In this document: positions 1 to 36,516 of the stretch, one piece after another
Layout: every line of letters begins with the position of its first letter
How positions within the stretch are numbered: position 1 is the stretch's first letter
Virus record (IMG/VR): IMGVR_UViG_3300038701_002510
Coordinates: 1 to 36,516 of that record
Reading direction: 5' to 3' (one strand)
DNA: 36,516 bases
Source: a virus
Program-made: the position numbers and the translations under genes
The notes under the pieces: generated by a model
What the model saw: only the letters and a program-made list of their open reading frames with translations
Told to the model about the DNA's origin: nothing
The model's database searches: none

Positions 1-13
1 GTTTATAATCGGA

Positions 14-50
14 AAATTGAAAAGTACAATATTTCAAATTGAATTGTACA
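14..50. repeat. Paired transposase-type end sites near the right terminus
   Basis: Two 15-bp sites of the form AAATTGAAwwGTACA lie at 14-28 and 36-50, offset by 22 bp, about two helical turns. They sit just outside the stop of the last tail gene. Inverted or near copies occur in the non-coding region at the other end of the window (36180-36194 and 36363-36377). In phage Mu, MuA binds repeated sites about 22 bp long near both termini; by analogy these are candidate R1/R2 sites. The exact phage terminus is not resolved and lies near or just before base 1. Confidence 0.5.
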
Positions 51-61
51 GGAAATACACA

Positions 62-3000
62 CTACAAGCCTACATACATATAATTCCAATAGGTGCCATC
101 CCAAATACATAAAGCTCCACGGCCTCTAGTGCCAATACCATCAGTTGTTGAAGCACTAGAACCTTTCCAAAGACTATTACCATTTCCGTTTACGGTACAG
201 CCACCTGAACCCTGTCTAAATACTATTACTACTTGGCCATCCTTTGGACTAGATGGAAGGTTTACAGTACCGCTTGATGAGGAGTTGTATCTATAGAAAA
301 AATCTGTTTGGTTTAAAGTGGTAGCTCCCCCAGCTCTATAGCTGACAGACAACCCTTTTGCAAATAACCCCTCAAAATATCCACCCCAAGTACGTTCACT
401 ACTGTCACCTCCAGACGTGTTTGTCGCTTTTCCATAAACTGCTGCCAAAAAATCACTTGCATTGATAACAGGGTGCCTAGCCGTCACATCCGCATCAATA
501 CCAGCCATTCTTCCACCTATGTAAATATCACCACCAGAACCAATTTGACCGTATGCGCCTGTTATTCTGATTCGGTCTGGCCTTATGTCTAGTGCAGCAG
601 CTGGCTGTCCAGCTCCAGCATCAATGTCCATTGATAGAAGGCCACTGGCCAAATCCATTGTTACTGGCACATTGTTGGTCGCAGCTCCAGTACTGCTATA
701 CCTTGTAACACCACCCCTAAGATTTAAGGCTCCAGCAGTTCCATCAAGTACAGCTTTAGGGTTGCCATTAAATTCATCTTGGCTGCTAATCTTACCACTC
801 TTAATAACCCAATCGGCAATATTTGCGCTTTCGGCCAATAGAAGCCCTGTTGCAATACTTGTAAACTGCCCACCAAAGTTTTCCCATTGAGAGGCATTAA
901 AGGCACCAGCGGCTCCATTGGGGCCGTTATACAGATACCATACACCAGAATACTGCACAACATCCCTTCTCAATGAATTATTATAGTAAAAGGTGCCAGA
1001 ATCATGTAGGCCCCTATTGACTATTCCAGGGCCAGCTGCACCATCTTGACCGTCTGCACCAGGTTCTCCTTGCTCCCCTTTAAACTTTGACCAGGTATAA
1101 TCAGCTGGGTTAGTGCTCTCAGATGCAGTGGTTTTATTAACAGCAATACCGATGTATTCAGTATTGGCATTAGGAGTATCATACAATCCACTACCATCAG
1201 GGTTATTTGAGTATTTTACCCAAGTGTATAGAGTTTGCCCATCAGCTCCAGGAGGGCCTTGTACGCCCTCTCCTGACATAAGCCCCCAAATATAGTCAGC
1301 AGGGTTATTGGTTTCTATTGGAGTTGTCTTGTTATATGCAAATCCAATATAAGTCTTACCTGTTGGGTCATTGCTTATTCCCGTACCATTTACATCATCA
1401 GCATACCTAATCCATGTGTACAAGCTTTGCCCATCGGCTCCAGGGTCTCCAGGAACACCTTGAGGGCCATCATCACCCTTTGCGGCATAAACTTTCCAAT
1501 GAGTTCCATTGGTCGGTGCAATTCCTGTAACTGAGCCAGCTGAATACTTTACATGTGTCTGTCCATTGAAGGTCACAGAATCATTTTGAAAGTACTCTGT
1601 GCCATTATCATAGTCACCCCTGTAATTAACAAAATCAATATTAACTCCTGCTGGTGTCTGTAAAATGGAGCCCTTTAAGGTCACTTGATTTGGTTGGGTA
1701 ACGCCATAGTCCAAAGAGCTTTGGGAATTGCCGATTTTAAACCTGCCACCAGACAAATCAAAAAAGTTGAGACCATCAATACTTTTAATGGTTCCAGTGG
1801 TGATAGTATCTCCAGCAATGTATGTCATACCATTGGTAAAATCGAAATCACGCCTGCCATCAACAACAGCATACAGCACACCAAGGTTAAAAAGATATTG
1901 ACCAGGCTCATCCTCTGTGAGCCTGGGAACCTCACTGAGTTCCCATACACCCGTTAATGCAGTTTTAGAGCATTTTGCATATACATAGTAATATTTTGCA
2001 GGGTCGAGACTAGGAAATGTCCTGGGGTCAATATTCCATACATATCCAAGCCCTTCAATGTTCAGCTCATAGTGTATCAGCTGACCTCCAGTAATGTTCA
2101 ATTGATTCTCATCACCTGCATGGTTTGGAGATATTGCCACTCCAGCCAAACCAAAGTTTTGACTTTTGGCACCTACGGAAAGCATCAAGGTCTCAATACT
2201 CAATGGCTTTATGTTTTCTGGGTCAAAATACCCATCTGGGTCAAAAACCAAATCCTGTAGGTTTCTGAACCTTGCAGCAGTTCTCCTGGCCAGCTCCGCA
2301 CGTCTCCTATCAATATTTTTGGTCAGTACATTATTGTCAACCGTGGTGGCTATCAAACGCTCCTGGATAGTATATGGAACGGTGTCGGATATTACAGCCT
2401 CAATCTTATATTTGTTTACCAACGGAAAGCTCACTTGGGTAACCCTTATCTGAGCATCAATCCCTAAATCAGCATCCTGGATATTCACCAGATTTGCTAT
2501 TTTTAGGTCAATGCCATTTGACTTAACATACTTCTCATCAAGTTCAATTGCATAAGTTACCCTCGGTACACTGTTCTCATCAATATACTCTTGTGTGCGT
2601 TGTTCAAGCAATGCCTCAGCTGCATCAATATAGGTCTGTGGCATTTCAATATCAACCAAGGTGTAATCATCACCAATAGCTGGCCTAAAATTTGTATTCG
2701 GTAATTGATAGCCATTATCCTCTTCAAAAGGCAATAATTCAAATGTTTTAACACTGTTTAAATACCTTTTTAACTCAAATTCATAACCAGCAAGCGAACC
2801 TGTTTTAAATACGACTTTGGCAACAGTTCCCTCAATCAATTGATCATTCAAATCAAAGTCAATGGTGTCATCAACAAATTTAAAGGGGTCATTCGCGTTT
2901 ACAGCTGTTACGCTGCCTGTTCTGTTGGGGTATATGTCATCAAAGGTAACAGCTCCCTCCCTTACCCCATATAGTGCCTGATTATTCTCTAGGTACCTGT

Positions 3001-3688
3001 TTTCAAATACCAGCCGAGTACTTCCATTCCTGTAATCAGGGCCAAGGTTTTTCCTGGCACCAAATCCAAATACACGGGTCAGCAGGCTTTTTTCATCTAT
3101 AGTGGTTCTGGTAATGCTGTAAAGGCCTTTTCCACGTCCATACTCAAACTGTAATACGGTGGCAGCTCCAACAGAGGTCTGTAAGTAAATCGCCTTTCCA
3201 GCCAACCGATACTCCATGTCAAACGCCTCAGCAATACGGGTCAGAGCAGTACGGCAAGTATCATCTGAAAATGTAAGCGTTTGGGGCTCTGCAATATCAA
3301 CTGATGCAACTGACCAACCTGGTTGTATTGCATTGATGTTGGTAAGCAGCAATTGCAGAAAGTCATTGGGGGTGCCATGATAACTGAAATCAGACTGGCC
3401 CTCATCCATAAAGAGCTTGTTATACAAAAAGTATATCTCACCCTCAAAGTCCATCCTATAGGAATAGGTAAAATTATTGACCTTTTCCAAGGTAGGTGCC
3501 GAGTTTAGATAATACCTTTCGCCCTCATATTCAATATAGTCTCCAATTTGAATATCTATAGGGGCATTGGTAATGGTCTCCACAGCAATACGATGCTCAC
3601 CCATCAATTTATGGGTGAGCATCGTACGCTCATCAATGGCAACACTAAACTGAGCAAGTCCGTTTCTAAGGATGATTAATTGGGTCAC
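62..3688 (-). CDS. Tail tip/host-specificity protein with collagen-like fibre segments
   Basis: 1208 aa, last gene of the structural operon. About the first 450 residues look like the tail-hub/tail-associated (Tal-like) proteins that siphoviruses place after the distal tail protein. Residues around 735-750, 805-820 and 870-890 are Gly-X-Y collagen-like triplets. The first two of these each precede a copy of a roughly 60-residue module (LYTW...YIG.A.NKTT...NPADY.W), so a unit of about 75 aa is tandemly duplicated. The C-terminal third is Gly/Ser/Thr rich and probably beta-structured, suiting receptor binding. No peptidase motif was identified. A perfect 16-bp inverted repeat lies in the codons near the N-terminus. 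The start codon overlaps the preceding small membrane-protein gene by 4 bp (ATGA). Role by position and composition: tail tip plus receptor-binding fibre. Confidence 0.75.
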   Translation of the reverse strand: MTQLIILRNGLAQFSVAIDERTMLTHKLMGEHRIAVETITNAPIDIQIGDYIEYEGERYYLNSAPTLEKVNNFTYSYRMDFEGEIYFLYNKLFMDEGQSDFSYHGTPNDFLQLLLTNINAIQPGWSVASVDIAEPQTLTFSDDTCRTALTRIAEAFDMEYRLAGKAIYLQTSVGAATVLQFEYGRGKGLYSITRTTIDEKSLLTRVFGFGARKNLGPDYRNGSTRLVFENRYLENNQALYGVREGAVTFDDIYPNRTGSVTAVNANDPFKFVDDTIDFDLNDQLIEGTVAKVVFKTGSLAGYEFELKRYLNSVKTFELLPFEEDNGYQLPNTNFRPAIGDDYTLVDIEMPQTYIDAAEALLEQRTQEYIDENSVPRVTYAIELDEKYVKSNGIDLKIANLVNIQDADLGIDAQIRVTQVSFPLVNKYKIEAVISDTVPYTIQERLIATTVDNNVLTKNIDRRRAELARRTAARFRNLQDLVFDPDGYFDPENIKPLSIETLMLSVGAKSQNFGLAGVAISPNHAGDENQLNITGGQLIHYELNIEGLGYVWNIDPRTFPSLDPAKYYYVYAKCSKTALTGVWELSEVPRLTEDEPGQYLFNLGVLYAVVDGRRDFDFTNGMTYIAGDTITTGTIKSIDGLNFFDLSGGRFKIGNSQSSLDYGVTQPNQVTLKGSILQTPAGVNIDFVNYRGDYDNGTEYFQNDSVTFNGQTHVKYSAGSVTGIAPTNGTHWKVYAAKGDDGPQGVPGDPGADGQSLYTWIRYADDVNGTGISNDPTGKTYIGFAYNKTTPIETNNPADYIWGLMSGEGVQGPPGADGQTLYTWVKYSNNPDGSGLYDTPNANTEYIGIAVNKTTASESTNPADYTWSKFKGEQGEPGADGQDGAAGPGIVNRGLHDSGTFYYNNSLRRDVVQYSGVWYLYNGPNGAAGAFNASQWENFGGQFTSIATGLLLAESANIADWVIKSGKISSQDEFNGNPKAVLDGTAGALNLRGGVTRYSSTGAATNNVPVTMDLASGLLSMDIDAGAGQPAAALDIRPDRIRITGAYGQIGSGGDIYIGGRMAGIDADVTARHPVINASDFLAAVYGKATNTSGGDSSERTWGGYFEGLFAKGLSVSYRAGGATTLNQTDFFYRYNSSSSGTVNLPSSPKDGQVVIVFRQGSGGCTVNGNGNSLWKGSSASTTDGIGTRGRGALCIWDGTYWNYMYVGL
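3589..3626. repeat. Perfect 16-bp inverted repeat within the tail-tip gene
   Basis: TACGATGCTCACCCAT at 3589-3604 and its exact reverse complement at 3611-3626 flank a 6-nt loop (CAATTT). The repeat lies about 60-100 nt inside the tail-tip coding sequence, over codons for roughly residues 21-33, so mRNA would form a very stable hairpin soon after the start codon. No T-run follows on either strand, so it is not a standard terminator. It could be a translational brake, an RNA-processing site or a protein-binding palindrome. Confidence 0.85.
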
Positions 3689-3888
3689 TTCTTTTTTGTG
3701 ATTGCTTTGTAAATTGCTTTAAAATAGGTTTTCCATGAGCCTTGATGGTGCTTTAAGACCACGTTGTAATACAGCATAGAGGCAAAGTAAAAAAGTGCCA
3801 CAATACTAACTAATACGCTGAAAAACGCTGGGGCGGTTGCTGCCCACACCATAAGGACTATCAGTGATTTGGTCATTTGGGGCTCCAT
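3685..3888 (-). CDS. Small membrane protein, possible holin
   Basis: 67 aa. A hydrophobic stretch from about residue 7 to 43 can form one or two membrane segments, followed by a Lys-rich C-terminus (ending AITKKK). Its ATG is embedded in the TAATG at the end of the upstream 96-aa gene, which points to translational coupling; a second ATG four codons in is an alternative start. Small, hydrophobic and basic-tailed, next to another small membrane protein, it could be a holin or a tail-operon accessory protein. The endolysin lies more than 11 kb upstream in the same operon, so the lysis role is inference only. Confidence 0.6.
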   Translation of the reverse strand: MEPQMTKSLIVLMVWAATAPAFFSVLVSIVALFYFASMLYYNVVLKHHQGSWKTYFKAIYKAITKKK

Positions 3889-4178
3889 TATTTAGAGAAT
3901 TTCTCCATGTAAGTGTTAAACAATTTGCCAATATTATTGGCCACGGTTCCAAATACGCTACCTCCCCAAACCAGGAAAAAGCCAATACCCAAGAACCAGG
4001 CCCTTGTAGGTTCAATCTTAATGGTTTCCATGTTCTCTACCAGCAAGCTTTTGGCAGGAAGGTAAACGGCTATAAGAAACATTATGGCACCTAAAAGTCT
4101 AAAGGCAATTATCCACAACCATTCACCTTTGGATTTATCTGATGGTTTCTGAAATGGTTTTTTGATTTCCTGTGTCAT
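3888..4178 (-). CDS. Two-TM small membrane protein, possible holin
   Basis: 96 aa. A charged N-terminus (Lys-rich, about 18 residues) is followed by hydrophobic segments near residues 20-45 and 62-84, consistent with two transmembrane helices and a short linker, then a C-terminus ending YMEKFSK. Size and topology fit class II holins, but no family motif was recognised. It is followed directly, with a TAATG overlap, by a second small hydrophobic protein, so the two may act as a holin/antiholin-like pair. It starts 11 bp after the upstream secreted beta-helix gene. Confidence 0.6.
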   Translation of the reverse strand: MTQEIKKPFQKPSDKSKGEWLWIIAFRLLGAIMFLIAVYLPAKSLLVENMETIKIEPTRAWFLGIGFFLVWGGSVFGTVANNIGKLFNTYMEKFSK

Positions 4179-4189
4179 ATTTATCTATT

Positions 4190-6871
4190 TTAATTGATTG
4201 TAACTGTCGGGTTGTTTCCTGGGCCTACAGATGTGCCTGTTTGGCTTCCAACAATATTTAGTATTGGCGAGCCACTTCCACCTGTAATGGTAGTATTACT
4301 AATGCTTGAGTTTAATAGATTGCCAGCAATGTTCCCAATCTCATAGGTCAATGAACCAGTGTTGATAGTGATAGTATTGTTATCGGCATGAAACTCAGTT
4401 ATCGTAACTCCAGAACCATCTGAACTAATGATACCATCAAATACTCCAGTATCATTAAATATGATGTTATTGCTGTCAAAGTTCATATAACCTTTTGTGT
4501 CACCACCTAAATTGTAAAAGTCAACAGGGGCCTGTTGAGCTCCAGTGATATTGTCATAGGTAAATGTGTTGCCAATGACATTGGTAGGCTCCGCTATACT
4601 GCCCCCGAAATATTGCATGACCTCAATGGAACCGTTTATAAAATTGTTTCCTATTATGTCAATATTTCTAATGTCACCAGTATAACTACTTGTGTTTGAA
4701 CCCAATCGAATGGCTCCCAATCCAGCTACAGAGGGATTTTTTTCATTGTTCAGCCCCATCGCATTCCAAATATCAAAAGTATTGCCTTTGATCAGTGCGT
4801 TTTCAGTATTGGTCAATGACAAGTACCATCTTTTCATGTACTCGTTACCATTCGAGCGGAGTACATTGTTTACTATTTTAACATTCTGCAAGTTGCCCCC
4901 AGAAGTACTAAAAACATCCAGCATGGTCGCCGTTAATTGGACTGACACAAAAGATGCAGTGGATATTTCAGTAAAATCAGAGTTCTGCACGGTAAACTGG
5001 CCCTTTGTCATCTTTATGGCCCTTCTTCCAATTTCATAATAGGTCTCATTGTCAAACAGAGTATGTCCATTGTGAACCCTATCACCACTGGCCGTATAAT
5101 AAACTGCCTCGGCATCATCACCAGTGATATGATGGTAGGTGTTGCCATAGTGGACTATTTCAAAGTCGGCATCACTTATTGACCCGCACTCCATCCAAAT
5201 ACCCTTTGAAATCCCATCTGAATTGTTGGAGGCATTGTCTCCTTGAGCGGTAATATCCCTAAAAGTGTTCCTGACAAACTCACCATATACCAAAGAACCT
5301 GCACCTGCACCTCTTATGGCATAGCTTCTGATGGGCTGGGGGTTCCAAAGGTTTTCAAAAACCAAATCCTTGAATGAAAACCTGGAATAAGTGAGCAACC
5401 TAAATACACGTCCGTATGTATCGGTCATGTCAAAAGTGCCGTTATAGACCGTAAATTCAATATTGCTCAGTCTAAAAAGCTCATCGATTGAATAATTTGA
5501 AGTGTCAAAGTTTGCTGCACTGGTTGTCTGAAGGATTGCACCGTTCATATCCCAATTAAGTGTACCAGAGCGGCTTATTGTGGAGTGGTCATTTTTGGTG
5601 TATATTCCGCTTGTTCCAAACGAAATATGAGCCACATTGTTCCATCCTGCTTCAATACTATCATTGTCATCAGAAGAATCATTTGCAGTGGCACCGAACA
5701 TTTCAAGGGGCAAGATGCTTTTACTGTAAACCTCACTGAATGAAATGTTACTGGAAAAAAGCTGGGTATTGGAAGCTTCAATACCAATTGTACTAACGTC
5801 CAGCGTTCCACTGAGAACACCTCCACCAGCTTTGAGCACCATTCCATTTGCAGGTGTCAACCCAGTAACGCTAAAAGAGCCTGTTACCGTGGCCAAAGTA
5901 CCTGCATTGGCAGGGTTTTCAAAATCGGATGCATTGGCAATGGTGGATGTACCAGATGTTGTTGGATAACTGGAGCTAACAGTGTCATTGTCCACTATTT
6001 CAACAATAGCCCTGTCAAGTCCTTCCGTTGTATATCCAGAGCCCGCATCAACAATAAGCAAAATTGTTTCTTTTGGCTCAATCAGCCCATCATCCACCGC
6101 TGTCAGGTTCAATGTTGCAGCAGATTGTCCATCAGAAATGGCTATTGTACCAGTGTTTCCCGTGTAATCGGTTCCATCTGCTTGGCCATCCAAATGATAG
6201 TTTATAACAATATCACTACCTGTACTGTTGACCTCGCTCAAAGTGAAGTAAAACTGTGCAATGGTTTCCCCTTCTTCTGTTGCAGTATTATCCAATGCGG
6301 TTACACTGGCCAACATTGAACCACCTGCACCGTCATCATCCACAATGGTCACCACAGCACTGTCAGGGCTTCCCGTGGTATATCCAGCTCCATTCGCCAA
6401 GGTGAGTATAACAGTTTCGTTTATTGTGTTCGCATCGTTCAAAGGTGTTAGGTTTATAGTGGCACATTGACTGCCATTTGGAATGGTTACGCTACCAGAT
6501 AGCCCTACATAATTTGTACCTGCCACACCCGTTCCCGACAAATCATAATCAATGATCATATCAGAGCCCGTATCATTGGCCCTGTCAAGGCATATTTGAT
6601 AATATCCTATAGAAAGGTCTGATTCATTGGCTATGGCATCGGGTGCCGTTACAGTTGCCACAAAATCAACTGAACAGGTAGAACAGCTACCTCCACAATC
6701 CACACCTGTCTCATCACCGTTTTGTATGCCATCATTACAGGTTGGTGAAACTTGTGGTGTTCCTGATAACGTTTTTACCTCAAGACCTTTGTAATAGACT
6801 TTTTGGCCTTTAAATGTCTGGGCATTCATGGCCAATGGCAAAAGAAATATAAGTAGTACTAAATGTCTCAT
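4190..6871 (-). CDS. Secreted Calx-beta/parallel beta-helix protein in the tail operon
   Basis: 893 aa. Residues 1-17 form a clear Sec signal peptide with a predicted cut at NAQ-T. A Cys-rich segment (residues 45-66, CNDGIQNGDETGVDCGG followed by C..C) resembles a motif of Bacteroidetes surface proteins. Two Calx-beta-like domains follow (about 70-178 and 186-297; both end in a VVTIVDDD/VEIVDND-type strand). The rest, about 310-893, is Asn/Ser/Thr/Gly rich with recurring N.I.NN.F rungs typical of right-handed parallel beta-helices such as pectate-lyase-like tailspikes. The start overlaps the stop of the upstream gene (TAATG). Position says tailspike or fibre, but the signal peptide says export; a virion part assembled in the cytoplasm would not normally carry one. 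No catalytic residues were identified. Confidence 0.75.
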   Translation of the reverse strand: MRHLVLLIFLLPLAMNAQTFKGQKVYYKGLEVKTLSGTPQVSPTCNDGIQNGDETGVDCGGSCSTCSVDFVATVTAPDAIANESDLSIGYYQICLDRANDTGSDMIIDYDLSGTGVAGTNYVGLSGSVTIPNGSQCATINLTPLNDANTINETVILTLANGAGYTTGSPDSAVVTIVDDDGAGGSMLASVTALDNTATEEGETIAQFYFTLSEVNSTGSDIVINYHLDGQADGTDYTGNTGTIAISDGQSAATLNLTAVDDGLIEPKETILLIVDAGSGYTTEGLDRAIVEIVDNDTVSSSYPTTSGTSTIANASDFENPANAGTLATVTGSFSVTGLTPANGMVLKAGGGVLSGTLDVSTIGIEASNTQLFSSNISFSEVYSKSILPLEMFGATANDSSDDNDSIEAGWNNVAHISFGTSGIYTKNDHSTISRSGTLNWDMNGAILQTTSAANFDTSNYSIDELFRLSNIEFTVYNGTFDMTDTYGRVFRLLTYSRFSFKDLVFENLWNPQPIRSYAIRGAGAGSLVYGEFVRNTFRDITAQGDNASNNSDGISKGIWMECGSISDADFEIVHYGNTYHHITGDDAEAVYYTASGDRVHNGHTLFDNETYYEIGRRAIKMTKGQFTVQNSDFTEISTASFVSVQLTATMLDVFSTSGGNLQNVKIVNNVLRSNGNEYMKRWYLSLTNTENALIKGNTFDIWNAMGLNNEKNPSVAGLGAIRLGSNTSSYTGDIRNIDIIGNNFINGSIEVMQYFGGSIAEPTNVIGNTFTYDNITGAQQAPVDFYNLGGDTKGYMNFDSNNIIFNDTGVFDGIISSDGSGVTITEFHADNNTITINTGSLTYEIGNIAGNLLNSSISNTTITGGSGSPILNIVGSQTGTSVGPGNNPTVTIN

Positions 6872-8349
6872 TAATTCTCGGTTATCACTATTTCAGAAAT
6901 CTCAATGGCCCCTGTAGCGGTACCATCGTTATCACCTGGATAAAATTGCATTGTTACTGTACTGGATGTCGGGGTAAATGTCACTGTGGCCTCAAACCAA
7001 TTTGTTCCATTTGCATCATAGTCAACATTGTATGTTGCTCCAGTTACATTTTGCCAATTGAAAACCCCTCCTGTACCAGATACCCTTCTAGTCCTAAAAG
7101 TAGCGGTGTGAGGTGTTAGGTTCAATCCTGTCACTGAAATTGCTCCAGACCTAAACCCTGCATTTAACTGCTCTAGGTTAACAGCATAAGAGCCGCCCCC
7201 GCCTCCATCGGTATTAGCGACTGAGGTAATGACACAAGAAGAGCCATTTGGTGTCCATTGTGACACATCATTGGCCTCTCCTGCACCTGCACTGGCCGCA
7301 TCACCTGTAACATACAAATCTGTTATGGCACTTCCCTTTATGGCAGTGTCCGTGGCATCGGCACCTTGGCCACCAATATTGGATAAATAGACCGTTAGTG
7401 TTATAGTGCCATCTGATAGGCTTGATAAATCAACATCTGTAATTTGGTCTGTTGCAGTTGAAATGGTACCAAATCCAGTTACTGGAGTTCCACCACCGTC
7501 ACTGGTAAACGAGTAATCATAATAAGCTCCGACCTCGGCACCCGCAAAAGTGAAACTATCAGACCCATTGGCCAAAACAGGGTCATTGTCTATGGCCACG
7601 GTATATCCGCTCGGTGCAGGAGGTGTAATGACATAAAGCCCCAAATTCAATTTTTCAGAGGTTGTGAGCGCATCGAATTCGGCCTGTGTCAGTTCTGTGA
7701 CCAATCCAGCCAAAGCGTTTGAAACAGCTAATGTAGATGGATATTTGGTGTTATCGGGTGAATCCAGATTTGTCGCCTTGTTACTCAAAAACTCTCGTAA
7801 TGAGATTCCTGCAATCTCAAAAGACCAGCTATCAAGGTCATAGGGGTTGCTGACTGTAAGATTGTCCAGTTTTGCTTGATCCGTAGGTGAAAGACTTCCC
7901 GAATTATTGTCCACATAAGCCTTTACACTTTCAGCACTTGGCACATTGGTAGCAGTTGCTGATCCAAAAGTATCATCATCCACTAATGCCAATATATTAA
8001 TGTAACTCCCAAAATCAGGAATTTGGCTTTTGTTAATCGACAATGCCGCCTCATGCTGTGTAACATTCGACTGCTGCACCCTTCCATCAGCAAGCACCCC
8101 AGAGGTCAAAAGTGATGCATCAGTTGTAGGTGTGCCTCCTTCCACATCCACAATCCATGCACTACCATCCCATCTGTAATAGTTACCATTGGTACTTAAA
8201 TACTTTTCCCCAATGGTAGGGCTTGAAGGTGGCAAAGCCTGTGGAACATAAATAACACTTTTAACCACAGGTTTTGATTGCGGTACGTCCTGAGCTTTTA
8301 CGGCCCAAAAGGCCAAAATCAATAGAAAACTGAATACTGTCTTTTTCAT
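6871..8349 (-). CDS. Tail-fibre-like protein with N-terminal signal peptide
   Basis: 492 aa. Residues 1-19 are a Sec signal peptide (KKT, hydrophobic core, cut near KAQ-D). Residues about 40-60 contain a YYRWDGSAWIVD motif and residues about 225-245 a LTQAEFDALTTSEKLNLGLYVI motif, both common in phage tail fibres and their shafts. The middle is coiled or shaft-like. The last 150 residues look like a beta-sandwich of the carbohydrate-binding type (Gly-rich turns, alternating strands, ending EISEIVITEN). It overlaps the next small gene by 4 bp at its start and the secreted beta-helix gene at its stop, so it is embedded in the tail operon. Fibre motifs joined to an export signal are unusual. Confidence 0.75.
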   Translation of the reverse strand: MKKTVFSFLLILAFWAVKAQDVPQSKPVVKSVIYVPQALPPSSPTIGEKYLSTNGNYYRWDGSAWIVDVEGGTPTTDASLLTSGVLADGRVQQSNVTQHEAALSINKSQIPDFGSYINILALVDDDTFGSATATNVPSAESVKAYVDNNSGSLSPTDQAKLDNLTVSNPYDLDSWSFEIAGISLREFLSNKATNLDSPDNTKYPSTLAVSNALAGLVTELTQAEFDALTTSEKLNLGLYVITPPAPSGYTVAIDNDPVLANGSDSFTFAGAEVGAYYDYSFTSDGGGTPVTGFGTISTATDQITDVDLSSLSDGTITLTVYLSNIGGQGADATDTAIKGSAITDLYVTGDAASAGAGEANDVSQWTPNGSSCVITSVANTDGGGGGSYAVNLEQLNAGFRSGAISVTGLNLTPHTATFRTRRVSGTGGVFNWQNVTGATYNVDYDANGTNWFEATVTFTPTSSTVTMQFYPGDNDGTATGAIEISEIVITEN

Positions 8350-8510
8350 TTTTTTACGGTGTTGATTAGGTCACCATCCTTATCCCTCCAGATAGTGATG
8401 TTTTTAATTTTTGTTTTGTAGAGCTCTTTTTTTTGAGAGGCCTTGATGGACACTCCCAAAGAAACAAAGGCTATCAGTATGGCCACACTGGCCAATATTG
8501 TTGGTATCAT
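8346..8510 (-). CDS. 54-aa single-TM protein
   Basis: Short gene with N-terminal sequence MIPTILASVAILIAFVSLGV, a single membrane segment, then a basic and polar tail (KKELYKTKIKN, ending NTVKK). Its ATG lies in an ATGA overlap with the stop of the upstream 112-aa gene, and its own TGA overlaps the ATG of the signal-peptide fibre gene, so both boundaries suggest translational coupling. Function not recognised; small one-TM proteins in tail operons can be holin or spanin components, but nothing specific supports that here. Confidence 0.65.
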   Translation of the reverse strand: MIPTILASVAILIAFVSLGVSIKASQKKELYKTKIKNITIWRDKDGDLINTVKK

Positions 8511-8845
8511 ATCGGATTGCTTTGTGTTATTGTTATGTGCTGGTTTTTATCGGTCATTGGAGCAGTATTTATATACCCTTCAATCTTATATCCTGGCCAA
8601 AGAGTTCCCACACCTGAAATCTCATCACCAACCTCATACTCATCCAAATCAGAGTTGCCCTCACCTTTATGCCATCGGTAACCGTCTTTTCTTAGATTGT
8701 TCATGGCAAGCCATTTTTTCACTTCGTCCAAATCCGTGTACTGAGGGTCTGACTGGTCTTGTTTTCCCACCATAAGCTTATCTGTGGCCAATAGTGACCC
8801 AGCAGCTCTTTTTGTCATGTCTGACCAAAATTTTATTACTCCCAT
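8507..8845 (-). CDS. Hypothetical tail-region protein
   Basis: 112 aa, no signal peptide or membrane segment. The N-terminus (MGVIKFWSDMTKRAAGSLLATDKLMVGK) followed by a short helical part (YTDLDEVKKWLAMNN) is reminiscent of fibre-adaptor N-termini that read out a parameter list, and the C-terminal half looks beta-rich (GDEISGVGTLWPGYKIEGYI). It lies 2 bp after the distal-tail-like gene and overlaps the next small membrane-protein gene by ATGA. A tail-tip accessory or fibre-attachment protein is plausible; the family is not recognised. Confidence 0.6.
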   Translation of the reverse strand: MGVIKFWSDMTKRAAGSLLATDKLMVGKQDQSDPQYTDLDEVKKWLAMNNLRKDGYRWHKGEGNSDLDEYEVGDEISGVGTLWPGYKIEGYINTAPMTDKNQHITITQSNPI

Positions 8846-8847
8846 TG

Positions 8848-9831
8848 CTATAGTGTTATAGGTGTTAAAGTTTCTGTTCCAATGCCACGGCCCTGATCAT
8901 CAATAAGCTCAAAGGTCTCTGCCCTTGAAATGCTCAGAAAGTTGCCCTGGTCATCCATTATCCCATCAATCTGCTCATCAACCAAATACTCATTTATCAC
9001 TGGTTCTCCATCAAATGCCAACAATAAGGACACTGCAACCCTGCAAACGGCCAATCCATCCATGACCTTTATTTGGTTCGCTTTGAAGCCCCCGACCGCA
9101 AATCCCTCACGCTCGGTATCATCCACATTCACAATCCTGGTACCAGAAGCTCCCAAAACTTGATGGAACCTTTGCACATTGGATTTTAAGGTTGCCCAAT
9201 CTGGAGCATGAAATACCAGTGACAAATCAATTTTTGATTGACCTATTTTGGTCAATTGATAACCAGCTTGGTTGTAAGAGGTAAAGACCGCCTCTTTAAG
9301 TTCTGGCCTATCGTATTGGCCATCGGTTTCCGTAATGAATGCCCCAAAGGCTGAAAACGGGATGAAATCAACATGGTATTGCCGTACAGTTCTCTCCTCT
9401 GGAAGAACAAGATTTGGGAAGGGCACTGAAACCTCCTCAAAAACAAGCTGCAATGTTGCTGAGCCATTGCCCAGATACTCCACATTGATTTTTTCCTTTA
9501 GGTAAACCTGGAACACGCCCCAAGGTGTCTCCAAATCAATCAAATCAGTGACCCTGCCAAAATCATCATAGAGATCGCGCAATTTCAATACTGCCTCCTG
9601 TTGGCTTGTAGCGGTTATGTACCCGTAAAAGGTGATTTTTCGGCCATTAAAGAAAATCTCATCAGGCTCAACATAGGGCTCAATTCCCTCTTCATCCAAC
9701 CAGTCATGGAAAGTCTTTCCCAATCTATTTGGCATGTCCAACATGCCCTCCAGGGCAATATTGCTCAGTGGCCCCCTAGCTGGTGTTATGCCATAGTTGG
9801 CAAGTGGTATGCTGTTCAGTTTATAACTCAT
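8848..9831 (-). CDS. Distal tail (Dit-like) protein
   Basis: 327 aa, directly after the tape measure protein (ATGA overlap), the usual siphovirus position for the distal tail protein that forms the hub at the tail tip. The sequence is predicted beta-rich with a two-part layout: an N-terminal domain with ITFYGYITATSQQEAVLKLRDLYDDFG (a strand-helix pattern also seen in tail-tube-like folds) and a second half with LSLVFHAPDWATLKSNVQRFHQVLG that repeats the same arrangement, suggesting two related beta-barrel domains. The C-terminus ends ETLTPITL. The assignment rests mainly on position and length. Confidence 0.65.
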   Translation of the reverse strand: MSYKLNSIPLANYGITPARGPLSNIALEGMLDMPNRLGKTFHDWLDEEGIEPYVEPDEIFFNGRKITFYGYITATSQQEAVLKLRDLYDDFGRVTDLIDLETPWGVFQVYLKEKINVEYLGNGSATLQLVFEEVSVPFPNLVLPEERTVRQYHVDFIPFSAFGAFITETDGQYDRPELKEAVFTSYNQAGYQLTKIGQSKIDLSLVFHAPDWATLKSNVQRFHQVLGASGTRIVNVDDTEREGFAVGGFKANQIKVMDGLAVCRVAVSLLLAFDGEPVINEYLVDEQIDGIMDDQGNFLSISRAETFELIDDQGRGIGTETLTPITL

Positions 9832-12800
9832 CTTCCTAGATCACGGGCGGTGCCGCCTCCTTGGGGTTTAGTGTTCTTGTTTATCTCGGTCAGTTCCTTC
9901 ACTGCCAGCTCCAATTGGGAGACTGTGTTGGCCGTATTGGTCTCAATTCCTGCTTGGTGCCTTAAAATGGCAACAAAGGCATCCCTATTAATCTCATCCA
10001 GGGCCAATTGCCTCTGGGTAAGTTCAAAAAGCCTTTTGGTCACATCGTACTGACCCCTGAAAAGACCTGTGAGCTCACTTCCTGTCTCTTCTGTCAATTC
10101 CCTCCTGATTGCCCCAGATAAGCCAGTTTGATTAGCCTGCTCAATGGCACTTAGGTCAAGGGCCTCACTCAATTGGTCATATCTTTGTATGGCATTTTGG
10201 ATGAGCTCGTTTGCCGAGTTCCTAAAACTCTCCACTTCACTCTCTGTCAATTGGCCATCACTCTCTGCAAAATTTGCAAACTGCTCATACAACTTTCGTA
10301 CTGGTTCCTCCAGATATTGGTATTTGAGACCGTTCAACATGGCCTGTTGCAATATCCTTTCAATATCTCCTGCAAAATCCTCTACACCGTCATATCCCAA
10401 TCTAAGACCCTCAATAATACTGTCAGCAATACCCTCAGCTGTGGTGCCTGTAAAAAGCTCTTGGCTCTGTTGTTCCAGATCACCCAAAAGGGCATTGACA
10501 TCAGCTCCCTCTTCCCTAATTTTCCTGAGCTGTTCAAAAAGCTCATTGGCACGGTCTGTCAATTGGCCACGCTCATAAAGGGCCTCAATTTCTTCAAATG
10601 TCAGACCCAACAGGTCTGCATATTCGTTCACCACCCTTGTCTTTCTCCCAATACCCAAGAACCCACCATATTTTTCAGTCCTACTGGAAACAACATATCT
10701 CTCATTTTCCAGTTCTTGTAACAACCTACGCTCATCTTGCTCCAGTTGAGCCTTGGAAAGCTCCAGGGCCTCCCTTTGTGCCCGTATGTTCTTTAGGGTC
10801 AGTTCAACCTCTTTGGCCTTATCCAGGTTCCTTTCACGCTGCAAACGGTTCAGCTCACGCTCACCATCGGCAATGTCCTGTTGTATTCTCTTGAGTTCAG
10901 CCTCGGCTTTACGTCTGCTTTCCCTTGCCTTAGCTCCAATTCTGAACAGTCCAGCAATGGCATTGATTGCACTTGAAACCCCACCAATGATGTCTCCAGT
11001 TGAGAAACTGGCAGCGGACTTGGCCGCTTCACCCGTCACTTCAGCAAGTTCACCAATGGTTGTGATGGTGTCTGCAAGGCCCTCATCATAAGTTTCCAGG
11101 GATTCACCAAGGTTCAAGAATGCCTGGGAAAGCTCAAAAACGTCACTTGAAATTTTATCAAGCCTCTTAGCTGGTCTGGAGTTTAAATCCTTTTCAAGTG
11201 CATCAATCTTAGCGGTTATTTCCCTCGCTGTATCTTCACTCAAACGGCCAGCGGCAACCAAGGCATCCACCATTTTCCTGGCATTTGCGATAACAGACCT
11301 GGCAGCTGCCTCACTGATATTCTCAACACCTTTCAAAAGGCTTTTATAAGCATCGGTATTTTTGGCAAACTCCTCATCCAGTTCATCCAGTTCCTGTTGG
11401 GTCTGTCTTTTTAGCTGCTCAGCTGCCTCGGCATTTCCTTGGGCCAAAAGCTGGTTGACCTTAGCCTGGGAATCTGTAATTATTCGCTGCCTTTTCTGCT
11501 CATAGCTCTGCAAGCTGGAAAGCAACTCATTATACTGTTGTTGCTGGTTCCTGGTCTCAATTCTCAACAATTGCTCCAATATGCGCACTCGTTCTGCCTG
11601 AGCCTCGGTTGCGGTTCCATCGGCAACTGCATCAAAGGAATCCTGGTTATCTTCTATACGTTGTTTTAACAGCTTTAAAAAGGTGTCGTATTCCCCCAAT
11701 CTTGCAGCATATTCATCTTTGGCCGCTTGAACACCAAACTGTTTTTGGTATTCATTGAAATCTTCATAGAGCTGTTTTTGCTCTGCCAAGGAATCCCTTA
11801 AAAAGCGGGTTTCTTGGCTGTACCTTAGATTGGTCTCAGCTTCGTTCTCCAAATTGTCAAGACCGCTCAGGTCAATCTTTATTTTTGCATTCTTTGGGTC
11901 TTTGTTGAACTCCTCCACCAACTCCCTTACCTTGGCAAATTTGTCACGCAGGGCCAGTATTTCCTTTTGGTCATTGTCATATTGCTCCCTACCATATTCT
12001 CTGTCCAGCTCTGCAATCTTTTCCAGTAGGTTCTTACGATCTTGTATAAGTTTTTGGGCATCTGTATTGTCGCCACCATCCAAGTCCAGCTCAAAGGCTT
12101 TCACCAGGTCATCTGCCCTTTTATTGGCCGTATTTATTATTCTGGTATAGGTGGCCTCTATTTCCTTGCGTTCCTTCTCCAGCTCGTTCCTTTCCCTTCT
12201 CAGGCCTTTAGTGGCAAAAGTGGAAGTGGCAGAGCTCGTTCCTCCCTTGGCCTCAATCTCTCGATTAACCCTATCCTCTTCCTTGGCAATCTCAATGAGC
12301 TTTTCACTTGCTTCATTGACGGCCTCAACAGCAGCGGCCCTGAATAATAGGGCCCGCACATAGGCCTGGGATTTATCCCTAAATAGTTTTTCTGCTTCGT
12401 TATAACTGTTCGCGGTTCCAAGGGCATCACCCAACTTTTCATTGTAGAGCTCCAGGGCCTTACGTTTGTCATCCACACTGGTTGAAGCGGCCTTAAATGC
12501 TGCGCCAACCTCCACAATTTCTTTTATACCGTTCTTGTAGCTGCTGCTTTCAAATGCTCTGTTAAGGGCCTCTTGAGAGGCTGCTGCTTCATCAATAGCA
12601 TCCTTCCCCTTCAACAAATTGGATATGTACTTTATGATCTGAGGCCCAAATAGAGTAAGGAGTACGATGCCAATATTGAGCAGGCCCGTCCAGCTGGTCA
12701 AGCTCTTTATGACCTGAGACCAAACTGGTACCGATTTTTTACCGCTGGCAGTCAATGCATCATTTTGAACTTTTAGCCTGGAAATCTCATCAACCAATAT

Positions 12801-13115
12801 GGGCAGGTTGTTACTTATGGCCAGAAATCCTGTTTGGGCACTGAATGTAAAAGCGGGAAGCTCACGGGTTATCTGGGATATGGAGTTGTTAAGGCCATTA
12901 AACTGACTTTTTTGTCTGGCCAATGCCCGTGTATTCCCCTCAATTTCAAGACGGGATGACCTTAGTGTGTTGTTGATTTGCCTGGAGGCAATATCAGATG
13001 ATTTGCCAATATCGTTTACAGTGCCCCTCAATTCATCCCGAACCCTTTTGGATGATTTGCGCACCTCCTCCTCATTTATGAGAAAGTTAATATCTATTGG
13101 CTCAAATTCGGTCAC
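9828..13115 (-). CDS. Tail tape measure protein
   Basis: 1095 aa, the longest coiled-coil-rich product of the structural operon, encoded between the two chaperone-like ORFs and the distal tail protein as is standard. Most of the sequence is charged alpha-helix rich in Glu, Lys, Gln and Leu, with long heptad-like stretches (about 330-650 and 720-830). Hydrophobic segments lie near residues 130-165 (LNIGIVLLTLFGPQIIKYI) and 695-720, as in many tape measure proteins that help DNA cross the membrane. By the rough tape-measure rule of about 1.5 angstrom per residue, the tail would be around 160 nm. No muramidase or peptidase motif was seen. It overlaps both neighbours by 4 bp. Confidence 0.9.
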   Translation of the reverse strand: MTEFEPIDINFLINEEEVRKSSKRVRDELRGTVNDIGKSSDIASRQINNTLRSSRLEIEGNTRALARQKSQFNGLNNSISQITRELPAFTFSAQTGFLAISNNLPILVDEISRLKVQNDALTASGKKSVPVWSQVIKSLTSWTGLLNIGIVLLTLFGPQIIKYISNLLKGKDAIDEAAASQEALNRAFESSSYKNGIKEIVEVGAAFKAASTSVDDKRKALELYNEKLGDALGTANSYNEAEKLFRDKSQAYVRALLFRAAAVEAVNEASEKLIEIAKEEDRVNREIEAKGGTSSATSTFATKGLRRERNELEKERKEIEATYTRIINTANKRADDLVKAFELDLDGGDNTDAQKLIQDRKNLLEKIAELDREYGREQYDNDQKEILALRDKFAKVRELVEEFNKDPKNAKIKIDLSGLDNLENEAETNLRYSQETRFLRDSLAEQKQLYEDFNEYQKQFGVQAAKDEYAARLGEYDTFLKLLKQRIEDNQDSFDAVADGTATEAQAERVRILEQLLRIETRNQQQQYNELLSSLQSYEQKRQRIITDSQAKVNQLLAQGNAEAAEQLKRQTQQELDELDEEFAKNTDAYKSLLKGVENISEAAARSVIANARKMVDALVAAGRLSEDTAREITAKIDALEKDLNSRPAKRLDKISSDVFELSQAFLNLGESLETYDEGLADTITTIGELAEVTGEAAKSAASFSTGDIIGGVSSAINAIAGLFRIGAKARESRRKAEAELKRIQQDIADGERELNRLQRERNLDKAKEVELTLKNIRAQREALELSKAQLEQDERRLLQELENERYVVSSRTEKYGGFLGIGRKTRVVNEYADLLGLTFEEIEALYERGQLTDRANELFEQLRKIREEGADVNALLGDLEQQSQELFTGTTAEGIADSIIEGLRLGYDGVEDFAGDIERILQQAMLNGLKYQYLEEPVRKLYEQFANFAESDGQLTESEVESFRNSANELIQNAIQRYDQLSEALDLSAIEQANQTGLSGAIRRELTEETGSELTGLFRGQYDVTKRLFELTQRQLALDEINRDAFVAILRHQAGIETNTANTVSQLELAVKELTEINKNTKPQGGGTARDLGR

Positions 13116-13486
13116 TGTTTCTTTGTTCTAGCTTTAAACCTTTTGGCGAGGTTGGCCCCAGTATCAGGTATGCCCTCCTCTTCCTTTTCTTTGTGAGTTT
13201 TCTTCAACCTTATCCCATCGGCATGCATCATTTGTAGGTTGGAGCGGCTTACTTTCCATAACACATAATGTAAAGTCCAGCCAGTTTCTTTTATTATCTG
13301 GTACAGCAATCCCCAGGGGCTATGCATTCCAACATGTCCTAACTCCCCTTGGTCATTTGGCCCAGATTCGGTGTCGTTGCCTTCATCTTCCTCACCAATC
13401 TGGTAGTATTCATAAAATCCGCTGTACCTCCAAACAACACTAAGGCGGTTGTAAGTCCAAATAGTTCCTGCGAGGTCAAATGCCAT
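13112..13486 (-). CDS. Tail assembly chaperone-like ORF (downstream partner)
   Basis: 124 aa from the ATG at 13486, sharing 148 nt with the preceding ORF in the -1 frame and ending in an ATGA overlap with the tape measure gene. A C-terminal segment (PWGLLYQIIKETGWTLHYVL, then SNLQMMHADG) resembles the short ORFs preceding tape measure genes in other tailed phages. The layout mirrors lambda G/T, where a programmed -1 frameshift joins the two frames. An in-frame stop lies immediately 5' of the ATG, so a shift would have to occur within 13339-13486. No classic X XXY YYZ heptamer was found there, so independent initiation, perhaps from an internal Met, remains possible. Confidence 0.6.
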   Translation of the reverse strand: MAFDLAGTIWTYNRLSVVWRYSGFYEYYQIGEEDEGNDTESGPNDQGELGHVGMHSPWGLLYQIIKETGWTLHYVLWKVSRSNLQMMHADGIRLKKTHKEKEEEGIPDTGANLAKRFKARTKKQ

Positions 13487-13830
13487 CTAAGGTACCAGGC
13501 AAAAGGTCTGGTGAAAAGCTTGCCTTTCCAATATCCATTGAGAATGGCACAGGCAACGGCCTTGCTTATTGCTTTTCCATGCACCTGCATCAATTGCAGG
13601 GTTTCCTCCGTTGTGATGTTCTCCAGCTTTTCATCCTTTAGACCAGTGCTCAGGTAATAGGTGGCTACCCTCAGCATAGTGCCCTCAAACGGGCTTTTAA
13701 GCACAACCACCCAGCTTTTTTTTAACCACCGTATAAACCAAGGGGCGGGAATTTTTACCTTCACGCCCCTTTGTAGTATGGTTTCAGCTGCCAGCCGCTC
13801 TATTGCGGGGTTATCCTTGGTCTCCTTCAT
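13339..13830 (-). CDS. Tail assembly chaperone-like protein (gpG position)
   Basis: 163 aa, mostly helical and basic (KIPAPWFIRWLKKSW). It lies between the tail tube and tape measure genes, where tailed phages encode the tail assembly chaperone that coats the tape measure during tail assembly. Its start touches the tail-tube stop (1-bp overlap, TAATG type). Its last 49 codons overlap the next ORF in the -1 frame. No sequence family was recognised, so the call depends on position and on the overlapping arrangement. Confidence 0.6.
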   Translation of the reverse strand: MKETKDNPAIERLAAETILQRGVKVKIPAPWFIRWLKKSWVVVLKSPFEGTMLRVATYYLSTGLKDEKLENITTEETLQLMQVHGKAISKAVACAILNGYWKGKLFTRPFAWYLRWHLTSQELFGLTTALVLFGGTADFMNTTRLVRKMKATTPNLGQMTKGS

Positions 13831-14351
13831 TATGGAAGTGGATCAGGCTCTGATATATCCATTGCTGACAATCCTGGGAACTTTGGTGTTAATGGAGTCA
13901 GAGTGATCGCAAGTGTCCAAGGCTGGTTACGTCTGAACGTAAAGTTTTTCTTTCCAACGACCTTGGCCCGTGGAACGGTGATTTTAGTTCCATCCGTTGT
14001 GGTGATCACGATATGCTTTTCGTTCACTCCCTGGTTGGGAGGTTTGCTCCAGGTCTTTTCGCCACCAGCAGACACCACCGTGCCTCCCAAGAAAGTCTCA
14101 AGCATGTCAACTTGGGTATCTGTCAACTGGAGTGCCAGGGTTTCCTTTCCAGGCTCCTCAAAGGAAAGAAATGGTGTATTGTCCATTTCTGAGTAATGGT
14201 CTGTTGTGGTACCATCTTCCTCGGTCATGTCGAATGTGTCTCTATAAATGATGTCAACAATGTCCAAATCTAAATCTCCCAGCGCATTTCCATTAGCTGG
14301 GTCAATATTGTCAACTACCATAGAGGCAATTCCATAGGTGTATTTTGGCAT
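13830..14351 (-). CDS. Major tail tube protein
   Basis: 173 aa, short and predicted beta-rich, located just upstream of the chaperone-like ORFs and tape measure gene, the classical position of the tail tube subunit. It has an acidic loop (DMTEEDGTTTDHYSEMDNTP) followed by a strand-rich core ending with TFRRNQPWTLAITLTPLTPKFPG, resembling the strand order of phage tube proteins. No sheath gene lies beside it, supporting a non-contractile tail. It polymerises as rings around the tape measure; this is inferred from position and size. Confidence 0.7.
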   Translation of the reverse strand: MPKYTYGIASMVVDNIDPANGNALGDLDLDIVDIIYRDTFDMTEEDGTTTDHYSEMDNTPFLSFEEPGKETLALQLTDTQVDMLETFLGGTVVSAGGEKTWSKPPNQGVNEKHIVITTTDGTKITVPRAKVVGKKNFTFRRNQPWTLAITLTPLTPKFPGLSAMDISEPDPLP

Positions 14352-14379
14352 GATATTATGGGTTTTTGATTAATGCTTG

Positions 14380-14976
14380 TTATTTATCCTCATTGGCCTC
14401 AAGAGCCTTGATGTGGTCATTTAGGGTTGCAACCAACTCCTCAGCTGGAGCATCCGTTTTCAACTCCAGGTCAAAAGTTTCTTTACCATAAGCAACCAAC
14501 TCCTCTTGGCTCATTTTGGAAAGGTCAAATTCTTGGTTGGCAGCTCTATGATTGGAAATGGCCTCAGCCACTTTGGCAATGCTCAATTGCCCAGTGATTC
14601 CGCTTAGGTCAACCTCTTCACTTTCGGCTATTTCCTTGAGCTCGCTTAGCTTCATGTCCTCCAGTTTCTTTACCTGGCTTCCATTATCTACCTGGTCTCC
14701 AGCCTCACCTTGGTCACCATCTTCTTTGGTTTCCTTTGGTTTACCTCCCACGGCAGCAGCTGTATTGGTAATGGTATCTGAACCACCTTTTGGGGTCACA
14801 TCAATCTCATCATCACTGTCACGTTCCATCTTGATAACCTTACGGTCTTTCAAGCGTTGGGCGTACGCATCGGCACTGTGCTCCTCATAAAAGGCCTTTT
14901 TGTCCGATGTGATGTACAATTCAGTTACTTTGGGATTGCGTGCAAAGACGTGCTTTGCGATTTCTTTATTTGTCAT
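14380..14976 (-). CDS. Acidic protein with SAP/HeH-like modules
   Basis: 198 aa, very acidic. The N-terminal 55 residues (MTNKEIAKHVFARNPKVTEL, then YEEHSADAYAQRLKDRKV) form a compact domain that often begins small phage structural proteins. A linker rich in Gly, Asp and Gln (about 70-105) follows. The last 90 residues contain two short helix-extension-helix-like repeats, around 107-135 (MKLSELKEIAESEEVDL) and 152-185 (MSQEELVAYGKETFDL), resembling Rho-N/SAP/HeH nucleic-acid-binding modules. It lies between the lysis-type genes and the tail tube gene. It may be a head decoration or head-tail protein; function not established. Confidence 0.6.
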   Translation of the reverse strand: MTNKEIAKHVFARNPKVTELYITSDKKAFYEEHSADAYAQRLKDRKVIKMERDSDDEIDVTPKGGSDTITNTAAAVGGKPKETKEDGDQGEAGDQVDNGSQVKKLEDMKLSELKEIAESEEVDLSGITGQLSIAKVAEAISNHRAANQEFDLSKMSQEELVAYGKETFDLELKTDAPAEELVATLNDHIKALEANEDK

Positions 14977-14990
14977 GTTTGAAGGTTTTA

Positions 14991-15305
14991 TTAATCCTTT
15001 TTACCAAAGAGTCGGGCGAAAAAGCCCCTTTTCTTTGATGTTATACTGTCTTTTGTAATGTTGGTCTGGGCCTTGTTATCCACATCTGGATTTACTTGAA
15101 GGTCAACCGTGGCCCCATCCTTGGCCTTCAACTTCTTGATCTCGGTTCTGAACTCGTTTTTTATGGCCGTAGTCTCCTGCTTGATGGCAGTATCAATCAT
15201 GGGCTCAAATCCCGATATTGTGACATTGTTGGAAATTATCATCATCACACCTATGGCAATGATGTATATGAGGTTTTCAATTACGTTGCTCCAGTCCAGT
15301 TTCAT
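14991..15305 (-). CDS. Single-TM protein next to the endolysin (holin or spanin candidate)
   Basis: 104 aa. The N-terminus has one transmembrane segment (residues about 7-28, VIENLIYIIAIGVMMIISNN), then a helical charged region (about 40-65) and a basic tail ending GFFARLFGKKD. Its ATG overlaps the stop of the endolysin gene (ATGA), giving an endolysin plus membrane-protein pair that resembles a lysis cassette. An N-terminal anchor with a coiled periplasmic part is the layout of an inner-membrane spanin, but a holin or an anchor for the lysin are equally possible. Confidence 0.6.
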   Translation of the reverse strand: MKLDWSNVIENLIYIIAIGVMMIISNNVTISGFEPMIDTAIKQETTAIKNEFRTEIKKLKAKDGATVDLQVNPDVDNKAQTNITKDSITSKKRGFFARLFGKKD

Positions 15306-15730
15306 TTTACTCTTTTAATGTCCAACAATCTGCTCTTGTTATAGGGTTGAATGCTCACACGGTTGCCCTGGTTACCGCCCAGTAGGTATATTTTGTCATC
15401 GGTTTCCCTTACATAGAATCCCACATGACCTTTCCAGCTGTCCAAGCTTTCCCTCCAGAGTACAACAATGTCTCCTGGTTCTGGGCAGTCCTTAACGGAT
15501 TGGCCCAATTCAAGAAAGCTCCTGGCGTTCAACTTACCAGTGTTTGGCAGTTCCAGGCTTGCTAGAACCCAATTGACAAAGGCAGCACACCAGCTGGTCT
15601 CATCCTTTAGCTTTTGACCATCAAAACCCAATATTTCAAAGTACTTCAACACTTCTGGATTGTCTTGTTTCCCGACAATCTCCCTGGTGTCGTATTGACT
15701 TAATGCCTTATTTAAAATCTTACACATCAT
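15302..15730 (-). CDS. Endolysin, NlpC/P60-CHAP-like peptidoglycan hydrolase
   Basis: 142 aa. It carries the cysteine-peptidase-type motif TSWCAAFVNW (Cys48) and a downstream GHVGFYV (His102), with GDIVVLWR between them and a polar residue near 120 (GGNQGN). This matches the small single-domain TIGR02594-type hydrolases that cut peptide bonds in peptidoglycan. No signal peptide is present, so release would need a holin; candidates are the adjacent 104-aa protein and the two small membrane proteins at 3685-4178. The start could be either Met1 or Met2. It lies between the capsid gene, from which it is separated by a GC-rich hairpin, and the membrane-protein gene it overlaps by 4 bp. Confidence 0.85.
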   Translation of the reverse strand: MMCKILNKALSQYDTREIVGKQDNPEVLKYFEILGFDGQKLKDETSWCAAFVNWVLASLELPNTGKLNARSFLELGQSVKDCPEPGDIVVLWRESLDSWKGHVGFYVRETDDKIYLLGGNQGNRVSIQPYNKSRLLDIKRVK

Positions 15731-15737
15731 AGCCCCC

Positions 15738-15775
15738 GAAGGGTGAACCGCTGCCGCAGTGGCAGCGGAACCTTC
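15738..15775 (-). other. GC-rich hairpin between the capsid and endolysin genes
   Basis: An 8-bp stem CCGCTGCC/GGCAGCGG (15748-15755 with 15761-15768, 5-nt loop) is extended after a small internal loop by GAAGG/CCTTC (15738-15742 with 15771-15775). It lies in the 69-bp gap after the capsid stop codon. No T-run follows on the transcribed strand, so it is more likely an mRNA 3'-end stabiliser, partial terminator or processing site that lets capsid mRNA exceed the downstream genes. Confidence 0.7.
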
Positions 15776-15799
15776 ATCTATTAACTAACTCAAAATAAA

Positions 15800-16921
15800 T
15801 TATGCTGTCTCTCCTTCTTTAAGGACGGCCACTCCTTCATATCCAGCTCTTCTGGCCCTAGAGCCAGTTCTAGCTAGGAAGGAATAAACATCACCATAGA
15901 ATTGAGGGTCTCCCATCTTTTCAAAGGCCTCAACACCTCCAAAAGCAAACTCCACGGCATCTTGGTACCAGAACAAAGCTGCCTGGTCATCGGTTGCAGC
16001 AGCGGCTTCCCCAGGTGCTCCTATGGATTCATCCGCTTTTACGATCAGTACGGAGCTTCTACTATAGATGTTCCAACCATGCGCCTTGAACAAAATGCCC
16101 TTCCTACGCTCTTCCTCGGTCACGTTGTTCATGTATGTAGCGGTTACCACATCATTGGCAGGGAACATCTGCACCAACATTGCTGGAGGGATAAGGGCAT
16201 TCATCTTGCCCTCAAACCATCTGTTTTCTTCCATGAAAACCCGTTGCATTGTCTGCAAGTCATTTCTAGTTGCAGCCTTGCGGGTTCCAGTGGCACTAGG
16301 AGCAGTTGCCGCAACATCTGCACCAGTAGTGTCAATCTTTTTGCCAGCTGGTAAAGCAGAGGCAGCATAGGCCCCAACCGCTGGGCTCTCCACCCAGTTG
16401 AAAAGGGTGTTTTCCGCAATTACCTGATTGATTTTGTCCATATCCTCACGCAATACGGAATCCCTCTTATCATAGCTCAATTCCTTGGTGTCCGCATGTG
16501 GAATCAATACAGGATCAGTTGTGTACTCATCCAGAGCATACACAATATCGGTGTCTGTACGCTTCCTAACCGTAGCGGGCACAGTACTCCTATTTTTGAC
16601 CACATTGCCAGAGCCACCAGATTGAGGAATGTGCACCACTTTGCTGTTAAGCACGTAATCATCGGCACTATGGCTCAATCTCAAGAAAGTATTGCTTTTA
16701 AATATTTCCTCTTCAATGTGGTTCTGCCAGATTTCCACTTGGATGGAACGAAGGGCACCACTCAAAGGATTGGCAAGGGAGACAACGGTGCCAACTACAA
16801 AAGCTGCTACCGTGGTTCCAATGAAAAGGTTAACTGATGGCTGTACCACAAGGCTGGCCAATACAAAGTAGGCGACTGCCAGGTACACAAAGTTTAAGAG
16901 TTTGAATTTTAGATTTTTCAT
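15800..16921 (-). CDS. Major capsid protein with hydrophobic N-terminus
   Basis: 373 aa, encoded right after the protease-scaffold gene, the standard position of the major capsid protein. The body resembles HK97-fold Mu-like capsids: a segment with VVHIPQSGGSGNV and TDTDIVYALDEY, then LIPHADTKELSYDKRDSVLREDMD, a central LIPPAMLVQMF, and the C-terminal AFGGVEAFEKMGDPQFYGDVY followed by a domain that often closes with an RTGSRARR-type motif. Unusually, residues about 8-50 hold two strongly hydrophobic stretches that look like membrane helices, replacing the usual charged delta domain. The nearest alternative Met lies far inside the protein, so a simple start shift does not remove it. A hairpin follows the stop codon. 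Confidence 0.8.
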   Translation of the reverse strand: MKNLKFKLLNFVYLAVAYFVLASLVVQPSVNLFIGTTVAAFVVGTVVSLANPLSGALRSIQVEIWQNHIEEEIFKSNTFLRLSHSADDYVLNSKVVHIPQSGGSGNVVKNRSTVPATVRKRTDTDIVYALDEYTTDPVLIPHADTKELSYDKRDSVLREDMDKINQVIAENTLFNWVESPAVGAYAASALPAGKKIDTTGADVAATAPSATGTRKAATRNDLQTMQRVFMEENRWFEGKMNALIPPAMLVQMFPANDVVTATYMNNVTEEERRKGILFKAHGWNIYSRSSVLIVKADESIGAPGEAAAATDDQAALFWYQDAVEFAFGGVEAFEKMGDPQFYGDVYSFLARTGSRARRAGYEGVAVLKEGETA

Positions 16922-16987
16922 GGTATTGTTTTTACTGTTCGTTTTAAGCTCTTTTCAGTACTTGTTTAAATGATGGATTTGGGTTTT

Positions 16988-17980
16988 CTATTCTTTGGGT
17001 TCCTTGCCAAATTTGGCCTTGTACTTTTCTTTGTACTCCTCTGGGAAGTTGTCTCTAAGGGTCACAAGCTTGTTTTGCTTGTCAAGCTCATCCCAAGACA
17101 GTTTTTGGAGCTCTGCCAATTGTCCTTTGGCCTTTTCATCCTTGCCCTCCAACTGAGAGGCAACGCTCTTATTTTCTGGCATGGTGGCAAGTAATGCCTC
17201 GGCATCCTCAAGCTTCATTTTCTTGAAGTGGGAAACTTGGTCTTTTGTGATCTTGCCCTTGCTTTCGGCATCGGTCAACAACACCTCCATTTTGTCATCA
17301 GCGGCCTTTTTCTCGGCATCTGCCAATTTGGTCTCGGCATCGTTTTTCTCGGTGGTCAAGGTCTCTATTTTAGAGGCTTGGTTTTCGGCCAAGGTCACCA
17401 ATGAGGCGACCACAGCAGTAGCTTCCATTTCTTTCCCTTCTGAAAGGTTCAGCAATTTGGCCTGTTGGGCCGACAAATTGATTTTCATAGTATTAACGGT
17501 TTTTGGATTCTTGGGTTTGTACACATCACTCAGGCCCACCATTTTGTCATTCTCATCATAAAGAGCAATGGCCAAAGCCTCTGGATTGCTTCCAATGTCA
17601 CAGATGCTGATTTCTCTCAACTCGGATTCCCAGAGCCAGAGCTCTCCATTTTCATCCTCTTTGAACTCTATTGGATAAAGACCTGCACTGGCCATCCTAT
17701 AGGTGCCGTTCTCAACCTTGCCATATATCTTCAATGCAAAGTCATCCGTGTCATCAAACATTGGCAGTGCACTCATTTTCTCCCCTTCCACCTTTAGGTC
17801 AGTCATATTGCCCAAAGCCAAAACCTCCTCTTTGCTCTTGCCCGTAGGACGGCTGTGCATCCATAACATGATGGGGTTGTTTTGGTACCTGGTAAGATTG
17901 ATGCCCTCGGTACGCACACGAAAACCGTATGTGTTTTTTGCCTGGGTAGATACTACTATGCGCTTACTGCTTTTTTTCAT
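16988..17980 (-). CDS. Prohead protease fused to a scaffold-like coiled coil
   Basis: 330 aa. Residues 1-145 resemble S78-type HK97 prohead proteases: His42 in MLWMHSRP, Ser98 in TYRMASAGLYP, and acidic residues in ELREISICDIGSNPEA (about 120-134). Residues about 190-265 form a Lys/Glu/Ala-rich coiled coil typical of scaffolds, followed by a charged helical tail ending KAKFGKEPKE. The protein would guide capsid assembly and then cleave the scaffold and perhaps the capsid N-terminus. It is the first gene of the leftward structural operon, starting at the divergent promoter region. A protease-scaffold fusion is common in tailed phages and in the Mu I/Z nested arrangement; here an internal Met (MKINLSAQQAKLLNL, residue ~164) could give a separate scaffold start. 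Confidence 0.8.
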   Translation of the reverse strand: MKKSSKRIVVSTQAKNTYGFRVRTEGINLTRYQNNPIMLWMHSRPTGKSKEEVLALGNMTDLKVEGEKMSALPMFDDTDDFALKIYGKVENGTYRMASAGLYPIEFKEDENGELWLWESELREISICDIGSNPEALAIALYDENDKMVGLSDVYKPKNPKTVNTMKINLSAQQAKLLNLSEGKEMEATAVVASLVTLAENQASKIETLTTEKNDAETKLADAEKKAADDKMEVLLTDAESKGKITKDQVSHFKKMKLEDAEALLATMPENKSVASQLEGKDEKAKGQLAELQKLSWDELDKQNKLVTLRDNFPEEYKEKYKAKFGKEPKE

Positions 17981-18143
17981 GTTTCATCATTGTGATGTTG
18001 CCGACAAAATAAAAGCGGGTATTGCCCCTAAAAAAACGAAGGTGCAGGAATGGTCAAGACAGTCACACTCTTTTGGTATAGATCATTTACCCCTTATAAC
18101 ACAAGGGTTTTATATAGGTATGCCAATGGTGCAAATTTGCCCT
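17981..18143. promoter_or_regulatory. Divergent late promoter region
   Basis: This 163-bp stretch separates the leftward structural operon from the rightward packaging operon, so it must hold two promoters or their activator sites. On the minus strand, TATTTTG near 18006-18012 is one base short of the Bacteroidetes -7 box TAnnTTTG. On the plus strand, TTTG at 18072-18075 is followed 19 bp later by TATAACAC, a weak match. A small inverted repeat CCCTT/AAGGG (18091-18095 with 18103-18107) sits near the plus-strand start and could be an activator or operator site. None of these is strong, as expected for promoters needing a phage activator. Confidence 0.4.
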
Positions 18144-18593
18144 ATGTCAAGAACACAGACGAATCAACAGAAAAAAGAGTTTGCCAAGCTACTGTACGTC
18201 AAGGAGGGCGTTACCGTTCAAAAGGAGTTGGCAGAGCGGGTGGGCGTATCTGAGCAGACCATCAGCAAATGGGTCAATAAGGAAAACTGGCAACAGTTCA
18301 GGGCTTCCATGATCATAACCAAAGAGGAGCAGCTGAGCAGGTTGTACCAGCAGCTTACCGAGCTCAATGATTACATCAACAACAGGGAGCCTGGTAAACG
18401 CTTTGCAAATACAAAGGAAGCCGATACCCTGAGCAAGCTCACCTCTGCCATCAGGCAACTGGAGACAGAGACAAGTCTGGCCGATTCAATCGAAGTGCTC
18501 AAAAAGTTCATCATACACATTAGACAGGATGACTTTGTGAAGGCCAAGGAAGTGACCGCCCTGGCAGATGGCTTTTTAAAAACATTGACCTAA
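18144..18593 (+). CDS. Small terminase subunit-like HTH protein
   Basis: 149 aa from the ATG at 18144; an in-frame ATG at 18120 would add 8 residues. Residues about 15-45 form a helix-turn-helix (KEGVTVQKELAERVGVSEQT, then ISKWVNKENW), and the remainder is helical (oligomerisation). This is the layout of small terminase subunits of Mu-like phages, which bind packaging-site DNA and recruit the large subunit. It is the first gene of the rightward operon and ends 3 bp before the large terminase gene. The reading frame stays open upstream across the divergent region, but that extension has no coding character. Confidence 0.7.
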   Translation: MSRTQTNQQKKEFAKLLYVKEGVTVQKELAERVGVSEQTISKWVNKENWQQFRASMIITKEEQLSRLYQQLTELNDYINNREPGKRFANTKEADTLSKLTSAIRQLETETSLADSIEVLKKFIIHIRQDDFVKAKEVTALADGFLKTLT

Positions 18594-18596
18594 TAC

Positions 18597-20102
18597 ATGC
18601 GTAAACTAAAAGACAAACAGGCTGAGATTGATTGGGATGAGTTTGTGTTGAACATGAACAGGGAGAGCCCTGTTGACCTACATGAGACCACAGCTGAAAA
18701 AAAGAAGCGCATTGAAAAACTGGAGGCGAACCCCCAGGAATGGAAAAAATACTATTTCACGACCTATTTCACCGCTGATTCGCCCCGCTTTCACATTAGG
18801 AGCTCCAAAAGGGTATTGAACAACCCAGAATGGATTGAGGCCCGTGTTTGGTCAAGGGAACTCTCCAAAACAGGGCTGACCATGATGGATGTCCTGTACC
18901 TGACCCTTACGGGAAAGAAGAGCAATGTGGTCTTGACCAGTAACAGCAAGGACAATGCTGAAAGGCTTTTAAGGCCCTACAAGCTGCTCTTGGAGAAAAA
19001 CAATAGGATCATCAATGACTATGGCCAGCAGGAAAAGCATGGCAGTTGGTCGGATAGTGAATTTATCACCAGGAAAGGAGTAGCGTTTAGGGCACTTGGT
19101 AAGGGTCAATCACCCAGGGGTACCAGAAACGAGGCCAAAAGGCCAGATGTTCTCATTGTGGATGACTTTGACACTGATGAGGATTGCAGGAACCCTGAGA
19201 CCATTGACAAGTATTGGGATTGGCTGGAAGGTGCATTTTATGCCACACGTTCCATCAGTGACCCATTATTGTTCATATTCTGTGGCAACATCATTGCTGA
19301 GGATTGTACAGCGGTCAAAATGAAGGATATGGCCGACCATTATGAAGTGGTCAATATCCGTGACAAGAACGGCAAGAGCACCTGGCCCGAAAAGAACACC
19401 GAGGCCATGATTGATAGGGTGCTTTCCAAAATAAGCTACAACTCCGCACAGGCAGAGTATTTCAACAACCCCATCAAAAAAGGTAAGGTTTTCAAGACTT
19501 TGCACTATAAAAAACTGCCCCCATTGAACCGCTATAAGTTCATGGTGGCCTATACCGACCCATCATACAAAAAGTCAAAGAAAAATGACTACAAGGCCAC
19601 CGCCTTGATTGGAAGGTACAAGGATGAGTACCACGTGCACAAAGTATATTGTGACCAGACCAGTACGGCAAATATGCTGGATTGGCAGTATGAGATAAGG
19701 AAGATGGTGGGCAGCAAGGTTCCTGTATTCTTTTTGATTGAATGGCCAGCAATTGATGACCCAATCAAGGATGAGATCAAAAAGGCCAACAAAAGGCATG
19801 GCACCACATTGCCACTGAAAGCGGATGAGCGGGTAAAGCCAGATAAGTTCTACAGGATTGAGAGCCTACTGGAGCCGCTTAACCGAAATGAGAAACTGTG
19901 GTTTGATGAGAGATTAAAGCCCAGTGATCACATGAAAAACATGGAGGCCCAGTTTTTGGCACTTTCACCCACCAGCAGGGCGCATGACGATGGCCCAGAT
20001 GCCGTGGAGGGTGCAGTGTTCGCAATAGATTCAAAAACAAGGATGGACGTGGGGAAAATAGAGACCCATAGACCCGAAAAGTATAAACCTAAACACTGGT
20101 AA
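18597..20102 (+). CDS. Large terminase subunit (Mu gp28-like)
   Basis: 501 aa. The N-terminal ATPase has a deviant Walker A near residues 86-92 (SRELSKT) and a Walker B at 185-192 (VLIVDDFD), with IFCGN at 227-231 as a coupling-type segment. The C-terminal RNase H-fold nuclease shows AYTDPSY (Asp321), an acidic and hydrophobic stretch VFFLIEW (about 377-383), and DDGPDAVEG (Asp468). These are the hallmarks of the motor that cuts and packages DNA; in Mu-like phages it packages headful from within the integrated copy into flanking host DNA. It follows the small terminase by 3 bp and precedes gp36-like by 1 bp. Confidence 0.9.
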   Translation: MRKLKDKQAEIDWDEFVLNMNRESPVDLHETTAEKKKRIEKLEANPQEWKKYYFTTYFTADSPRFHIRSSKRVLNNPEWIEARVWSRELSKTGLTMMDVLYLTLTGKKSNVVLTSNSKDNAERLLRPYKLLLEKNNRIINDYGQQEKHGSWSDSEFITRKGVAFRALGKGQSPRGTRNEAKRPDVLIVDDFDTDEDCRNPETIDKYWDWLEGAFYATRSISDPLLFIFCGNIIAEDCTAVKMKDMADHYEVVNIRDKNGKSTWPEKNTEAMIDRVLSKISYNSAQAEYFNNPIKKGKVFKTLHYKKLPPLNRYKFMVAYTDPSYKKSKKNDYKATALIGRYKDEYHVHKVYCDQTSTANMLDWQYEIRKMVGSKVPVFFLIEWPAIDDPIKDEIKKANKRHGTTLPLKADERVKPDKFYRIESLLEPLNRNEKLWFDERLKPSDHMKNMEAQFLALSPTSRAHDDGPDAVEGAVFAIDSKTRMDVGKIETHRPEKYKPKHW

Positions 20103-20103
20103 G

Positions 20104-20517
20104 ATGTTAGCAAAAGCGGATTTCAACACCCATATTTACACTGAGCTGATAAATGTAATACAGCGCAATGATGATACTATTTTGACTACTGCCATTGCAG
20201 CAGCTGAAAGCGAGGCAAAGGGGTACCTGAGCCGATATGATACAGATTCCCTTTTTGCTCAGGCTGGCCAAGACAGAGACCCTGCTCTATTGATGCGGTT
20301 GAAGGATATGGCCGCTTGGCATTTCATCACCCTGGCAAATGCTGATATAGACCTGGAAGTTAGAAAGACCCGCTATGATGAGGCAAAGAGCTGGTTGAAG
20401 GATGTACAGAGTGGAAAGGTTCACATGAAGGACTGGCCACTGCCAACAGAAGATGAGCCAGGAGACAACGATATAATCAAGGTTAGCTCCAGGACAAAGA
20501 GAGACACTAACTGGTAA
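20104..20517 (+). CDS. Mu gp36-like (DUF1320) head-completion protein
   Basis: 137 aa, all-helical N-terminal part with the pattern ILTTAIAAAESEAKGYLSRY followed by DPALLMRLKDMAAWHFITLANADIDLEVRKTRYDEA written here only as its key segments: an acidic helix, an AAWHFI helix, and RKTRYDEAKSWL. This matches DUF1320/gp36 proteins, thought to be adaptors at the portal that join head and tail. In Mu it is encoded after the capsid; here it lies between terminase and portal. It follows the terminase by 1 bp and precedes the portal fusion by 20 bp. The Asp/Glu-rich tail ends TKRDTNW. Confidence 0.75.
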   Translation: MLAKADFNTHIYTELINVIQRNDDTILTTAIAAAESEAKGYLSRYDTDSLFAQAGQDRDPALLMRLKDMAAWHFITLANADIDLEVRKTRYDEAKSWLKDVQSGKVHMKDWPLPTEDEPGDNDIIKVSSRTKRDTNW

Positions 20518-20537
20518 ACCGTTTAAACACCGTTCAA

Positions 20538-23189
20538 ATGAATACTAAAAAGCGATTGAACAACCAACCTGCAAAGAACCCAGCCAACGAGCCTAAGCAG
20601 ATTGTGATACAAAAAATTGATGTGCGCAAACCGATGCGTACAGAGCAGGATATACCCAAATGGAGGCAGGCGGTCAAATCCGCTGAGGGAATCAACCCCA
20701 GGAGAAAACTTTTGTACACCCTTTACACCGATGTTGACGGTGATGGACATGTGGAAAGCGTTGTGGGCAAGCGCAAGGATGCGGTGGTTGCCGCAAATTG
20801 GCAGTTTCTTGACAAAGAAGGCCGACCAGTCGAAGCGGTAAACCAGCTCATTGATACAGTTGGATTTGATGATATGCTCAATGAAATAATGGCCTCCAGG
20901 TTCTGGGGGTACAGCATACTTGAGCCAAAATTTTGGCAGGCCCTTGACGGTTCCTGGGAAATGAGTGCTGGTCTTTTACCTAGATACCATTACCGAGTGG
21001 AGGCAGGTATCATCAGTTATGATGGAATAGGTGATGATGGTGTGAACATCAGGGAGGGAAGATACCTAAAGACCGTTATGGAAGTGGGCAAGGTGGATGA
21101 CCTTGGGCTATATATGAAAGCTGCACCCTACTATGTTCTCAAGAGAGGCGGTCTGGGAGATTATGCGGCATTCATACAGACCTTTGGAAACCCCATAATA
21201 GATGCAACGTGGGATGGAGTGGATGAGAGCCAAAGACAGAAACTGGATGAGGCTCTGAGAAACATAGGTGCTGGAGGCACGATCATTAGGCCAGATGGCA
21301 CTGAGGTCACGGTTATTGAAAACAAGACCAAAGATACTGGCAGTGCTCATGGTGAGTTTATCAAGATTCTCAATACTGAGATCAGTAAAGCTCTTTTAGG
21401 TACCACTGAGACCACAGAGAGCAGTAACAGCTCTGGATATGCCCAAAGCAAGACCCACGGTGAAGCGGATGACCGAAAGCATGACAACGATATAACGTAC
21501 ACCAGGAAAGTGCTCAACAGTCGCTTTGTTCGTGTATTGCATGCGCACGGTTTTGACGTTGAGGGTGGAAGGTTCGTTGTACAAGGGGAAGATACCGAGC
21601 TGACCCTAAAAGAAATGTTCGAGCTCCAGAGCAAATTGGTCAAAGAACAAAATTTACCAGTAGATGATGATTACTGGTACGAGACCTACAGACTTCCCAA
21701 ACCAGAGGATTATGAGGCACAAAAAAAGAAAATGGATGAGAAGCGGGATGGTAGGCAAGACCCACCAGAACCACCCAAGCCAGGCAATAAAAAATCAAAG
21801 CCCAAAAAAGCCAATGAAACTGATGAAGAGGAGGAGCAGGATGTTGAGCTGATGTGGTATAAAAAGGCCTGGAAAAACATGATAGGTTTTTTTCTTCCAG
21901 CCCCAGCGGTGACGACTGGGGCAGCTCAGGCATGTTCACACCACCACATCAAACTGGCCGAAAATGAAACGGTTGACAATACTGCACTTTTAAAGCGGAT
22001 TTATGATGCTGGAGGTGCAAACAGTTTTGATGCGGAGCTTTTTCACCATACGGCAAAGGTTTTGACCCAAGGATTCAAAAAGGGCTATGCAAGTAAGGAC
22101 AATGTGGAGCTTTCCATCAATATTGGTTTCAGCTATGGAGGAGACGACCCAGCAACCTTGACCGCATTTGAGCAAAACCTTTTTAAGTTCTCAGCAGGCA
22201 AGACACTTGGACAGGTTCAAGAGTTAAACCAGTTTTTTAGACAGAGCAAATCCTTTGAGGAGTTCCTTGCCCTTGCCCAGGACAAAGTTGATGTTTTCAA
22301 CCGTCAATGGCTGGAGACAGAATATACCACAGCTGTACTCACTGGAGAGGCAGCTGCTACATACAACAGGCTAAAGGGGCAAACTGATATTTTTCCATAT
22401 TGGACTTACAAGACAGCTGGAGACCATTTGGTAAGGCCAGCCCATCAATTACTTGAGGGCTTGACATTGCCAGCAAATGACCCCAGATGGAAAAAGATTT
22501 TCCCACCCAATGGGTGGAAATGTAGGTGCTACATTGTGCCCAGGATGGCCCATGAGGTGGATAAAAGTTTATTGAAGGCCATGAGGGATAGGGCAGACAA
22601 TTATCTGAACAGCTCACAGGGTTTGCAGGAAGCTGCCACTGGATGGAGCGTTAATAGGGTTGATAGCGGTGAAGTCTTTACTGCAAACCAGCAGTACATT
22701 AGGAAATTCAAGGGAAAGGCAAGCAAAAAGCTCAATGCCCTAGGCCCTAGTGATTTTGGCCTAAAGAGTTTTTCCAATGCCAAAAAATCAGAAGTGATAC
22801 CTGCCCAATATGAGGGTGATGCCAAAGACTTTTACAATAAAATGGAAGAGCTGGACGGCAAAAAGATTGTACGTGATTACAATAAGAGGCCACTGTTTGT
22901 AAACGCCAAAAACTTTGATAGGCATACCAGTGATGACAGAAAACGAAGGGCCCACCGTGCGGTTTGGGTACATGCCATGCAGGAGACCCTGGAGAAACCA
23001 GATGAAGTTTGGTTGAACGGCTCACTATTGGAAGATATGCTGTACATCAAATACTTTGAGGATATGGCTTTGGTGGTCAGGGGAAAAATCGGGATTTCGG
23101 GAATGGAGCTCATAAGCTGGTTCCAATTGGCCGAAAAGAAGGCTACTATTGATAAGGTGAGAAAAGGCCTTTTGGTGTTAAATAAATAA
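20538..23189 (+). CDS. Portal (DUF935) fused to gpF-like head protein and C-terminal nuclease-like domain
   Basis: 883 aa. Residues about 20-400 match the Mu gp29/DUF935 portal, including a stretch around IIRPDGTEVTVIE and the LLGTTETTESSNSSGYAQSK segment. A Pro/Lys/Glu-rich linker spans about 405-440. Residues about 470-680 resemble Mu gpF/SPP1 gp7 minor head proteins, with GDHLVRPAHQLLEG and PPNGWKCRCYIVPR (Cys near 661 and 663). Residues about 750-883 look like the phage barnase/EndoU/colicin/RelE-like (PBECR) nuclease domains that follow gpF-like proteins: HTSDDRKRRAHRAVWVHAM, LEKPDEVWLN, then strands to the end. Mu encodes portal and gpF separately, so this is a three-part fusion. The encoded nuclease could be injected with DNA or be vestigial. 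Confidence 0.8.
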   Translation: MNTKKRLNNQPAKNPANEPKQIVIQKIDVRKPMRTEQDIPKWRQAVKSAEGINPRRKLLYTLYTDVDGDGHVESVVGKRKDAVVAANWQFLDKEGRPVEAVNQLIDTVGFDDMLNEIMASRFWGYSILEPKFWQALDGSWEMSAGLLPRYHYRVEAGIISYDGIGDDGVNIREGRYLKTVMEVGKVDDLGLYMKAAPYYVLKRGGLGDYAAFIQTFGNPIIDATWDGVDESQRQKLDEALRNIGAGGTIIRPDGTEVTVIENKTKDTGSAHGEFIKILNTEISKALLGTTETTESSNSSGYAQSKTHGEADDRKHDNDITYTRKVLNSRFVRVLHAHGFDVEGGRFVVQGEDTELTLKEMFELQSKLVKEQNLPVDDDYWYETYRLPKPEDYEAQKKKMDEKRDGRQDPPEPPKPGNKKSKPKKANETDEEEEQDVELMWYKKAWKNMIGFFLPAPAVTTGAAQACSHHHIKLAENETVDNTALLKRIYDAGGANSFDAELFHHTAKVLTQGFKKGYASKDNVELSINIGFSYGGDDPATLTAFEQNLFKFSAGKTLGQVQELNQFFRQSKSFEEFLALAQDKVDVFNRQWLETEYTTAVLTGEAAATYNRLKGQTDIFPYWTYKTAGDHLVRPAHQLLEGLTLPANDPRWKKIFPPNGWKCRCYIVPRMAHEVDKSLLKAMRDRADNYLNSSQGLQEAATGWSVNRVDSGEVFTANQQYIRKFKGKASKKLNALGPSDFGLKSFSNAKKSEVIPAQYEGDAKDFYNKMEELDGKKIVRDYNKRPLFVNAKNFDRHTSDDRKRRAHRAVWVHAMQETLEKPDEVWLNGSLLEDMLYIKYFEDMALVVRGKIGISGMELISWFQLAEKKATIDKVRKGLLVLNK

Positions 23190-23282
23190 GCGGGTTGATT
23201 GCCGTGCCCCGCTGCCTCGTTCAGCCGTTTGGGCCCCCATCACCCGCTAGGTGCTGGCCCATTCTTAACCGAGGCACGGCAA
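23189..23282 (+). other. GC-rich structured intergenic RNA, candidate pseudoknot
   Basis: The 114-bp gap after the portal-fusion gene holds several complementary pairs. TTGCCGTGCC (23199-23208) pairs perfectly with GGCACGGCAA (23273-23282). AGCGGGT (23189-23195) pairs with ACCCGCT (23242-23248), crossing the first stem. GGGCC (23231-23235) pairs with GGCCC (23256-23260). TGCCTCG (23213-23219) can instead pair with CGAGGCA (23270-23276), competing with the first stem. GC content is well above the surroundings and no ORF is seen. The function is unknown; a cis-acting RNA controlling the gpG-like gene 22 bp downstream is one option. Confidence 0.55.
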
Positions 23283-23303
23283 CTGTGATACAAAGGTACA
23301 AAA

Positions 23304-23819
23304 ATGAGCAATATAGAGCGCATAAATACGGGATTTGCAAGGTTTGATGACAATTTTAGAACCATTGTGCCCAACATTGTGGCCGAGACCGCAAACGAGT
23401 ACTTTAGAGATCGCTTTAAGCAAGAGAATTGGGATGGGGTGCCATGGAAACCCCTTAGCGCAAAATATGCGGCAAAAAAAACCAGAGGGCGTGGCCGTAT
23501 TCTTGTAAGGGATGGGATTTTGCTGAACAGTATCAGGCCCACAACGGTAACGCCCAATAGGGTTGTAATCACCGCAGGTAACAGCCGCACCCCTTATGCC
23601 AGGGTACACAATGAAGGGCTCAGGGTCAGTGGGGTGCAAAAGGTCAGAAGCTACACCAACAGTAATTTTATGGGGAGGGGCAAGCCCTTGAAGATAAAGG
23701 CCCACCAGAGAACCGTAAACTATAAAATGCCCAAGAGACAGTTTATTGGCCGTAGTCCATTTTTGAATGCAATAATAAAGGAAAGATTGACCAGGGCATG
23801 GAATGCCAGAACACGTTAA
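23304..23819 (+). CDS. Virion morphogenesis protein (Mu gpG-like)
   Basis: 171 aa, basic. It shows the pattern of the phage virion morphogenesis family: an N-terminal helix, then FRDRFKQENWDGVPWKPLS, a Lys/Arg-rich KKTRGRGRILVRDGILLNSI, then strands with NSRTPYARVHNEGL, and a C-terminal PKRQFIGRSPFLNAIIKERL. In Mu this protein takes part in head-tail joining or tail completion. It starts 22 bp after a structured RNA segment and precedes the next gene by 9 bp. Confidence 0.85.
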   Translation: MSNIERINTGFARFDDNFRTIVPNIVAETANEYFRDRFKQENWDGVPWKPLSAKYAAKKTRGRGRILVRDGILLNSIRPTTVTPNRVVITAGNSRTPYARVHNEGLRVSGVQKVRSYTNSNFMGRGKPLKIKAHQRTVNYKMPKRQFIGRSPFLNAIIKERLTRAWNARTR

Positions 23820-23828
23820 AAATAAGAT

Positions 23829-24257
23829 ATGAAAACACTTTTTAAAGAGCTTACAGCGCAATTGGAGACCATTGCTGAACTCAAATGGATTGATAAGGAC
23901 AAAGGACAAATGAACTTTGAAAAGCCGCCTATACTTTTCCCTGCTGCATTGGTGACACTTTCACTCCCAAATACCCAAAATGATAATAGGCTCCAGCAAT
24001 CTGGAGAGGCAAGGATTGAGGTAAAGCTTTGCTTTGATTGGGGTGGTAACACCAACCATGTGACCCCAGAGGCAGATAGGGATAACAGCTTGAGCTATTA
24101 TGATATTATGGATGCGGTTTTCAATAAATTACAGGGGTGGAAATCCAGTGAGGTCACTCCTCTGGAGAGAAGGAGCTTAGTGCCTTTGCAAAGGCCCGAC
24201 CATTACACCACAGAGGTCATGGTGTTCTCTAGCAGTTTTAGGGAGACTGTATCTTAG
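23829..24257 (+). CDS. Mu gp37-like/tail terminator-like protein
   Basis: 142 aa, mixed helix-strand. It starts with a helix (KTLFKELTAQLETIAELKWI), then FPAALVTLSLPN, and a strand EARIEVKLCFDW, a DIMDAVFNKLQGW helix and closing strands (TTEVMVFSSSFRETVS). This order resembles small tail-terminator/neck proteins and the gp37 group that follow gpG in Mu-like clusters. It is the last gene of the rightward head operon. Its 3' end overlaps the convergent HTH-like gene by 20 bp, leaving no room for a separate terminator. Confidence 0.6.
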   Translation: MKTLFKELTAQLETIAELKWIDKDKGQMNFEKPPILFPAALVTLSLPNTQNDNRLQQSGEARIEVKLCFDWGGNTNHVTPEADRDNSLSYYDIMDAVFNKLQGWKSSEVTPLERRSLVPLQRPDHYTTEVMVFSSSFRETVS

Positions 24258-24579
24258 CAATCAAAGGCTTTCCTGACCAATCATACCACGGGTACCTTTT
24301 TTTTAGGTCACCCGTTTTTGTTTGCTCCTCCACCATGATATTAATGGTGGCCAAGCGTTCCTTTAAAAGCCTGGTTATGGTTCTATGGCTCACACAAAAC
24401 TCCTTTTCCAATTGTACCAGGCAATCATCATATCTGAGGCGACAAATACTGGTGTGGTAATAAAACCTGCAAGCAAGCATGTCCAATCGGTCATCCTGGT
24501 AGGGGCCTTTTTTAGTATGCCCGCCTTTGGGAAGTGAGCTCTGAACTGTGTTTTTATATAGTACGTTCTCTCCTTTCAC
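24238..24579 (-). CDS. Putative HTH DNA-binding regulator at the end of the early operon
   Basis: 113 aa. The middle (about 33-80) reads RLDMLACRFYYHTSICRLRY, then DDCLVQLEKEFCVSHRTITRLLKE; the second part is a convincing helix-turn-helix with a short turn at CVSHRT. The C-terminus ends KRYPWYDWSGKPLIAKIQSP. As the promoter-distal gene of the early operon, it occupies the place where Mu encodes its middle/late activators (Mor, C), so a late-gene activator is a reasonable guess, but Mor/C motifs are not seen. It overlaps the convergent head gene by 20 bp. It could equally bind DNA in replication. Confidence 0.6.
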   Translation of the reverse strand: MKGENVLYKNTVQSSLPKGGHTKKGPYQDDRLDMLACRFYYHTSICRLRYDDCLVQLEKEFCVSHRTITRLLKERLATINIMVEEQTKTGDLKKRYPWYDWSGKPLIAKIQSP

Positions 24580-24590
24580 TTAACTATATC

Positions 24591-24785
24591 CTATTTTGGG
24601 TCTTTTAGATTTGCTAACAAAACTTTTATTTCTTCCATCTTTTCAATCACTTCATCACAAGTTATTTGATGAGCACTAGGATATTGTTTTGTTCCATCTT
24701 CTTTAATCCACCTTAACGCTTGCTTAATTTGGCATTCAGCATCAATGTATTTCCACTTTATTTGCTCCCTCAAAGGTTTCTTCAT
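24591..24785 (-). CDS. Hypothetical 64-aa helical protein
   Basis: Starting at the ATG one base after the upstream stop (TAAGATG), the product is 64 aa (MKKPLREQIKWKYIDAECQI...); an ATG at 24797 would add four residues and overlap the secreted-protein gene by 11 bp. It is charged and helical throughout (EVIEKMEEIKVLLANLKDPK at the end) with no recognised domain. Its place between the DUF4468-like and HTH genes marks it as an early-operon accessory gene. Confidence 0.5.
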   Translation of the reverse strand: MKKPLREQIKWKYIDAECQIKQALRWIKEDGTKQYPSAHQITCDEVIEKMEEIKVLLANLKDPK

Positions 24786-24786
24786 C

Positions 24787-25335
24787 TTACCAATCATTGT
24801 CCGTTAGAAAGCTGTTTGAATAGTCTTTTAGGATAGCATTAAAATAGTGCTCCAAATCGGCCTTTGCCTTTTCAATTTTCAATTTTCCTTTTTTATAGAT
24901 GCCCATTCTGTAGGTGTCCATAAAACCTCCTTTTTCAAGGTTCACAAGCAATAGCTGCCAGTCACCTTCATACCAATGTCTCATGGTCACATCTGGAGCG
25001 TCAAAGCGTACCTTTCCATCCTTGAAACGGATTACCCAGGTATAGTCAAGGTCAAATATGTGAAAGTTGTTTCTTCTTACCTGGTTGGATGCATGGCCAG
25101 TAATAGTGATGCTCTCATTATCCAAAGTGCTCAGGGCCTCTTTTGGGTCTTTGTACAGGGTATGCAAATAGGCCAAGGTTTTATTATAAAGCTCCTCTTG
25201 GCTCTTTTCTGGGTACTCCAGCACTAGGTAATCACTTTCGCCCGATTGAAAGCCATTGGCTGTCAATTCAAATTCCTGGGCATTGATGATCATGGAGAAA
25301 AGGGCGAATGATGCAAAAAGGTAAATAGTTCTCAT
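24787..25335 (-). CDS. Secreted DUF4468-like (TBP-fold) protein
   Basis: 182 aa with a clear N-terminal signal peptide (MRTIYLFASFALFSMIINAQ, cut before E). The rest resembles Bacteroidetes DUF4468 proteins with a TBP-like fold: KSQEELYNKTLAYLHTLYK helix, a strand ITITGHASNQ, then YTWVIRFKDGKVRFDAPDVT. Host genomes carry many copies of such periplasmic proteins, so this looks like a host-derived moron. Being exported from an early operon, it could alter the envelope, for example to limit superinfection. It has no membrane anchor besides the signal peptide. Confidence 0.65.
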   Translation of the reverse strand: MRTIYLFASFALFSMIINAQEFELTANGFQSGESDYLVLEYPEKSQEELYNKTLAYLHTLYKDPKEALSTLDNESITITGHASNQVRRNNFHIFDLDYTWVIRFKDGKVRFDAPDVTMRHWYEGDWQLLLVNLEKGGFMDTYRMGIYKKGKLKIEKAKADLEHYFNAILKDYSNSFLTDNDW

Positions 25336-25345
25336 TATGGATGTT

Positions 25346-25813
25346 TTAATACCTAAAATTAGTGAAATGGATTATAATGGCGCATACATGCTCCAATCTT
25401 GATGGAGTTGGCTCAACCAAGCCAAACCACTCCCTAAAATCATCAATAAGCAGGCCATCATTAAATGAAATCGTTGAAATGTTCGGATAACAGTTATAAT
25501 GCCCTGGTTTAGTCTGAAAGCATGAAAATTCAGCGTCCAAGAGCACAATTTGGAACCCAACACCATCAGTCGCTGTAAGGTCTTTTAAAGTCTCTTGTTT
25601 AGAAGCATAAGGCTTCCCTGTCCATTGCCTCACAGAAAGTATGGCCTTGCCATCCATTACCTCCTGTATTTTCTTGCTCCAGTATTCCGTATTTCCCCTG
25701 AGGGTATGCTTCTTTTCTCCAGATAGAAACTTGGCTGCAAAATCAGTGGGCTCACCCTCTCTAGGATGGCCCTTCATAAAGCTCTTTGAAAGCGTGATTA
25801 CGTGCGTTTTCAT
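25346..25813 (-). CDS. ASCH/PUA-like domain protein
   Basis: 155 aa. FLSGEKKHTLRGN (residues about 29-41) followed by WSKKIQEVMDGKAILSVRQW resembles the GxKxxTxR core of ASCH (PUA-like) proteins, which bind or act on RNA or modified nucleosides. The C-terminal half (FSCFQTKPGHYNCYPNISTI, then DDFREWFGL) is typical of phage versions. It overlaps the DUF4406 gene by 4 bp and lies one gene away from the PAPS-reductase-like gene, suggesting joint action on nucleotides. No catalytic assignment is possible from the sequence. Confidence 0.55.
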   Translation of the reverse strand: MKTHVITLSKSFMKGHPREGEPTDFAAKFLSGEKKHTLRGNTEYWSKKIQEVMDGKAILSVRQWTGKPYASKQETLKDLTATDGVGFQIVLLDAEFSCFQTKPGHYNCYPNISTISFNDGLLIDDFREWFGLVEPTPSRLEHVCAIIIHFTNFRY

Positions 25814-26160
25814 TTGGCTGTCATTTTGAGCATTGGCTTAAATCTTTTCACCTCTTTGAAATCGGTAAATGTCGGCATATCCAAGGCCCTGCCTATCTGA
25901 ACCTCCAAGACTGCTCCACGGCTATTGAGATAGTCATTGATCATAAAAACTGCATCAGCAGTCATCAAATGCTTTATGCAATGTCTCATTGCCTGGTGCC
26001 AACTCATGTCATCGGTCACACCAAGCTCCAAGGGGTTAATGGCCACATGGCCCATTTTCTCCAGCTGCTGTTGGATTACCTTAAATTTTCTGGTGCACTG
26101 GTGGGCTGGCTCTCCAGTAATCTTTCCACTGATGTAGATTGTCATTTGCTGTGGTTTCAT
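25810..26160 (-). CDS. DUF4406 (nucleoside deoxyribosyltransferase-like) protein
   Basis: 116 aa. The N-terminus MTIYISGKITG followed by the mid motif HVAINPLEL, then SWHQAMRHCIKHLMTADAVF and GAVLEVQIGRALDMP, is diagnostic of DUF4406, a Rossmann-like fold related to nucleoside 2-deoxyribosyltransferases. The family is common in phages; its substrate is unknown. The last helix carries the conserved acidic residue (LEVQIG) that corresponds to the catalytic Glu of deoxyribosyltransferases. It starts at 26160 or at an internal ATG five codons later. Overlap with the ASCH-like gene is 4 bp. Confidence 0.75.
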   Translation of the reverse strand: MKPQQMTIYISGKITGEPAHQCTRKFKVIQQQLEKMGHVAINPLELGVTDDMSWHQAMRHCIKHLMTADAVFMINDYLNSRGAVLEVQIGRALDMPTFTDFKEVKRFKPMLKMTAK

Positions 26161-26182
26161 TGATTTATTAGTATTAGATTAT

Positions 26183-26971
26183 TTACATTATCCAGTTATC
26201 CACTTTATTAGGATAATAGCCTGATTCAATTTTTTCTTTAACCATTGAGATTTTAAAGTCACTTCTAAAGTTGTGACCTATTTTTCGCTCTACTTCAATA
26301 TATTTCTCCAAGAGTTGGGGGTTATGTCGGCCCGCAATAACCAAAGCATCTAAAGGGCTGAAAATGCAAAACATACAAGATAGTCTAGGCATGCCTAAAT
26401 CATAAGCTTTATGGTAAGGGAGTTTATTTGATTTAATTACACTCCAGACCTTTTTCAAATTCCAATTATGGATGGGCAACCAATCATATACCTCTCTGCT
26501 CTTTGTGGTCAATCTTATATTTTTTAAAAAAGGAGATTTTTTTGACCTAAATGGACTCTCCTCTTTTCTAAAACCAAACACATATAACAATCGAGATTTT
26601 TTCATCTCTTTGGTCAAAGCAGTTACTACCCTGGCTCCTGGGCCTCTTTTAAAGTCACTTGTGCAATATCTCTGCTTATTTGACGGCCATTTGCCTCTGC
26701 GTTCAACATACTCCAACAAATCCTCTTCATATCCGTTTTGGTTTCTTCTTTTTGAATAGTAGGTTTTAAGACCAAATAAATTAGCTTGCTCCATAACTAG
26801 CTCTTTGGTTCCTTCCCATTCCATTTCTCCTAAATCTTGATGTGAAACAACAATTTTATTCAATGGAAAATCCTGAATTTTAGCTTGTCTGCAAACCTCC
26901 CACAAAGCGCATAATGAATCCTTGCCGCCACTTGAGTTAACAATTATCAAATCAAAATGAGATAATCTCAT
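26183..26971 (-). CDS. PAPS reductase-like (PP-loop) protein
   Basis: 262 aa. The PP-loop signature SGGKDS is at residues 14-19, the DLGEMEW substrate-side segment at about 46-52, and KQRYCTSDFKRGP near 100-111. Two close cysteines (SCMFC) occur near residue 205. This places it in the phosphoadenosine phosphosulfate reductase-like family of ATP-dependent adenylating enzymes, which includes DndC-like sulfur-transfer proteins and many phage proteins of unknown substrate. Assimilatory sulfate reduction is unlikely for a phage; modification of a nucleobase or DNA backbone is a better guess. It lies near the DUF4406 and ASCH-like genes. Confidence 0.8.
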   Translation of the reverse strand: MRLSHFDLIIVNSSGGKDSLCALWEVCRQAKIQDFPLNKIVVSHQDLGEMEWEGTKELVMEQANLFGLKTYYSKRRNQNGYEEDLLEYVERRGKWPSNKQRYCTSDFKRGPGARVVTALTKEMKKSRLLYVFGFRKEESPFRSKKSPFLKNIRLTTKSREVYDWLPIHNWNLKKVWSVIKSNKLPYHKAYDLGMPRLSCMFCIFSPLDALVIAGRHNPQLLEKYIEVERKIGHNFRSDFKISMVKEKIESGYYPNKVDNWIM

Positions 26972-26978
26972 AAGTGTT

Positions 26979-27203
26979 TTATTTTATTAAGCATTCAGAT
27001 TCAATTATAAAAATGTGCTCAATAGTTCCAATTTCAAAGTCATTGGGTTTTTCAATGGCAAAAAACTCATCAATCTTAATGTACACGTCACTTCCCTTTT
27101 GATGGGTGTACTCACCTATAAGGAGCTCACACTGATCTTTTGTGCAAGCTGTACACAATATGGCCGTTAAGGCCAGTAAAACAATTATCAATACTCGTTT
27201 CAT
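26979..27203 (-). CDS. Small lipoprotein
   Basis: 74 aa from the ATG at 27203, which gives a textbook signal (MKRVLIIVLLALTAILCTAC) with a lipid-attachment Cys in the LCTAC region; the upstream ATG at 27230 would add nine residues and overlap the previous gene by 17 bp. The mature part is short, acidic and predicted beta-rich (YIKIDEFFAIEKPNDFEIGT). Phage lipoproteins of this size (for example Cor or Llp in enterobacterial phages) block superinfection by masking receptors, so that is a reasonable but untested role. Confidence 0.65.
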   Translation of the reverse strand: MKRVLIIVLLALTAILCTACTKDQCELLIGEYTHQKGSDVYIKIDEFFAIEKPNDFEIGTIEHIFIIESECLIK

Positions 27204-27213
27204 GCTTATACTT

Positions 27214-27663
27214 TTAAAATTCATCTTCATACCTTTTGTGCTTTAGGTACCTAATCGGGTCAACCTTGTTTTTCCAGGTATTCAAGCGCAAATGGTTGTT
27301 GTACTTTTTGAGGCCCATAAAAGCCTTAATCCGCTCAGCTGCATCCATTTTCTTTTCCCAATGGTCTTGGGTTTCCTTTTTCCTTGTCTTGTGACCATAC
27401 AGCTCCCAAAATGCATCAAAGGACAAATCAGGCTCTCCAATGACAATCTCAAAATGCTTTCTCATGTCACCCTTTAACCAGGTCTTTATCGTGGATTCGT
27501 AGTACGGGAAGTTTCCTGTGGAAAAAAACCAGTCAATTTGTTTTTTTAATAGGGTTCCCTCCAGTATCTGAAAGCTGTGCAGGTTACCTTCCAAATGGTA
27601 TTTAAAAACCATTACAAAACCGTTTAAACGGCTCTTTGCTGTATATGTGGTCAATTGCTGCAT
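27214..27663 (-). CDS. Replication-organiser-like protein (C-terminal domain)
   Basis: 149 aa. Residues about 80-149 (FDAFWELYGHKTRKKETQDHW, then KYNNHL and DPIRYLKHKRYEDEF) follow the pattern F..FW..Y..K..K..A...W......PI.YL....W.D found at the C-terminus of phage replisome organisers and DnaT/gpO-like proteins, where it binds ssDNA or helicase partners. The N-terminal part was not recognised. Mu replicates by transposition with host PriA/DnaT restart, so an organiser-like protein here might recruit host helicase to the strand-transfer complex. It begins at a TAATG overlap. Confidence 0.5.
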   Translation of the reverse strand: MQQLTTYTAKSRLNGFVMVFKYHLEGNLHSFQILEGTLLKKQIDWFFSTGNFPYYESTIKTWLKGDMRKHFEIVIGEPDLSFDAFWELYGHKTRKKETQDHWEKKMDAAERIKAFMGLKKYNNHLRLNTWKNKVDPIRYLKHKRYEDEF

Positions 27664-27980
27664 TATGCTAGTTTTTGGTTCAATTCGTCTGCTACTACTC
27701 TCACCAGAGTAGTCTCCAAAGAGGCTGCTTGCTCATGTAGCCACTCACGCAACCATTCCTCCAGTTGGTAGGCCTCATAGTAGGTAAGTTTCAGTTTAAA
27801 GTCTTTAGTGGCACCTTCCTTGCTAATGAGCTTTTTAAATAGCTTTTGGCGCACCTCTGAGAAAATGGCACGATCACTGCGTACCCTCTTGTCAGAAGTA
27901 GGTGCATACTGTACAACCTTCATTGTATCGCAAATAGCGGAAAGACGGCTGTATGTAAAATTTATTGAGATGCACTCCAT
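27663..27980 (-). CDS. Hypothetical early protein, 105 aa
   Basis: Beta strand at the N-terminus (MECISINFTYSRLSAICDTM) then a basic Lys/Arg-rich stretch (TSDKRVRSDRAIFSEVRQKL) and long helices with aromatic and acidic residues (YEAYQLEEWLREWLHEQ). No family recognised. Its start lies within the 3' end of the 84-aa gene (19-bp overlap) and its stop is in a TAATG with the replication-organiser-like gene, so all are co-transcribed. Confidence 0.6.
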   Translation of the reverse strand: MECISINFTYSRLSAICDTMKVVQYAPTSDKRVRSDRAIFSEVRQKLFKKLISKEGATKDFKLKLTYYEAYQLEEWLREWLHEQAASLETTLVRVVADELNQKLA

Positions 27981-28216
27981 TTTTTTTCTTCTTTATTAGT
28001 TTCAACCAGTTCTGATTCTTCAAAATCGTATTTCAATGCCCACTCTGGAAATGTTGTCAAGTAACCTATTCTGGCATCAATGATGGAAATCTCACGACAA
28101 ATCATATAGGCTTGCTCAAATGATAGCCTTCCCGTTAGGTCATCTGGATTTCGCAGGTAATTGACCAACTCCACCAGATAAGCTTTGAGCCAAATGATTT
28201 CCTCAACAAGTGTCAT
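27962..28216 (-). CDS. Hypothetical early protein, 84 aa
   Basis: The start at 28216 (MTLVEEIIWL) is preferred because it sits in an ATGA overlap with the upstream 58-aa gene; two further upstream codons do not add an SD. The product is helical, with RLSFEQAYMICREISIIDAR in the middle and an acidic tail ending EEKKWSASQ. No domain recognised. Confidence 0.6.
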   Translation of the reverse strand: MTLVEEIIWLKAYLVELVNYLRNPDDLTGRLSFEQAYMICREISIIDARIGYLTTFPEWALKYDFEESELVETNKEEKKWSASQ

Positions 28217-28389
28217 GTACAATCAGTTATTTGCGCAATGGGCCTATCACAATCCACACAATACAGCTGTGTGGTCTCACATGTAACCACCGTTTCAATG
28301 GTCACTATCACCGTATTTTCATGTGGGCACATTTCTCTCCACATCAACAGGTACCAAGGTGTGGGTGTTGGGAAAATAGGTGTGATCAT
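28213..28389 (-). CDS. 58-aa Cys-rich protein, possible zinc ribbon
   Basis: Short ORF with six residues that could bind metal: Cys21, His23, Cys37, Cys44, Cys47 and Cys57, including one CxxC pair (CVDC). It starts in an ATGA with the 41-aa membrane protein and its TGA overlaps the next gene's ATG, so it is embedded between coupled genes, which supports coding despite its size. An rightward ORF over the same stretch is a shadow. Function unknown. Confidence 0.55.
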   Translation of the reverse strand: MITPIFPTPTPWYLLMWREMCPHENTVIVTIETVVTCETTQLYCVDCDRPIAQITDCT

Positions 28390-28511
28390 TGTTGGTCGTA
28401 ATTATGGTTAGTCTTAGGCTGGAAAATCAGCAGGAGTATTAAAATGGGCACCCAAATAACAGCGGTGCAAATCAGTAGTATGGCCAAGCCAAAAAATCTT
28501 ATCACATCCAT
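28386..28511 (-). CDS. 41-aa single-TM protein
   Basis: MDVIRFFGLAILLICTAVIW begins a single hydrophobic helix that runs to about residue 30 (VPILILLLIF), followed by a short polar tail QPKTNHNYDQQ. Its ATG lies in the TGATGG at the end of the upstream 49-aa gene and its stop in an ATGA with the Cys-rich gene. Tiny membrane proteins in early operons often act as toxins or superinfection factors, but nothing specific identifies this one. Confidence 0.55.
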   Translation of the reverse strand: MDVIRFFGLAILLICTAVIWVPILILLLIFQPKTNHNYDQQ

Positions 28512-28660
28512 CACAGTACCTCCAGTTTTTCCTTTACACGTTCAATCTTTAGGGCGTTCTCATGTTTTTCAACAACACCTTTAAGCCCTTGGCTGACCAC
28601 ATAAACAACAGTGGTTGCTGAGCCCTCTCTATTAATTACCTTGAATAGTTCCTGAGCCAT
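28511..28660 (-). CDS. Hypothetical 49-aa early protein
   Basis: MAQELFKVINREGSATTVVY, then VVSQGLKGVVEK and a helical charged end (RVKEKLEVL). The start is 29 nt inside the 3' end of the upstream gene, the stop overlaps the next ATG (TGATG). Strand-strand-helix pattern; no match recognised. Confidence 0.5.
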   Translation of the reverse strand: MAQELFKVINREGSATTVVYVVSQGLKGVVEKHENALKIERVKEKLEVL

Positions 28661-28967
28661 TTTTTGAGTAGTTTTTGGTTAGCATGTTCTCCAGGGCCAC
28701 AATGGTCTTGCTCAGCTCCTGTTTGTTCATCTTTCTCCAGGGTTTGCCTACTGGAGCCTTTTCACTTTGTAGCCATTTGCCAAACCGTTCATAGTCGGGC
28801 ATGTTCTTGCTGTTGTTGGAAGGTTTGGGCACCGTCCAACCTATTTGGTGCAATAAGCTGATGATATACCTGTGCTGGCCGTTTGTGAAGTCGTACCCTT
28901 TGCCCCAATATTCTGGGGTCTTTCGGTATTCGTTGAACTTATGGTAGTCAAAGGTTGGTTTTGTCAT
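28632..28967 (-). CDS. GemA/gp16-like protein (tentative)
   Basis: 111 aa. The core has NGQHRYIISLLHQIGWTVPK, then DYERFGKWLQSEKAP and MNKQELSKTIVALENMLTK, a sequence of helices like that in Mu gp16/GemA (DUF1018) proteins (R..I...L..LG......Y...L.......S....LT..EL..VI..L). The match is by pattern only and the lengths of the linkers differ. In Mu, gp16 affects host gene expression and DNA relaxation. It lies 3 bp after the 95-aa gene; the following 49-aa gene starts inside its 3' end. Confidence 0.5.
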   Translation of the reverse strand: MTKPTFDYHKFNEYRKTPEYWGKGYDFTNGQHRYIISLLHQIGWTVPKPSNNSKNMPDYERFGKWLQSEKAPVGKPWRKMNKQELSKTIVALENMLTKNYSKNGSGTIQGN

Positions 28968-28970
28968 AAC

Positions 28971-29258
28971 CTATCCTTTTAACTTTTCAGTTGAGAACTG
29001 ATAACACAACCTATTAGCAATGTGATTAAATCCAAGATTATCAGTATCTGTGTCTCCAGTGAATTTTGCATAAACATAACTAGGAACCAAAGTGGCTAAG
29101 GCATGCACAAAAAGTGTCATGTTATCATCTACTGATAATTCCTCTATTCCTATAAAACTTTCACAATCCTCATCATTAAGGATTGGATCAATTTGTGTCA
29201 ATATCTTCATTTGATATTGAAGTAGTTTTTCCTGCTTTTCTGATAACTGTTGTGGCAT
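28971..29258 (-). CDS. Hypothetical early protein, 95 aa
   Basis: Helical N-terminus (MPQQLSEKQEKLLQYQMKIL) then an acidic segment (DEDCESFIGIEELSVDDN) and a hydrophobic helix (MTLFVHALATLVPSYVYAKF). No family recognised. It is the first protein gene downstream of the tRNA-like element and its hairpin terminator-like sequence (29287-29308), so its expression may depend on read-through. Confidence 0.6.
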   Translation of the reverse strand: MPQQLSEKQEKLLQYQMKILTQIDPILNDEDCESFIGIEELSVDDNMTLFVHALATLVPSYVYAKFTGDTDTDNLGFNHIANRLCYQFSTEKLKG

Positions 29259-29286
29259 AATTTTAATTTTGAGTTAATAATCATTT

Positions 29287-29308
29287 AAAAATGCCTGTCT
29301 TTCCAGGC
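29287..29308 (-). terminator. Hairpin with T-run downstream of the tRNA-like element
   Basis: Read leftward the transcript forms GCCTG-GAAAGA-CAGGC followed by ATTTTT, a short intrinsic-terminator-like structure within the first copy of the 20-bp direct repeat. It lies about 60 nt after the tRNA-like 3' end and 29 nt before the 95-aa gene. The stem is only 5 bp, so it may terminate part of the transcription or serve in RNA processing. Confidence 0.45.
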
Positions 29309-29313
29309 TGTCA
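29294..29313. repeat. 20-bp direct repeat, copy 1
   Basis: CCTGTCTTTCCAGGCTGTCA occurs here and again, identical, at 29481-29500. The two copies flank the tRNA-like element. Each copy has internal symmetry (CCTG/CAGG) able to form a small hairpin. Confidence 0.9.
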
Positions 29314-29366
29314 GGCTTCCTATCTTTGGGGCCTTGCCATCAGACACCCTTCTTGTATATGGTTGG

Positions 29367-29472
29367 AAAGCGGGCAGGATTCGAACCTGCGCAACCAACT
29401 GGCCTTTTATAAGTGGTTCCTAGTGTAGAGCGACTACACAACCATAATGCTTGCCTATCGCATCACCGCTCT
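29367..29472 (-). tRNA. tRNA-like element with extended anticodon arm
   Basis: 106 nt on the minus strand. Acceptor AGAGCGG (29472-29466) pairs with CCGCTTT (29373-29367; one G-T). A D-arm follows (ATGC/GCAT with loop GATAGGCAA, including GG). The T-arm is canonical: GCAGG, TTCGAAT, CCTGC. Between D- and T-arms is an extended anticodon-type stem: TGGTT pairs with AACCA, and inside it GTGTA/TACAC closes the 7-nt loop GTCGCTC, with a 4-nt bulge (TAGG). If this loop is the anticodon loop, the anticodon reads CGC (Ala), but position 37 is T, not a purine. A further 23 nt, able to form CCAgtTGG, act as a long variable region. The encoded 3' end reads CC then A after the stem with no standard discriminator. 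It may be a degenerate tRNA or a tRNA mimic. It lies between two identical 20-bp repeats and is oriented with the early operon. Confidence 0.5.
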
Positions 29473-29480
29473 CATTTTTT

Positions 29481-29500
29481 CCTGTCTTTCCAGGCTGTCA
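29481..29500. repeat. 20-bp direct repeat, copy 2
   Basis: Second exact copy of CCTGTCTTTCCAGGCTGTCA, 187 bp from the first and 8 bp upstream of the tRNA-like 5' end. On the early-transcript strand it precedes an A-run rather than a T-run, so unlike copy 1 it cannot terminate leftward transcription. The stop codon of a possible 50-aa ORF overlaps it. Confidence 0.9.
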
Positions 29501-29650
29501 TTCTTTCCCAATCTTGGCAGTTAAATTGTTGCCCAGTGTGCTACCGTTTATCCTTTGAGCATCTATAATCCGTATCAAGATCAAGGGGTGCATCAAAGGC
29601 ATCAAGAAAAGGCATATACCCCGAAGAAATCCGTATCGGCTAATGTTCAC
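29498..29650 (-). CDS. Possible 50-aa membrane peptide with GTG start
   Basis: An open frame from GTG at 29650 encodes (M)NISRYGFLRGICLFLMPLM then HPLILIRII, a hydrophobic stretch, followed by a polar tail ending TAKIGKE. It begins 9 bp after the stop of the 54-aa gene and its stop overlaps the second 20-bp repeat. No ATG start exists and no family is recognised, so it may be non-coding leader of the tRNA-like element. Confidence 0.3.
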   Translation of the reverse strand: MNISRYGFLRGICLFLMPLMHPLILIRIIDAQRINGSTLGNNLTAKIGKE

Positions 29651-29659
29651 ACTGCCCCT

Positions 29660-29824
29660 CTATTGTACCAGCACGAAGGTTCTAATAGGGGAAAGAACCC
29701 GCTGCCACTTGGCACCGCTTGCCAGTCGTTTTGCCTCTAGGGCCTTTGCCTTTTCCAATACCCCCAAAGCCTGTTTTCTAAGCTTCTTAGGATTGTTCTC
29801 AACTTGTATGGTGTTTTCGTTCAT
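29660..29824 (-). CDS. Hypothetical 54-aa basic protein
   Basis: MNENTIQVENNPKKLRKQAL followed by VLEKAKALEAKRLASGAKW; a basic, helical small protein. The ATG lies in an ATGA overlap with the stop of the 55-aa gene, which supports translation. It is the last clear protein gene before the non-coding tRNA-like segment. Not recognised. Confidence 0.6.
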   Translation of the reverse strand: MNENTIQVENNPKKLRKQALGVLEKAKALEAKRLASGAKWQRVLSPIRTFVLVQ

Positions 29825-29988
29825 TGCAGTTCGCCCATTGAGATTAAATGCTCTCTTAGTGCCCTCTGTTCATTAGAGGTCAACTCTTCTTTGCACACCC
29901 AATTTCCATTGGTGTCCTTGATCACTTCTTTTTGATTTACATAAACCTTGGTAGTGTCGATTTCGGTAACTTGAATAGTTGTGGCCAT
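29821..29988 (-). CDS. Hypothetical 55-aa protein
   Basis: MATTIQVTEIDTTKVYVNQK and VIKDTNGNWVCKEELTSNEQ suggest a short beta-hairpin followed by a helix (RALREHLISMGELQ). It starts 2 bp after the DUF3164 gene and overlaps the following gene by ATGA. No family recognised; conserved spacing with DUF3164 suggests a Mu-like accessory gene. Confidence 0.6.
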   Translation of the reverse strand: MATTIQVTEIDTTKVYVNQKEVIKDTNGNWVCKEELTSNEQRALREHLISMGELQ

Positions 29989-29990
29989 AA

Positions 29991-30632
29991 TCAGAGTGAG
30001 CTGAATTGCAATATGATGTCCTTGTACTTTCCGTTTTCATCCTTTTTGTACGCACGGGCATACAAGCTGGTGCCAACAACCCTCTGACAATCTTCGAGTT
30101 TATCAAACTCAGCTATCAGCGCATCATCACCAAGCTTTTTTACCTGCTGCCTTGCCTTGGCCAATAATTTTGGGTCATAGTCTCCTTTGGTGTTCTTCAT
30201 AAGAATACCATCAAGAATCTGATAAAATCCTTGGTTTCTGTTGGCAAACTTTTCCCTAAAGATGTCCTTGATGGCATTGATGTGCACAATGGCCTCATCA
30301 GTGAAGGTGAAACGCTCTTGCCTGTCCACCGTGACCTTTAGGCCCAAAGTGTCATCTTTCAATGTAAAGCTCTTTGTGTCCTTGGGTTCCTTGCCCTCTA
30401 CCTCGTACATGCGCTCATACAACTTATTGGCCTCAAGGATGGTAAATTGCTTTAGCTCTGCCAGTTCCCTGTTAAGGTGCTCAAACTTGCTTACTGAGTG
30501 CGTAAGGAAGCTTTTTTTGTCGCTTTCAAAATCGGTCTTGGCCTTTCTTGCAGCTGCCATTTCAGCCTGCTCCCTCTTTTTTAGCTCAGCGGCCAAATCC
30601 TCTTTGCTCAGGGTGCTTAAATCTAAACTCAT
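29991..30632 (-). CDS. DUF3164 family protein
   Basis: 213 aa. A coiled N-terminal half (Lys/Glu/Ala-rich, about 1-80) is followed by LGLKVTVDRQERFTFTDEAI, then IKDIFREKFANRNQGFYQIL and a Lys-rich stretch KLLAKARQQVKKLGDDALIA, and ends with YKDIILQFSSL. This order matches the DUF3164 proteins encoded in early regions of Mu-like phages, of unknown biochemical role. It overlaps the 53-aa gene by ATGA and precedes a 55-aa gene by 2 bp. Confidence 0.8.
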   Translation of the reverse strand: MSLDLSTLSKEDLAAELKKREQAEMAAARKAKTDFESDKKSFLTHSVSKFEHLNRELAELKQFTILEANKLYERMYEVEGKEPKDTKSFTLKDDTLGLKVTVDRQERFTFTDEAIVHINAIKDIFREKFANRNQGFYQILDGILMKNTKGDYDPKLLAKARQQVKKLGDDALIAEFDKLEDCQRVVGTSLYARAYKKDENGKYKDIILQFSSL

Positions 30633-30790
30633 ACGGTTTTTATTTTAGGTTCAACATTCTTTTTTCGGTACAACAGGGCTTTTAACCTGTCATAGTATCT
30701 TTGCACCCCTTCCCAAGTGTCCAAGTGTCGGTGGTGACGGAGCCATTCATCAAGGCCCTTGCATCTTTTTTCTATTTCCTGTATATCCAT
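30629..30790 (-). CDS. Hypothetical 53-aa basic protein
   Basis: MDIQEIEKRCKGLDEWLRHH then RYYDRLKALLYRKKN: a small, basic, helical product with three clustered His residues (RHHRH). The start is 1 bp after the stop of the 80-aa gene and the stop overlaps the DUF3164 ATG (ATGA). Function unknown. Confidence 0.6.
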   Translation of the reverse strand: MDIQEIEKRCKGLDEWLRHHRHLDTWEGVQRYYDRLKALLYRKKNVEPKIKTV

Positions 30791-30791
30791 A

Positions 30792-31034
30792 TCAGTTGGA
30801 TTTTGCTTTTTGCGCCAAAAACATCACTTTATTGTTTAGAGCAGCAGGAAGTCTGTACTTTGGAATCGCAGTGGGTATATTCTTTTCCTTGATTACATCA
30901 ATGGCCCTCATACATGCCGCCCTTTCCATCGTGAGGCAAATTCGCTGGCCAGTACTTAAATGTTTGTTGTGCCTGGTGTAGCAGTACACCCTAAGCAGTA
31001 AATCAATGCGCTCTTGTAGTTGGGTCTTGTTCAT
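30792..31034 (-). CDS. Hypothetical 80-aa early protein
   Basis: MNKTQLQERIDLLLRVYCYT followed by a helical mid-part with three Cys residues and TAIPKYRLPAALNNKVMFLA at the end. Basic and helical; no domain recognised. It overlaps the 121-aa gene by 4 bp and is followed 1 bp later by the 53-aa gene, so it belongs to the tight early cluster between the ATPase and DUF3164. Confidence 0.6.
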   Translation of the reverse strand: MNKTQLQERIDLLLRVYCYTRHNKHLSTGQRICLTMERAACMRAIDVIKEKNIPTAIPKYRLPAALNNKVMFLAQKAKSN

Positions 31035-31396
31035 GCTTCCTTAAAAGAGTTTTTAAATTGTTTGTGAATACGTTTTAAAATGGGTGATGGCCAATGCTCT
31101 CCAGCAGCATCTATGTAGCCAAGGAAAAGCTCTTGATAGCTCTCCACATCGTTCAGCTCGGCCTCAAGAAAATCTTGGTTGTCTGTATAAAAAGGCAATT
31201 CCACTTTTAACATCCATTGATCGCAATACCAATCGTATAGTGCCGAATCCATGACCAACATTCTGGAGGGCAGCGCAAGTTCAATGGCCTTCTTTTCGCA
31301 CCATTCTGCGAAATAGGAATGCCTTATGTTATGATAGGCCACTGGTGTCAACCCCATTGCCTTTCTTATAATTTCATTTTTTCTCATGGTGTTCAT
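31031..31396 (-). CDS. Hypothetical 121-aa early protein
   Basis: A helical N-terminus (MRKNEIIRKAMGLTPVAYHN) that may form a helix-turn-helix-like unit is followed by an aromatic, acidic region (DSALYDWYCDQWMLKVEL) and a C-terminal basic helix (ILKRIHKQFKNSFKEA). It starts 1 bp after the ATPase stop. No family recognised; position next to the transposition ATPases suggests a DNA-related role. Confidence 0.6.
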   Translation of the reverse strand: MNTMRKNEIIRKAMGLTPVAYHNIRHSYFAEWCEKKAIELALPSRMLVMDSALYDWYCDQWMLKVELPFYTDNQDFLEAELNDVESYQELFLGYIDAAGEHWPSPILKRIHKQFKNSFKEA

Positions 31397-31397
31397 T

Positions 31398-32027
31398 TTA
31401 GCTTACATCACCCCAATACTCTGAGGCTCTTTTTGCGTAAATCGTAAAGGGTTCATTACCCCCGTATCTGCTCTTGGGAATGGCCTTATAGCCCTCAACC
31501 CATATTTTCACGAAACTCAAATACTCAATGTACTTTCCTATCCTTCCCTCTGGCTTTTTCCCCTCAGCATGGCCAATGATTATCAACTGTATGCCCTTCT
31601 CCCCACAATCGTTTACCAGGTCATGGTATTGGGATTTGTTCAACTGTGCTACTTGGAGGCTGTCAATGATTAAGAACTTTGGCCTGTTTCGCCTTTTTAT
31701 CCTTGCTTTTAGCTGCGGATAGGAATCCTCTATGAGTAAGAACTTATTGCCAACGGCTCCCAATCCCGCCCTTTCCATAGCTTCCTGGAAGCTGAGGCTG
31801 TCACCCTCTTCAAGTCCATTGTACCAGACCCGTCCATACGTTGCCAACATTCTAGCCATTTGGGTTATATAGCTTGTTTTGCCGTGTCCACTGTGACCAT
31901 AAATAAACCAGCTTCCCTTAATCTCTGGCTGGCCTATGTGGTCTTTCCAAGGGCCAGTAAACTCCAGAATGCTGCGTTTCTTGGCATAAATATCTCTTGC
32001 CGTCTTTGCCCTTTGAAACTTTGGCAT
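31398..32027 (-). CDS. RecA/AAA-like P-loop ATPase
   Basis: 209 aa. Walker A GHSGHGKT spans residues 44-51, and Walker B-like FLIIDS is near 118-123. A RecA-type core is suggested by the strand-helix order and by VWYNGLEEGDSLSFQEAM after the first helix, resembling DnaB/RadA-type ATP-binding cores rather than MuB. QLIIIGHAEGKKPEGRIGKY follows at about 148-167, like sensor segments. A second ATPase next to MuB is not part of the Mu plan, so it may be a helicase-loader or a transposition accessory factor. It lies 2 bp after the MuB-like gene. Confidence 0.75.
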   Translation of the reverse strand: MPKFQRAKTARDIYAKKRSILEFTGPWKDHIGQPEIKGSWFIYGHSGHGKTSYITQMARMLATYGRVWYNGLEEGDSLSFQEAMERAGLGAVGNKFLLIEDSYPQLKARIKRRNRPKFLIIDSLQVAQLNKSQYHDLVNDCGEKGIQLIIIGHAEGKKPEGRIGKYIEYLSFVKIWVEGYKAIPKSRYGGNEPFTIYAKRASEYWGDVS

Positions 32028-32029
32028 TT

Positions 32030-32917
32030 TTACTCACCAGTTTTCTCAGATTCAGTATCGGCTTCTTTTTTCTTGGATTTTAGGGCGTGTATCTTTCGCT
32101 TAACTCTTCTCAAGTCGGAATCACTCTCTTCAATGACTTTTTTGATTGTGGGGCGGTCATCTATTTCATTGGCCATACATATCTGCACAATGTCCTCAGA
32201 GCTTATTACAGGAAGCTCTATGAACCTTCTACCCAATCTGCTGTAGATTTCATTATACCCCTTCTTATTGAGCTCCACGCCCCTGGTAATCCTTTTTTTG
32301 AGGTGGTTGGTGGCTATCACTATAAATCCGCACCTGTCCTCCAGTTCGTTGTACATAGTGATAAAGAAGCTGAGCACGTGATCAGGGAGCTTGTCATATT
32401 CATCAAATATGATAATGGGGTTTTCCCTCATTAAAAGGTGCCTAACAGCCTCCATCATCATTTCAGCAATGCTCATACCATTGTGTGGCCTTCCCATTTT
32501 AGTCAAGAGCTCTGATAAGAACCATTTGCGGTTCCAGTACTCCCTACAGCTTAACCAAATCACATTTCTGTGGGTCTGCTCGAAGTACTTGATGGCAAAA
32601 GTTTTACCAGTTCCTGCCTGGCCCGTGATACCAACAGTCAATTGATTCTGTTGAGCATCATCAAATAGCTTCTGGAGGAGTTTGAATGGTTTTGTTTGAA
32701 CAATGACCTCTTCATTGGGATTGTAGCTAAGTGCGGCCAAGAGGGTGCGCCACATACTTGTACTGATCAAATCCCATTTATTGTTGAGCACTTGGCTCAA
32801 TGTGGCTGAGCTAACCCCGTTCAATGTAGCAGCTGCTTGATTTTGGCTGTCAAACCTGTTGACATAAATCCAGGCTGCTTTGGTAATTTTTTCCTTTTCG
32901 TGTTCTGTGATTTTCAT
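32030..32917 (-). CDS. MuB-like transposition ATPase
   Basis: 295 aa. Residues about 22-50 form a helix-turn-helix (DSQNQAAATLNGVSSATLSQ), as in the N-terminus of MuB. The AAA domain has a Walker A GQAGTGKT (99-106), a Walker B with IIIFDEYDKL and a C-terminal helical domain ending in a Lys-rich tail. MuB polymerises on target DNA and delivers it to the transposase while giving target immunity. It follows the transposase gene by 10 bp and precedes the RecA-like ATPase by 2 bp, matching the A-B order in Mu. Confidence 0.9.
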   Translation of the reverse strand: MKITEHEKEKITKAAWIYVNRFDSQNQAAATLNGVSSATLSQVLNNKWDLISTSMWRTLLAALSYNPNEEVIVQTKPFKLLQKLFDDAQQNQLTVGITGQAGTGKTFAIKYFEQTHRNVIWLSCREYWNRKWFLSELLTKMGRPHNGMSIAEMMMEAVRHLLMRENPIIIFDEYDKLPDHVLSFFITMYNELEDRCGFIVIATNHLKKRITRGVELNKKGYNEIYSRLGRRFIELPVISSEDIVQICMANEIDDRPTIKKVIEESDSDLRRVKRKIHALKSKKKEADTESEKTGE

Positions 32918-32927
32918 TTTGAGTTGT

Positions 32928-34931
32928 TTACATTAGATCATAAATAGATTCGTCGCCATTTTGGGTGGTATTGCTTAGGTCTTTCTGGATTTGGGCTATG
33001 TCTTTTGATGGCTTGCTGGCCTTTCTATTTTTCTTCTCGATGCCTTTAAGTGGTGCAGGATTCAATCCGTAATCTTCTGGCCTTCTACTGAATTTTTCCA
33101 TGATTTCATCCATCTGGTCACGTCTTGTCAATCGGTTCTCCTTAACCTTGCTGGCAATTTTGCTGTAGTATTCTGCCTCCCAGTTTTCCTGCTCTTGGAT
33201 GTTCCTTGCCGTCTGTAGTTTTGTCCTGGCCTCTGTCACGAATCTTAGGCCCTGTCCAGGCACTTTTTCATAGAGGTAAACCAAGGTCAAATCCTCTGGG
33301 TCATACTTGATGTAAAATTTTCGGTCTATGTTGTTGTTCAAGAAATCGAGATCGGGCAAGTGGTCATCATTATAGACCATGTAGGTGTGTTTGGTCTTTC
33401 TTTCGGTAAATGTGAGCCCATAGGCTGTTAGTCTGACTGGCTTTGGTCTCTCCATCCAGAAAATGTCAACCATCTGGAACATATCAAGCTCTGGAGCTTT
33501 AGGGTTCTTACTATCCAGGTACATATCAATCCTTGGACGGTTGGTATCATAATGATTGGACTGGTTCCACTGCTCCCTGCACTCCTTATAGGCCTCAATA
33601 GCTTCTTTTAAGCTTGGCAGGTTCTCAGTATTGGCAAGTATAAACTCCATATTTGCCTTGCTTTCGGCCTTTTTGGTGTCGATGTTCTGACCTGTGAAGT
33701 ACCATAGCTTTTTCATTACCTGCTGCTGAAACCGTCCAAAGGCACTCTCAATGGTCTTTGATTTACCATTGTATGGCTGGGTCTTTATGGCCAAATGGGT
33801 CAATTTGTCCATGAATTGGCCAGCTTTGAGCTTCTTATGGCCTCCCTGGTTGTCAAAACGCACCTCATAAGGTCTGTGACCGCTGGTATTGACAGCCATT
33901 TTAAATGCCTTGTACTGGGCTTCATAGTTTTCCGTCTGACTGACATGGAAACCAAGAAATACCTCACTAAAGGCATCCATGACCTCATATACATTACAGG
34001 TTGCCATCTTACCGCTCTCATCCTTGAAGTACAGATTGAGCTTGGTACCATCTGCGTACCAGAGACTGTCACGCATGGTCGGCATTTTGGTACTGTTCTG
34101 AAATTGATACTTTTCCTTGGCCTTGAGCTCTCCATATCGGTAACCGTACCAAAGGCTCTTGACCTCTGGTTGATATAGGTAGTTGTAAAGTGTTTTGGAT
34201 TCCTTGATGACCTTATGGCCTTTATCTCTGGCGTATTCATTGTACTCATCGAGCAGCTGCTCCAAACTGGCCACCTTTTTAACCTGGTCACACCATCTGG
34301 CCATTACCCAAAGTTTGGCCCCCTCGCTCATTTTTTCACTGTTCTTGTGTCCGTGGCCACGGTGCACCAACGCCTCATATCCTTCTTTTGTGTAAGCCCT
34401 GTATTTACGTCTCAAGCTTCTTGGATTCTTGGGCAGACCATGAGGCCATTGTATTCTTGGAAGCTCCTGAACAACTTGAGCAATACTCTCCCATGTTTTG
34501 GCAACACCACCACTGCCCAGGGCAGCTGTTTTTAGTATTCTGTTTTCAAGAATATCCTTGGTAGCATTAAATATGCTTGCCTCTGATACATACCTGTGCC
34601 TGACATCGTTTGCAATATGTTTGCCATTGGGCAGTATGTAGTTGGAGTAAAATTTTTCGGCTTTGTAGTCTTTATTGAGGTGGTCTGCAAATAAAATATT
34701 GTTGTTCATCCTGGTTGGGTCGCCATACTTATCAATAATCTGTTGTTGGTAATGTGGATGGATGCTTTCCCAAGCAATCAATGCAGGAGTGTTTTTGCCA
34801 CGTCCGTTTCTCAATACTTTGAAGGGGCCTCTTTTTATGTAACTATCATAACTGTGCTTGCTGAACAACTGGGCATCTTTGTAGAGCCAGCCGCCATGCA
34901 CACAAATGGTATTTTCAAAGACCTCGAACAT
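32928..34931 (-). CDS. MuA-like DDE transposase
   Basis: 667 aa from the ATG at 34931 (MFEVFENTICVHGGWLYKDA), chosen because it starts 7 bp after the Ner-like stop; the upstream ATG at 34994 would overlap that gene by 56 bp. The catalytic core shows Asp near residue 292 (WYADGTKLNLYF), Asp near 359 (VRFDNQGG) and Glu near 394 (KTIESAFGRFQQ), with the usual spacing of a DDE enzyme. The N-terminal part contains HTH-type DNA-binding regions (CHGL PKNPRSLRRKYR segment) and the C-terminus is Lys-rich and disordered like the MuB/ClpX-contact tail of MuA. It carries out strand transfer for integration and replicative transposition, and likely binds the repeated sites near both window ends. Confidence 0.9.
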   Translation of the reverse strand: MFEVFENTICVHGGWLYKDAQLFSKHSYDSYIKRGPFKVLRNGRGKNTPALIAWESIHPHYQQQIIDKYGDPTRMNNNILFADHLNKDYKAEKFYSNYILPNGKHIANDVRHRYVSEASIFNATKDILENRILKTAALGSGGVAKTWESIAQVVQELPRIQWPHGLPKNPRSLRRKYRAYTKEGYEALVHRGHGHKNSEKMSEGAKLWVMARWCDQVKKVASLEQLLDEYNEYARDKGHKVIKESKTLYNYLYQPEVKSLWYGYRYGELKAKEKYQFQNSTKMPTMRDSLWYADGTKLNLYFKDESGKMATCNVYEVMDAFSEVFLGFHVSQTENYEAQYKAFKMAVNTSGHRPYEVRFDNQGGHKKLKAGQFMDKLTHLAIKTQPYNGKSKTIESAFGRFQQQVMKKLWYFTGQNIDTKKAESKANMEFILANTENLPSLKEAIEAYKECREQWNQSNHYDTNRPRIDMYLDSKNPKAPELDMFQMVDIFWMERPKPVRLTAYGLTFTERKTKHTYMVYNDDHLPDLDFLNNNIDRKFYIKYDPEDLTLVYLYEKVPGQGLRFVTEARTKLQTARNIQEQENWEAEYYSKIASKVKENRLTRRDQMDEIMEKFSRRPEDYGLNPAPLKGIEKKNRKASKPSKDIAQIQKDLSNTTQNGDESIYDLM

Positions 34932-34938
34932 ATCAGAC

Positions 34939-35139
34939 TTATTTTGCGGTTTCAACAGGTTTGCCTTCCAGGACTTCAACAATCCCAATGGCATCTTTGT
35001 ATATCGCTTTGGCCTTATCCGTGTTGGTTGACTTTACACCGTGCAGAACCTCAGATACATAAGATTGGCTGGTGCCGTGTTTTTCGGCAAGTGCAGTCTT
35101 ATTGATTTTTCGGATTTGCTCTTTTGTAAGAATGGCCAT
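34939..35139 (-). CDS. Ner/Cro-like HTH regulator
   Basis: 66 aa from the ATG at 35139 (MAILTKEQIRKINKTALAEK); an earlier ATG at 35244 would cross the operator and is unlikely. A Cro/C1-type HTH spans about residues 12-45 (TALAEKHGTSQSYVSEVLHG). First gene of the leftward early operon, it occupies the place of Mu ner, which lowers early and repressor transcription after lytic entry. It likely binds the inverted repeat and promoter at 35168-35211. It ends 7 bp before the transposase start. Confidence 0.75.
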   Translation of the reverse strand: MAILTKEQIRKINKTALAEKHGTSQSYVSEVLHGVKSTNTDKAKAIYKDAIGIVEVLEGKPVETAK

Positions 35140-35167
35140 TTTGATTAGATTAGCGATGATTACAACG

Positions 35168-35198
35168 CAAACATATACACTTTTGGAGTATTTACAAA
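35168..35198 (-). promoter_or_regulatory. Early promoter (Bacteroidetes type)
   Basis: On the minus strand, TTTG (35198-35195) is followed after exactly 19 bp by TATGTTTG (35175-35168), an exact fit to the Bacteroidetes -33/-7 consensus TTTG-N19-TAnnTTTG. It would start transcription near 35160, about 20-25 bp before the Ner-like ATG at 35139. One arm of the operator lies in the spacer, so repressor binding there would block sigma contact. Confidence 0.7.
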
Positions 35199-35211
35199 AA
35201 AATAATACTCC
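35185..35211. promoter_or_regulatory. Operator inverted repeat of the lysis-lysogeny switch
   Basis: GGAGTATT (35185-35192) and AATACTCC (35204-35211) form a perfect 8-bp inverted repeat with an 11-bp centre, in the gap between the divergent repressor and Ner-like genes. A related half-site GGAATATT (35217-35224) lies next to it, just before the repressor ATG at 35230. The repeat overlaps the early promoter. A dimeric HTH protein, either the S24 repressor or Ner-like, is the likely ligand. Confidence 0.65.
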
Positions 35212-35229
35212 TTTTTGGAATATTTTTTT

Positions 35230-35934
35230 ATGGATGTCTATCAAAAAATCAAAAATGTACGCACTGATTTGGGCTTAAAACAGTCTGAAATGGCAGAGAT
35301 ATTGGGCATTCACCAAAGGGATGTGAGTAAGTTGGAGAATGGTAATAAAAAATATATTCCAAAAGAGTATATGGAGTTTTTAGTGAGTAGGGGGTACGAT
35401 GTAAATACATTATTCAACGACAAAATACCCCTTCAAAAGTTCAATGAAGAGATCACTATGGTAAAAGAACCAAAGTTAAAATTGAACCTAAGAACCGACA
35501 AACTGCAAGAAAATCAGATTATCCCACTATACAACCTGGAGGCCTCAGCGGGTTTGGTCGAACTATTTGAGCATTACAACGAAAAAACACCTTTAGATTA
35601 TATCAGCATCCCAAACCTACCAAAATCTGATGGTGCAGTATTTGTGACAGGCGATAGTATGTACCCTTTGCTCAAGTCTGGTGATATTGTGATTTATAAA
35701 ATGATTCACAATATAGATGAAGGGCTTTTTTGGGGTGAAATGTACTTAATATCCATAACGGTGGATGATGAGGAGTATGTTTCAGTCAAGTACATTCAAA
35801 AAAGTGAAAAAGGAGAAAACTTCATTAAGCTCGTAAGTCAAAACAGCCATCATCAACCAAGAGATGTGGAAAAGAGCCGTATTAGGGCACTTGCAATGGT
35901 AAAGGCCTCAGTTCGCATAAATGCCATGAGATAA
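35230..35934 (+). CDS. CI-like repressor with S24 (LexA-type) domain
   Basis: 234 aa from the ATG at 35230; a more upstream in-frame ATG at 35215 would extend into the operator half-site. N-terminal HTH at about 16-45 (LKQSEMAEILGIHQRDVSKL). The C-terminal S24 domain has an Ala-Gly cleavage candidate at 107-108 (EASAGLV), Ser143 in GDSMYPLL and Lys187 in SVKYI, the serine-lysine dyad. It should keep the prophage silent and self-cleave with RecA filaments. It is divergent to the early operon. Mu's own repressor c is unrelated to S24 proteins; this type occurs in other transposable phages. Confidence 0.85.
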   Translation: MDVYQKIKNVRTDLGLKQSEMAEILGIHQRDVSKLENGNKKYIPKEYMEFLVSRGYDVNTLFNDKIPLQKFNEEITMVKEPKLKLNLRTDKLQENQIIPLYNLEASAGLVELFEHYNEKTPLDYISIPNLPKSDGAVFVTGDSMYPLLKSGDIVIYKMIHNIDEGLFWGEMYLISITVDDEEYVSVKYIQKSEKGENFIKLVSQNSHHQPRDVEKSRIRALAMVKASVRINAMR

Positions 35935-36002
35935 CCAGGTTAAACCATCCAAAACAACAAAAATACACACATATTTTCATCAAAAATCACTTATGTTACA
36001 GT

Positions 36003-36024
36003 AAAACAGCGGTTTAACTGTTTT
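36003..36024 (+). terminator. Weak terminator after the repressor gene
   Basis: AAAACAG (36003-36009) and CTGTTTT (36018-36024) form a 7-bp stem around CGGTTTAA, followed by TAAATG. The stem is A/T-rich, with part of the T-run inside it, so termination should be modest. It sits about 70 bp after the repressor stop. Confidence 0.45.
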
Positions 36025-36136
36025 TAAATGATTATTTAACCTGCATTATAGGGGTCATTTTAACATTTATATTGATTTTAAACCTTTTTTTATTGCATTA
36101 CTAGGGGTATTTCAATGGGTCTAATTGCACGGAAAT

Positions 36137-36172
36137 GTACGCCCAAACGTACGCCCAAACGTACGCCCAAAC
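36137..36172. repeat. Three tandem 12-bp repeats
   Basis: GTACGCCCAAAC occurs three times without interruption (36137-36148, 36149-36160, 36161-36172). An inverted copy of its core (GGCGTAC) lies at 36200-36206, followed by CCAAAC at 36211-36216. In a non-coding end region such arrays are typical protein-binding sites, perhaps of the transposase or a regulator; they contain no phage-like gene. Confidence 0.85.
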
Positions 36173-36179
36173 CTATAGT

Positions 36180-36194
36180 AAATTGAAAAGTACC
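36180..36194. repeat. Transposase-type site, left region, direct orientation
   Basis: AAATTGAAAAGTACC matches 14 of 15 positions of the site at 14-28 (AAATTGAAAAGTACA) in the same orientation. It lies next to the 12-bp repeats. In Mu, one left-end MuA site is inverted relative to the others; a direct-orientation site here could play such a role. Inferred only. Confidence 0.4.
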
Positions 36195-36362
36195 GAAAAG
36201 GCGTACATATCCAAACAATTGAGATTGTCTTTAATTAGGATGAGTTGTATTTGCTAAAAAGCCCAATATACATGCTATTTAAGCCTAAATTTAACCCTTG
36301 GTGATGAAGATGACCAATAAGACCGTTGGAAATTAAAGCTTGATTAAACGCTTTTAAACTAT

Positions 36363-36377
36363 TGTACAATTCATTTT
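36363..36377. repeat. Transposase-type site, left end, inverted orientation
   Basis: TGTACAATTCATTTT matches 14 of 15 positions of the reverse complement of the site at 36-50 (AAATTGAATTGTACA). The inverted placement at opposite window ends is what a transposon-like phage needs, so the left terminus is probably a short distance beyond 36377. Confidence 0.5.
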
Positions 36378-36516
36378 TCTTGGCGTTTTCATAAGAATAC
36401 TCTTGAAAAGCCCGTTTTTATTGACGTTTTAGCCCTTTTGTTATTTATATTGAATTGTATTATTTATTTTACAGCCCCTATTTTGGGCCAACAATAAATT
36501 GGCTGATGATCTTTTT

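Follow-up and report, generated by a model that had tools for sequence, protein, structure and literature searches.

In bacteriophage T4, two small stable RNAs, species 1 RNA (rnaC) and species 2 RNA (rnaD), are encoded within the tRNA cluster; rnaC is 139 nt long and possesses a T-arm (CCGGG-TTCGAAT-CCCGG), but is not annotated as a tRNA. Phage HK022 carries the known put antiterminator RNAs. GOLLD and ROOL are non-coding RNAs of phages and prophages that are found near tRNA islands and whose function is unknown, and GOLLD can contain tRNAs (PMC12286853). The HDV-like theta ribozymes are small conserved RNA elements whose distance from phage tRNAs is fixed (PMC10879173).

The RNA investigated here is encoded in a stretch of viral DNA of 36,516 nt (the window), corresponding to IMG/VR virus record IMGVR_UViG_3300038701_002510. 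It shares an acceptor, a D-arm and a T-arm with ordinary phage tRNA genes, but differs from them in having an extended bulged stem in place of the anticodon arm, in its length of 106 nt, in lacking CCA and in not being called by ARAGORN or Rfam. Its T-arm resembles that of T4 rnaC, for which no homology is claimed, and unlike rnaC it does not lie in a tRNA cluster. The hairpin that accompanies it (UGACA/GARAGA) was not found in the T4 tRNA region, including rnaC and rnaD, nor was the UGRCR/GARAGA motif found in the HK022 genome. GOLLD and ROOL are much larger and have a conserved fold of their own, and neither the window nor any of the 17 loci searched matched their Rfam covariance models. The same was true of the Rfam models for HDV-type ribozymes; theta ribozymes have an HDV-like fold with a cleavage site within 5 nt of the tRNA, whereas the element described here is a single hairpin 5′ of a tRNA or tRNA-like RNA. 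The RNA matched no known family in the tests made.

The genes of the window include those for a Mu-type transposase, a MuB-like ATPase, a DUF3164 protein, and portal and head proteins (Table 1), and the transposase match bears out the view of the initial annotation that this is a transposable, Mu-like phage. The early region also contains a gene of the PAPS reductase family (phrog_424; window positions 26183–26971, minus strand). A non-coding gap of 401 nt on the minus strand, between a 54-aa ORF ending at 29660 and the 95-aa ORF starting at 29258, contains hairpin A, the tRNA-like RNA and hairpin B, in that order. The fold of the non-coding stretch 5′ of hairpin A was no better than that of shuffled sequences (z = −0.43).

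Table 1. Positions of the features of the window and of the E. coli prophage loci
Feature	Position	Strand	Sequence	Basis and remarks
Mu-type transposase	32928..34994	-		phrog_310 match, indicating a transposable phage
DUF3164 gene	29991..30632	-		Early operon, upstream of the non-coding gap; anchor of the search for related phages
Non-coding stretch 5′ of hairpin A	29501..29659	-	GGCAGT/ACTGCC or CAGTGTG/CACACTG	Candidate closing helix
Hairpin A	29481..29500	-	TGACA-GCCTG-GAAAGA-CAGG	Inner 4 bp kept; G.A with 29480 in place of the outer pair
tRNA-like RNA (106 nt)	29367..29472	-		Constrained and free folds; acceptor, D-arm, extended arm, variable region, T-arm
Acceptor, 5′ strand	29466..29472	-	AGAGCGG	Sequence
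D-arm	29445..29465	-	TGATGC-GATAGGCAA-GCATTA	Fold; GG kept in the loop, could contact the T-loop
Extended bulged arm replacing anticodon arm	29414..29444	-	TGGTT, GTGTAG-TCGCT-CTACAC, TAGG bulge, AACCA	Fold
T-arm	29374..29390	-	GCAGG-TTCGAAT-CCTGC	Sequence; canonical
Acceptor, 3′ strand	29367..29373	-	CCGCTTT	Sequence; followed by CCAACCA, correctly placed CCA absent
Hairpin B	29292..29313	-	TGACA-GCCTG-GAAAGA-CAGGC-A	T-run next; 33 nt further on, the 95-aa ORF begins
95-aa ORF	28971..29258	-		Directly 3′ of the gap; weak phrog_37916 match, function unknown
E. coli prophage loci	L456:4384-5375; L465-L469	Opposite to portal/terminase		Non-coding, mosaic between strains

The initial annotation had described a 7-bp acceptor, a D-arm and a canonical T-arm with TTCGAAT, and all three were confirmed on the minus strand. 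Folding likewise upheld the extended, bulged anticodon region, the long variable region (23 nt) and the total length that it had given. The acceptor includes one G-U pair, and in the folds the extended arm was formed by TGGTT and GTGTAG pairing with AACCA and CTACAC, respectively (5 + 6 bp, bulged, with a 5-nt loop). A 112-nt stretch covering the tRNA-like RNA had a minimum free energy of −37.6 kcal/mol (z = −2.4), and four of 200 shuffled sequences were equally stable. The combination of a T-arm with a 7-bp acceptor occurred once in the whole window, compared with 0.11 expected (11 instances in 100 mononucleotide shuffles). ARAGORN made no tRNA call here, and Rfam detected no family in the window at the gathering threshold, RF00005 included, with sub-threshold matches at chance level by E-value. 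The RNA has the 7-bp acceptor and the 5-bp T-arm with a TTCRANN loop that are expected of a tRNA, and the folds gave no 5-bp anticodon stem with a 7-nt loop directly after the D-arm. A G32-C38 pair shrinks the ‘anticodon’ loop to 5 nt and position 37 would be a U, indicating that the RNA has no normal decoding anticodon.

The two identical 20-bp repeats reported to bracket the tRNA-like RNA were also confirmed (187 nt apart; 0 expected by chance), and were found in addition to be RNA hairpins themselves. They are placed asymmetrically, hairpin A lying 7 nt (29479–29473) 5′ of the acceptor and hairpin B 53 nt beyond the 3′ end of the tRNA-like RNA. Copy B matched the family pattern (UGRCR, 5-bp stem, GARAGA, pairing strand and A) in full, and in copy A the outer pair was broken and followed by A; the spacing after hairpin A falls within the 3–12 nt that is typical of family members with a tRNA-like RNA downstream. 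Only copy B resembled an intrinsic terminator, in which a T-run comes after a G+C hairpin; copy A and many other copies in the family had no T-run. The terminator-like hairpin that the initial annotation had listed as a separate feature is in fact copy B (29308–29293), one of the two repeats. When phage records were searched at the DNA level with the RNA of the window, a single match of 42 nt was obtained, in Pseudanabaena phage Pan5, where it spanned hairpin B together with its flank.

The reverse complement of the repeat, TGACAGCCTGGAAAGACAGG, was found exactly in at least 119 IMG/VR stretches, and each of 50 other phage records contained one copy. The 20-mers were therefore rejected as the ends of an inserted element, and the earlier suggestion of a decayed tRNA carried by an insertion fails on the same evidence, the hairpin being single and without a partner in each of these records.

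At least 246 non-redundant viral loci were found to possess the hairpin. Covariation was scanned with the stem pairs left free, such that unpaired combinations were equally allowed. One stem pair was Watson–Crick at all 123 sites and the next at 132 of 133, the exception being a G-U pair; when four stem pairs were freed, 73 of 106 sites were fully paired, compared with an expectation of about 2 %. With the loop freed, GAAAGA or GAGAGA was recovered in 74 of 76 cases, and freeing the 5′ flank (n = 70) gave T in 58, G in 66, A/G in 67, C in 66 and A in 57, corresponding to UGRCR. These counts indicate a hairpin that acts as RNA, with the motif UGRCR-N4-G-GARAGA-C-N4′-A, of which the two repeats of the window are copies. 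The position of the hairpins is mainly non-coding, with 58 of 235 lying within an ORF of at least 100 aa, compared with 77 % of random positions.

In 257 Gb of genomes the exact 21-mer occurred 19 times, in several phyla, and the record titles included Xenorhabdus, Nitrosospira, Marinobacter, Sphingobacterium, Chryseobacterium, Thermosynechococcus, Clostridiales and Rhodopirellula, among others. The free-stem pattern was at control level in 396 genomes of one phylum, where only three of 13 sites were paired, indicating that the motif is mainly one of phages and prophages. Rfam 15 does not contain it; its letters were found in none of 5.39 million open papers, outside of which they could occur, and literature searches otherwise returned no description of the hairpin. 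Hundreds of unrelated phages have in common a hairpin motif that is apparently so far uncatalogued.

The hairpins were associated with tRNAs. All 107 ARAGORN tRNAs detected within 800 nt of the 246 non-redundant hairpins shared the strand of the hairpin, and T-arms within 600 nt were found upstream (92) and downstream (97) of hairpins, with none in shuffled sequences. A tRNA or tRNA-like RNA closed by an acceptor began 3–12 nt after the hairpin at 42 loci (mode 4–5 nt), compared with one locus at a control offset of 60–72 nt, and base 73 was A in 27 of these 42. A further 77 T-arms with a 7-bp acceptor were detected outside the ARAGORN calls. The distance from acceptor to T-stem is about 48–50 nt in a tRNA with a short variable arm, and was at least 70 nt in approximately 47 of these 77; the RNA of the window, with 7 nt between hairpin and acceptor and 82 nt between acceptor and T-stem, is typical of this extended group. 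Extended tRNA-like RNAs of 94–150 nt recur directly after the hairpin (e.g. L233, L251, L274, L287, L299 and L373), and the order of hairpin, gap of 3–8 nt and extended tRNA-like RNA was seen in many unrelated phages. A non-decoding, tRNA-shaped RNA that is kept on purpose is the best reading of the locus, and to this extent the interpretation of the initial annotation is supported. The extended tRNA-like RNAs of L287, L051 and L373 have a common insert, AAATGTGGAAC...CACTAACAGCAA, in place of the anticodon arm. At L119:7390-7975 (minus strand), ARAGORN reported a tmRNA with the tag VLNQPTGRKALKKFKKILQEMAKKA near non-standard tRNA calls, which is possibly false.

At about four-fifths of the loci the hairpin was followed immediately by other stems or by an ORF, and no tRNA-like RNA started there, so that the hairpin is not a processing signal for tRNAs only. 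A long helix started right after the hairpin at about 44 of 234 loci (score ≥ 30), compared with two in shuffled sequences, and often consisted of ACCACACG-CA-TGGCGATTG paired with CAGTCGCCA-GC-CGTGTGGT. Long helices closing directly before the hairpin were not enriched over shuffled sequences, and short local hairpins in that position showed a mild enrichment (96 vs 50). Many loci possessed additional copies of the hairpin within 800 nt. In a 322-kb contig (L242:4203-4512) the TGACA hairpin forms a tandem array with a spacing of 78 nt. The first downstream genes of 86 loci were diverse, with no family represented more than four times, and a defence library run on the neighbouring genes revealed no defence or counter-defence system common to the loci. 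Rfam detected only tRNAs at the gathering threshold in the 17 loci searched, and matches below it were at chance level.

Relatives of the phage were sought through the DUF3164 gene, which gave eight viral loci (50–64 % identity) and eight genomes; the 111-aa neighbour as query gave none. No UGACA hairpin was present in the DUF3164 relatives inspected, and among the relatives found with these two queries there was no sufficiently close carrier of the stems of the tRNA-like RNA. The nearest relatives had either a T-arm element at or near the corresponding place, without the hairpin, or neither. L457 and L458 possess a T-arm with six of seven acceptor pairs at the corresponding place; in L460–L463 there is a small hairpin instead, with a GG bulge and a T-arm containing TTCGAGT. 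Phages of this lineage thus often retain an element resembling the tRNA elbow in this region, whereas its hairpin-linked form is gained and lost. The element of the Flavobacterium-type Mu-like relatives (L460:4551-4660, L461:4830-4900, L462:4840-4910 and L463:4840-4910) is a compact hairpin 5′ of an ATPase-like gene, comprising TCCCR, a GG-containing bulge, CTTACG-TTCGAGT-CGTAAG and GGGA, and resembles a minimal mimic of the tRNA elbow.

Matches of the hairpin type were present in 69 of 5,426 E. coli genomes. In E. coli prophages a non-coding locus of approximately 0.75–1 kb separates the portal and terminase genes and is encoded on the strand opposite to them. It contains a hairpin variant (CCTCG-GAAGAGA-CGAGG), interchangeable stems and a promoter-like sequence, judged by eye, and it is followed by a small ORF that in several cases belongs to the Gp49 family. 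In one strain a 115-nt element (L468:2438-2552) is annotated as a pseudogenic tRNA-Gly.

We consider the chances about even that the window holds one member of a widespread and hitherto unnamed class of modular non-coding RNA in phages, matured via host tRNA processing. Against this reading stand the many loci at which no tRNA-like RNA follows the hairpin directly, the lack of the hairpin in the nearest relatives and the broken outer pair of copy A. Phages would place structured modules between or after the hairpins, namely true tRNAs, extended non-decoding tRNA-like RNAs and other stems, and the transcript would most likely be cut at the tRNA-like RNA by the host tRNA-processing machinery, with RNase P cutting its 5′ end a few nt 3′ of the hairpin and 3′ trimming taking place on the T-arm side. 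The product released would be a stable tRNA mimic, presumably of benefit to the phage, in which elbow and acceptor are kept and decoding is lost. The hairpin would mark the boundary at which the upstream piece of RNA is closed, and is probably bound by a host factor that many bacteria share. The fixed spacing and the same-strand rule are consistent with a joint transcript being processed by the enzymes that mature tRNAs, the hairpin remaining on the upstream piece. A partner that recognizes a specific sequence would account for the near-invariant loop and flank, and a partner from the host is suggested because no neighbouring protein is common to the loci.

The retention of elbow and acceptor alongside a variable anticodon arm, seen in the RNA of the window as well as in the extended tRNA-like RNAs that recur elsewhere, would also be expected of a decoy that sequesters a host factor recognizing these parts (a tRNA-cleaving defence enzyme, RNase P or a modification enzyme), the hairpin merely stabilizing it, and the Flavobacterium-type relatives retain an even smaller element with the GG bulge and the TTCGAGT T-arm. 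However, bait for an anticodon nuclease should retain the anticodon loop, which is precisely what has been lost here, and the invariant hairpin is left unexplained, making a decoy unlikely. The decoy for tRNA-targeting defences put forward by the initial annotation is neither supported nor refuted; the neighbouring genes include no common defence partner. We regard as somewhat more doubtful that the element is part of a larger structured RNA functioning as an assembly, similar in kind to GOLLD or ROOL, with the hairpin as its docking module. Many loci do have stems in arrays, more than one hairpin within 800 nt and modules that can be exchanged, and GOLLD and ROOL are likewise phage RNAs near tRNA islands, GOLLD with the capacity to hold tRNAs (PMC12286853), but Rfam matched neither family, the flanking modules vary from phage to phage and the gap in the window is just 401 nt.

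That the hairpin is a transcription signal (for pausing, antitermination or termination) and the tRNA-like RNA its passenger seems improbable. The hairpin is located between operon genes, the T-run after copy B gives a terminator-like score, and reading by RNA polymerase would account for the wide host range; against this, copy A and many others have no T-run, HK022 with its put RNAs lacks the motif, and a transcription signal would not predict the tight spacing to the starts of tRNAs. A functionless, decayed phage tRNA flanked by a chance duplication is highly improbable: many tRNAs are carried by phages and neither ARAGORN nor Rfam gave this one a tRNA score, but unrelated phages have RNAs of the same architecture and size range at the same spacing, and the hairpins are under strong selection.

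The hairpin offers a means of detecting non-decoding tRNA mimics that are missed by tRNA finders, and it may be relevant to what T4 species 1 RNA and further stable RNAs encoded in phage tRNA clusters do. As E. coli prophages carry examples, its function is testable in laboratory strains. More tentatively, and at somewhat less than an even chance, we propose a phage-wide RNA family in hosts of several phyla, in which a conserved host factor would recognize the hairpin and the hairpin would organize arrays of modules, including non-decoding tRNA mimics, as a common RNA tool to engage host tRNA handling. The near-perfect covariation of the hairpin, which hundreds of phages share although their hosts belong to several phyla, points to a common interaction of phage RNA with some conserved component of bacteria.
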